Origin: an uncultured Pseudokineococcus sp.
GTDB lineage: Bacteria > Actinomycetota > Actinomycetes > Actinomycetales > Quadrisphaeraceae
Direction: 5' to 3'
DNA: 41,392 nt
Assembly: GCF_947499845.1 (NCBI RefSeq)
Contig: NZ_CANMPM010000022.1
Coordinates: forward strand, 1-41,392
The translations under genes were made by a program, and so were the position numbers. Position 1 is the first letter of the stretch, and every line of letters starts with the position of its first letter. This document shows, piece by piece, positions 1-41,392 of this stretch. The notes beneath the pieces are model-generated. The model made no database searches, was not told the DNA's origin, and saw nothing but the letters and a program-made list of their open reading frames with translations.

Positions 1-70
1 GGAAGCTAAGCCCGTTCGCGCCGATGGTACTGCGTGGGGGACTGCGTGGGAGAGTAGGTCGCCGCCGGAC
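1..70 (+). rRNA. rrf: 5S ribosomal RNA, 3' end (partial)
   Basis: The first ~70 bases match the 3' half of an actinobacterial 5S rRNA: the GGAAGCUAAGCCC segment, the CGCCGAUGGUACUGC loop region, and the closing GGGAGAGUAGGUCGCCGCC. The 5' half lies outside the window, so this is the distal end of an rRNA operon (16S-23S-5S expected to the left). The exact 3' end is inferred by similarity and may be off by a few bases. A strong terminator follows within 15 nt. Confidence 0.93.
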
Positions 71-80
71 TTCACTTAGG

Positions 81-113
81 AAGGGCCACCCCCCTGTGTG
101 GGGGGTGGCCCTT
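81..113 (+). terminator. rrn operon terminator
   Basis: A 14-bp perfect inverted repeat (81-94 with 100-113) with a 5-nt TGTGT loop, starting AAGGGCCACC and ending GGTGGCCCTT, followed by a short T run. It lies directly after the 5S rRNA and is a textbook intrinsic terminator. Confidence 0.92.
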
Positions 114-137
114 TCGCATGCCCGGACCCGGTCGACT

Positions 138-173
138 CCGTGGGGCCGCGCGAGCCCCACGGGACGCCGTGGG
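138..173 (+). other. two overlapping, mutually exclusive hairpins
   Basis: Positions 138-146 pair with 154-162 (9 bp, 7-nt loop). The right arm can instead pair downstream (156-162 with 167-173, 7 bp, GACG loop). They lie between the rrn terminator and the first gene. The stretch 114-402 otherwise shows no tRNA or convincing gene. Function unknown; may be a backup terminator or simply a GC-rich coincidence. Confidence 0.35.
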
Positions 174-402
174 TCCGCAGCGACGGGCTCTGGTCCCGGG
201 CCCCTCGAGGGCGACGAGTCGGTCGCAGCCGAGCGCGGGGCGAGATGGGCACCCGTCGGCTCGTGGAGCGACATCGCCGTCGCGCATGATGGGGTCGGTC
301 GCCGAGCGCGCGCCGGTGCAGCCCCAGGAGGTCGTGCGCCGTCGCCCGGCGAGAGCAGAACAGCTGGTGGACCGAGTGCGCGTCCCGGACCGAGGAGGAC
401 CC

Positions 403-1401
403 ATGGCCGAGTGGACCGGAGACGACCGTGCGGTGCGGGGAGAGCCACGCGAGGGCGACGGCGCCGGCCGTCACGGCGGCGACCGCGACCGTGCCCCGCG
501 GGGTCGCGGTCCCCGTACCGGTGACGACCGCGGCCGCGGACGGGACGAGCGGACGAGCCGAGGGGAGCGGGACCGGACCGGGGGACCGCGGTCCCGCACG
601 GGAGGCGCGGGCGACCGTGGCCTGGGCGACCGCGGGGCGGGGGCGCGCGGAGACGCCCCGCGCGGCCGCACGAGCCCCGGAGGTGCGCACCGTGGTCGCG
701 AGGCCCGAGCCCCCCGACCGGTGGAGCCGCCGCTGCCCGAGGACGTCACGGGCAAGGAGCTCGACGCCGACGTGCGCCGCGACCTCAGCGGGCTGTCCGG
801 CGAGAACGCCACCGCGGTCGCGCGGCACCTCGTGCAGGTGGCTCGCCTCCTCGACGACGACCCCGCCCTGGCGCTCGAGCACGCTCGCGCCGCCCAGCGC
901 CGCGCGGGCCGGGTGGGCGCCGTCCGCGAGGCGACCGGGCTCGCGGCCTACCGGGCCGGGGAGTACGAGGAGGCGCTGCGCGAGCTGCGCACCGCCCGCC
1001 GGATCACCGGTTCCCAGGAGCACCTGCCGGTCATGGCCGACTGCGAGCGCGGGCTCGGACGACCGGAGCGCGCCCTGGACGCCGCCGCGGGCCCGGCGGC
1101 GGACGCGCTGGACCGCGCGGGCCGCATCGAGCTGGCCATCGTCGTCGCCGGCGCGCGCCGCGACCTCGGGCAGGCGGACGCCGCCGTCCTGGAACTGCGG
1201 CTGCCCGAGCTGACGGCCTCGGTGCCTCCCGGGCTGCGCGAGTCGCAGGCCCGCCTGCAGGAGGCCTACGACGACGCCCTCGCCGCGGCGGGCCGACCCG
1301 TCCCGCGTCGCGGGCGCGGCGGTGCCGCCGGCCCCCAGGTCGCCGAGGGCGGTGTCGCTGACGAGGACGACGACGTCCTGCTGTGGGAGGAGGAGGCGTG
1401 A
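403..1401 (+). CDS. TPR-like protein with an RG-rich disordered N-terminus
   Basis: 332 aa. The ATG at 403 is chosen because a clear GAGGAGG ribosome-binding site sits just upstream and codon use becomes strongly GC3 from here. Residues 1 to about 105 are low complexity, dominated by Arg, Gly and Asp with repeated RG, RGR and DRG pairs and no aromatic residues after Trp4. Residues ~115-290 are helical and TPR-like, with segments such as GLAAYRAGEYEEALRELRTA. The C-terminus is acidic (EDDDVLLWEEE). Proteins of this type occur upstream of the HAD/tlyA block in other actinobacteria; their role is not established. RG-rich tails often bind RNA, and the gene follows an rRNA operon, so an RNA-linked function is possible but only inferred. 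The stop overlaps the next start (GTGA). Confidence 0.8.
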   Translation: MAEWTGDDRAVRGEPREGDGAGRHGGDRDRAPRGRGPRTGDDRGRGRDERTSRGERDRTGGPRSRTGGAGDRGLGDRGAGARGDAPRGRTSPGGAHRGREARAPRPVEPPLPEDVTGKELDADVRRDLSGLSGENATAVARHLVQVARLLDDDPALALEHARAAQRRAGRVGAVREATGLAAYRAGEYEEALRELRTARRITGSQEHLPVMADCERGLGRPERALDAAAGPAADALDRAGRIELAIVVAGARRDLGQADAAVLELRLPELTASVPPGLRESQARLQEAYDDALAAAGRPVPRRGRGGAAGPQVAEGGVADEDDDVLLWEEEA

Positions 1402-1967
1402 GCGGACCCGGCCCGGGGGCCGCCTCCGGCTCGCCCGAGCGGGGGGACGGCCTCGGCACCTACGAGTGGCTGCAGCGGGGGCTCGGGCTCCTCGAGGGCG
1501 GGCACGCCGCCGCGGCCGCCACGGTGCTCGAGCGGGTCGCCGAGGACGAGCCGCGCTCGGCGAGCGTCCTCGAGGCCCTGGCGCGCGCGCAGTTCATCGC
1601 CGGTCGGCCGGGGGCCGCCGTCCGCACCTTCGAGCGCCTGGCCGAGGTGGCCCCGGACTCGGACTACGCCCGCTTCGGCTACGGCCTGTCCCTGCGACGC
1701 CTGGGGCGCCTGCCGCAGGCCGCCGAGCAGCTCGCGCTGGCCGTCGCCATGCGCCCGCAGCGCGCCGAGTACGTGGAGGCGCTCAGCAGCGTCCGCGCCC
1801 TCCTGCGGCCGCGTCCCGGTGCGAGCGGTGCGGGGGAGCCGACGGGCGAGGGCCCCGACAGCGCCGCTCCCGGCCTCCTCGACGTCGGCGGGACCTCGGC
1901 CACGCCCGACGACGGTGGCACGGACGGCGATGGTGGCACGGGCACGGACGGCGACGGCCGTGGCTGA
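1398..1967 (+). CDS. tetratricopeptide repeat protein
   Basis: 189 aa. The GTG at 1398 overlaps the stop of the previous gene by 4 nt, so translational coupling is likely. Residues ~20-135 form about three TPR units: LEGGHAAAAATVLERVAEDEP, then an ALARAQFIAGRPGAAVRTFERLAEVAP-like unit, then LRRLGRLPQAAEQLALAVAMRP. The last ~50 residues are Gly/Asp/Thr-rich and probably disordered. No enzymatic motif is visible, and a protein-protein scaffold is the usual role of such folds. The 3' end overlaps the start of the HAD gene by 8 nt. It may work with the RG-rich TPR protein, with which it shares an operon. Confidence 0.82.
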   Translation: MSGPGPGAASGSPERGDGLGTYEWLQRGLGLLEGGHAAAAATVLERVAEDEPRSASVLEALARAQFIAGRPGAAVRTFERLAEVAPDSDYARFGYGLSLRRLGRLPQAAEQLALAVAMRPQRAEYVEALSSVRALLRPRPGASGAGEPTGEGPDSAAPGLLDVGGTSATPDDGGTDGDGGTGTDGDGRG

Positions 1968-2955
1968 CGCCCTCGTCGCCTCGGCCGAGGTGCTCCTGCT
2001 CGACCTCGACGGCACCGTCTACGCCGGGGACCGACCGGTCCGGGGCGCCGCCGAGGCCGTCGCCGCCTGCCGCGAGCGCGGGGTGGCCGTGCGCTTCGTC
2101 ACGAACAACGCCTCCCTGCCCCCTGAGGACGTGGCCGCTCACCTCGGCCGCACGGGCGTGCGCGCCTCCGCCGACGAGGTCCGCACGTCCTCGCAGGCGG
2201 GCGCGAGCCTCGTCGTCGACCGCTGCGGCGCCGGGGCGAAGGTGCTCGTCGTCGGCGGGCCGGGCGTCGCCCTCGCGTGCCGCGCCGCCGGTCTGGTGCC
2301 CGTGACGTCCGCGGACGACGAGCCGGTGGCGGTCCTCCAGGGCTTCGGCCCCGACGTCGGCTGGGCCGCGCTCACCGAGGCCGCGTACGCCGTCCGCGCG
2401 GGCGCCCTGTGGGTGGCGACCAACGTCGACACCGTCCTCGCGCGCGAGCGCGGCCCCGCCCTCGGCAACGGCAGCCTCGTCGCGGCGGTCCGGACGGCCA
2501 CGGGCGCCGAGCCCCTCGTCGCCGGGAAGCCGGAGCGGCCGCTCCTCGACGCGGCGGCCGACGGGCGGCGGGCCCTCGTCGTCGGCGACCGGCTCGACAC
2601 CGACGTCGCCGGAGCGCGGGCGGCGGGCCTGAGCAGCCTCTGGGTGGCCACGGGCGTGGACGCCACCGCGGCCGTGCTCGACGCCCCGCCCCACGAGCGC
2701 CCCGACCACCTCGGCGCCGACCTCGGCGCCCTGCTCGCGCCGGCGGCGACCGTCGTCCGGGAGGGCGAGGGCTCGCAGCGCAGCTGGCGCTGCGGCGACG
2801 CGCGGGTCCGGCGGGGTCCGGACGGCCTCGTGGCGGACGACGGCGGCGAGCCGCTCGACGTGCTCAGGGCCGCCTGCGCCGCGCGCTGGGAGCTCGAGGA
2901 CGTCGCCGTGACCGACGACCTGCGACGCCGGGTGTCGCCGCTGGACGCCCGGTAG
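1960..2955 (+). CDS. HAD-superfamily IIA phosphatase
   Basis: 331 aa from the GTG at 1960 (an ATG at 1930 is an in-frame alternative). HAD motifs are in order: DLDGTVY at residues 15-21 (nucleophile Asp15 and acid Asp17), the TNN motif near 48-50, Lys in AGKPERP, and GDRLDTDVAGA, which holds the metal-binding aspartates. Subclass IIA members (NagD, phosphoglycolate and p-nitrophenyl phosphatases) dephosphorylate small phosphorylated metabolites; the substrate cannot be told from sequence. A C-terminal extension of ~75 residues follows the catalytic core, including WRCGDARVRRGPDG. The same family lies upstream of tlyA in mycobacteria (Rv1692). Its 3' end contains the promoter of the next gene. 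Confidence 0.9.
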   Translation: MADALVASAEVLLLDLDGTVYAGDRPVRGAAEAVAACRERGVAVRFVTNNASLPPEDVAAHLGRTGVRASADEVRTSSQAGASLVVDRCGAGAKVLVVGGPGVALACRAAGLVPVTSADDEPVAVLQGFGPDVGWAALTEAAYAVRAGALWVATNVDTVLARERGPALGNGSLVAAVRTATGAEPLVAGKPERPLLDAAADGRRALVVGDRLDTDVAGARAAGLSSLWVATGVDATAAVLDAPPHERPDHLGADLGALLAPAATVVREGEGSQRSWRCGDARVRRGPDGLVADDGGEPLDVLRAACAARWELEDVAVTDDLRRRVSPLDAR

Positions 2956-2965
2956 CGTGCCCGGG
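2953..2965 (+). promoter_or_regulatory. leaderless promoter (-10 TAGCGT) of the tlyA operon
   Basis: TAGCGT at 2953-2958 overlaps the last codons and stop of the HAD gene and lies 6 nt before the GTG at 2965, so transcription would start at or next to the start codon. No convincing -35 box is seen. Confidence 0.55.
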
Positions 2966-3192
2966 TGACCTCCGGCGACGCCCCGGCCTCCCGACCGGGC
3001 CCCGCGCCCGGCCCGAGGCCCGCTCCGGGGCCCCGCCCGGACGGCGCCGACCCGGTCCCGGACCCGGAGGTCGCGCAGGTGCTGGCCGACCTCGCGGCGA
3101 CGCCGGACGAGGCGGGGCCGCTGGAGCAGGCCGCCGCCCTCGAGCGGGCGCAGGAGCGCCTCGCCCGACGGCTCTCCGGTACGGCGCGGTGA
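2965..3192 (+). CDS. small conserved hypothetical protein upstream of TlyA
   Basis: 75 aa, GTG start with no ribosome-binding site but a -10 box 6 nt upstream. The first ~30 residues are Pro/Gly/Arg-rich and probably disordered. Residues 33-72 should form an amphipathic helix (VAQVLADLAATPDEAGPLEQ, then AAALERAQERLARRL). Strong GC3 supports real coding. A small ORF at the same place, between the HAD phosphatase and tlyA, is known in mycobacteria (Rv1693), so the position is conserved although the function is unknown. Its stop overlaps the tlyA start by 4 nt, which suggests coupled translation. Confidence 0.78.
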   Translation: MTSGDAPASRPGPAPGPRPAPGPRPDGADPVPDPEVAQVLADLAATPDEAGPLEQAAALERAQERLARRLSGTAR

Positions 3193-4094
3193 GCGCGCCC
3201 CGCCGCGCGCGCCTGGACGCCGAGCTGGTCCGCCGGGGCCTCGCCCGCTCGCGGCAGGAGGCCGGTGAGCTCGTGGGAGCCGGGTCGGTGCTCGTGCGGG
3301 GCCAGCGCGCCACGAAGCCGGCCACGCAGGTCGAGCGCGCCGACCCGATCGTCGTGGACGAGGTCGGCGAGGGGGAGGGGCCGTCGGGCTCCGGCCGCCG
3401 CTGGGCGAGCCGCGGGGCGCACAAGCTCCTCGGCGCGCTCGGGGCCTTCCCCGACGTCGACGTCACCGGGCGCCTCGCGATGGACGCCGGGGCGTCGACG
3501 GGGGGCTTCACCGACGTCCTGCTCGACCGGGGGGCGGAGCGCGTCCTCGCCGTCGACGTCGGCTACGGCCAGCTCGCCTGGCCGGTGCGCAGCGACGACC
3601 GCGTCGTCGTCCTCGACCGCACCAACGTCCGACTCCTCGCGCCCGACGCCGTCCTCGAGCAGCTCGGCGCCCTGCCGGCCCTCGTGGTCGCCGACCTGTC
3701 CTTCATCTCCCTGCGGCTCGTGCTGCCCGCCCTGGCGGCCTGCAGCGCCCCCGGCGCCGACCTGCTGCTCATGGTCAAGCCGCAGTTCGAGGTGGGGCGC
3801 GAGCGGCTGGGAGCCGGCGGCGTGGTGCGCGACCCGCGCGCCCGGGCGGACGCCGTCGTGGACGTGGCCGCCGCCGCCGTCGACGCCGGCCTCCTCGTCG
3901 TCGGCTGCGCCGCGAGCCCGCTGCCCGGCCCGAGCGGCAACGTCGAGTACTTCCTGCGCCTGCGCGCCGGGGGGCCGGGCCCCGCCGGGGTTGACCCGGC
4001 CGACCTCGAGGACGTCGTGCTGGCGGCCGTGCGCAGCGGCCCGGGCGGCAGCGCCACCGAGGACGACGCGAGCGACGAGAGGGGCGCGCAGTGA
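3189..4094 (+). CDS. tlyA: TlyA family rRNA 2'-O-methyltransferase
   Basis: 301 aa from the GTG overlapping the previous stop. Residues 1-60 form an S4 RNA-binding domain (RLDAELVRRGLARSRQEAGE, then a VLVRG turn). The rest is an FtsJ-like Rossmann methyltransferase with the SAM-binding DAGASTGGFTDVLL motif and the conserved VADLSFISL and LMVKPQFEVG segments, which carry the catalytic Asp and Lys of the family. In mycobacteria TlyA methylates the 2'-OH of cytidines in 16S and 23S rRNA, and its loss gives capreomycin resistance. The C-terminal ~25 residues are Gly/Asp-rich. It is coupled to nadK by a GTGA overlap. Confidence 0.95.
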   Translation: MSAPRRARLDAELVRRGLARSRQEAGELVGAGSVLVRGQRATKPATQVERADPIVVDEVGEGEGPSGSGRRWASRGAHKLLGALGAFPDVDVTGRLAMDAGASTGGFTDVLLDRGAERVLAVDVGYGQLAWPVRSDDRVVVLDRTNVRLLAPDAVLEQLGALPALVVADLSFISLRLVLPALAACSAPGADLLLMVKPQFEVGRERLGAGGVVRDPRARADAVVDVAAAAVDAGLLVVGCAASPLPGPSGNVEYFLRLRAGGPGPAGVDPADLEDVVLAAVRSGPGGSATEDDASDERGAQ

Positions 4095-5134
4095 CCCAGG
4101 ACAGCCCGGAGACCCCGGGGACCCGGGTCGCGGACGGCGCGGACCCGCAGGCCCCCTCGGGCGAGCGGACCGTCCTCGTCCTGACCCACACCGGGCGGGC
4201 GACCGCCGTCGCCGCGGCCCGCGAGCTCGTGGACCTGCTGCGGGAGCGCGGGCTGCGGCCGGTCATGCTCGCCGAGGAGGTCGGGGACATCCCGGGCGTC
4301 GGGGACGTGCCCGTGCTCGACCCGGACGAGCTCGAGGACTCGGTCGTGAGCGGGGCCGAGATGGTCGTCGTGCTCGGCGGCGACGGCACGATCCTGCGGG
4401 CGGCCGAGCTCGTGCGGCACCGCCCGGTGCCCCTGCTCGGCGTGAACCTCGGCCACGTCGGCTTCCTCGCCGAGAGCGAGCGGGACGACCTGGCGCGCAC
4501 GGTCGACCGCATCGCCGCCCGCGACTACGTCGTCGAGGAGCGGCTCACGCTCGACGTGCGCGTGCTGCGCGACGGCGAGGTCGTGACGACGTCGTGGGCG
4601 GTCAACGAGGCCAGCGTCGAGAAGGCCGAGCGCGAGCGGATGCTCGAGGTCGTCACCGAGGTCGACGGCCGGCCCGTGTCGGTCATCGGCTGCGACGGCG
4701 TCGTCATGGCGACGCCGACCGGCTCGACCGCGTACGCCTTCTCGGCCGGAGGACCGGTGGTGTGGCCGGAGGTCCAGGCGCTGCTCATGGTGCCCATCTC
4801 CGCGCACGCCCTGTTCGCCAAGCCGCTCGTGGCCTCGCCGGGCTCGGTCCTCGCGGTCGAGGTGCTCTCGCGGACGGCCGGCGGGGGCGTCCTGTGGTGC
4901 GACGGGCGACGCACGGCGCAGCTGCCGCCCGGCTCGCGCATCGAGGTGACCCGGGGCGTGCACCCGCTGCTGCTGGCCCGCATCTCCGACGGGCCCTTCA
5001 CCGACCGCCTCGTCGCGAAGTTCCGGCTGCCCGTCGAGGGGTGGCGCGGACCGGTGGACCCCCTCGACGAGGCAGCCGACGAGGGCGCCGACGGCGCGGC
5101 GGACGACCGGGGCGGGCCGTCCGGGGGACGCTGA
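4091..5134 (+). CDS. nadK: NAD kinase
   Basis: 347 aa. The family GGDGT motif is at residues 96-100, followed by VNLGHVGFLAE. The conserved NE pair (VNEASVEK) and the TPTGSTAYAFSAGGP loop, which binds NAD and ATP, are all intact. It phosphorylates NAD to NADP and is the essential source of NADPH. The first ~25 residues and the last ~25 (Asp/Gly/Ala-rich) are extensions beyond the core. The GTG start at 4091 overlaps the tlyA stop by 4 nt. The gene order tlyA-nadK-recN is conserved across Actinobacteria. Confidence 0.96.
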   Translation: MTQDSPETPGTRVADGADPQAPSGERTVLVLTHTGRATAVAAARELVDLLRERGLRPVMLAEEVGDIPGVGDVPVLDPDELEDSVVSGAEMVVVLGGDGTILRAAELVRHRPVPLLGVNLGHVGFLAESERDDLARTVDRIAARDYVVEERLTLDVRVLRDGEVVTTSWAVNEASVEKAERERMLEVVTEVDGRPVSVIGCDGVVMATPTGSTAYAFSAGGPVVWPEVQALLMVPISAHALFAKPLVASPGSVLAVEVLSRTAGGGVLWCDGRRTAQLPPGSRIEVTRGVHPLLLARISDGPFTDRLVAKFRLPVEGWRGPVDPLDEAADEGADGAADDRGGPSGGR

Positions 5135-5137
5135 GGC

Positions 5138-6853
5138 GTGCTCGAGGAGATCCGGATCCGCGACCTCGGGGCCATCGACGCCTCGGCGCTCGAGATCGGC
5201 CCCGGCCTCACCGTCCTCACGGGGGAGACGGGCGCCGGCAAGACGATGGTCGTCACGAGCCTCGGCCTGCTGCTGGGGGCCCGGGCCGACCCCACGGCCG
5301 TCCGCTCGGGCGCGCGGAGCGCCCTCGTCGAGGGGCGCTTCACGCTGCCCGCCACGGGACCCGCCGCCGAGCGCGCCCGGGGGTCCGGCGCCGAGCTGGA
5401 GGACGTCGGGGCCGGGCGCAGCGAGCTGCTCGTGGCCCGCAGCGTCGCCGCCGGGGGCCGCAGCCGCGCCCACGTCGGCGGTCGCGCCGTCCCCAACGGC
5501 CTGCTCGGCGAGCTCGCCGACGACCTCGTCGCCGTCCACGGCCAGAGCGAGCAGGTGCTGCTGCGCTCGCCCGCGCGCCAGCGCGAGGTCGTCGACGCGT
5601 CGGCGGGCGAGGCGGTCGCGCAGCCGATGGCGCGCTACCGCACCGCCTTCGAGCGGCACCGCGCCGTGCGCGCCGAGCTCGACGAGATCCGCACGCGGGG
5701 CCGCGAGCGCGCCCAGGAGGCCGACCTCCTGCGGCACGGGCTCGAGCGCGTCGAGCGCGTCGACCCGCAGCCGGGGGAGGACGTGGCCCTGGCGCAGGAG
5801 GCCGAGCGCCTCACCCACGCCGAGGACCTCCGACTCGCCGCGGCCACGGCTCGCGCCGCTCTCACGGGTGACGACGACGCCGGCGGGGGCGAGGCCCCGG
5901 GGGACGCGGTCGGCGCCGTCGAGGTCGCCCGTCGGGCGCTGGAGGCGGTGCGGGCCCACGACCCGGCGCTCGCGGCGCTGGCCGACCGCCTCGCCGAGGT
6001 GTCCGTCCTCGTCGTCGAGGCCGGCGCCGACGCCGCCGCGCACCTCGCCGAGCTGGAGGCCGACCCCGCGCGGCTCGCCGTCGTGCAGGAGCGGCGCGCC
6101 GAGCTCGCGGCGCTGGTGCGCGCCTACGGCGAGGACGCGTCCGCCGTCCTCGCCTGGGCCCGGGAGGCCTCGCAGCGCCTCCTCGAGCTCGAGGGCGACG
6201 ACGACCGGGTGGGCGCCCTCGCGGAGGAGGAGCGCGCCCTCGCCGAGGAGCTGGAGGCCCTCGCCGGCCGGCTGCACGACGCCCGGGCGGCGGCGGGCGA
6301 GCGGCTGGCCGCGGCGGCGAGCGCGGAGCTCGAGGCCCTCGCGATGGCCGGGGCCCGGCTCGAGGTGAGGGTGGAGCGCACCGAGCGGCTGTCGGCCACG
6401 GGGGGCGACGACGTCGCGCTGCTGCTCGCGGCCCACGCCGGCGCCGAGCCCCGGCCGCTCGCCCGGGGCGCCTCCGGCGGCGAGCTGTCGCGCGTGATGC
6501 TCGCGCTCGAGGTGGTGCTGGCCGAGGCCGACCCGGTGGAGACCTTCGTCTTCGACGAGGTCGACTCGGGCGTGGGCGGTCGCGCCGCGGTCGAGATCGG
6601 CCGCCGCCTGGCCGCGCTCGCGGAGCGCTCCCAGGTCCTCGTCGTCACCCACCTGCCGCAGGTGGCGGCCTTCGCCGACCACCACCTCCTCGTGGAGAAG
6701 GGCGGCGACGGCAGCGTCGTCGCGAGCGGCGTGCGCGCGCTCGAGGGCGAGGACCGGGTGGCGGAGCTGGCGCGGATGCTCGCCGGGCGCGGCGGCTCCT
6801 CGAGCGCGCGCGCCCACGCGGCCGAGCTCCTCGAGGGCGCCCGCCACCGGTGA
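5138..6853 (+). CDS. recN: DNA repair protein RecN
   Basis: 571 aa. The GTG at 5138 follows the nadK stop by 3 nt, with a GGGGGA ribosome-binding site inside the nadK end. It is an SMC-like ATPase: Walker A GETGAGKT at residues 29-36, a long Ala/Glu/Arg-rich coiled coil in the middle, the ABC signature GASGGELSRVM, Walker B TFVFDEVDSGVGG, and a C-terminal VVTHLPQVAAFADHHL switch. It binds DNA ends and aids recombinational double-strand-break repair. No SOS (LexA) box was found upstream; the gene is embedded in the operon. Confidence 0.96.
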   Translation: MLEEIRIRDLGAIDASALEIGPGLTVLTGETGAGKTMVVTSLGLLLGARADPTAVRSGARSALVEGRFTLPATGPAAERARGSGAELEDVGAGRSELLVARSVAAGGRSRAHVGGRAVPNGLLGELADDLVAVHGQSEQVLLRSPARQREVVDASAGEAVAQPMARYRTAFERHRAVRAELDEIRTRGRERAQEADLLRHGLERVERVDPQPGEDVALAQEAERLTHAEDLRLAAATARAALTGDDDAGGGEAPGDAVGAVEVARRALEAVRAHDPALAALADRLAEVSVLVVEAGADAAAHLAELEADPARLAVVQERRAELAALVRAYGEDASAVLAWAREASQRLLELEGDDDRVGALAEEERALAEELEALAGRLHDARAAAGERLAAAASAELEALAMAGARLEVRVERTERLSATGGDDVALLLAAHAGAEPRPLARGASGGELSRVMLALEVVLAEADPVETFVFDEVDSGVGGRAAVEIGRRLAALAERSQVLVVTHLPQVAAFADHHLLVEKGGDGSVVASGVRALEGEDRVAELARMLAGRGGSSSARAHAAELLEGARHR

Positions 6854-6923
6854 CGCCCGACGGCGCGGCGCGCGCGGGTCGTGGTGCCGGGGACGGGGCG
6901 TCGACGTGGGACCATCGGCCACG

Positions 6924-8111
6924 ATGAGACGCGTCCTGCGCCGGCGGCCCGCCGCGCCCACCACCGCCGACGGCGTCGTGCGCGTCGACCGCCGCACGAA
7001 GGACCTCACCAAGAGGCTCCAGCCCGGGGACGTCGCGCTCATCGACCACGAGGACGTCGACCGCGTCGCCGCCGAGGCCCTCGTCGCCGCGCAGCCGGCC
7101 GCCGTCGTCAACGCCGCGGCGAGCACCTCCGGCCGCTACCCCAACCTCGGGCCGCAGATCCTCCTCGACGCGGGCGTCGTCCTCCTCGACCGGGTGGGCC
7201 CGGACGTCATGGGAGCCCTGCACGAGGGGCAGGCGGTGCGCGTCGACGGCGACCGGCTCCTCCTCCTCGAGGACGGCCGGGAGCGCGTCGTCGCCACCGG
7301 CGTCCGGCAGACGCCGGAGACCGTCGCGGCGGCCATGGAGGAGGCGCGCGAGGGCCTCGGGTCCCAGCTCGAGCTCTTCGCCGCCAACACGCTGGAGTAC
7401 ATGCTCCGCGAGAAGGACCTCCTCTTCGACGGGGTCGGCGTGCCCGACGTGCGCACGTCCTTCGCCGGGCGCCAGGCCCTCGTCGTCGTCCGCGGCTACC
7501 ACTACCGGGAGGACCTGGCCACGCTGCGGCCCTACATCCGCGAGTACCGGCCGGTGCTCATCGGCGTCGACGGCGGAGCGGACGCGGTGCTGGAGGCGGG
7601 CCACGCCCTCGACATGGTCGTCGGCGACATGGACTCCGTCTCGGACGCGGCGCTGACGAGCGGTGCCGAGGTCGTCGTGCACGCCTACCGCGACGGCCGC
7701 GCCCCCGGGCTCGACCGCGTGCGCGCCCTGGGCGTCGACCCCGTCGTCTTCCCCGCCACGGGCACGAGCGAGGACGTCGCCATGCTCCTGGCCGACGACC
7801 GCGGCGCCGAGCTCATCGTCGCCGTCGGCACCCACGCGACCCTCGTGGAGTTCCTCGACAAGGGGCGCGCCGGCATGGCCAGCACCTTCCTCACGCGCCT
7901 GCGCGTGGGCGGCAAGCTCGTCGACGCGAAGGGCGTCTCGCGGCTGTACCGCCAGCGGATCTCCACGGCGCAGGTGGCCGCCCTCCTGCTCGCGGGCCTG
8001 CTCGCGCTCGTCGTCGCGCTGCTGTCGACGTCGGCGGGCCAGACGCTCGTGTCGCTCCTCGGGGCCCAGCTCGACGGCCTGCTCGCGCCGCTGCTCTCGT
8101 GGACCGGCTGA
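6924..8111 (+). CDS. steA: SteA-like cytokinesis protein (thiamine pyrophosphokinase fold)
   Basis: 395 aa from the ATG at 6924 (a GTG at 6906 would add 6 residues). A possible -10 (GACCAT, 6910-6915) lies 8 nt upstream, so it may be leaderless. The central part resembles the thiamine pyrophosphokinase catalytic domain (VLIGVDGGADAVLEAGHALD, then VVGDMDSVSD). It is preceded by a domain with NAAASTSGRYPNLGP and LLDRVGPDVM, and followed by a single membrane helix near residues 350-372 (AALLLAGLLALVVALL). This matches the family (Rv1697 in M. tuberculosis) whose C. glutamicum member SteA acts at the division septum with SteB in daughter-cell separation. The next gene encodes the SteB/MctB family partner, which supports the call. 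Confidence 0.88.
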   Translation: MRRVLRRRPAAPTTADGVVRVDRRTKDLTKRLQPGDVALIDHEDVDRVAAEALVAAQPAAVVNAAASTSGRYPNLGPQILLDAGVVLLDRVGPDVMGALHEGQAVRVDGDRLLLLEDGRERVVATGVRQTPETVAAAMEEAREGLGSQLELFAANTLEYMLREKDLLFDGVGVPDVRTSFAGRQALVVVRGYHYREDLATLRPYIREYRPVLIGVDGGADAVLEAGHALDMVVGDMDSVSDAALTSGAEVVVHAYRDGRAPGLDRVRALGVDPVVFPATGTSEDVAMLLADDRGAELIVAVGTHATLVEFLDKGRAGMASTFLTRLRVGGKLVDAKGVSRLYRQRISTAQVAALLLAGLLALVVALLSTSAGQTLVSLLGAQLDGLLAPLLSWTG

Positions 8112-8217
8112 GCCGCCGGCAGGCCGCGGGCCGGACCGCCCCGCCCCGGCGGCCCGCCGCACCGACCCGCACCCCGCGCGCCGCACGGCGGGCACGACCG
8201 CTCCTGGGAGACCTCCG

Positions 8218-9207
8218 GTGATCGACTTCCGCTACCACCTCGTCTCGCTCGTCGGGGTCTTCCTCGCCCTGGCGATCGGCGTGGTGCTCGGCGCCGGGCC
8301 GCTGCGCGACTCCATCGGGGACACCCTCTCCAGCCAGGTCGACCTGCTGCGGGAGGACCGCGCGCAGCTCCAGGGGCAGGTCGACGACCTGTCCGGCCAG
8401 CTGGCCGCCCGCGACGCCGCCCTGGCCGCGGTCGCGCCCGCCGTCGCGGAGGGGGTCCTCGGCGGCACGACGACCGTCGTCGTCGCCCTGCCCGGCGCCG
8501 ACGGCGAGCTCGTGGAGGACCTGTCGGACGCGATCACCGACGCGGGCGGCGACGTCACCGGCGTCGTCGACCTCCAGGGCGCCTGGAGCGACCCCGAGGC
8601 GTCGGACGCCCGCGACGAGGTGGCCGCGGCCCTCCCGGAGCGCGCTCTCGGGGAGGTGACGACCGAGGACGCCGGGACGTCGGCGCTGCTGTCGGCCGCG
8701 CTGGCCGGTGCGGTCGTCGCCCCCGACCCGGTCCTCGCGGGGACGGCGTCGGTCGCCGGTCGCGAGGTCCTCGACGCCCTCGCGGCCGCCGACCTCGTGC
8801 ATCTGGAGGGCGACCCCGTGCTGCGCGCCGCGACGGCGCTGGTCGTGGCCCCGGCCTCCGCGCCGGAGCCGGCAGACGGCGACGCGGCGCCCGGCGCGAG
8901 CGCGGAGCTGGCCCTGCTGCAGGCGCTCGAGGCCACGGGCGCCGGGGTCGTCCTGGCGGGCCCGGCGGAGGCGGCGGCCGAGGGCGGCGCCGTCGCCCTC
9001 CTGCGGGGGGACGACCTCGCGGGTCTCGTCACGGGCGTCGACGGCGCGGGCTCCGCCGCCGGGGAGCTCGCCGTGGTGCTCGGCCTGCGCGAGCAGCTCG
9101 ACGGCGGCGCCGGGCAGTACGGGGCGGGCGACGGCGCGGGCGCGGCGCTGCCGCCGCTGGCCGCGGCGCGCGCCACGGCCGCCGAGCAGCCCGGCGGTGA
9201 GGGGTGA
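8218..9207 (+). CDS. steB: SteB / MctB family membrane protein
   Basis: 329 aa. The GTG at 8218 has a GGGAG site 8-12 nt upstream. It opens with the family signature IDFRYHLVSLVGVFLALAIG, where a membrane helix spans residues ~6-27. A coiled coil follows (LSSQVDLLREDRAQLQGQVD, ~38-75), then a long Ala/Val-rich extracytoplasmic domain, and an Ala/Gly-rich tail. The family was first named for mycobacterial copper export (MctB, Rv1698), but in Corynebacterium it is SteB, the partner of SteA in cell separation. The SteA neighbour here favours the division role. No Cys, His or Met cluster for metal binding is obvious. Confidence 0.87.
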   Translation: MIDFRYHLVSLVGVFLALAIGVVLGAGPLRDSIGDTLSSQVDLLREDRAQLQGQVDDLSGQLAARDAALAAVAPAVAEGVLGGTTTVVVALPGADGELVEDLSDAITDAGGDVTGVVDLQGAWSDPEASDARDEVAAALPERALGEVTTEDAGTSALLSAALAGAVVAPDPVLAGTASVAGREVLDALAAADLVHLEGDPVLRAATALVVAPASAPEPADGDAAPGASAELALLQALEATGAGVVLAGPAEAAAEGGAVALLRGDDLAGLVTGVDGAGSAAGELAVVLGLREQLDGGAGQYGAGDGAGAALPPLAAARATAAEQPGGEG

Positions 9208-10154
9208 GCGCCCGGGCCCTGCCGGCCGCCACCGCCGCGGCGACGGCGGGGCTCGCCTGGGCCGGGGCGCGGCGCCTGGCCGCCCGACCGGCGGGGGAGC
9301 GCTGGGCGCGCACCAACCACCGCGGCCGGCCGCTGACCCTCCTCGAGGGTCCCGCGCTCGCCGTCGGCGCCCTGGCCGCCGTCGCCGTCGCCCCCCTGCC
9401 CGCCCGGGCGCGGGCCGGGGCGGCCCTCGCCACCGCGGTCGCGGGCGCGCTCGGCGCGGTCGACGACCTCGCCGGCTCCGCCGACGCCCGCGGCCTGCGC
9501 GGCCACCTCGGCGCGCTGGCGCGCGGCCGCCTCACCACCGGCGGGCTCAAGGTCGTCGGCATCGGCCTCGGCGGGCTCGTCGGCGCGGCCGTCCTCGACG
9601 GCCGCGGCCCGGACCACGACGCGCCCTCGGCCCTCGACCGGCTCGTCGCGGGCGCCGTCGTCGCGGGCAGCGCCAACCTCGTCAACCTCCTCGACCTGCG
9701 CCCGGGGCGGGCCCTCAAGGCCGTCCTGCTGCTCGGGCACCTCGTCGGCGGCGCCGGCGTCCCGGGCTCGCGGCCGGGCGCGCCGCTGGCGTCGGCGGGA
9801 GCCGGCGCGGCCGCGGCGCTGCTGCTGCCCGACCTGCGCGAGCGCGGCATGCTCGGCGACTGCGGCGCCAACGCGGCGGGCGCCCTCTTGGGCTGCGCGG
9901 TGCTCACGCGGACGCGCTCGCGCGCCGCCCGCGCCGCCGTCCTCACCGCCCTGCTCGCGCTGACGGGGGCCTCGGAGCGGGTGAGCTTCACGCGCGTCAT
10001 CGAGTCCACGCCCGGACTGCGCCAGCTCGACCGCCTCGGCCGCGCCGCTCCGCCCGCGGGCCGGCCCACCGCCCCGCACGCCGGCTCGCCCACTGCCGCG
10101 CCCACCGCCCCGCCCACCGCCCGGGCGGCGCCGGCCACCACGCCCGGGCCGTGA
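9204..10154 (+). CDS. MraY/WecA-like polyprenyl-phosphate sugar-phosphotransferase homologue
   Basis: 316 aa, GTG overlapping the steB stop by 4 nt. Several membrane helices are visible (VGALAAVAVAPLP, VVGIGLGGLVGAAVL, AVLTALLALTGAS). Three catalytic-type motifs of the PNPT family are recognisable: the Asp pair in GAVDDLAG, Asn and Asp in NLVNLLDLRPGRALK, and Asp in MLGDCGAN. The C-terminal cytosolic His loop of MraY (HHH) is absent: the protein reaches RVSFTRVIESTPGLRQLDRL and then ends in a Pro/Ala/Thr-rich tail of ~45 residues. The family links a sugar phosphate from a UDP-sugar to a polyprenyl phosphate. Substrate is unknown, and an inactive homologue is possible. Its place between steB and murJ points to envelope precursors. 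Confidence 0.75.
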   Translation: MSARALPAATAAATAGLAWAGARRLAARPAGERWARTNHRGRPLTLLEGPALAVGALAAVAVAPLPARARAGAALATAVAGALGAVDDLAGSADARGLRGHLGALARGRLTTGGLKVVGIGLGGLVGAAVLDGRGPDHDAPSALDRLVAGAVVAGSANLVNLLDLRPGRALKAVLLLGHLVGGAGVPGSRPGAPLASAGAGAAAALLLPDLRERGMLGDCGANAAGALLGCAVLTRTRSRAARAAVLTALLALTGASERVSFTRVIESTPGLRQLDRLGRAAPPAGRPTAPHAGSPTAAPTAPPTARAAPATTPGP

Positions 10155-11962
10155 GGCCGCTCGGCCGCGGCCTGCTGGGCGCGGCCGCCCTCATCGCCGT
10201 CCTCACCGCTCTCGCCCGCGTCGCGGGCTTCCTGCGCGGGCTCGTCTTCACCGCCGGCGTCGGCAACGCGACCGTGGTCGGCGAGGCCTACAACGCCGCG
10301 AACACGGTGCCCAACGTCCTCTTCGAGGTCGTGGCGGGCGGCGCGCTGGCGGGCGCCGTCGTCCCGCTCCTCGCCGGGCCCCTGGCGGCGGGGGACCGGC
10401 GGGGCGCCGAGCGGGTCGTGGGCGCGCTGCTGGGGTGGACCCTCGTCCTGCTCGTGCCCGCCGCCGTGGCGGTGGCGGCCCTCGCCGGGCCCCTGTCGCA
10501 CCTCCTGCGGCCCGGCGCCGCGCTCGCCGACCAGCGGGCCCTCGTCGCCGCGATGCTCGTCGTCTTCGCCCCCCAGGTCGTCCTCTACGGCCTCGGCGTC
10601 GTCCTCACCGGGGCGCTCCAGGCGCAGCGGCGCTTCACCTGGCCCGCGCTCGCCCCGCTCTTGTCGAGCCTCACGGTCATCGGCGCCTACGCCCTCTACG
10701 CGCGTCTGTCGGGGCCCGGGTCGGGCGACGGCGCCGCGGCCGGTCCGGCGCTCGCCGTCCTCGCGGGGGGGACGACGCTCGGCGTCGCCGTCCTCACGCT
10801 GCCGCTGCTCGGCCCCGTCCTCGCCGGCGGGCTGCGCCCCCGGCCGACGCTCCGGTTCCCGCCCGGCGTGCTGCGCCGCGCCCGGGGGCTCGCCGCGGCG
10901 GGGCTGCTGGCGCTGCTCGCCCAGCAGGCCGCCGTCCTGACGGCCCTGCTGCTGGGGGGGCGGCTCGGCGACCCGGTGCCCGGCTCCTTCAGCGTCTTCG
11001 TCCAGGTCGTGCAGCCCGTGTCGCTGCTGCCCTACGCCGTGCTCGCCGTCCCCCTCGCGACGAGCGCCTTCCCGCGGCTCGCGGAGATGGCGGCGCGGGG
11101 GGACGCGGTCGGCTTCGCCCGGACGGCGGCCGCGAGCACCCGCGCCGTCGTGCTCGTGGCGCTCCTGGGCAGCGCCCTCCTCGTGGCGGTCGCCCCCGCC
11201 GTCCAGGCCCTCTACGCGGCGCTCGACGCGGGCGGGGCGGGGGCCGGGGGCGGCCGCACGACCGCCTACGCCGCCGTGGCGGACGCCGTCACGGCCGTCG
11301 CCCCGGCGCTGCTGGGGCTCGCCCTCGTGGCCCACGTGGGGCGGGCGCTCTACGCCCTCGAGCGCGGCCGGGCGGCGGCCACGGCCACCGTCACCGGCTG
11401 GCTCGCCGTCGTCGTGGCCGAGGTGGCGCTGGCCGCGGTGCTCCCCGGGGAGGACCGCGTGGTGGCGCTGGCGGCCGGCACGAGCGCCGGCATGGTGGTG
11501 GCCGCGGCGCTGCTCCTGCGGGCCCTGGGCGCCGCGGCGGGGCCCCGCGCCCTGGCCGGCGTGGGGCGCACCCTCGCCGCGTCGCTCGGCGCCGGGGCCG
11601 CGGGCGCCGTCGTCGGCCGGCTGGTCGTCGACGCCCTCCTCGGCGCGCTGGACGGGAGTGACGCCGGCACGGAGCTCGCGGCCGTGGGCGCGGGCGCCGC
11701 GGGCGCGGCCGCCGCCGTCCTCGTCACCGCCGCCGGCGCGGCCCTGCTGGACCGCCGGACGGCGGCCGCGGCCCTGGCCCGCCTGCGCGGCCGGCGCGGG
11801 GTGCGCCAGGGTGGGGCGGTGCCCGGCTCGACCCCGGGCGCGACCCCGGGCGACGGGACGGGCCGCGACGGGGGACCCGGGGGCGCGCCGGGCAGCACGC
11901 CGCCGCGCGCCGCGCGGGACGACGAGGGGCCGACGGACGGCCGCGGGAGGGAGCGGACGTGA
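10151..11962 (+). CDS. murJ: MurJ-type lipid II flippase (MOP exporter family)
   Basis: 603 aa, GTG overlapping the previous stop by 4 nt. About 14 hydrophobic helices span residues 10-530. The start resembles MurJ (LARVAGFLRGLVFTAGVG, then AYNAANTVPNVLFEVVAGGA). Further family-like segments include QVVLYGLGVVLTGALQAQRR and LLPYAVLAVPLATSAFPRL. MurJ flips lipid II to the outer membrane face for peptidoglycan synthesis. The Arg pair after the PN motif in E. coli MurJ is not present, as in other actinobacterial copies. The C-terminus (~45 residues) is a Gly/Pro/Asp-rich disordered tail; no pseudokinase domain as in mycobacterial MviN. Many actinobacteria have another MurJ near oriC, so this may be a paralogue. 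Confidence 0.88.
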   Translation: MRPLGRGLLGAAALIAVLTALARVAGFLRGLVFTAGVGNATVVGEAYNAANTVPNVLFEVVAGGALAGAVVPLLAGPLAAGDRRGAERVVGALLGWTLVLLVPAAVAVAALAGPLSHLLRPGAALADQRALVAAMLVVFAPQVVLYGLGVVLTGALQAQRRFTWPALAPLLSSLTVIGAYALYARLSGPGSGDGAAAGPALAVLAGGTTLGVAVLTLPLLGPVLAGGLRPRPTLRFPPGVLRRARGLAAAGLLALLAQQAAVLTALLLGGRLGDPVPGSFSVFVQVVQPVSLLPYAVLAVPLATSAFPRLAEMAARGDAVGFARTAAASTRAVVLVALLGSALLVAVAPAVQALYAALDAGGAGAGGGRTTAYAAVADAVTAVAPALLGLALVAHVGRALYALERGRAAATATVTGWLAVVVAEVALAAVLPGEDRVVALAAGTSAGMVVAAALLLRALGAAAGPRALAGVGRTLAASLGAGAAGAVVGRLVVDALLGALDGSDAGTELAAVGAGAAGAAAAVLVTAAGAALLDRRTAAAALARLRGRRGVRQGGAVPGSTPGATPGDGTGRDGGPGGAPGSTPPRAARDDEGPTDGRGRERT

Positions 11963-13173
11963 GGGTTGTGCTCGTCGCCGGCCGCGCCACGGGCGGGATC
12001 GCCGGCCACGTCGCCGCGCTCGCCTCGGGGCTCGCGGACGCCGGCGTCGACGTCGCGGTCGCGACGGGCGACGCGACGGCCGACCGGTGGGAGGAGCTCG
12101 GTGCCGGCGCGGGCCCGGGAGACGTGCACGCGCCCGTCCCGCCGGGCGTCCCGGTGCTGCGGCTGTGGCCGAGCCCCCGCCGGCCGCTCGCGGCCCTGCG
12201 CCGTGCCCGGGCGCTGCGGCGCCTGCTCGGCGGCGCCGACGTCGTGCACGCCCACGGCCACCAGGCCGGGCTGCTCGCGCTGCTCGCCGCGCGGGGGCTC
12301 CGCGGGCCCCGCCGGGCGCGCGGCCGCGTGCGGGCGGCCGGTCCGGCCGTCGTCGTCACCTGGCACAACGCCGTCCTCGCCGCGCCCGGCGGCGCGGCGC
12401 AGCGCGCCCTCGAGGTCGCCGAGCGCCTGCAGGCCCGCCGGGCCGACCTGCTCACCGGGGCCTCCGGGGACCTCGTCGCCCGCGCTCGCGCGCTCGGCGC
12501 CGGGCGGGTCGAGGTGACGCCCGTCGGGGTCCCCGACCGGGCGGCCGACGGCGGGCGCGGGCGCGGCGGGCCGGTGCCGGCCCCGCCGCCCGCCGGCCTG
12601 GAGGACCTGCCGCCGGACGCCCTGGTGGTCCTCACCGTGAGCCGCCTGGCCCCCCAGAAGGACCTGCCGACGCTCGTGCGCGCGGCGGCCCGCCTCGGCA
12701 CCGGGCGCGGGGCGCGGGGGCGGGGCGCCCCCGTCACGTGGTGCGTCGTCGGCGACGGCGACCCGGCGGTCGAGGCGCGCGTGCGCCGCCTCGTCGCGGA
12801 GCTCGACGCCCCGGTGCGCCTGCTCGGGGCCCGCCCCGACGTCCCGGAGCTGCTCGCGCGCGCCGACGTCTTCGCGCTCTCGAGCACGTGGGAGGCCAGG
12901 TCGCTGGCCGTGCAGGAGGCCATGGCCGCCGGGCTGCCCGTCGTCGCCACCCGCACCGGCGGCCTGCCGGACCTGCTCGAGGGCGTCGGCGCCCTCGTGC
13001 CGGTCGGCGACGACCGCGCGCTCGCCGACGCCGTCGCGGCCCTGCTCGCCGACCCCCTGGCGCGCGAGCGCGCGGGCCGCGCGGCCCGCGAGGCCTTCAC
13101 CGCCCTGCCGGGACCGCAGGACGTGCTCCGCGGCTGGATCGACCGCTACGCCCGCCTGGCCGCCGACCGCTGA
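11959..13173 (+). CDS. family 4 glycosyltransferase (GT-B fold)
   Basis: 404 aa, GTG overlapping the murJ stop by 4 nt. The N-terminal half has the glycine-rich [20 protein letters not shown] start and [10 protein letters not shown]. The C-terminal half has the donor-binding [17 protein letters not shown] and the EX7E motif (EARSLAVQE) within [20 protein letters not shown]. This is a retaining glycosyltransferase that uses a nucleotide-activated sugar. The acceptor is unknown; coupling to murJ and a PNPT homologue suggests a cell-envelope glycan or lipid-linked sugar. Soluble or membrane-associated, as no membrane helix is seen. Confidence 0.86.
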
Positions 13174-13174
13174 C

Positions 13175-13238
13175 CCCGCCGACGGCTGGGCCCGCCGACG
13201 ACCGGGCCCGCCGACGGCTGGGCCCGCCGACCGCCGAG
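13175..13238 (+). repeat. 16-bp tandem repeat, four units
   Basis: Four back-to-back 16-bp units, each starting CCCGCCGAC: 13175-13190, 13191-13206, 13207-13222 (identical to the first) and 13223-13238 (diverged at the end). They fill most of the gap between the glycosyltransferase and pyrG, just upstream of the pyrG promoter. Confidence 0.8.
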
Positions 13239-13253
13239 CCCATCCGTCGCTGC

Positions 13254-13267
13254 TACCGTCGAGGTCC

Positions 13268-13268
<1 letters not shown>
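13254..13268 (+). promoter_or_regulatory. pyrG promoter (-10 TACCGT), probably leaderless
   Basis: TACCGT at 13254-13259 lies 8 nt before the GTG at 13268. No Shine-Dalgarno sequence is present and no clear -35 is seen, since the upstream region is the 16-bp repeat. There is no room for the C-tract attenuator known from Bacillus pyrG. Confidence 0.55.
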
Positions 13269-14985
<1,717 letters not shown>

Positions 14986-14989
<4 letters not shown>

Positions 14990-15633
14990 GCGGCGCCGAG
15001 GGGGGCGAGCTCGCCGACGTCCTGGCCCCGCGGCCCGTCGTCGGCCGCGAGACCGTGTTCTCCGGCGCGGTCTGGGACGTCGCGAGCGAGCGCGTCGACC
15101 TCGGCGGCGACGAGCCCGTGCAGCGGGACAAGGTCGTGCACCCCGGCGCCGTGGGGATCCTCGCCCTCGACGACGCCGACCGGGTGCTGCTCGTGCGGCA
15201 GTACCGCCACGCCGTGCGCCACGAGCTGTGGGAGGTGCCGGCCGGCCTGCTCGACGAGGCCGGGGAGGCCCCGCAGGACGCCGCGGCCCGCGAGCTGGCC
15301 GAGGAGGCCGACCTCGTCGCGGGGCGCTACGACGTCCTCGCCGAGTGGTACAGCTCCCCGGGCGGGTCGGACGAGGCGCTGCGCGTGTACCTGGCCCGCG
15401 ACCTGCGGCCCGTCCCCGAGGGCGAGCGCTTCGCGCGCGAGCACGAGGAGGCCGACATGGTCACGCGCTGGGTGGCGCTGGACGAGGCGCGCGACGCGGT
15501 GCTCGCCGGCCGCCTGCACAACCCGACGCTCGTCGTGGCGGTGCTGGCCGCCGTCGCGGCGCGCGAGCAGGGCTGGGCCACCCTGCGCCCGGCCGACGCG
15601 CCCTGGCCGGCCTTCGAGGACCGCCGGGACTGA
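14986..15633 (+). CDS. Nudix hydrolase, ADP-ribose pyrophosphatase type
   Basis: 215 aa, GTG overlapping the pyrG stop by 4 nt. The Nudix box is visible as [21 protein letters not shown], here with one extra residue before the first Glu; from memory the mycobacterial homologue Rv1700 has the same variant. Upstream hallmarks of ADP-ribose pyrophosphatases are present: [20 protein letters not shown] and ELWEVPAGL. It should cleave ADP-ribose to AMP and ribose 5-phosphate. In mycobacteria xerD follows; here the next gene is on the other strand. Confidence 0.92.
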
Positions 15634-15649
15634 CGCGCCCGCCGACGGT

Positions 15650-15673
15650 CGGCGACCGCGGTCCCGGTCGCCG
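15650..15673. terminator. possible bidirectional terminator between the Nudix and polymerase genes
   Basis: 8-bp perfect stem CGGCGACC / GGTCGCCG with an 8-nt loop, in the 64-nt gap between two convergent genes. It has no T tract, as is usual in such GC-rich DNA. Confidence 0.45.
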
Positions 15674-15697
15674 TCCCCGGGCCGTCGCTCCCGGGCC

Positions 15698-17575
15698 TCA
15701 GCCCTTGGCCTGCGACCACCGCTCGACGACGGCGACGTCCGCCGTGAAGCGCACGGGCGGCCGTGCGACCGCACGGCACCAGCGCGCGGAGGCCGCCTCG
15801 AGGTCCCGGGCGAGCCCGGCGGCGACGTCCTGGGCCGCGTCCTCGCGCACGTGCAGCAGCAGCTCGTCGTGCAGGCAGAGCACGACCTCGCCGTCGCCGG
15901 AGGCGAGCAGCCGGGCCCGCACCGTGGCGGCCCACGCCTTGAAGAGCTCGGCCGCCGAGCCCTGGACGACGGCGTTGCGGGCGTAGCGGCCGCGCGCCGC
16001 CCGCGCGGCGCGCTCGCGGTCCACGGCCGCCGCTCCCGCCTCGACGGGCACCTCCTCGACGGCGGGCACGCGGACCCGGCGCCCTCCGGCCGTCCGCACG
16101 TCCTCACCGGCGGCGCCGCGGCGCGCGGCGTCGACGAGGAAGCCCGTCGCCACGGGGTAGGCCCGCTCCATGGCGGCGAGCGTGGCCCCGGCGGCGCCGC
16201 TCGTCTGCCCGTACATGGCCGCGAGCACCGCCACCTTGGCGACCTCGCGGGCCACGCCGAGGCGCGCGGCGACGGGGGAGTAGAGGTCGTCGGCGTCGGC
16301 CGCCCGGGCGAGGGCCCGGTCACCCGAGACGACGGCGAGGACCCGCGGCTCCACCTGGCCGAGGTCGGCGCGCACGAGGAGCCGCCCCGGCTCGGCCCGC
16401 ACCGCGACGCGCAGCTCGCGCGGCAGGTTGTGCAGCCCGGCCGACGCCGTCATGCGCCCGGCGCCGCCGTCGCTGGCCGACCAGGCCGCGCGCAGGCGCC
16501 CGTCCCTCACCGCCTCGTCGAGCCAGCGGTAGCCGTGGGCGACGGCGAAGCGCTCGGCCCGCCGCCACGCCACGAGCGCGCCGAGGGCGGGGTGGGCGCC
16601 GTCCTCGGCGGCCAGCCCCTCCAGGCGCCAGGAGCGGGTGTCCGGCAGGTCGAGTCCGACGTCGTGCAGGGCCCGGCGCACCTGGGCGGGGCTGCGCAGG
16701 TCGACGGGCGACCCCGGTGCGCCGGCGCCCCCGTCGTGGCGGACCAGCGCGCCGTCGGGGACGCCGAGCGCCGCCAGCACGGGGGCGTCGCGCGCCGCTC
16801 GCTGCCGGGCCGCCTCCGCCTCGTCGCGCGGGCGCGGCCCGACCACGCCCTCGACGACGCGAGCCGCCTCCGCGGCGTCCAGGGGCAGACCGCCGTGCGC
16901 GAGCTCGACGGCGAGGACGGCCGCCGCCGACTCCGACCAGGCCGTCTGGACGGGGTCGCCGGACGCCCCGGCCGTGCCGCTGGGGCCGCCCGTGCTCCGG
17001 GGGCCGCCGGCCGGGGCCGGGGCCGGGGCGACCGCGCGCAGGCGCCGCTCCTGCAGGCGGGCGGTCTCCAGGGCGACCGCCGCCCAGCGGGCGGCCCGGG
17101 CGGGGGAGTCCGCCCACGCCCCGTCCACCCAGTCGGGGCTCAGGTGCCCGTCGGGGCGCACCGGCCCGTCACCGTCCCCGGCGGCGGCGGGTCCGGCGGC
17201 GGCGACCTCCCCGCCGTCGGGCGTCCCCCCGAGGTCCAGCTGCCCCGGCACGGGGGCCCGGGCCGGGTCCAGGCCCGCCGCCGCCGCCCGCACCGCCGCC
17301 GGGCCGTCGTCGTGCCCGCCCTCGAGGAGGCGGTGGACCGCGGCCAGGTCCCAGGCGCGGGCCGGGCGGGGCGGGCTCCCCGCCGCCTGGAGCGCCCCGA
17401 GGACCTCCGCGGCCGACCACCACACCCACCGCGGCGACCGCTCGCGCTCCAACCGGTCGAGGGCGGCGGCCGCGGCGTCGACGCCGGACGCCGCCACGGC
17501 CCACGACCGCTCACCGTCCGCCAGGCCCAGCCCGCCGGGCGCCCGGACGACGGCCAGCAGCGCCCCCGGGCTCAC
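15698..17575 (-). CDS. Pol I-like DNA polymerase (annotated type: bifunctional 3'-5' exonuclease/polymerase)
   Basis: 625 aa. The GTG at 17575 overlaps the ligase stop by 4 nt. Family A polymerase motifs are intact: motif A DLGQVEPRVLAVVSGD (Asp404), motif B REVAKVAVLAAMYG (Arg443, Lys447, Tyr455), RNAVVQGSAAELFK, and motif C CLHDELLLHV (His569-Asp570). There is no 5'-3' nuclease domain. Residues 1-90 sit where the 3'-5' exonuclease should be but lack the DxE motif, and 110-215 is an Ala/Pro/Gly-rich spacer. The residue matching E. coli Phe762 is Leu451. Polymerases of this class are widespread in actinobacteria and are thought to serve repair. The ligase coupled upstream fits gap filling and sealing. 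Confidence 0.9.
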   Translation of the reverse strand: MSPGALLAVVRAPGGLGLADGERSWAVAASGVDAAAAALDRLERERSPRWVWWSAAEVLGALQAAGSPPRPARAWDLAAVHRLLEGGHDDGPAAVRAAAAGLDPARAPVPGQLDLGGTPDGGEVAAAGPAAAGDGDGPVRPDGHLSPDWVDGAWADSPARAARWAAVALETARLQERRLRAVAPAPAPAGGPRSTGGPSGTAGASGDPVQTAWSESAAAVLAVELAHGGLPLDAAEAARVVEGVVGPRPRDEAEAARQRAARDAPVLAALGVPDGALVRHDGGAGAPGSPVDLRSPAQVRRALHDVGLDLPDTRSWRLEGLAAEDGAHPALGALVAWRRAERFAVAHGYRWLDEAVRDGRLRAAWSASDGGAGRMTASAGLHNLPRELRVAVRAEPGRLLVRADLGQVEPRVLAVVSGDRALARAADADDLYSPVAARLGVAREVAKVAVLAAMYGQTSGAAGATLAAMERAYPVATGFLVDAARRGAAGEDVRTAGGRRVRVPAVEEVPVEAGAAAVDRERAARAARGRYARNAVVQGSAAELFKAWAATVRARLLASGDGEVVLCLHDELLLHVREDAAQDVAAGLARDLEAASARWCRAVARPPVRFTADVAVVERWSQAKG

Positions 17576-19317
17576 GGCGCGGACCTCTCCCCGGAGCCCT
17601 CGCGGCCCGCGTCGCGCCCGCCCCGGTCGTCCTCGGGCTCCTCGTCCGCGCCGTGCGTCGCGACCGCGGTCGCACCGCCGGCGGCGGCGTGCAGCCGCTC
17701 GACCGCCTCGACGACGTCCGCCTCCGCCGCGGGCTTGTCGGGCCGATGGGCGAGCACCCGCGCGAAGCGCAGGGCGAGGCCGGCGGGGTAGCGGGGGGAG
17801 CGCTGGACGCCGTCCAGGGCGATCTCGACGACGAGCTCGGGGCGCACGCGCACGACCCAGCCGTCCTCCTCGACCGCGAGGGAGCGCAGCTGCTCCGTCT
17901 GCCACGCGAGCATGGCGTCGGTGAGCCCCTTGAAGGTCTTGCCGAGCATGACGAAGCCGCCCGGCGGCCCGAAGCGGCCCTCCGGGTCGCGGGCGCCCAG
18001 CCAGAGGTTGGAGAGCGTGCCGCGGCGGCGGCCCGAGCCGTGCTCGGCGGCCAGCACGACGAGGTCGAGGGTCAGGCGCGGCTTGACCTTCACCCAGGCG
18101 GCACCGCGCCGGCCGGCGGCGTAGGGCGCGTCCGCCGCCTTGACGACGACGCCCTCGTGGCCGCGTGCGAGCGCGTCGCGGGACGCCTCCTCGGCCGCGC
18201 CCGGCTCCGCGGGGGAGGCCTCGACGCCGGGCACGGCGAGGGAGGGGGCCAGGCGCAGGAGCTCGGCGCGCCGCCGGCGGAGCGGCTCGTCGAGGAGGTC
18301 CTCGCCGTCGCGGTGCAGCAGGTCGAAGAGGACGAGCCGGAGGTCGGGCTCCTCGGCCCCGTCGCCCTCCGCCCCCCGCGCCGGCCCCGGCCCGGCCGCG
18401 CCGGCGGACCCCGCCGCTCCGGCCGCGGGGCGCCGCCGGGTCGCCACCCGTGAGGCGGTCTCCTGGAAGGGCAGGGGCCTGCGGTCGCGCCAGTCCGCCG
18501 CGCCGCCGGGGAGGAGGCCGAGGACCTCGCCGTCGAGGACGAGCACCCGGGCGGGCAGCGCGCGCACGGCGTCGGCCACGCCCGCCAGCCGGTCGGTGAC
18601 CTCCTCGCCCGTGCGCGTCCAGAGTCGGACCTCGTCGCCCTCGCGGTGGACCTGCACGCGGACGCCGTCCAGCTTCCACTCGACGACCGCCGGTCCCGTG
18701 CGCGCCAGGGCGTCGGCCACGGAGGGGGCCGAGGCGGCCAGCATGGGCGCGAGGGGACGGCCGACCCGGAGGCCGACGGCCGCGAGCGCCCCCTGCGCCT
18801 CGGCGGGCCCGGAGGCCCCCAGCGCCCGACCGGCCACCTCGACGACGTCGCCGGAGAGCGTGAGGGCGCGGCGGACGTCGGCGGCCGGGACCCCCGCGGC
18901 GGCCGCCACGGCCTCGACGAGGACCCCGCGCTGGGCGCCCTGGCGCAGCTCGCCGGACACGAGCCCGCCGACCAGCCGCTGCTCGGGCCCGGTCGCGGCG
19001 GCCAGGACCGCCGCGAGCAGCTCGCGCCGCCGGCCGGCCGACCCCGGACCCGCCTCCGCCGCGGCGGCCTCCATGGCCGCGTCGAGGTCGAGGACGTCGA
19101 GCGACGCCTCGGCCGCCGGCGGCGGGCGGTCGGCCAGCGACCGCCACCCGAGGCCCGTGCGCCGCTGCCGCAGCTCGCCCTCGAGGTAGCGGACGACGAC
19201 GTCGCGCTCGTCCTCCGCCGCCTCGCGCAGCACCGCGGCGACGAGGTCGCGCTTGCGGGTGCGCGACGACGTGGCGGCGACCTCGTCGAGGCGGGCGGCG
19301 AGCACGGCGAGCAGCAC
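17572..19317 (-). CDS. ATP-dependent DNA ligase (LigB type)
   Basis: 581 aa from the GTG at 19317, which has a possible -10 (CATGAT) 6 nt upstream. The N-terminal ~190 residues are the helical DNA-binding domain (RKRDLVAAVLREAAEDERD). The adenylation domain has motif I EWKLDGVRVQVHR with nucleophile Lys215, the LDGE motif (VLVLDGEVLGLL), EGVVVKAADAPY and the closing WVKVKP. The OB domain follows, with GFVMLGKTFKGLTD. An Ala/Gly/Pro-rich insert of ~30 residues lies between SRVATRRR and EEPDLRLVLFDLL. The enzyme seals nicks using ATP; the replicative NAD-dependent LigA is expected elsewhere. It is the first gene of a two-gene operon with the polymerase. Confidence 0.93.
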   Translation of the reverse strand: MLLAVLAARLDEVAATSSRTRKRDLVAAVLREAAEDERDVVVRYLEGELRQRRTGLGWRSLADRPPPAAEASLDVLDLDAAMEAAAAEAGPGSAGRRRELLAAVLAAATGPEQRLVGGLVSGELRQGAQRGVLVEAVAAAAGVPAADVRRALTLSGDVVEVAGRALGASGPAEAQGALAAVGLRVGRPLAPMLAASAPSVADALARTGPAVVEWKLDGVRVQVHREGDEVRLWTRTGEEVTDRLAGVADAVRALPARVLVLDGEVLGLLPGGAADWRDRRPLPFQETASRVATRRRPAAGAAGSAGAAGPGPARGAEGDGAEEPDLRLVLFDLLHRDGEDLLDEPLRRRRAELLRLAPSLAVPGVEASPAEPGAAEEASRDALARGHEGVVVKAADAPYAAGRRGAAWVKVKPRLTLDLVVLAAEHGSGRRRGTLSNLWLGARDPEGRFGPPGGFVMLGKTFKGLTDAMLAWQTEQLRSLAVEEDGWVVRVRPELVVEIALDGVQRSPRYPAGLALRFARVLAHRPDKPAAEADVVEAVERLHAAAGGATAVATHGADEEPEDDRGGRDAGREGSGERSAP

Positions 19318-19323
19318 GCCCCC

Positions 19324-19329
19324 ATCATG
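19324..19329 (-). promoter_or_regulatory. candidate leaderless -10 (CATGAT) for the ligase operon
   Basis: On the minus strand CATGAT (19329-19324) is followed by 6 nt (GGGGGC) and then the GTG at 19317. A at position 2 and T at 6 match the window's other -10 boxes; the first base does not. Weak evidence alone. Confidence 0.35.
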
Positions 19330-19428
19330 GGCGGGCGCACCGACAGCCGGCCCGGCCGGCTCCGCCCCCGCCGCACCTGCGCGGGGGAGGCCCGTCGGCC
19401 GCCGCCCGACGACCCGACGGAGGACACC

Positions 19429-20073
19429 GTGCCCGACGCTCCCCGCAGCCACCCCGACGACGCGGGCGTGGTGCAGCGCCTCGTCGACCTGGGCGTCCGG
19501 GGGGCCGGGCCCCTCGACAGCGCGGCCGAGGTCGCCGCAGCGGCCGTGCGCGCCTCCGGGAGCGCCGAGCAGGCGATCGACCGGCTGGTGGCCCAGCACG
19601 TGCGCCTCGCCGGGGCCGAGGGCTTCGCGACCGGGCTCGGCGGCCTCGTCACGCTGCCCGTCGCCCTCCCCGCGAACGTCGTCGCCTTCTACGCGCTGGG
19701 CACGCGCCTCGCGGCCGCCGTCGCCCACGTCCGCGGCTACGACCTCGAGGACGGCCGCGTGCGCGCCGCCGTCCTGGACAGCCTGATCGGCGCGGGCAAC
19801 GCCCTGCCGGGGGCGGCCGGCGGGGGGCTGCTCTCGCGGACGCTGCTGCGCGGCCTGCCCACGCCGATGCGGATGGCGGTCAACAAGGGCGTCGGCTTCC
19901 GGCTCCTCGGGCAGACGGGCGCGCGCGCCGCCGGGCGCCTCGGCCGCTTCGTGCCCGTGGCCGGCGGCGTCGTCGGCGCCGCCGCCGACGCCTGGCTCAT
20001 GCGCGGCATCGGCCGCCGCGCCCGCGAGGACTTCCCGGCCGATGGCACCGCGGGACTCGCCCGCCGCGCCTGA
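19429..20073 (+). CDS. EcsC family protein
   Basis: 214 aa. The GTG at 19429 is preceded by a good GGAGGA site (19419-19424). It carries the pattern of the EcsC domain: AAVRASGSAEQAIDRLVAQH, GFATGLGGLVTLPVALPANV, then a hydrophobic stretch and FYALGTRLAAAVAHVRGYDL. A glycine-rich hydrophobic region near the C-terminus (GRFVPVAGGVVGAAADAWL) may touch membrane. EcsC lies in an ABC transporter operon in Bacillus, but most family members have no assigned activity. It is transcribed divergently from the ligase, with ~110 bp between starts. Confidence 0.83.
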   Translation: MPDAPRSHPDDAGVVQRLVDLGVRGAGPLDSAAEVAAAAVRASGSAEQAIDRLVAQHVRLAGAEGFATGLGGLVTLPVALPANVVAFYALGTRLAAAVAHVRGYDLEDGRVRAAVLDSLIGAGNALPGAAGGGLLSRTLLRGLPTPMRMAVNKGVGFRLLGQTGARAAGRLGRFVPVAGGVVGAAADAWLMRGIGRRAREDFPADGTAGLARRA

Positions 20074-20234
20074 GGGGGACCTCGGCGGGCGAGCCCGGTG
20101 CCCGCACGACGGGCGGAGCACCGGTGCGGGCTGGCGCCTCACGGGGCGCCCGACCCGCCAGGCGGGCGTCGGGACGTCGGGGCCTCGGGGCGTCGGGGGC
20201 AGGTCTCCGCGGGGCCGGCCCGCGACGGCGCTCG

Positions 20235-20240
20235 TAGGCT
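20235..20240 (+). promoter_or_regulatory. -10 box (TAGGCT) for the DUF1232 gene
   Basis: TAGGCT at 20235-20240 lies 39 nt before the GTG at 20280, so a short leader with a GGAGG ribosome-binding site (20269-20273) is expected. This gene is not leaderless. The gap from 20074 to 20279 shows nothing else. Confidence 0.45.
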
Positions 20241-20279
20241 GGGGACGTCGGTCCACCGCCCAGCCCCCGGAGGTCCCCC

Positions 20280-20705
20280 GTGGCCGCTCGTCGTTCCCGC
20301 GCCGGCGCGTGGCGCGCCCTCGCCGCCGCCCTCGCCCGCTCCCGCCGCCCGGGCGACCCGGGCCTGCTCGACCAGCTGTCCGCGCTCCCGCGCCTCGTCG
20401 TCGCGACCGCGCGCGGCCGCTACACCGGCACCTCGACGCAGCGGCTCGCCCTCATGGCGCTGGCCGCGGCGTACGTCGTCTCGCCCGTGGACCTCGTGCC
20501 CGAGGCCGTCTTCCTGCTCGCCGGCCTCGCCGACGACGCCCTCGTCCTCGCCTGGCTCGCGGGCGCCGTCCTCGACGAGACGAGCGCCTTCCTGCGCTGG
20601 GAGCGCACCGACGGCGCCGCACGCGGCGCCAGCGGCGGCCGCGACGGCCGCGACGGCCGCGGCTCCTCGCGCGGGGAGACGGTCGAGGGGCACGTCGTCG
20701 TCTGA
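20280..20705 (+). CDS. DUF1232 (YkvA-like) small membrane protein
   Basis: 141 aa. The GTG at 20280 has a clear GGAGG 6 nt upstream. The core TQRLALMALAAAYVVSPVDL, then VPEAVFLLAGLADDALVLAW, is the DUF1232 signature, with hydrophobic segments around a conserved SPVDLVPE turn. Residues 1-35 are Arg/Ala-rich, and the last ~35 hold a repeated GRDGRDGRG stretch that is probably disordered. Function of the family is unknown. Confidence 0.85.
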   Translation: MAARRSRAGAWRALAAALARSRRPGDPGLLDQLSALPRLVVATARGRYTGTSTQRLALMALAAAYVVSPVDLVPEAVFLLAGLADDALVLAWLAGAVLDETSAFLRWERTDGAARGASGGRDGRDGRGSSRGETVEGHVVV

Positions 20706-20776
20706 GCCGCGCAGGGCTCGCGCCGACCGGCCGCCGGAGACCTCCGGCCGCCGCCCGCGGCCTGTGGACGAGCGCT

Positions 20777-20795
20777 GCGGGCGGTCGCCGCCCGC
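20777..20795 (+). terminator. possible terminator after the DUF1232 gene
   Basis: 8-bp stem GCGGGCGG / CCGCCCGC with a TCG loop, in the 106-nt gap before the DUF4192 gene. It ends 16 nt before that gene's ATG, so it could instead affect its leader. Confidence 0.35.
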
Positions 20796-20811
20796 CGCCA
20801 CGCTCGCCCGC

Positions 20812-22197
20812 ATGCCGAACCCCTCGCAGCCCCCCGCCCCCTCTCCGTCGTCGCCCCACGGCCGCTCCGCCGGCGGTGGCCCGCCGGCCGTGCTGCGGGT
20901 CTCCGACCCGCGCGAGCTGCTGGCCCTGGTGCCGCACCAGCTCGGCTTCACCCCGCGGCGCAGCGTCGTGCTCGTGTGCCTGCGCGGCGAGCGCCGGCGC
21001 GTCGGCCTCGTCGTCCGGGCGGACCTGCCGGCGGTCGACGAGCGCGAGCGGCGCCTGCTCGCCGCGCACCGCGTCGAGGCCGACCTCGTCGACCGCCTGG
21101 GCGCCGTGGTCGACCGGCTCGTGGCGCTCGCGGTCCGCGACGGCGCCGCGGCCGTGGTGGCCGTCGTCTACGACGACCCGGCCGCTCCCGACCCGGGGGC
21201 TGCCGCTCCTGTCGCTCCTGACCCGGGGGCGACCCACCCGCTCCTCCCCGGGGCGGCGGCGTCCGGGGAGGACGCGCGCGACACGTCGGTGGCCGGGCTG
21301 GTCGAGGTCCTCCTCGGCGGTGCCTGCGCCACGGCGGGCGTCGCGCTGGCCGACGTCTGGTGGGTCGACGGGCACCGCTTCCGCTCCCTCGGCTGCCGCG
21401 AGGAGCGCTGCTGCCCGGCGGCCGGCGAGCCGCTGGAGGCGCTGGACGGCACGGTCGTCGCCGCGGAGATGGTCTCCCGCGGCTCCTCGCCCGCCGGCGC
21501 GCGCGAGAGCCTGCTCGACGACCTGCGGCCCGCGGGCGCCGAGGCGCGGCTCGACGCCGCCCGCAGCGCGGCCTCGGCCCGGCGCCGGGCGCGACGGGCC
21601 GCGGGGGAGCCCCCCCGCGCCGCCCGCGTGCGCGCCGAGGCCCTCGCGGGCCTGCGCGCCGCCGCCGAGGTCGAGCGGCTGGCCCACCTCGCCCGCGAGG
21701 AGGGCGGCCGCGGCGGCGGCGCCGACGAGCTCCACGACCCCGCGCTGCTGGGGCGCCTGGCCGCCGCCCTGCGCGACCCCTGGCTGCGGGACGCCCTCCT
21801 GGTGAGCCTCGTCCCCGGCGCGGGCGACCTGCCCGAGCAGCTCGTGCTCACCGGCCCGGACGAGCGCGCCGAGGCGCTGCTGGAGACCGTCGTCGGCGAC
21901 CCGGGGGGCGCCCGCGAGCCGGACCCGGCGCTGCTCGAGCCCACCTGCGCCGTCCTGGCGGCCGTCGTGCGCCACCTGCCGGGCGCAGCGGGCGCCGACG
22001 CGCTGGCGGCCCTGGCGTGGGCCGCCTGGTGGAGCGGTGACGGCGCCCGCGCCGTCTCGTGCGCCGAGCGCGCGCTGGAGGCGAGGGCGGGGACGCCGAT
22101 GGCCGAGCTCGTCCTCGACCTCGTGGACGCCGGGGCGGCGCCCGCCTGGGTGCGGGCGCGACGCGACGCGGAGGTGGCCGGCGGGGCGGACGGGTGA
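20812..22197 (+). CDS. DUF4192 domain protein
   Basis: 461 aa from the ATG at 20812; the ribosome-binding site is poor. After a Pro/Ser-rich leader of ~25 residues comes the family start LRVSDPRELLALVPHQLGFT, then PRRSVVLVCLRG and VGLVVRADLPAVDE. A middle part includes DVWWVDGHRFRSLGCREERCCP with clustered Cys residues (GCREERCC). The C-terminal ~120 residues are helical (ALAWAAWWSGDGARAVSCAE, then RALEA) and TPR-like. A Pro/Ala insertion near residues 125-150 repeats APDPGA. DUF4192 is common in actinobacteria and has no known function. Confidence 0.86.
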   Translation: MPNPSQPPAPSPSSPHGRSAGGGPPAVLRVSDPRELLALVPHQLGFTPRRSVVLVCLRGERRRVGLVVRADLPAVDERERRLLAAHRVEADLVDRLGAVVDRLVALAVRDGAAAVVAVVYDDPAAPDPGAAAPVAPDPGATHPLLPGAAASGEDARDTSVAGLVEVLLGGACATAGVALADVWWVDGHRFRSLGCREERCCPAAGEPLEALDGTVVAAEMVSRGSSPAGARESLLDDLRPAGAEARLDAARSAASARRRARRAAGEPPRAARVRAEALAGLRAAAEVERLAHLAREEGGRGGGADELHDPALLGRLAAALRDPWLRDALLVSLVPGAGDLPEQLVLTGPDERAEALLETVVGDPGGAREPDPALLEPTCAVLAAVVRHLPGAAGADALAALAWAAWWSGDGARAVSCAERALEARAGTPMAELVLDLVDAGAAPAWVRARRDAEVAGGADG

Positions 22198-22257
22198 CCT
22201 GCGGCCCGACCGCCCGCGCCGCCGGCGGTCCGCACGGTGGGACGCCGCGGCGGACGG

Positions 22258-22287
22258 TTGAGCGGCCCGAGGCGCCGCGGGTACCGT
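22258..22287 (+). promoter_or_regulatory. promoter upstream of the SAM riboswitch
   Basis: TTGAGC (22258-22263) and TACCGT (22282-22287) with an 18-bp spacer form the best -35/-10 pair in the window. The predicted start, about 7 nt downstream, coincides with the first base of the riboswitch P1 stem (22295). Confidence 0.7.
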
Positions 22288-22294
22288 CGGCGCA

Positions 22295-22411
22295 GGTCAT
22301 GAGTCCCAGCGCCAAGCCCCGGCTCGCTGGGCGGCAACCCTCCTCCGCGGTGGGGTGCCCCGGGTGATGACCTGGCCCGTCGGAGCCCGGCGGGCAAGCG
22401 CGGGCCGGCGA
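22295..22411 (+). promoter_or_regulatory. SAM-IV riboswitch
   Basis: The P1 stem pairs GGTCAT (22295-22300) with ATGACC (22367-22372). Between them are the conserved GAGT..CAGCG, AAGCCCCGGCTCGCTGG, CGGCAACCCTCC, GCGGTGGGGTGCC and CCGGGTGA blocks of the SAM-IV class, known from actinobacteria. A further helix region follows P1 to about 22407, as in this class. It binds S-adenosylmethionine and should lower metX expression when SAM is plentiful. It ends ~20 nt before the metX ribosome-binding site, so control of translation is likely, though premature termination cannot be excluded. The 3' limit is approximate. Confidence 0.92.
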
Positions 22412-22440
22412 GCACGGCCCCGGGTCCCGAGGAGACGACC

Positions 22441-23862
22441 GTGGGCAGCACGTCGACCACCACCCGCAGCGGCGCCACGGCGGACGCCGGCGCCGAGCCC
22501 GCCCCGGTGCGGGCGGCGTCCCGGCCCGTGCCGGCGGCCCGCTCGTCCCGCCCCGCGGCTCCCGGCGCCACCGCGGACCCGGGCTCCCGCGCCGACCGGG
22601 CCCCCACCGACCAGGCCCCCGCCGACCGGGTCTCCACCGACCTTTCTCGCGCGACGGACGGGCCGGAGGGGGAGCCCGCGGTGCGCGCCCCAGGAGAGGT
22701 GGGGCCACCGCCGGCCTCGGGGGCCTGGCGCCCGGGCGACCCCGTCGGCGGACGCCGGTTCTGCGCCGTCGGCGACCTGCGCCTGGAGTCCGGCGAGGTC
22801 CTGCCCGACGTCGTCCTGGCCTACGAGACGTGGGGCGAGCCCGACGCCGACCGCGCCAACGTCGTCCTCGTCTGCCACGCCCTCACGGGGGACAGCCACG
22901 TCAGCGGTCCGGCGGGGGAGGGGCACCCCTCCCCGGGCTGGTGGGACGCGCTGGTCGGCCCGGGCCGGGCCCTGGACACGAGGCGCTGGTGCGTTGTCGC
23001 CGTCAACGTGCTGGGCGGCTGCCAGGGCAGCACCGGTCCGTCGTCGACCGCGCCCGACGGCCGGCCCTGGGGCAGCCGGTTCCCGGCCACGACTGTGCGC
23101 GACCAGGTGGCCGCCGAGGCGGCGCTGGCCGACGCCCTGGGGGTCCGCGCCTGGGCGCTCGTCCTGGGTGGCTCGATGGGCGGCATGCGGGCGCTCGAGT
23201 GGGCCGTCGACCGCCCCGAGCGGGTCCGTCGCCTCCTCGTCCTCGCCTCCTGCGCCGCGTCGAGCGCCGACCAGATCGCCTGGTCGGCGGCCCAGCTGGC
23301 CGCGGTCGAGGGCGACGCCGGCTGGGCGGGCGGCGACTACCACGGGGCTGCGGACGGCGAGGGCCCGCACCGCGGCCTCGGGGTCGCGCGGCGCATCGCC
23401 CACACGACCTACCGCAGCGCGGAGGAGCTCGGCGAGCGGTTCGGGCGGGCGGGGCAGCCGGGGGAGGACCCGTCCCGCGGCGGGCGCTACGCCGTCGAGT
23501 CCTATCTCGACCACCACGCCGACAAGCTGGTCCGGCGCTTCGACGCGGGCTCCTACGTCGTCCTCGTGCGGGCGATGAACGGCCACGACGTCGGGCGCGG
23601 CCGCGGCGGCGTCGCCGCGGCCCTGGGGCGCGTGACGGCGACGAGCACGGTCGCCGCGGTGAGCAGCGACCGCCTGTACCCGGTGCGCGACAGCGAGGTC
23701 CTCGCCGCCGCGCTGCCCGGGTCCCCGCCGGTCCGCGTCCTGGAGTCCCCGGCCGGCCACGACGGCTTCCTCGTCGAGGTCGAGGCCGTGGGCGAGCTCG
23801 TGCGCGAGCTGCTGGCCGCCCCGGGAGGGCCGACGGACCCGGCGCCCCGGCCGGCGGGCTAG
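22441..23862 (+). CDS. metX: homoserine O-acetyltransferase
   Basis: 473 aa from the GTG at 22441 (GAGGAG 6 nt upstream). It has an alpha/beta hydrolase fold with LAYETWGEP, CHALTGDSH, LGGCQGSTGPSS, the nucleophile Ser in LGGSMGGMRALEW, an Asp in the region of SSDRLYPV, and His in SPAGHDGFLVE. It transfers acetyl from acetyl-CoA to homoserine in methionine synthesis, in agreement with the SAM riboswitch upstream. The first ~95 residues are a Ser/Thr/Ala/Pro-rich extension absent from typical members. A second GTG at 22681 has an even better site (GGAGGGGGA), so a short form of 393 aa is possible. The stop codon overlaps the stop of the convergent Nudix gene. Confidence 0.94.
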   Translation: MGSTSTTTRSGATADAGAEPAPVRAASRPVPAARSSRPAAPGATADPGSRADRAPTDQAPADRVSTDLSRATDGPEGEPAVRAPGEVGPPPASGAWRPGDPVGGRRFCAVGDLRLESGEVLPDVVLAYETWGEPDADRANVVLVCHALTGDSHVSGPAGEGHPSPGWWDALVGPGRALDTRRWCVVAVNVLGGCQGSTGPSSTAPDGRPWGSRFPATTVRDQVAAEAALADALGVRAWALVLGGSMGGMRALEWAVDRPERVRRLLVLASCAASSADQIAWSAAQLAAVEGDAGWAGGDYHGAADGEGPHRGLGVARRIAHTTYRSAEELGERFGRAGQPGEDPSRGGRYAVESYLDHHADKLVRRFDAGSYVVLVRAMNGHDVGRGRGGVAAALGRVTATSTVAAVSSDRLYPVRDSEVLAAALPGSPPVRVLESPAGHDGFLVEVEAVGELVRELLAAPGGPTDPAPRPAG

Positions 23863-24356
23863 GCGCCCGGGCGCCCGTCGGCGGCCCAGGACCGCAGGCC
23901 GTCCCAGGTCGTGGCGAGGCCCGGGTGCAGCGGCAGCGCCCCCACGTCCTCCAGGGCGACCCAGCGCACCTCGTCGGACTCGGCCGTCGCCGCGTGCGGT
24001 CGCACGTCCTCGGCCCCGCGCAGGCGGCCGAGCACGACGGTGTAGGTCCACCCCCCGAGGTCGGCGGTGACGCGGCGGTCGAGGACGTCGACGGCGCCCG
24101 CCGGGACGCCGGTCTCCTCCCACGCCTCGCGCAGGGCGCCGGCGACCGCGTCCTCGTGGCTGTCGACGGCCCCGCCGGGCAGCCCCCACGTGCCCCCCAG
24201 GTGCGTCCACCCGGCCCGCAGCTGCAGCAGGGCGTGGGTGCGCCCCGCCGGGGCGCCGCCGGCGCCGTCGGCCAGCAGCAGCAGGCCCGCGGCGCCGTGG
24301 AGGCCCCAGCGGCGGGCGCCCGAGGCCGTCCGCACCCACCCGTCCCCGTCGCCCAC
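23859..24356 (-). CDS. Nudix hydrolase
   Basis: 165 aa. GTG start at 24356 with no ribosome-binding site but a TAGCGT box 6 nt upstream. The canonical Nudix box is complete: [20 protein letters not shown] followed by ETG. It starts [15 protein letters not shown], and the middle has [14 protein letters not shown], typical of MutT-like enzymes. The substrate is not predictable: 8-oxo-dGTP and other nucleoside diphosphate derivatives are options. It converges on metX with overlapping stop codons. Confidence 0.9.
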
Positions 24357-24362
24357 GCGGCC

Positions 24363-24368
24363 ACGCTA
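24363..24368 (-). promoter_or_regulatory. leaderless -10 (TAGCGT) of the minus-strand Nudix gene
   Basis: On the minus strand TAGCGT (24368-24363) is followed by 6 nt (GGCCGC) and the GTG at 24356. No Shine-Dalgarno sequence could fit. Confidence 0.55.
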
Positions 24369-24407
24369 CGGCGCGGCCGACCGGGCGGCGGGCCGGGTCT
24401 CGTCCGG

Positions 24408-24413
24408 TAGCGT
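24408..24413 (+). promoter_or_regulatory. -10 box (TAGCGT) for the universal stress protein gene
   Basis: TAGCGT at 24408-24413 is ~84 nt upstream of the ATG at 24497, giving a leader of ~75 nt with a purine-rich GAGGGAGG site. It is divergent from the Nudix promoter 40 nt away. Confidence 0.42.
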
Positions 24414-24496
24414 CCTCCGGGCGCCCTCGCGCGGGCCCGGACCGGCGGGCACCGCGCCCGCGGGGGCGGTGCCCGGAGGAGCCCGAGGGAGGCCGC

Positions 24497-24910
24497 ATGA
24501 GCGTCGTCGTGGGTTTCGCGCCGACCCGGGAGGGCCGCGCCGCCCTCGCCGCGGGCCTGGCCGAGGCGGTCCGCCGCGGGTCGCGCGTGGTCGTCGTCGA
24601 CAACCGGCGCGCCGACCCCGACGACCCGGACCCGCGCGCGACGAGCACCGCGGCCCTCGAGGCGCTGCGCCCCGAGGTGGAGGAGGCGCTCGGCGCGGAC
24701 GCCGCCGCGCCCGCGTACGAGCTGCGTCCCCTGACGCCCGGAGCCGAGCCGTCCGCCGACCTGCTGGCCGTCGCGACCGACGCGGGCGCCGACGTCGTCG
24801 TCATCGGCCTGCGCCGGCGGACCCCGGTGGGCAAGCTCATCCTCGGCTCGGGCGCCCAGCGCATCCTCTTCGACGCCCCCTGCCCCGTCCTGGCGGTCAA
24901 GCCCTCCTGA
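24497..24910 (+). CDS. universal stress protein family (UspA-like)
   Basis: 137 aa, a single Usp domain. The ATG follows a GGGAGG ribosome-binding site. It begins [15 protein letters not shown] and ends with the family's nucleotide-binding signature: [20 protein letters not shown], then [18 protein letters not shown]. The G-2x-G-9x-G(S/T) pattern that indicates ATP binding is roughly kept ([17 protein letters not shown]). The role is not predictable; such proteins respond to stress, hypoxia or stationary phase. It stands alone between a divergent gene and sigA. Confidence 0.87.
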
Positions 24911-24918
24911 GGCGCCCA

Positions 24919-24934
24919 CCGCCCGGACGGGCGG
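24919..24934 (+). terminator. weak terminator after the Usp gene
   Basis: 6-bp stem CCGCCC / GGGCGG with a GGAC loop, 9 nt after the Usp stop. Short, so low confidence. Confidence 0.35.
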
Positions 24935-25063
24935 CGACCACCCTCCGCGACGCGCAGGCCCCGACGGGCACGGCCCCCGGCCCCGGACGCGCTCCCGGGC
25001 GACGGCCCGTGACCGCGGGCCCCGGTGCCCCCCGGCCGGCCCCGAGCACCGCGCGCGCTGTGC

Positions 25064-25069
25064 GACGAT
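25064..25069 (+). promoter_or_regulatory. candidate sigA -10 (GACGAT)
   Basis: Within TGTGCGACGAT, 183 nt upstream of the sigA GTG; no strong -35. It is the most promoter-like site in the 341-nt gap 24911-25251, which also holds the weak terminator, a short ORF and a hairpin, listed separately. Confidence 0.33.
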
Positions 25070-25094
25070 GGGGACTTGCGAACGACCTGTCTCG

Positions 25095-25129
25095 CCATGC
25101 CCGAAAACGACGCGCCCACCGGGGCATGG
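25095..25129 (+). other. inverted repeat in the sigA leader
   Basis: CCATGCCC (25095-25102) pairs with GGGCATGG (25122-25129), 19-nt loop that includes an A-rich GAAAAC. It lies ~120 nt before the sigA start and could be a regulatory hairpin. Confidence 0.45.
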
Positions 25130-25150
25130 ATCGGGGCGGGTGCTCGTTGA
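25097..25150 (+). other. possible 17-codon leader ORF before sigA
   Basis: An ATG inside the left arm of the hairpin opens a 17-residue reading frame ([17 protein letters not shown]) that stops before the sigA coding region. No ribosome-binding site is visible and such short frames are common by chance. Confidence 0.2.
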
Positions 25151-25251
25151 CCACCTCGTCATCCCGTCCCCGCCTTCTCCCGGGCGTCGCCGCCGTCCCA
25201 CCCGCCGGTGGTCCCGCCGCCCCGCTCGTCCACCTCGACGAAAGGCAGTCC

Positions 25252-26856
<1,605 letters not shown>

Positions 26857-26872
26857 TCGCCCGCCGGCAGCA

Positions 26873-26918
26873 CGACGACGGCCCCGTCGCTCCGCGAGGA
26901 GCGACGGGGCCGTCGTCG
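26873..26918. terminator. strong bidirectional terminator after sigA
   Basis: Perfect 21-bp inverted repeat (26873-26893 with 26898-26918) around a GCGA tetraloop (GNRA type), starting CGACGACGGCC. It lies between sigA and a convergent hypothetical gene and can serve both. No T tract. Confidence 0.88.
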
Positions 26919-26946
26919 TCCGTGGGCGGTTCGACGGGCCGCTCCG

Positions 26947-27372
26947 CTAGGAGGTGCCCGCGCCCAGCGCGCCGAGCGGCGCGGCGGCGGTGCCGCTCTC
27001 CTCGCAGACCCAGTGCGGGTCGGGGCCGAGGTCGGGCAGCACGTGGAGGACGTGCGGCTGCACGTCGTCGCCCGCGTGGGGGAAGGGGCACGGCGGCCAC
27101 GCCAGGCCCGAGCCGTCCCGGAGGGCTTCCTGCACGTCCTGGGCCACCTGGCCGGCGACGTGCTCGGCGCCGCCCGGCCACGCGTCGAGCCACCAGCGCC
27201 GCTCGCGGACGCAGGCGTCGACGACGTCCACGTGCGCGGCCGAGCCGAGGCCGGCGGCGGACAGGTCGTGGACGACGCGGGCGCGCGCCTCGAGGAGGGC
27301 CGGGTGCGTCGCAGGCCCGGGCGCCGGGGGGCCGGGGGAGGGGCCGTCGTCGGGGGCGCCGTCGTCGCTCAC
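26947..27372 (-). CDS. hypothetical protein
   Basis: 141 aa. The GTG at 27372 overlaps the stop of the DUF456 gene by 4 nt, so it is the second gene of a two-gene unit. I do not recognise the family. Residues 1-30 are Pro/Gly/Asp-rich; then a helical part (LLEARARVVHDLSAAGLGSA) and VVDACVRERRWWLDAWPGGA. The C-terminal part, PPCPFPHAGDDVQPHVLHVL then PDLGPDPHWVCEESG, has Cys and His residues that might bind a metal, but the spacing matches no known finger. GC3 is strong, so it is a real gene. It is probably soluble. Confidence 0.72.
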   Translation of the reverse strand: MSDDGAPDDGPSPGPPAPGPATHPALLEARARVVHDLSAAGLGSAAHVDVVDACVRERRWWLDAWPGGAEHVAGQVAQDVQEALRDGSGLAWPPCPFPHAGDDVQPHVLHVLPDLGPDPHWVCEESGTAAAPLGALGAGTS

Positions 27373-27875
27373 GGGAGCCACCACAGCACGGCCGTGAACC
27401 ACAGGACGGCCGACACGAGGACGGCCGCCAGCTCGATGAGCAGGGCGACGCCGGCGGCCCGCAGCCCCGTCCTCGTGCTGCGCCACGCCGTCGCGGCGTC
27501 GGGCTGGCGGTGCCGCTCGGCGAGGTAGAGGCCGCCGAGGAAGCCGAGGACGAGCCCGAGCACGGGGACGACGAAGAAGCCGACGACGCCCGCCAGCCCC
27601 CCGATGACCAGGGAGCGGTTGGGCACGCCCGCCCGCTTGAGCGAGACGCCGGCGGTGAGGTACTCGAGCAGCTGGCCCGCCGCCAGCACGACGACGACGC
27701 CGACGAGGACCCACCACGCGGCGCCGCCCGTGACGAGCGCCCAGACGAGCACCGACGCCGCGACGAGCAGGCCGCCGGGGAGCACGGGCACGACCGTCCC
27801 GAGGACGCCGAGCACGACGCCGACGCCGGCGAGGACGGTCACCGTGCTCGCGAAGCCGTCGAGCACCTCACCCAC
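27369..27875 (-). CDS. DUF456 family membrane protein
   Basis: 168 aa, GTG start. Hydrophobic segments: TVTVLAGVGVVLGVLGTVVP (~10-30), LLVAASVLVWALVTGGAAWW (~36-55), WVLVGVVVVLAAGQLLEYLT, IGGLAGVVGFFVVPVLGLVL and a last one at ~140-165. The conserved VLPG motif of DUF456 (VPVLPGGLL) and the GFFVVPVLGLVLGFLGGLYL glycine-rich part support the family. Function unknown. It is coupled to the hypothetical protein downstream. Confidence 0.86.
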   Translation of the reverse strand: MGEVLDGFASTVTVLAGVGVVLGVLGTVVPVLPGGLLVAASVLVWALVTGGAAWWVLVGVVVVLAAGQLLEYLTAGVSLKRAGVPNRSLVIGGLAGVVGFFVVPVLGLVLGFLGGLYLAERHRQPDAATAWRSTRTGLRAAGVALLIELAAVLVSAVLWFTAVLWWLP

Positions 27876-27918
27876 GGCGCCGCCCGGGAGCGCCGCCGCG
27901 ACCCGTCACCGGACGCAC

Positions 27919-27953
27919 GACGGCCGCCGTCCCGGTCGGGGACGGCGGCCGTC
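27919..27953 (-). terminator. intrinsic terminator after the small zinc protein
   Basis: 15-bp perfect stem (27919-27933 with 27939-27953) with a 5-nt loop. It lies downstream of the minus-strand gene at 28004-28204 and upstream of the DUF456 gene. Confidence 0.8.
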
Positions 27954-28003
27954 GGAGCGCCACGAGGTCAGGGTCGCGCGGGGGTCAGAGGTGGGTCGAG
28001 GGC

Positions 28004-28204
28004 TCAGGAGCCCGCGAGGCGCGAGGACTCGTCGACGATGTCGGCCCCCGACTCGCGGAGGCGCCCTTCGTGCTCGCGCCCGTGGTGGTTGCAGAAGTAC
28101 AGCTCGCCGCCGGAGGGCATCCGGACGAGCAGGTAGGCCTGGGCTCCGCACCGGTCGCAGCGGTCGGCCGCGGTGAGGTGCTCTGTCGCGAGGGTGGCGG
28201 TCAC
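28004..28204 (-). CDS. small zinc-ribbon-like protein (DUF7455)
   Basis: 66 aa, GTG start with a GGGAAGGA ribosome-binding site. It has two Cys/His pairs, CDRCG near residues 16-20 and CNHHGREHE near 38-46, that could bind one zinc ion, with LLVRMPSGGELYF between. Similar small proteins lie beside sigA/parE in many actinobacteria. Role unknown; divergent from parE. Confidence 0.85.
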   Translation of the reverse strand: MTATLATEHLTAADRCDRCGAQAYLLVRMPSGGELYFCNHHGREHEGRLRESGADIVDESSRLAGS

Positions 28205-28404
28205 GTCGTCCTTCCCAGGGGCTCTCGGTCGTTCCGTGGTTCACCGACTCCAACATCGAACCACGGCCTGCCGTTCCCCCATCGGTCGGACGGGGCCGTT
28301 CGCTGACGGAGGAACACCGCGACGCCCCCCGGGCGCCAGCCCCCTCACCCGTCCGGACCAGCCGGCGACCGGCTCGGCTCCACCGCGCCGTCGGGGGCGC
28401 CGTC

Positions 28405-28417
28405 TAGCCTGGTCGCG
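28405..28417 (+). promoter_or_regulatory. leaderless promoter (-10 TAGCCT) of parE
   Basis: TAGCCT at 28405-28410 is followed by GGTCGC and then the GTG start at 28417. No ribosome-binding site is visible. Confidence 0.6.
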
Positions 28418-30612
28418 TGGCACAGCAGACGTCCGCGCCCGCCCGACCGGCCGCGCCCCGCCGGTCGACCGAGCGCGTCGTGCGCGCGGGGGACCGCGAC
28501 GACGCGTACACCGCACGGCACCTGTCGGTCCTCGAGGGCCTCGAGGCCGTGCGCAAGCGACCGGGCATGTACATCGGCTCCACCGACGCGCGCGGCCTCA
28601 TGCACTGCCTGTGGGAGGTCATCGACAACGCCGTCGACGAGGCCCTGGGTGGCCACGCCACGCGCATCGACGTCGTCCTGCACGCCGACGGGTCCGTCGA
28701 GGTCCGCGACGACGGCCGCGGCATCCCCGTCGACGCCGAGCCGAAGACGGGCCTGTCCGGGGTCGAGGTCGTCTTCACGAAGCTGCACGCGGGCGGGAAG
28801 TTCGGCGGGGGCTCGTACGCGGCCTCCGGCGGCCTCCACGGGGTCGGCGCGTCGGTCGTCAACGCGCTGTCCGCCCGCCTCGACGTCGAGGTGGACCGCG
28901 GCGGCCGCACGCACGCGATGAGCTTCCGGCGCGGTGAGCCCGGCGTCTTCGACGACGCCGGCGGCGCCCCGAGCGCCTCCTCGCCGTTCGCGCCCTTCAC
29001 CGACTCCTCCGAGCTCGCGGTGCGCGGGCGCACCCGCAGGGGCGCCAGCGGCACGCGCATCCGCTACTGGGCCGACCCGCAGGTCTTCCTGCCCGACGCC
29101 GCCTTCGCCTACGACGAGCTCGTGGCCCGCGCCCGGCAGACGGCGTTCCTCGTGCCGGGCCTGCACCTCGTCCTCGTCGACGAGCGGGAGGGCCGCCGCG
29201 GCGAGGGCGGGGAGCCGAGGGTCGAGGAGTTCCGCTTCGACGGCGGCATCACCGAGTTCGCCGACCACCTCGCCACCGACCCGCCGGTCAGCGACGTGTG
29301 GCGGCTGCAGGGCAGCGGCCGCTTCACCGAGACGGTGCCCGTCCTCGACGCCATGGGGCACCTGGAGCCCACCGAGGTCGAGCGCGAGTGCGTCGTCGAC
29401 GTCGCGCTCCGGTGGGGGACCGGCTACGACACGACGGTCCGCAGCTTCGTCAACATCATCGCCACCCCCAAGGGCGGCACCCACCTCGCGGGCTTCGAGG
29501 CGGCGCTGCAGAAGGTGCTGCGCAAGGCCATCGAGGAGAACGCCCGCAAGCTCAAGGTGAGCTTCTCCGGCAAGCCCGGAGGCGACAAGCTCGAGCGCGA
29601 CGACGTCATGGCGGGCCTCACGGCGGTGCTCACCGTCCGCCTCGCCGAGCCGCAGTTCGAGGGGCAGACGAAGGAGGTGCTCGGCACGTCGGCGGTCCGC
29701 GGCATCGTGGCCCGCACGGTGGAGAAGGAGCTCACGGCCCGGCTGGCGTCGACGCGCCGCGAGGAGAAGGCGCAGTCGGCGGCCGTGCTCGAGAAGGTCG
29801 TCTCGGAGATGAAGTCGCGCATCAGCGCGCGGATGCACCGGGAGACCCAGCGGCGCAAGAGCGCCCTCGAGAGCTCGTCGCTGCCGCCCAAGCTCAAGGA
29901 CTGCCGCAGCAGCGACGCCGACCGCACCGAGCTCTTCATCGTCGAGGGCGACAGCGCCCTCGGCACGGGGATGCGCGCCCGGCAGAGCGAGTACCAGGCG
30001 CTGCTGCCCATCCGCGGCAAGATCCTCAACGTCCAGAAGGCGTCGCTGGCCGACATGCTCGGCAACGCCGAGTGCGCGGCCATCCTGCAGGTCATCGGGG
30101 CCGGGTCGGGGCGCTCCTTCGACCTCGAGGCGGCGCGCTACGGGCGGGTCATCGTCATGACCGACGCCGACGTCGACGGCGCCCACATCCGCACGCTGCT
30201 GCTCACGCTGTTCTTCCGCTACATGCGCCCCCTCGTGGAGGCGGGCCGCGTCTTCGCCGCCGTCCCGCCGCTGCACCGGGTGGAGGTCCTCGGCGCCGGC
30301 CGCCGCCCGGCGGAGATCGTCTACACCTACTCCGAGGCCGAGCTGGCGAGCCTGCTGCGCGACCTCGAGAAGAAGGGGCGCCGCTGGAAGCCGGGCATCC
30401 AGCGCTACAAGGGCCTCGGCGAGATGGACGCCGACCAGCTGGCGGAGACGACGATGGACCCGACCCGGCGCACCCTGCGGCGGGTGCGCATCGAGGACGC
30501 CGCCGCGGCCGAGCGGGTCTTCGAGCTGCTCATGGGCGGGGAGGTCGCGCCGCGGCGCGACTTCATCGTCGAGGGCGCCGCCGACCTGGACCGCGAGCGC
30601 ATCGACGCCTGA
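28417..30612 (+). CDS. parE: type IIA DNA topoisomerase subunit B (topoisomerase IV ParE)
   Basis: 731 aa. GHKL ATPase: ARHLSVLEGLEAVRKRPGMY, WEVIDNAVDEAL, DDGRGIPV, and GGLHGVGASVVNALS (ATP lid). The transducer has TPKGGTHLAGFE. The TOPRIM part has LFIVEGDSALG (Glu) and VIVMTDADVDGAHIRTLLLT (DxD metal site), ending in MDPTRRTLRRV. It forms a tetramer with ParC to decatenate chromosomes using ATP. GyrB has the same motifs, but the parC gene nearby, without a GyrA box, and the sigA neighbourhood (as around hrdB in Streptomyces) indicate topoisomerase IV. An N-terminal ~30 residue Arg/Ala/Pro extension precedes the core. Confidence 0.92.
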   Translation: MAQQTSAPARPAAPRRSTERVVRAGDRDDAYTARHLSVLEGLEAVRKRPGMYIGSTDARGLMHCLWEVIDNAVDEALGGHATRIDVVLHADGSVEVRDDGRGIPVDAEPKTGLSGVEVVFTKLHAGGKFGGGSYAASGGLHGVGASVVNALSARLDVEVDRGGRTHAMSFRRGEPGVFDDAGGAPSASSPFAPFTDSSELAVRGRTRRGASGTRIRYWADPQVFLPDAAFAYDELVARARQTAFLVPGLHLVLVDEREGRRGEGGEPRVEEFRFDGGITEFADHLATDPPVSDVWRLQGSGRFTETVPVLDAMGHLEPTEVERECVVDVALRWGTGYDTTVRSFVNIIATPKGGTHLAGFEAALQKVLRKAIEENARKLKVSFSGKPGGDKLERDDVMAGLTAVLTVRLAEPQFEGQTKEVLGTSAVRGIVARTVEKELTARLASTRREEKAQSAAVLEKVVSEMKSRISARMHRETQRRKSALESSSLPPKLKDCRSSDADRTELFIVEGDSALGTGMRARQSEYQALLPIRGKILNVQKASLADMLGNAECAAILQVIGAGSGRSFDLEAARYGRVIVMTDADVDGAHIRTLLLTLFFRYMRPLVEAGRVFAAVPPLHRVEVLGAGRRPAEIVYTYSEAELASLLRDLEKKGRRWKPGIQRYKGLGEMDADQLAETTMDPTRRTLRRVRIEDAAAAERVFELLMGGEVAPRRDFIVEGAADLDRERIDA

Positions 30613-30695
30613 GCCGGGCGGCCCCCGAGCCACGACGCCCCGACCACGGCGCGGGGGCTAGGCAGGGGAGCCGGCAGCGAGGACGATCCCGGCGC

Positions 30696-32135
30696 ATGAC
30701 GGCGCACGGGGCGGCAGCGAGCAGGCAGGACGGCGACGGCCAGCTCCGCCGGGTCATGGGCCCCGGCCTCCTCCTGCTCTTCATCGTCGGGGACGTGCTC
30801 GGCACGGGGGTCTACGCCCTCACGGGCCAGGTCGCGGCGGAGGTCGGAGGGGCTGCGTGGGCGCCCTTCCTCGTCGCCTTCCTCGTGGCCATGCTCACGG
30901 CGGCGAGCTACCTCGAGCTCGTCACGAAGTTCCCCCAGGCGGCCGGGGCGGCCCTGTACACGCACAAGGCCTTCGGCGTGCACTTCCTCACCTTCGTCGT
31001 CGCCTTCACCGTCATGGCGTCCGGCATCACCTCGGCCTCGACGGCGGCGCGGGCCTTCGCGGCGAACTTCGCCGAGGGCTTCTCCCTGTCGTTGGGCGAG
31101 GGCGTCGGCGTCACCGTCGTGGCGCTCGCCTTCATCCTCCTGGTCGCGGCCGTGAACTTCCGCGGCGTGGGCGAGAGCGTCAAGGCGAACGTCGTCCTGA
31201 CCCTCGTGGAGCTGACGGGGCTGCTCTTCATCATCGCCGTGGGCGCCGTCGCCCTCGGTGGCGGCGAGGGCGACCTCTCGCGGGTGACGGAGTTCGAGAC
31301 GGGCTCGGGCGGCGTCTTCGGGTCGGTCACCACCGCCACGGCGCTGGCCTTCTTCGCCATGGTCGGCTTCGAGGACTCGGTCAACATGGCCGAGGAGACC
31401 CGCGACCCGGTGAGGATCTTCCCGCGCGTCATGCTGATCGGCTTGGCGGTCACGGGCCTCATCTACGTGCTCGTCTCCATCTCGGCGGTCGCCCTCGTGC
31501 CCGTCGAGCAGCTCGGCGAGGGCGACACCCCCCTCCTGCAGGTGGTCCAGGCCGGCGCCCCCGGCTTCCCGCTCGGGATCTTCGCCTTCGTCACGATGTT
31601 CGCGGTCGCCAACTCGGCCCTCATCAACATGCTCATGGCCTCGCGCCTCATGTACGGCATGTCGCGCCAGGCCGTCATCCCGGCCGTCTTCGGCCGCGTG
31701 CACGCCGGGCTCCGCTCCCCCTGGGTCGCGATCCTCGTGACCACCGGCATGGCCGTGGCCCTCATCACCGTGGTCGGCCGCGTGCCCGCCCTCGGCGGGA
31801 CCACGGCCCTGCTGCTCCTCTGCGTCTTCGCCGTCGTGAACGTCGCGGTGCTCGTGCTGCGCAAGGAGCCCGTGTCGCACCGGCACTTCCGCACCCCCAC
31901 GGCGCTCCCCGTGCTCGGGGCGCTGGCCTGCGCCTTCCTGGCCAGCCCGCTCGTCGAGCGGGACCCGGCCCAGTACCGCACCGCGGGGGTGCTGCTGGCC
32001 CTCGGCGTGCTCCTCTGGGTCGTGGCCGCCGCCTTCAACAAGCGCCGCTACGGCACCGCCACGCTGGCGCGCGACCCCGCGCTGCTCAAGCGCGGACCCG
32101 GCGAGGACGCCGGGCCCCGCCGACCGGGCGACTGA
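30696..32135 (+). CDS. APC superfamily amino acid permease
   Basis: 479 aa. The ATG at 30696 follows GAGGA by ~12 nt; a GACGAT 8 nt upstream could instead make it leaderless. About 12 membrane helices, from MGPGLLLLFIVGDVLGTGVY (with the family's GTGVYAL motif) to LLALGVLLWVVAAAFNKRRY. Helix 6 has ATALAFFAMVGFEDSVNMAE, typical of the APC fold; helix 8 has ANSALINMLMASRLMYGMSR. It likely imports or exchanges an amino acid or polyamine; the substrate is not predictable. The C-terminus (GPGEDAGPRRPGD) is hydrophilic. It lies between parE and the convergent parC. Confidence 0.88.
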   Translation: MTAHGAAASRQDGDGQLRRVMGPGLLLLFIVGDVLGTGVYALTGQVAAEVGGAAWAPFLVAFLVAMLTAASYLELVTKFPQAAGAALYTHKAFGVHFLTFVVAFTVMASGITSASTAARAFAANFAEGFSLSLGEGVGVTVVALAFILLVAAVNFRGVGESVKANVVLTLVELTGLLFIIAVGAVALGGGEGDLSRVTEFETGSGGVFGSVTTATALAFFAMVGFEDSVNMAEETRDPVRIFPRVMLIGLAVTGLIYVLVSISAVALVPVEQLGEGDTPLLQVVQAGAPGFPLGIFAFVTMFAVANSALINMLMASRLMYGMSRQAVIPAVFGRVHAGLRSPWVAILVTTGMAVALITVVGRVPALGGTTALLLLCVFAVVNVAVLVLRKEPVSHRHFRTPTALPVLGALACAFLASPLVERDPAQYRTAGVLLALGVLLWVVAAAFNKRRYGTATLARDPALLKRGPGEDAGPRRPGD

Positions 32136-32160
32136 GCGACCGGGGAGCCCGGCGACCGGG
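32121..32160. repeat. three CGACCGGG octamers at 16-bp spacing
   Basis: CGACCGGG begins at 32121, 32137 and 32153. The first lies in the permease 3' end, the others in the 84-nt gap before parC. The sequence between copies is not conserved. The same octamer occurs once in the 16-bp repeat near pyrG (13199-13206). Confidence 0.5.
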
Positions 32161-32219
32161 GCCGGACGAGGCCACCGGACTCGGGGCGGAGGACGGGGAC
32201 GACGTCCGGCGGACCCGCC

Positions 32220-34748
32220 TCAGCCGACCCGGCCGGCGACGCCGACGACGGCCTGGGGCAGCGGGGTCCCGGAGCTGTCGCGGCGCCCCTGCTCCGCCGG
32301 CAGCGGCACGGCCGCCCCGGTCGCGGCGCCCGCGGCCACCGGCCCGGCGCCGACGAAGGCGACGAGCAGCGCGTCCTCGCCCCGCAGGAAGCGGTGGCAG
32401 CGGACGCCGCCGGTCGCGCGGCCCTTGGCGGGGTACTCCGCGAAGGGCGTCACCTTCGCCGTGCCCGCCTGCGTGCCGGGCAGGGCGCCCGCCGAGCCGG
32501 CCACCGTCACCACGGCCGCGGCGTCCTCGGCGCCCTGCGCCACGGCCCCGAGGTGCAGCACCCGGGCGCCGGGCGCGAGGCGCACGCCCGCGACGCCACC
32601 GGCGGCGCGGCCCTGCGGCCGGACGGACGCGGCCGGGAAGCGGAGCAGCTGGGCGTCGCTGGTGACGAGCACGAGGTCCCGGTCGTCGTCGGGCAGGTCG
32701 AGCGCGCCGACGACCTCGTCGCCGTCCTTGAGGGCGACGACGGGGAAGTCCTCGCGGGCCGGGGCCTCGCCGGGGGCGACGCGCTTGACGACGCCGCCGG
32801 CCGTGGCGAGGGCCAGCCCGCCGGCGCCCTCGGGCACGTCGAGCCGGGCGAGGCCGACGACCCGCTCGCCGCGCTCGAGGGCGGTGGCGAAGTCGACGAG
32901 GGGCGCGCCGCCGGCGAGCGACGGCGGGCCCGCGGTCGGCGGGAGGGCGGGCACGTCGACGACGGGCAGGCGCAGCACGCGGCCGCGGCTCGTGACCGCG
33001 CCGACCTCGCCGCGGGCGGTGGTCGCCACGGCGGCGACGACGACGTCGTGGGCCGAGCGGTCGGCCCCCGGCAGGCCGGCGGGCTCGGGCGGCGGCGCCC
33101 CTCCGGCGCCGGCCCCGTCGCCGGCGCCGGAGGTCCGGGCGAGCAGGCCCGTGGCCGACAGCAGCAGCCAGCACGGGTCGTCGGGGACCTCGAGCGGCGT
33201 GGCGGGGCCCTTGCCCCGGGCTCCGCGGGCGGCGGGAGCGGCGGCGCCGGACGCCTCGAGGAGGACGGTGCGCCGCGGCGTCCCGTGCTCGCGGGCCACC
33301 TCCGCCAGCTCGTCGGAGACGACGCCGCGCAGCCGCGCCTCGTCGCCGAGGATCGTCTCGAGCTCGTCGATCGCCGCGCGCAGCTCGTCGCGGCGCGTCT
33401 GCAGCTCGAGCGTGGAGAAGCGCGTGAGGCGGCGCAGCTGCAGCTCGAGGATGTGGTCGGCCTGGGCCTGGCTCAGCTCGAAGACGGCCATGAGGCGCGA
33501 GCGGGCGGCCGCGGCGTCGTCGCTGGAGCGGATGACGGCGATGACCTCGTCGATGTCGGCGACGGCGACGAGCAGGCCCTCGACGAGGTGCAGGCGCTCG
33601 GTCGCCCGCTGCAGCCGGTACCGGCTGCGGCGGCGCACGACGTCGAGCCGGTGGTCGACGTAGACGGACAGCAGGTCCCGCAGCCCCAGGGTGCGGGGCT
33701 GGCCCTCGACGAGGCAGACGTTGTTGACGCCGAAGGAGTCCTCCATCGGCGTCAGGCGGTAGAGCTGCTCGAGGACGGCGTCGGGGTCGAAGCCGGACTT
33801 CACCTCGACGACGAGGCGCAGCCCGCTCTCGCGGTCCGTGAGGTCCTGGACGTCCGAGACGCCCTGCAGCTTGCGGGACTTCACGGCGTCGGCGATCTTC
33901 TCGACGACGCGCTCCGGGCCGACGCCGTAGGGCAGCTCGGTGACGACGATCCCCCGGCGGCGCGGGGTGGTCTGCTCGACGCGCGTGGTGGCCCGGGTCC
34001 GGAAGGTGCCCCGGCCCGTCGCGTAGGCCTCGCGCACGCCCTCCAGGCCGATGATCCGCCCGCCCGAGGGCAGGTCCGGCCCGGGCACGAAGCGGAGCAG
34101 GTCCTCGAGCGTCGCGCCCGGGTGCTCGATGAGGTGGCGGGCCGCGGCGACGACCTCGACGAGGTTGTGGGGCGGCATGTTCGTCGCCATGCCGACGGCG
34201 ATGCCGCTGGCGCCGTTGACGAGCAGGTTGGGCAGCGCCGACGGCAGCACGCCGGGCTGCTGCAGCGAGCCGTCGTAGTTGGGGACGAGGTCGACGACCT
34301 CCTCGTCGAGGTCGGCCACCATGAGCGAGGCGGCGGCCGCCATGCGGGCCTCGGTGTACCGCGCCGCCGCCGGGCCGTCGTCGAGGGAGCCGAAGTTGCC
34401 GTGCCCGTCGACGAGGGGCAGCCGCAGGCTGAAGGGCTGGGCCATGCGGACGAGCGCGTCGTAGATGGCGGTGTCGCCGTGGGGGTGGAGCTTGCCCATG
34501 ACCTCGCCGACGACGCGGCTGCACTTGACGTGCGCCCGCTCGGGCCGCAGGCCCATGTCGGACATCGCGTAGAGGATGCGGCGCTGGACCGGCTTGAGGC
34601 CGTCGCGCGCGTCCGGCAGCGCGCGGGCGTAGATGACGGAGTAGGCGTACTCGAGGAACGACCCCTCCATCTCGGCCGCGACGTCGATGTCGACGACGCG
34701 GCCCTCGCCCGGGGGCGGGCCGGCGGGGGCGGAGGTGCGGCGGGCCAT
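32220..34748 (-). CDS. parC: DNA topoisomerase IV subunit A (ParC)
   Basis: 842 aa. ATG start with a candidate GAAGAT -10 6 nt upstream. The breakage-reunion domain has [76 protein letters not shown], and the catalytic Tyr in AARYTEARM. Then [18 protein letters not shown] and [11 protein letters not shown], and a coiled coil ([20 protein letters not shown]). The C-terminal beta-pinwheel region (residues ~500-820) is Gly/Ala-rich and has no QRRGGxG GyrA box, so it is not a gyrase subunit. It acts with ParE. In the quinolone-resistance segment ([18 protein letters not shown]) the residues at the usual resistance positions are Thr (in GDTAIYD) and a downstream Asp. Confidence 0.93.
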
Positions 34749-34754
34749 GGCCCC

Positions 34755-34760
34755 ATCTTC
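34755..34760 (-). promoter_or_regulatory. candidate leaderless -10 (GAAGAT) for parC
   Basis: On the minus strand GAAGAT is followed by GGGGCC and the ATG at 34748. It has the A and T of the -10 pattern but not the first T, and no ribosome-binding site is present. Confidence 0.35.
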
Positions 34761-34807
34761 ACGGACGCGGCGCGACGGTCGGGTGAGGCGCGGCCCGGGG
34801 GCCGCCC

Positions 34808-34859
34808 GGGACGCCGCTGCGCTGAGCCCGGTCGCCGAGGCTCAGCGCAGCGGCGTCCC
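34808..34859 (-). terminator. terminator after the nitroreductase, overlapping its 3' end
   Basis: Perfect 21-bp inverted repeat (34808-34828 with 34839-34859), 10-nt loop. On the minus strand the first arm, read at 34859-34839, contains the last codons and the TGA stop of the nitroreductase gene. It separates that gene from parC. Confidence 0.82.
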
Positions 34860-35480
34860 GAACCGCCCGTCGTGGGCGACGTCCTCGAGGGGTCGCCGCC
34901 GCGAGGGCCGCGGCCCGTCCGGGGGTGGGCCGTCGGGGTGCGGGGCCGGCGTCCCCAGCGCCACCGCCATGACGGGCGTGCGGTCGGGCGGGACGCCGAA
35001 GGCCGCGCGGACGGCGTCGACGCGCGCGGTCGGCACGCCGAAGGGGCAGGCGCCCAGGCCGGCGTCCTCGGCACCGAGCAGGAGCAGCGCCACGGCCATG
35101 CCCGTGTCCACGTGCCAGTACGGCACGGGCCAGCGGGCGGCGAGGTCGACGGGGGCGTGGTCACCGGAGGCCTTGTCCGCCAGCGCGTACCGCTCGCGGT
35201 AGGCCTCCTCGCGGCTCCAGGCGACGACGAGGGCCGGGGCGGTGCGCAGCCCCCGCAGCCAGCGGTCGGGCGCCCGCCCGGCCTCGGTCGTCACCTCCCA
35301 GTACCGGGCGACGTCGCGGGACCGGCTGAGCGCGAGGAAGTCCCAGCCCTGGGAGGCGCCGGCGCTCGGCGCCCGGGAGGCCAGGTCCACGAGGTCGTGC
35401 AGGACCGCCCGCGGGACGGGCGCCGCGGGGTCGAAGGACCGCTGGGCCCGGCGGGCGCGGACGGCGTCGGGCACGTGCAC
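34842..35480 (-). CDS. nitroreductase family protein
   Basis: 212 aa from the GTG at 35480 (a GTG at 35474 is possible). The N-terminal [20 protein letters not shown] has the Arg residues that hold the FMN phosphate; [20 protein letters not shown] follows, then [20 protein letters not shown] and [12 protein letters not shown] near the C-terminus, all typical of the nitro/FMN reductase fold. Probably a flavin-dependent NAD(P)H oxidoreductase. The substrate is unknown. It is divergent from the GNAT fusion gene. Confidence 0.87.
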
Positions 35481-35542
35481 CCGCGGAGTCTCCTCGCTGC
35501 GCCCGGTCGGTGCCGTCCCCGGTCGGTGTCGATTCCCGTCGG

Positions 35543-35557
35543 TACGCTCGGTCGTCG
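35543..35557 (+). promoter_or_regulatory. leaderless promoter (-10 TACGCT) of the GNAT fusion gene
   Basis: TACGCT at 35543-35548 lies 8 nt before the GTG at 35557. No ribosome-binding site. Confidence 0.5.
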
Positions 35558-38256
35558 TGGACGAGGCCGTGGAGGAGGCGCCGGGCTACCCGCGCCACTG
35601 GGAGGCCGACGTCCTCCTGCGCGACGGGGGCACCGCCCACCTGCGGCCCATCACCCCGGCGGACGCGGAGGCGCTGCAGCGCTTCCACGTGGCGCAGTCG
35701 CCCGAGTCGGTCTACCTGCGCTTCTTCTCCGCGATGCCGCGCCTGTCGGAGCGGGACCTGCGGCGCTTCACCCGCGTCGACCACGTGGACCGCGTGGCCC
35801 TCGTCGCCACCATCGGCGACGACATCGTCGGCATCGGGCGCTTCGACCGCCTGGACGAGGGCGACGGCGGGCGGGCCACCGCGGAGGTGGCGTTCAACAT
35901 CGCCGACGCCCACCAGGGGCGGGGCCTCGGCTCCGTGCTCCTCGAGCACCTCGCCGCGGCGGCGCGGGAGCGGGGCGTGCACCGGTTCGTCGCCGAGGTC
36001 CTCCCGCAGAACCGGCGCATGACGAGCGTCTTCCGGGACGCCGGGTACGAGGTCACCCACGCCTACGACGACGGCGTCGTGACCCTCGGCTTCGACATCG
36101 ACCCGACCGAGCGGTCGCTCGCGGTGACGTCGGCGCGCGAGCACCGCGCCGAGGCGAGCAGCCTCGAGGCGCTCCTGACGCCCCGGTCGGTCGCCGTCGT
36201 GGGCGCCAGCCCGCGCCCCGGCTCCGTCGGGGGCGTCCTGCTGCAGGACCTCGTCCGCGGCGGCTACACCGGGCGCCTGCACGCCGTGCACCCGGAGGCC
36301 GTCGAGGTGGACGGCGTCCGCGCCTCGGCGAGCCTGCAGGTCCTGCCCGAGCCGGTGGACCTCGTCGTCGTGGCCGTGCCGGCGGAGTCCGTGCTCGAGG
36401 TCGTCCGCGACGCGGCCCGGGTCAGCGCCCGCGGCGTCGTCGTCGTCTCCAGCGGGTTCGCGGAGACCGGGCCGGCGGGCCTGGAGCGCCAGCGCGCGCT
36501 CGTGCGGCTCGCCCGCGCCAACGGCATGCGCGTCGTCGGCCCGAACTCCTTCGGGCTCATCAGCACCGCACCGGACCTGCGGCTCAACGCCTCCCTGGCG
36601 CCCGACCTCCCGCCGGAGGGCGCGCTCGGCCTCTTCAGCCAGTCCGGCGCCCTCGGCGTCGCCGTCCTGTCCTCCGCTGCGCGGCGGGGCCTCGGCGTCT
36701 CCAGCTTCGTGTCGGCGGGCAACCGGGCCGACGTCTCGGGCAACGACCTCATGCAGTTCTGGGAGGAGGACCCGCGCACCCGCGTCGTGGGGCTCTACCT
36801 CGAGAGCGTCGGCAACCCGCGCAAGTTCTCGCGCGTCGCCCGGCGGCTCGCGCGCTCCAAGCCCGTCGTCGTCGTGAAGTCCGGCACGACGGGCGGCGCG
36901 CCCCCCGGCCACGCGGTGCGCACCAGCCGCGCCCCCGCCGCGGCCCTCGACGCGATGCTCCGCCAGGCCGGCGTCATCCGGGTGGAGACGATCCACCAGC
37001 TCTTCGACACGGCCCAGCTGCTCGTCGCCCAGCCGCTGCCCGAGGGGCAGCGGGTGGCGGTGGTGGGCAACTCGGCGGCGCTGGGGGCGCTCGCGGCCGG
37101 AGCGCTGGAGAGCTGGGGCCTCGAGGTCCCGGAGCCGCCCCTGTCCGTCCACCCCGAGGCCGACGCCGACGAGTGCGCCCGGGCCGTCGAGGAGGTCTTC
37201 GCCCGCCCGGGCGTCGACGCCGTCGTCGCCTGCTTCGCCCCGCCGCTCGGCGTCGTCGACACGGGTGTGGCCCGGGCGCTCGCCCGCACCGCCGCGGCCT
37301 CCGACCGCACGACGGTCGCCTGCTTCCTCGGCATGCACGGGGTGGAGGAGGCGCTCTCGGCGCCGGGAGCCGACGGGCGGCCGCGGGTCGTGCCCGCCTA
37401 CCCGAGCCCCGAGGACGCGGTGCGCGCGCTCGTCTCCGCCGTGCGCTACGCCCAGTGGCGGCAGCGCGACCCGGGACCCCGCGTGGCCCCCGAGGGCGTC
37501 GACGCCGACGCCGCCCGCGCCGTGGTGGAGGACGCCCTCGCCGGCCTGCCCGCCGACGACGACGGGCGCGTGGCCCTCGAGCTGGGCCCCGCGGCGGCCG
37601 GGCGGCTGCTCGCCTGCTACGGCATCGCGCTGCAGCCCTCGCGGGTCGTCGTCGACGTCGAGGAGGCGCTCGCGGCCGCCGACGACGTCGGGTACCCGCT
37701 GGCGCTGCGCTTCGCCGACCGCGAGCTGCGCCGCCGCCGCGACCTCGGCGGCATGCGCACCGACATCGCGAGCCCGGCCGAGCTGCGGGCCGACTGGGCG
37801 GCCCTGACGTCCCAGCCGGGCGTCGAGGGGCGGCCGGTCCTCGTGCAGGCGATGGCGCCGCCCGGCTCGGCCGTGACGGTGAGCACGATGGAGGACGAGC
37901 TCTTCGGCCCCGTCGTGTCCTTCGGGCTGGCGGGGGACGCCTCCGAGCTGCTCGGCGACGTGGCCCACCGCATCCCGCCGCTGACGACGGGGGACGTGGC
38001 GGACCTCGTCCGCGGGGTCCGCGCGGCGCCGCGCCTCTTCGGCTACCGCGGCAGCCCGCGGCTCGACGTCGCGGCGCTCGAGGACCTGCTGGCGCGCGTC
38101 AGCGTCCTGGCCGACGACCTCCCCGAGCTCGCCGAGGTGGTCCTCAGCCCGGTGGTGGTCTCCCCGCAGGGCCTCAGCGTGCTGCTCGCCCGCGTGCGCC
38201 TCGAGCGCGCGGCGCGGAGGCGCACGGACACGGGCTCGCGGCGCGTCCTGCGCTGA
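35557..38256 (+). CDS. GNAT acetyltransferase / acyl-CoA synthetase (NDP-forming) fusion, Pat-like
   Basis: 899 aa. Residues ~20-180: GNAT domain (HLRPITPADAEALQRFHV, NIADAHQGRGLGSVLLEHLA with the Q/RxxG/A acetyl-CoA loop, VLPQNRRMTSVFRDAGY). Residues ~200-330: CoA-binding Rossmann domain (PRSVAVVGASPRPGSVGGVL). Residues ~340-640: succinyl-CoA-ligase-like domain (VGPNSFGLISTAP, LFSQSGALGVAVLS, VVKSGTTGGAPPGHA). Residues ~650-885: ATP-grasp (LACYGIALQPSRVV, VLVQAMAPPG). This is the GNAT-first order seen in actinobacterial Pat-type protein lysine acetyltransferases, which acetylate acetyl-CoA synthetase. The ATP-grasp metal residues are changed (see findings), so the synthetase half is probably a sensor. 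Confidence 0.9.
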   Translation: MDEAVEEAPGYPRHWEADVLLRDGGTAHLRPITPADAEALQRFHVAQSPESVYLRFFSAMPRLSERDLRRFTRVDHVDRVALVATIGDDIVGIGRFDRLDEGDGGRATAEVAFNIADAHQGRGLGSVLLEHLAAAARERGVHRFVAEVLPQNRRMTSVFRDAGYEVTHAYDDGVVTLGFDIDPTERSLAVTSAREHRAEASSLEALLTPRSVAVVGASPRPGSVGGVLLQDLVRGGYTGRLHAVHPEAVEVDGVRASASLQVLPEPVDLVVVAVPAESVLEVVRDAARVSARGVVVVSSGFAETGPAGLERQRALVRLARANGMRVVGPNSFGLISTAPDLRLNASLAPDLPPEGALGLFSQSGALGVAVLSSAARRGLGVSSFVSAGNRADVSGNDLMQFWEEDPRTRVVGLYLESVGNPRKFSRVARRLARSKPVVVVKSGTTGGAPPGHAVRTSRAPAAALDAMLRQAGVIRVETIHQLFDTAQLLVAQPLPEGQRVAVVGNSAALGALAAGALESWGLEVPEPPLSVHPEADADECARAVEEVFARPGVDAVVACFAPPLGVVDTGVARALARTAAASDRTTVACFLGMHGVEEALSAPGADGRPRVVPAYPSPEDAVRALVSAVRYAQWRQRDPGPRVAPEGVDADAARAVVEDALAGLPADDDGRVALELGPAAAGRLLACYGIALQPSRVVVDVEEALAAADDVGYPLALRFADRELRRRRDLGGMRTDIASPAELRADWAALTSQPGVEGRPVLVQAMAPPGSAVTVSTMEDELFGPVVSFGLAGDASELLGDVAHRIPPLTTGDVADLVRGVRAAPRLFGYRGSPRLDVAALEDLLARVSVLADDLPELAEVVLSPVVVSPQGLSVLLARVRLERAARRRTDTGSRRVLR

Positions 38257-38298
38257 CGCGGGCCCCCGAGGCGCGCTGCGGGAGCGAGCCCGCGGCGA

Positions 38299-39273
38299 TC
38301 AGGTGCCGAGGGCGCGGACCGGGACGCCGAGGCGCCGGAGCTCCTCGGGCGTCCTCGTCGTCAGCAGCCAGTCCCGGTGCACGGGGTCGGCGTGGGGCCG
38401 GTCGTGCTCGACGAGCGCGTCGTCGGTGACGAGCAGGGCCCGGTGGCCCAGTCCGGCGAGCGCGGCCTCGACCGCCGGGACGTCGGCGGCGGGCAGCAGC
38501 TCGAGCAGCAGGTCGGGGCGCGAGGCCTCCAGCAGGCGGCGGCCCGAGCGCAGGACCTCTCCCTCGGCGCCCTCGACGTCGATCTTGGCCACCGTGGGAC
38601 CCGTCCCGCCGGGCGTCCGGTCGAGCAGGGCGTCGAGCGACGTCGTCGGCACGAGGACGCCGTCCGCGACCTCCTCGCCGGTCGAGAGGAAGTCCGGCAG
38701 CGCTGAGCCGCCGCGGCCCGAGGGGACGCGCAGGGTCCCTCCGTCCCGGCCGACCCCGGCGAGGTGGACCTCGACGTGCGGCAGGAGGTCGTTGGCCAGC
38801 AGGTTGTCGAGCAGGGCGACGGCGTTCGCGGGCACGAGCTCGAAGGCGTGCACGCGCGCGGAGGGCTCGGCGAGGGCCGCCACGAGGGAGAAGACCCCGG
38901 TGTAGGCGCCGACGTCGAGGACCGTGCGCGCACCGGGGACGAGGCGGGCGAAGACCTCGAGGGCGAGCTGGTCGGCCGCGCCCGGGCGCCGGCCCCCGCC
39001 CCAGTGGAGCTCCTTGGCGACGACGCACCGGGCGGGGGACAGCATGGTGAACTCGTGGCCGGCGACGCGGCCCCGCACGCGCCGCACCGTCGCCGGGGCG
39101 GGGAGCCGGCTCGCCGCGGCCGTCCCGCTGCGACGCTCGACGACGGCGTGCAGCACCGGGGCGACGAGCGGCGCCGAGGCGGCGCGCTTCACGTGCTTCT
39201 TGGTGCCGTACCAGGAGCGGCGCCGGGCGCTGCGCGCCGCAGGTCCCGCCGTCACGACCGCGTCGTCGTCCAC
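38299..39273 (-). CDS. FkbM family methyltransferase
   Basis: 324 aa from the GTG at 39273, chosen because TACCGT lies 7 nt upstream; the longer frame would add 40 Ala/Pro/Arg residues. The first ~50 residues are basic (ARRRSWYGTKKHVKR). The SAM-binding motif is TVLDVGAYTGVFSLVAALAE, followed by VHAFELVPANAVALLDNLL and later PTVAKIDVEGAEGEVLRSG, LLLELLPAADVP: the FkbM pattern. Such enzymes often O-methylate sugars, but the substrate is not known. It converges on the GNAT fusion and diverges from the DUF5998 gene. Confidence 0.87.
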   Translation of the reverse strand: MDDDAVVTAGPAARSARRRSWYGTKKHVKRAASAPLVAPVLHAVVERRSGTAAASRLPAPATVRRVRGRVAGHEFTMLSPARCVVAKELHWGGGRRPGAADQLALEVFARLVPGARTVLDVGAYTGVFSLVAALAEPSARVHAFELVPANAVALLDNLLANDLLPHVEVHLAGVGRDGGTLRVPSGRGGSALPDFLSTGEEVADGVLVPTTSLDALLDRTPGGTGPTVAKIDVEGAEGEVLRSGRRLLEASRPDLLLELLPAADVPAVEAALAGLGHRALLVTDDALVEHDRPHADPVHRDWLLTTRTPEELRRLGVPVRALGT

Positions 39274-39280
39274 GCGCGCG

Positions 39281-39286
39281 ACGGTA
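39281..39286 (-). promoter_or_regulatory. leaderless -10 (TACCGT) of the FkbM gene
   Basis: On the minus strand TACCGT is followed by 7 nt (CGCGCGC) and the GTG at 39273. A CACGAT box for the divergent gene lies ~50 nt away (39334-39339). Confidence 0.55.
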
Positions 39287-39346
39287 GCCGTGGCCGCCCC
39301 GGCGCGGGGCGCGGGAGCGTCGGCGGCGGGTGGCACGATGCGGGCC

Positions 39347-40030
39347 GTGCCCCCGTCGCGCCCGCCCCGCTCCTCCGGCTCCTCCGGCCGCACCCCCGCC
39401 GGTCGCCGGTCCTCCCCGGCGCCCGGCGACGCGCTGGCGCCCGACCTGCGGCGTGCGGTGGAGCACGCGGGCTACTACCCCGCGCTCGTCGCCGACGTCG
39501 TGGCGGTCGCCCTCGGCGGCGAGGAGGCGCGCGCCCACCTCGTGCACCAGGAGACGACCTTCGACGGCGAGGAGGTCCGCCGCCACGTCACGGTGGTCGT
39601 GCTGACCCCTTCCCGCCTCGTCGTCGCCCACGCCGACGACGGCACCGACCTCGTCGCCGAGGGCTCGGGGTCCCCGCGCGCGCACGCCGCCGCGGCGTCG
39701 ACGGAGGCCGTGCCGCTGCAGCAGGTGCGCTCGGTGCTCCTGTCCCACGTGGTCCAGCGGCCCGACCTCTACCGGGCGGGCGACCCCGCCGCCGAGCTCA
39801 CGGTGACGATCGGGTGGGGCTCCGTGCAGCGCCTGGACCTCGAGCCCGCCTCGTGCGCCGACCCGCAGTGCGACGCCGACCACGGCTACAGCGGCTCGCT
39901 GTCGAGCGACGACGTCGTCCTGCGCGTCAGCGCCGCCGCCGACGGCGCCGACGCCGTCGCCCGGGCCCTGCGCTTCGCCGCCGCCCTCTCGGCCGCCACG
40001 TCCACGGGGCCCGGCCCGGGACCGGCGTGA
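39347..40030 (+). CDS. DUF5998 family protein
   Basis: 227 aa from the GTG at 39347, 7 nt after a CACGAT -10-like box; an ATG at 39338 would add 3 residues. A Pro/Arg/Ser-rich leader of ~25 residues precedes the domain LAPDLRRAVEHAGYYPALVA, DVVAVALGGEEARAHLVHQE, TTFDGEEVRRHVTVVVLTPS, RLVVAHADDG. Cys and His in PASCADPQCDADHGYSGSLS near the C-terminus may be structural or metal-binding. From memory the family is widespread in actinobacteria next to the phosphatase gene that follows. Function unknown. Its stop overlaps the next start by 4 nt. Confidence 0.85.
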   Translation: MPPSRPPRSSGSSGRTPAGRRSSPAPGDALAPDLRRAVEHAGYYPALVADVVAVALGGEEARAHLVHQETTFDGEEVRRHVTVVVLTPSRLVVAHADDGTDLVAEGSGSPRAHAAAASTEAVPLQQVRSVLLSHVVQRPDLYRAGDPAAELTVTIGWGSVQRLDLEPASCADPQCDADHGYSGSLSSDDVVLRVSAAADGADAVARALRFAAALSAATSTGPGPGPA

Positions 40031-41202
40031 ACGGGGGCCGGGGGAGCGGCCGGCCCGAGCCGTCGGGAGCGGGCGGCGCCGTCCGGCCGTCCACGGCCGG
40101 TGCCCTCGCGGACGTGCTGCCGGCCGCGGCCGCGGCGCTGGGCGCTCCTCTGCGTCCGCTGCCGGTCGAGCTGCCCGAGGCCCCCCGCGTCTGCGTCCTC
40201 CTCGTGGACGGCCTCGGGGACCGGCTCCTGCAGGCCGCCGGCCGCTCCGCCGGGTGGCTCGGGGAGCTGCGGTCCGGCGGGGCGCACGTCCTGAGCGCCG
40301 GGCACCCCTCCACGACGGCGACGTCGATGGGCTCCTTCGGGACGGGGCTGCTGCCCGGGGCGCACGGCCTCGTCGGCTACGAGGTGCTCGACCCCGACCG
40401 CGGGGTCCTGCTCAACGAGCTCGCCTGGGACCCGGCCGTCGACCCGCGGGCGTGGCAGCCCGCGCCGACGGTCTTCGAGCACCTCGGCGGGGCCGGCGTC
40501 GCGTGCGTGCAGGTGGGTCCGCCGCACTTCGCGGGCAGCGGCCTCACCGAGGCGGCCCTGCGGGGACCGCGCTACGTGGCCGCCCGCTCCCTGCAGGACC
40601 GGGTGGACGCCGCGGCCTCCGCGGTCCGCAGCGCCCCTCGGGCGCTCGTCTACGTCTACTGGGGCGACCTCGACAAGACCGGCCACGAGTCCGGGTGGCG
40701 CAGCGAGGCGTGGGAGCGCGAGCTCGCGGAGGTCGACCTCGCGGTGCGCCAGCTCGCGCGCCGCCTCCCCGCCGACGCGCTGCTCCTCGTCACGGCCGAC
40801 CACGGGATGGTCGACGTCCCCCTCGGCGCCCGCCTCGACCTCGCCGAGGACGCCGACCTCGCCTACGGGGTCCCGCTGTCGGGCGGGGAGCCCCGGGCAC
40901 CGATGCTCTACTGCGCGCCCGGTGAGGCGGACGCCGTCCTCGCCCGCTGGCGCGAGAGGCTCGGCCCGGACGCCCAGGTGCTCGCCCGTGACGAGGCCGT
41001 CGCCGCCGGCTGGTTCGGCCCCGTCGCCCCGCACGTCCTCCCGCGCATCGGCGACGTCGTCGTCTCCTGCGCGCCGGGCACCTCGGTGCACGACTCGCGG
41101 ACCCAGCGCCCCCAGCTCAAGGGCCTGGTGGGGATGCACGGCGGGCGGACGGACGACGAGACGCACGTGCCGCTCCTCGTCGCCGGCCCGCGCGCCGACT
41201 GA
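40027..41202 (+). CDS. alkaline phosphatase superfamily protein (type I phosphodiesterase / nucleotide pyrophosphatase-like)
   Basis: 391 aa, GTG overlapping the previous stop by 4 nt. Metal and catalytic motifs: VLLVDGLGDRLL (Asp61), the nucleophile Thr in AGHPSTTATSMGSFGTG (~93-107), DLDKTGHESGW, LLVTADHGMVDVP, and the last His in DDETHVPLLV. These are the residues that bind two metal ions in the superfamily. Possible substrates are phosphodiesters or nucleotide sugars. No signal peptide is seen, so it is likely cytoplasmic. Translationally coupled to DUF5998. Confidence 0.88.
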   Translation: MNGGRGSGRPEPSGAGGAVRPSTAGALADVLPAAAAALGAPLRPLPVELPEAPRVCVLLVDGLGDRLLQAAGRSAGWLGELRSGGAHVLSAGHPSTTATSMGSFGTGLLPGAHGLVGYEVLDPDRGVLLNELAWDPAVDPRAWQPAPTVFEHLGGAGVACVQVGPPHFAGSGLTEAALRGPRYVAARSLQDRVDAAASAVRSAPRALVYVYWGDLDKTGHESGWRSEAWERELAEVDLAVRQLARRLPADALLLVTADHGMVDVPLGARLDLAEDADLAYGVPLSGGEPRAPMLYCAPGEADAVLARWRERLGPDAQVLARDEAVAAGWFGPVAPHVLPRIGDVVVSCAPGTSVHDSRTQRPQLKGLVGMHGGRTDDETHVPLLVAGPRAD

Positions 41203-41323
41203 GGAGCCGCACTGCAAGCCGTCTGCTCACTGGCGACGGCGCACGACGCGGCCGTCGTCCCACCTCGTCGCTCAGCTGCCCCGTTGACTGCGGGACGACG
41301 CGCGCCCGTCTGCCTGGAGGAGC

Positions 41324-41392
41324 TCAGAAGGGTGGTGGGCCTTCGCCCCAGCCGCCGTGGTCGGTGCCGTCGGGGTGGGTGGGCGTCGTCGT
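41324..41392 (-). CDS. C-terminal fragment of a minus-strand protein, unknown (partial)
   Basis: A frame open to the right edge on the minus strand ends TPTHPDGTDHGGWGEGPPPF with a TGA at 41326-41324. Mostly GC3 codons, so it looks coding, but only ~22 residues are seen and no family can be named. The 121-nt gap 41203-41323 is slightly AT-richer and shows nothing clear beyond a weak 7-bp hairpin at 41234-41257. Confidence 0.42.
   Translation of the reverse strand, partial: TTTPTHPDGTDHGGWGEGPPPF

Follow-up and report, generated by a model that had tools for sequence, protein, structure and literature searches.

SteA and SteB are known from Corynebacterium and Mycobacterium (PMC6705760 and PMC12977500), and SteA is the protein called TapA in PMC12338722. 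PMC12977500 describes bitopic SteA together with SteB and RipA (abstract and section 7), the stabilisation of CgSteA by UDP or GDP (section 8), with no turnover reported there, and SteAB beside spo0A in Clostridia (section 10), that is, SteA-SteB adjacency outside the Actinobacteria too. The functional work on SteA that we are aware of concerns the corynebacterial and mycobacterial proteins. Homologous SteA and SteB are likewise encoded by adjacent genes in the window (the whole stretch of 41,392 nucleotides analysed here), in the same recN-pyrG neighbourhood as in mycobacteria-like genomes; in contrast to the window, the mycobacteria-like loci lack PNPT, MurJ2 and GT4 genes, and the SteA proteins of M. 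tuberculosis and C. glutamicum lack several residues that are fixed in PNPT-positive loci. An earlier note on this DNA had described steA, steB, PNPT, murJ and GT4 genes lying head to tail at 6924-13173, the last four joined by GTGA overlaps, and both the order and the overlaps were confirmed in the sequence, as listed below.

4091-5134: NadK, flank
5138..6853, + strand: RecN, conserved neighbour upstream (TIGR00634, 509 bits)
6924..8111, + strand: SteA, 395 aa, ATG start, with an N-terminal domain, a TPK/HPPK-like domain and a TM segment (NF040608 "division_SteA", 496 bits, curated cut-off 150; PF12555; weak PF04263)
8218..9207, + strand: SteB/MctB, 329 aa, GTG start (PF11382, 253 bits, cut-off 25.6)
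9204..9207, + strand: GTGA overlap of steB and PNPT (sequence)
9204..10154, + strand: divergent PNPT-fold membrane protein, 316 aa (AlphaFold model, Foldseek, A4 profile)
10151..10154, + strand: GTGA overlap of PNPT and murJ-like (sequence)
10151..11962, + strand: MurJ-like flippase of subfamily MurJ2, 603 aa (PF03023, 131 bits, cut-off 27.4; tree branch)
11959..11962, + strand: GTGA overlap of murJ-like and GT4 (sequence)
11959..13173, + strand: GT4 glycosyltransferase, 404 aa (PF13692, PF00534, PF13579)
13268..14989, + strand: PyrG, conserved neighbour downstream, no overlap (TIGR00337, 741 bits)

The steA and steB genes do not overlap and are separated by 106 nt, and steA has an alternative in-frame GTG start at 6906. 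When the same junctions were compared across loci, a start codon giving a 4-nt overlap was available at 37 of 87 SteB-PNPT, 36 of 73 PNPT-MurJ2 and 45 of 78 MurJ2-GT4 junctions, and at only 1 of 26 GT4-PyrG junctions. Judged by sequence and synteny, the block has the membership of a lipid-linked glycan assembly module, with genes for a priming enzyme, a glycosyltransferase and a flippase in one overlapping string.

The earlier note had regarded the three genes as a lineage-specific insertion, since mycobacteria have recN-steA-mctB-pyrG without them. PNPT, MurJ2 and GT4 are indeed absent at the SteA locus of mycobacteria-like genomes (this label, like Streptomyces-like and Nocardiopsis-like, is inferred from kinship, gene order and place in the tree), but an insertion was rejected on the occurrence of the block in relatives and throughout the phylum. 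Among 39 relatives, the order RecN-SteA-SteB-PNPT-MurJ was identical in all 19 other PNPT-positive genomes, with GT4 found in 15 and PyrG in 16 of the 19, some contigs ending before; the linkage with steAB in related genera on which the module idea depended was thus found. SteA occurred together with a strong PNPT (at least 100 bits) in 119 of 396 genomes of the phylum, SteA alone in 24, PNPT alone in 10 and neither in 243; the corresponding counts for 197 genomes of the class were 67, 38, 10 and 82. When 80 loci spread over families were taken from the 143 SteA-positive phylum genomes, PNPT was present in 67, MurJ2 in 29, GT4 in 20 and GT2 in 37; PNPT is present in 67 of the 80 named SteA loci. 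SteA-SteB-PNPT is the most constant core of the block. This core looks ancestral in Actinomycetota, many lineages also carrying genes for a MurJ-like protein, GT4 or GT2, and the mycobacteria-like genomes look to have lost PNPT, MurJ2 and GT4. A scan of genome contigs showed no locus labelled as clostridium proper among the best 80 of 531. One bin labelled Thermoanaerobacterales (L163) looks actinobacterial.

The reading we prefer, with a probability of roughly 60%, is an old actinobacterial module in which PNPT, glycosyltransferases and MurJ2 build a lipid-linked glycan and PNPT has SteA as its functional partner, the SteAB-only systems being remnants; the block in the window would be its actinomycete form. 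The data show linkage, a wide distribution, joint loss and decay of residues; we infer a PNPT chemistry, a role for SteA in it, a glycan, and the presence of this glycan at the septum, as follows. At the cytoplasmic face, the divergent PNPT-fold enzyme would place a first phospho-sugar, or a group related to one, on a polyprenyl carrier, the lipid-linked sugar would be extended by GT4 (GT2 in other lineages), and MurJ2 would flip the extended glycan. The TPK/HPPK-like pocket of SteA may make, deliver or sense either the lipid product or the activated donor; SteB may relay the state of SteA outward to a septal hydrolase. Where PNPT was lost, in mycobacteria-like and several other lineages, the pocket residues of SteA would have decayed while SteAB stayed as a hydrolase regulator. 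The earlier proposal of one functional unit making a lipid-linked glycan holds as to a conserved unit comprising parts of such a pathway (PNPT, MurJ-like protein, glycosyltransferase), though not as to a lineage-specific insertion.

To our knowledge, the PNPT encoded beside SteA has so far not been studied. The window's protein scores 17.4 bits against PF00953, under the cut-off of 27, which a relative at another locus passes with 28.3 bits (L081). Its AlphaFold model (pLDDT 90) places it in the MraY/DPAGT1 fold, since the first 22 Foldseek matches are all MraY or DPAGT1 with probability 1.00, at E values of 1.6e-3 or worse and TM of 0.41-0.56, and the A4 profile matches MraY chains with E 1.5e-6. 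The aspartate pair, NxxNxxD and GD motifs of the superfamily are all present, the first two at these positions:

9462..9467, + strand: PNPT aspartate pair D87-D88, present in 99% of the 151 PNPTs aligned and in 10/10 Streptomyces-like ones
9675..9719, + strand: PNPT N158-K172, NxxNLLDLRPGRALK, a variant of the usual NxxNxxDGLDGL (alignment of 151 PNPTs)

N158, N161, D164, R169 and K172 were found in all 151 aligned PNPTs, and a dead relic was rejected on the invariant metal-type motifs. The fold, the DD pair, NxxNLxD and GDxG are common to this protein and MraY, WecA/TagO and DPAGT1. However, DxRPGRxxK stands in place of the DGLDG loop, and the C-terminal histidine motif is absent from the sequence, so that it does not class with MraY/WecA; the protein has a C-terminal motif of its own, and identity to solved members is ~15-20% with TM about 0.5. 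The DGLDG loop and histidine motif of MraY/WecA are donor-recognition features. If our reading is true, the PNPT superfamily, which antibiotics target, gains a branch.

The MurJ-like protein belongs to the PF03023 family, as does the lipid II flippase MurJ, but scores 124.3 bits against the MurJ equivalog TIGR01695, under its cut-off of 235.55, and in the tree MurJ2 forms one branch separate from canonical MurJ. The MurJ at the SteA locus scores 77-165 bits in 20/20 PNPT-positive relatives, each of which has a second, canonical MurJ elsewhere. Because MurJ2 is a subfamily apart, lipid II flipping should not be assumed for it. Two arginines invariant in MurJ2 also occur in canonical MurJ rows, at 100% and 80%. 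An argument against a MurJ role from missing arginines at the E. coli MurJ positions was dropped, as the canonical copy in the window's genome seems to be without them too. Since the MurJ2 and PNPT families both include peptidoglycan members, the block could instead supply peptidoglycan precursor, with MurJ2 as a division-specific lipid II flippase and PNPT as a modified MraY; we consider this distinctly improbable given a canonical MurJ and an MraY-type PNPT elsewhere in the window's genome, the separate MurJ2 branch, and a PNPT without the usual donor motifs.

The SteA model (pLDDT 84) matches 9hmy/9hmz first, followed by archaeal HPPK and TPK, while the thiamine pyrophosphokinase profile PF04263 reaches 25.6 bits over residues 210-245, under its cut-off of 30.7. 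Thiamine pyrophosphokinase and archaeal HPPK (8sd5) have the fold and the DGG/GDxD motifs in common with the C-terminal domain of SteA; unlike them, SteA has an extra N-terminal domain and a TM segment. We know of no activity of the TPK/HPPK-like domain. The state of SteA was scored on 11 diagnostic residues, several within the pyrophosphokinase-like VDGGAD/GDMDS motifs, selected after the first decayed rows were known; they include the four below, of which H42 lies off the PEP-utiliser motif site.

7047..7049, + strand: SteA H42 codon, diagnostic, changed in 24/28 decayed and 1/151 PNPT-positive rows
7635..7637, + strand: SteA S238 codon, GDMDS motif, changed in 28/28 decayed and 0/151 PNPT-positive rows
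7860..7862, + strand: SteA K313 codon, changed in 28/28 decayed and 3/151 PNPT-positive rows
7932..7934, + strand: SteA G337 codon, changed in 28/28 decayed and 0/151 PNPT-positive rows

All 151 PNPT-containing loci kept at least 9 of the 11 residues, whereas SteA was decayed in 27 of 29 PNPT-lacking loci and intact in two apparently recent losses. This 180-locus table omits loci from a 12-locus list of unknown PNPT state if no PNPT was seen in the locus, and scores 11 contig-end-cut or rearranged loci as PNPT-positive from a whole-genome search match. Decay was seen in 8 of 10 PNPT-loss clades on the tree, from which loci short of marker genes (e.g. L056 and L272, both decayed) were left off. 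A sign test over independent pairs gave p = 0.031, run before one locus (L127) was rescored as PNPT-positive because its PNPT is split over two contigs; the later locus set was not blind, as it was picked knowing SteA scores and PNPT absence. By alignment, the M. tuberculosis and C. glutamicum SteA entries in the PDB lack H42, R190, S238, H253, K313 and G337, and the solved structures 9hmy and 9hmz are of the decayed state. Because binding-site residues decayed where PNPT was lost long ago, the SteA proteins examined to date resemble degraded versions of an ancestor that used to act together with PNPT.

Decayed loci have lost 33% of the invariant columns of SteA and 0-0.4% of those of RecN, PyrG, NadK and TlyA. 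The string might have been kept for expression only, with SteAB functionally untied from the glycan genes; conservation within this string extends to TlyA, NadK, RecN and PyrG, none of which is known to have such a tie. Co-loss and residue decay strike SteA and spare these four, and the overlaps are confined to the block and end before PyrG, which makes this very improbable. It is also unlikely that SteA adapted to RipA-type hydrolases in some lineages while PNPT was lost for unrelated reasons such as envelope or genome change, leaving an association with lifestyle. Such a course would suit the strongly different envelopes of mycobacteria-like lineages and the make-up of the 27 decayed rows, 14 of which come from one clade and 5 from another, but both losses occurred in 8 separate clades, several of which consist of just one genome in a family or order that otherwise has PNPT, and the neighbour proteins show no decay.

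We tentatively entertain that most actinobacterial SteA proteins are active enzymes of the pyrophosphokinase superfamily that share a pathway with a PNPT of a new class, whose activated donor they might for instance supply, and so contribute to an undescribed division-tied lipid-linked glycan, the corynebacterial and mycobacterial SteA being leftover pseudoenzymes. It is possible, though doubtful, that SteA never catalyses and binds the glycan or lipid of the PNPT pathway as a signal for septal hydrolysis, its pocket decaying once pathway loss removes the ligand. Co-decay fits such a sensor equally well, a relay of bitopic SteA, SteB and RipA suits signalling, and stabilisation of CgSteA by UDP/GDP comes without reported turnover (PMC12977500); the invariant set nevertheless takes in the serine of GDxDS and further polar residues in a site resembling that of pyrophosphokinases, which exceeds the needs of a binding pocket but is only suggestive. 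If the studied SteA proteins are decayed forms, PNPT-containing actinomycetes are the place to seek the ligand of the conserved SteA pocket, and this ligand probably belongs among the substrates or products of the PNPT pathway; the ligand question then becomes directly testable, and a lipid-linked glycan would be tied to daughter-cell separation across a phylum.

SteA has no immediate need of PNPT, because two loci without PNPT (L274 and L275) still have 11 and 10 of the 11 residues. In one genome (G242), SteA is intact and the PNPT match is in two weak pieces. For 12 contig-cut named loci, PNPT was found elsewhere in the genome in 6 (one an 81-bit fragment), only as a weak match in 1 and not at all in 5; whole-genome searches found no convincing PNPT for six contig-cut named loci with intact SteA, or in the draft genomes G023 and G027. 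Conversely, PNPT can serve without SteA and SteB, since Streptomyces-like genomes keep PNPT-GT4 alone. Their PNPT has lost 28.5% of invariant columns, against 0% for RecN and NadK, a decay that is not PNPT-specific because GT4 (20.7%) and, slightly, TlyA (4.6%) diverge there too; a literature search for SCO1777-SCO1780 found no papers. Single open frames hold GT2 and PNPT together in 4 loci and MurJ2 and GT4 in 1.

The window sequence contains all five genes described in the earlier note, in the order stated there and with the three GTGA overlaps; steA and steB are separated by a gap of 106 nt. The divergent MraY/WecA-fold protein of the block (PNPT; 316 aa) scored 17.4 bits against PF00953, under the cut-off of 27, and the MurJ protein scored above the PF03023 cut-off and below that of the MurJ equivalog TIGR01695. 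Since MurJ and PNPT also occur in this genome in canonical form, MurJ once (282 bits) and PNPT twice (131 and 116 bits, with C-terminal histidine motifs that we take to be WecA-type in one and MraY-type in the other), the window PNPT and MurJ are additional paralogues. In a Foldseek search with the PNPT model (pLDDT 90), the 22 best matches were MraY or DPAGT1, with E-values of 1.6e-3 or worse and a TM-score of about 0.5. In the MurJ tree, a single branch (SH-aLRT 94) split 33 rows of the block's subfamily (MurJ2) from 30 canonical MurJ rows.

The window PNPT, used as query, was matched in 20 of 39 relatives (window genome counted), and the order RecN-SteA-SteB-PNPT-MurJ2 was found in all 19 others, confirming linkage of PNPT and MurJ2 with steAB in related genera. 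Of these 19 genomes, 15 also showed GT4 and 16 showed PyrG, with some contigs stopping before reaching them. All 20 PNPT-positive genomes carried a MurJ of 77-165 bits at the SteA locus and a canonical MurJ (>175 bits) at another site; one (G021) had an additional copy of 134 bits away from the SteA locus. No MurJ match of 77-165 bits was found among the 19 PNPT-negative relatives, one of which (G027) showed a MurJ fragment of 48 bits. Duplicated canonical MurJ also arises outside the module, because PNPT-negative G005 and G029 (listed with locus L047) have two copies each, all >200 bits. Six relatives of genus g2 in the window's family (G004, G007, G009-G012) had neither SteA nor a window-PNPT match.

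SteA exceeded the cut-off in 143 of 396 phylum genomes, and 80 loci were fetched from these; 67 contained PNPT, 29 MurJ2, 20 GT4 and 37 GT2. Among the 13 loci without PNPT, seven were true absences (L050-L053, L055, L056 and L125), while whole-genome searches placed a strong PNPT at another site for L061, L072, L084, L109 and L120. Genome G242 (L077/L248), with an intact SteA, had a damaged-looking PNPT matched as two weak pieces adjoining GT2 and PyrG, which may reflect gene damage or an assembly error. The named loci (best 80 of 531) had PNPT in 67, MurJ2 in 62 and GT4 in 44, and included Actinomadura, Nocardiopsis, Nonomuraea, Kribbella, Jiangella, Geodermatophilus, Micromonospora, Actinomyces and Knoellia, as well as Acidimicrobiia bins in which MurJ2 was often upstream of PNPT. 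Of the 13 named loci without PNPT among these best 80 of 531, 12 stop at or near a contig end, and their genomes contained PNPT elsewhere (6), none (5) or a weak match (1); the thirteenth, L197, had PNPT elsewhere in its genome, adjoining SteB and GT2. The earlier note had taken the extra genes for a lineage-specific insertion. This inference is reversed: given the synteny across the relatives, phylum-wide and named loci, the SteA-SteB-PNPT block is widespread and, most simply, ancestral. In a mycobacteria-like clade (14 loci), PyrG lies at most about 0.2 kb after SteB in 12; the gap at L125 is 1.2 kb, and SteB was not found at the L051 locus.

In a bin labelled Armatimonadetes (L197, L267), SteA is intact and lies on a different contig from SteB-GT2-PNPT; if the bin is unmixed, this hints that the module also exists beyond Actinomycetota. 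Two further bins, under the names Bifidobacterium breve and Thermoanaerobacterales (L129, L163), carry actinobacterial SteA loci with MurJ2 before PNPT, as in the Acidimicrobiia bins, and these labels are probably wrong.

Loss of PNPT was mostly accompanied by decay of SteA. The first full comparison set 153 PNPT-positive rows against 20 others and used 60 SteA columns with conservation of 97% or more; between 13 and 30 of these columns were lost in 19 of the 20 other rows, and 1 in L197, which has PNPT elsewhere. The loss was selective, in that certain columns were never altered, while H42, G217, S238, K313 and G337 were altered in 19/20. The altered motifs include VDGGAD and GDMDS, the basis of the likeness to thiamine pyrophosphokinase and archaeal HPPK. 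In a later set, which was not blind, SteA was decayed in 10/12 PNPT-lacking and intact in 8/8 PNPT-containing loci. When SteA was called intact if it retained 9 or more of the 11 diagnostic residues, picked after the first decayed rows had been seen, the combined 180 loci comprised 27 decayed and 2 intact without PNPT, and 0 decayed and 151 intact with PNPT. The decayed rows are unevenly spread, 14 of 27 coming from one clade and 5 from another; on a RecN-PyrG-NadK FastTree, SteA was decayed in 8 of 10 PNPT-lacking clades. In a sign test of pairs across supported branches, 6 pairs agreed in direction, 0 were opposite and 2 showed no difference (p = 0.031, L127 not yet rescored; 4/4, p = 0.125, in a smaller earlier set). 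As a control, invariant-column loss in PNPT-lacking loci was 33% for SteA versus 0.4% for RecN, 0.3% for PyrG, 0% for NadK and 0.4% for TlyA; SteB lost 8%, with just 6 invariant columns to count. Two loci placed among Nocardiopsis and related loci (L274, L275) lack MurJ2 and a complete PNPT and keep GT4, L274 retaining a PNPT-like stretch of 23 bits; their SteA kept 11/11 and 10/11 diagnostic residues, respectively. These look like recent losses of PNPT and MurJ2 in which SteA has not yet decayed, and SteA can thus remain intact without PNPT for a time.

The reciprocal case came from one lineage. Ten Streptomyces-like genomes (L237-L246) had PNPT and GT4 between recN and pyrG (where the stretch extends that far), with no SteA above cut-off and no SteB or MurJ2 within the stretch. 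Their PNPT kept DD, D164 and D219, while N158, K172 and N223 were altered in 10/10 and the C-terminal motif was mostly absent. Invariant-column loss was 28.5% for PNPT, 20.7% for GT4, 4.6% for TlyA and 0% for RecN and NadK. Since PNPT-GT4 was retained despite loss of SteA, SteB and MurJ2, PNPT is useful without its cell-separation partners.

In basal lineages, SteB and PNPT are often separated by a PF00535-type GT2 of ~217 aa. At L081, L105, L106 and L107, GT2 and PNPT profile matches lie within one open frame (a Pfam scan of L081, L105 and L107 confirmed PF00535 in 3/3 and PF00953 only in L081), and at L089 MurJ and GT4 share a frame that runs on for ~690 residues without a Pfam match, which suggests natural GT2-PNPT and MurJ2-GT4 fusions. 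L117 has a PMT_2-type GT-C gene. PNPT enzymes load polyprenyl phosphate with a phospho-sugar, and the lipid-linked sugar is then extended by GT4 and GT2 enzymes and flipped by MOP-type proteins; judged by sequence, the GT2, GT4, GT-C, PNPT and MurJ2 genes are predicted parts of such a lipid-linked glycan pathway. Alongside the observed linkage, overlap, broad distribution, joint loss and residue decay, we propose, with a probability of roughly 0.6, that the window-type PNPT is catalytically active in a pathway with glycosyltransferase extension and flipping, that SteA, as a partner, acts on or senses its donor or product, and that this product matters at the septum. The PNPT donor would be other than UDP-MurNAc-pentapeptide and UDP-GlcNAc, because the customary donor motifs are replaced. 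That SteA is itself an enzyme is a tentative idea, to which we give rather less than even odds.

By sequence, the intact-type SteA profile matched the SteA structures of M. tuberculosis (9hmy) and C. glutamicum (9hmz), followed by archaeal HPPK (8sd5), and Foldseek with the SteA model (pLDDT 84) ranked 9hmy/9hmz first, ahead of HPPK and thiamine pyrophosphokinase. In the profile alignments, the substitutions in 9hmy were H42 to V, R190 to D, D216-G217 to G-T, S238 to Q, H253 to P, S282 to A, K313 to R and G337 to A; in 9hmz, they were H42 to A, R190 to P, S238 to G, H253 to P, K313 to N and G337 to V, with D216, G217 and S282 kept. Both thus belong to the decayed type, 9hmz less fully so at the DGG motif. 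None of the papers listed in literature searches bore on PNPT or MurJ as partners of SteA, though supplementary figures may show these neighbours. The main text of PMC12977500 makes no mention of MraY, glycosyltransferase, flippase or MurJ; the paper describes structures of SteA and SteB, a TPK-like pocket, stabilisation of CgSteA by UDP/GDP and SteAB adjoining spo0A in some Clostridia. Related literature includes PMC6705760 and PMC9897464. According to PMC12338722, mycobacterial cell separation requires SteA (TapA), not MctB, and SteA acts with MtrAB, underlining that some functions of SteA do not depend on SteB.
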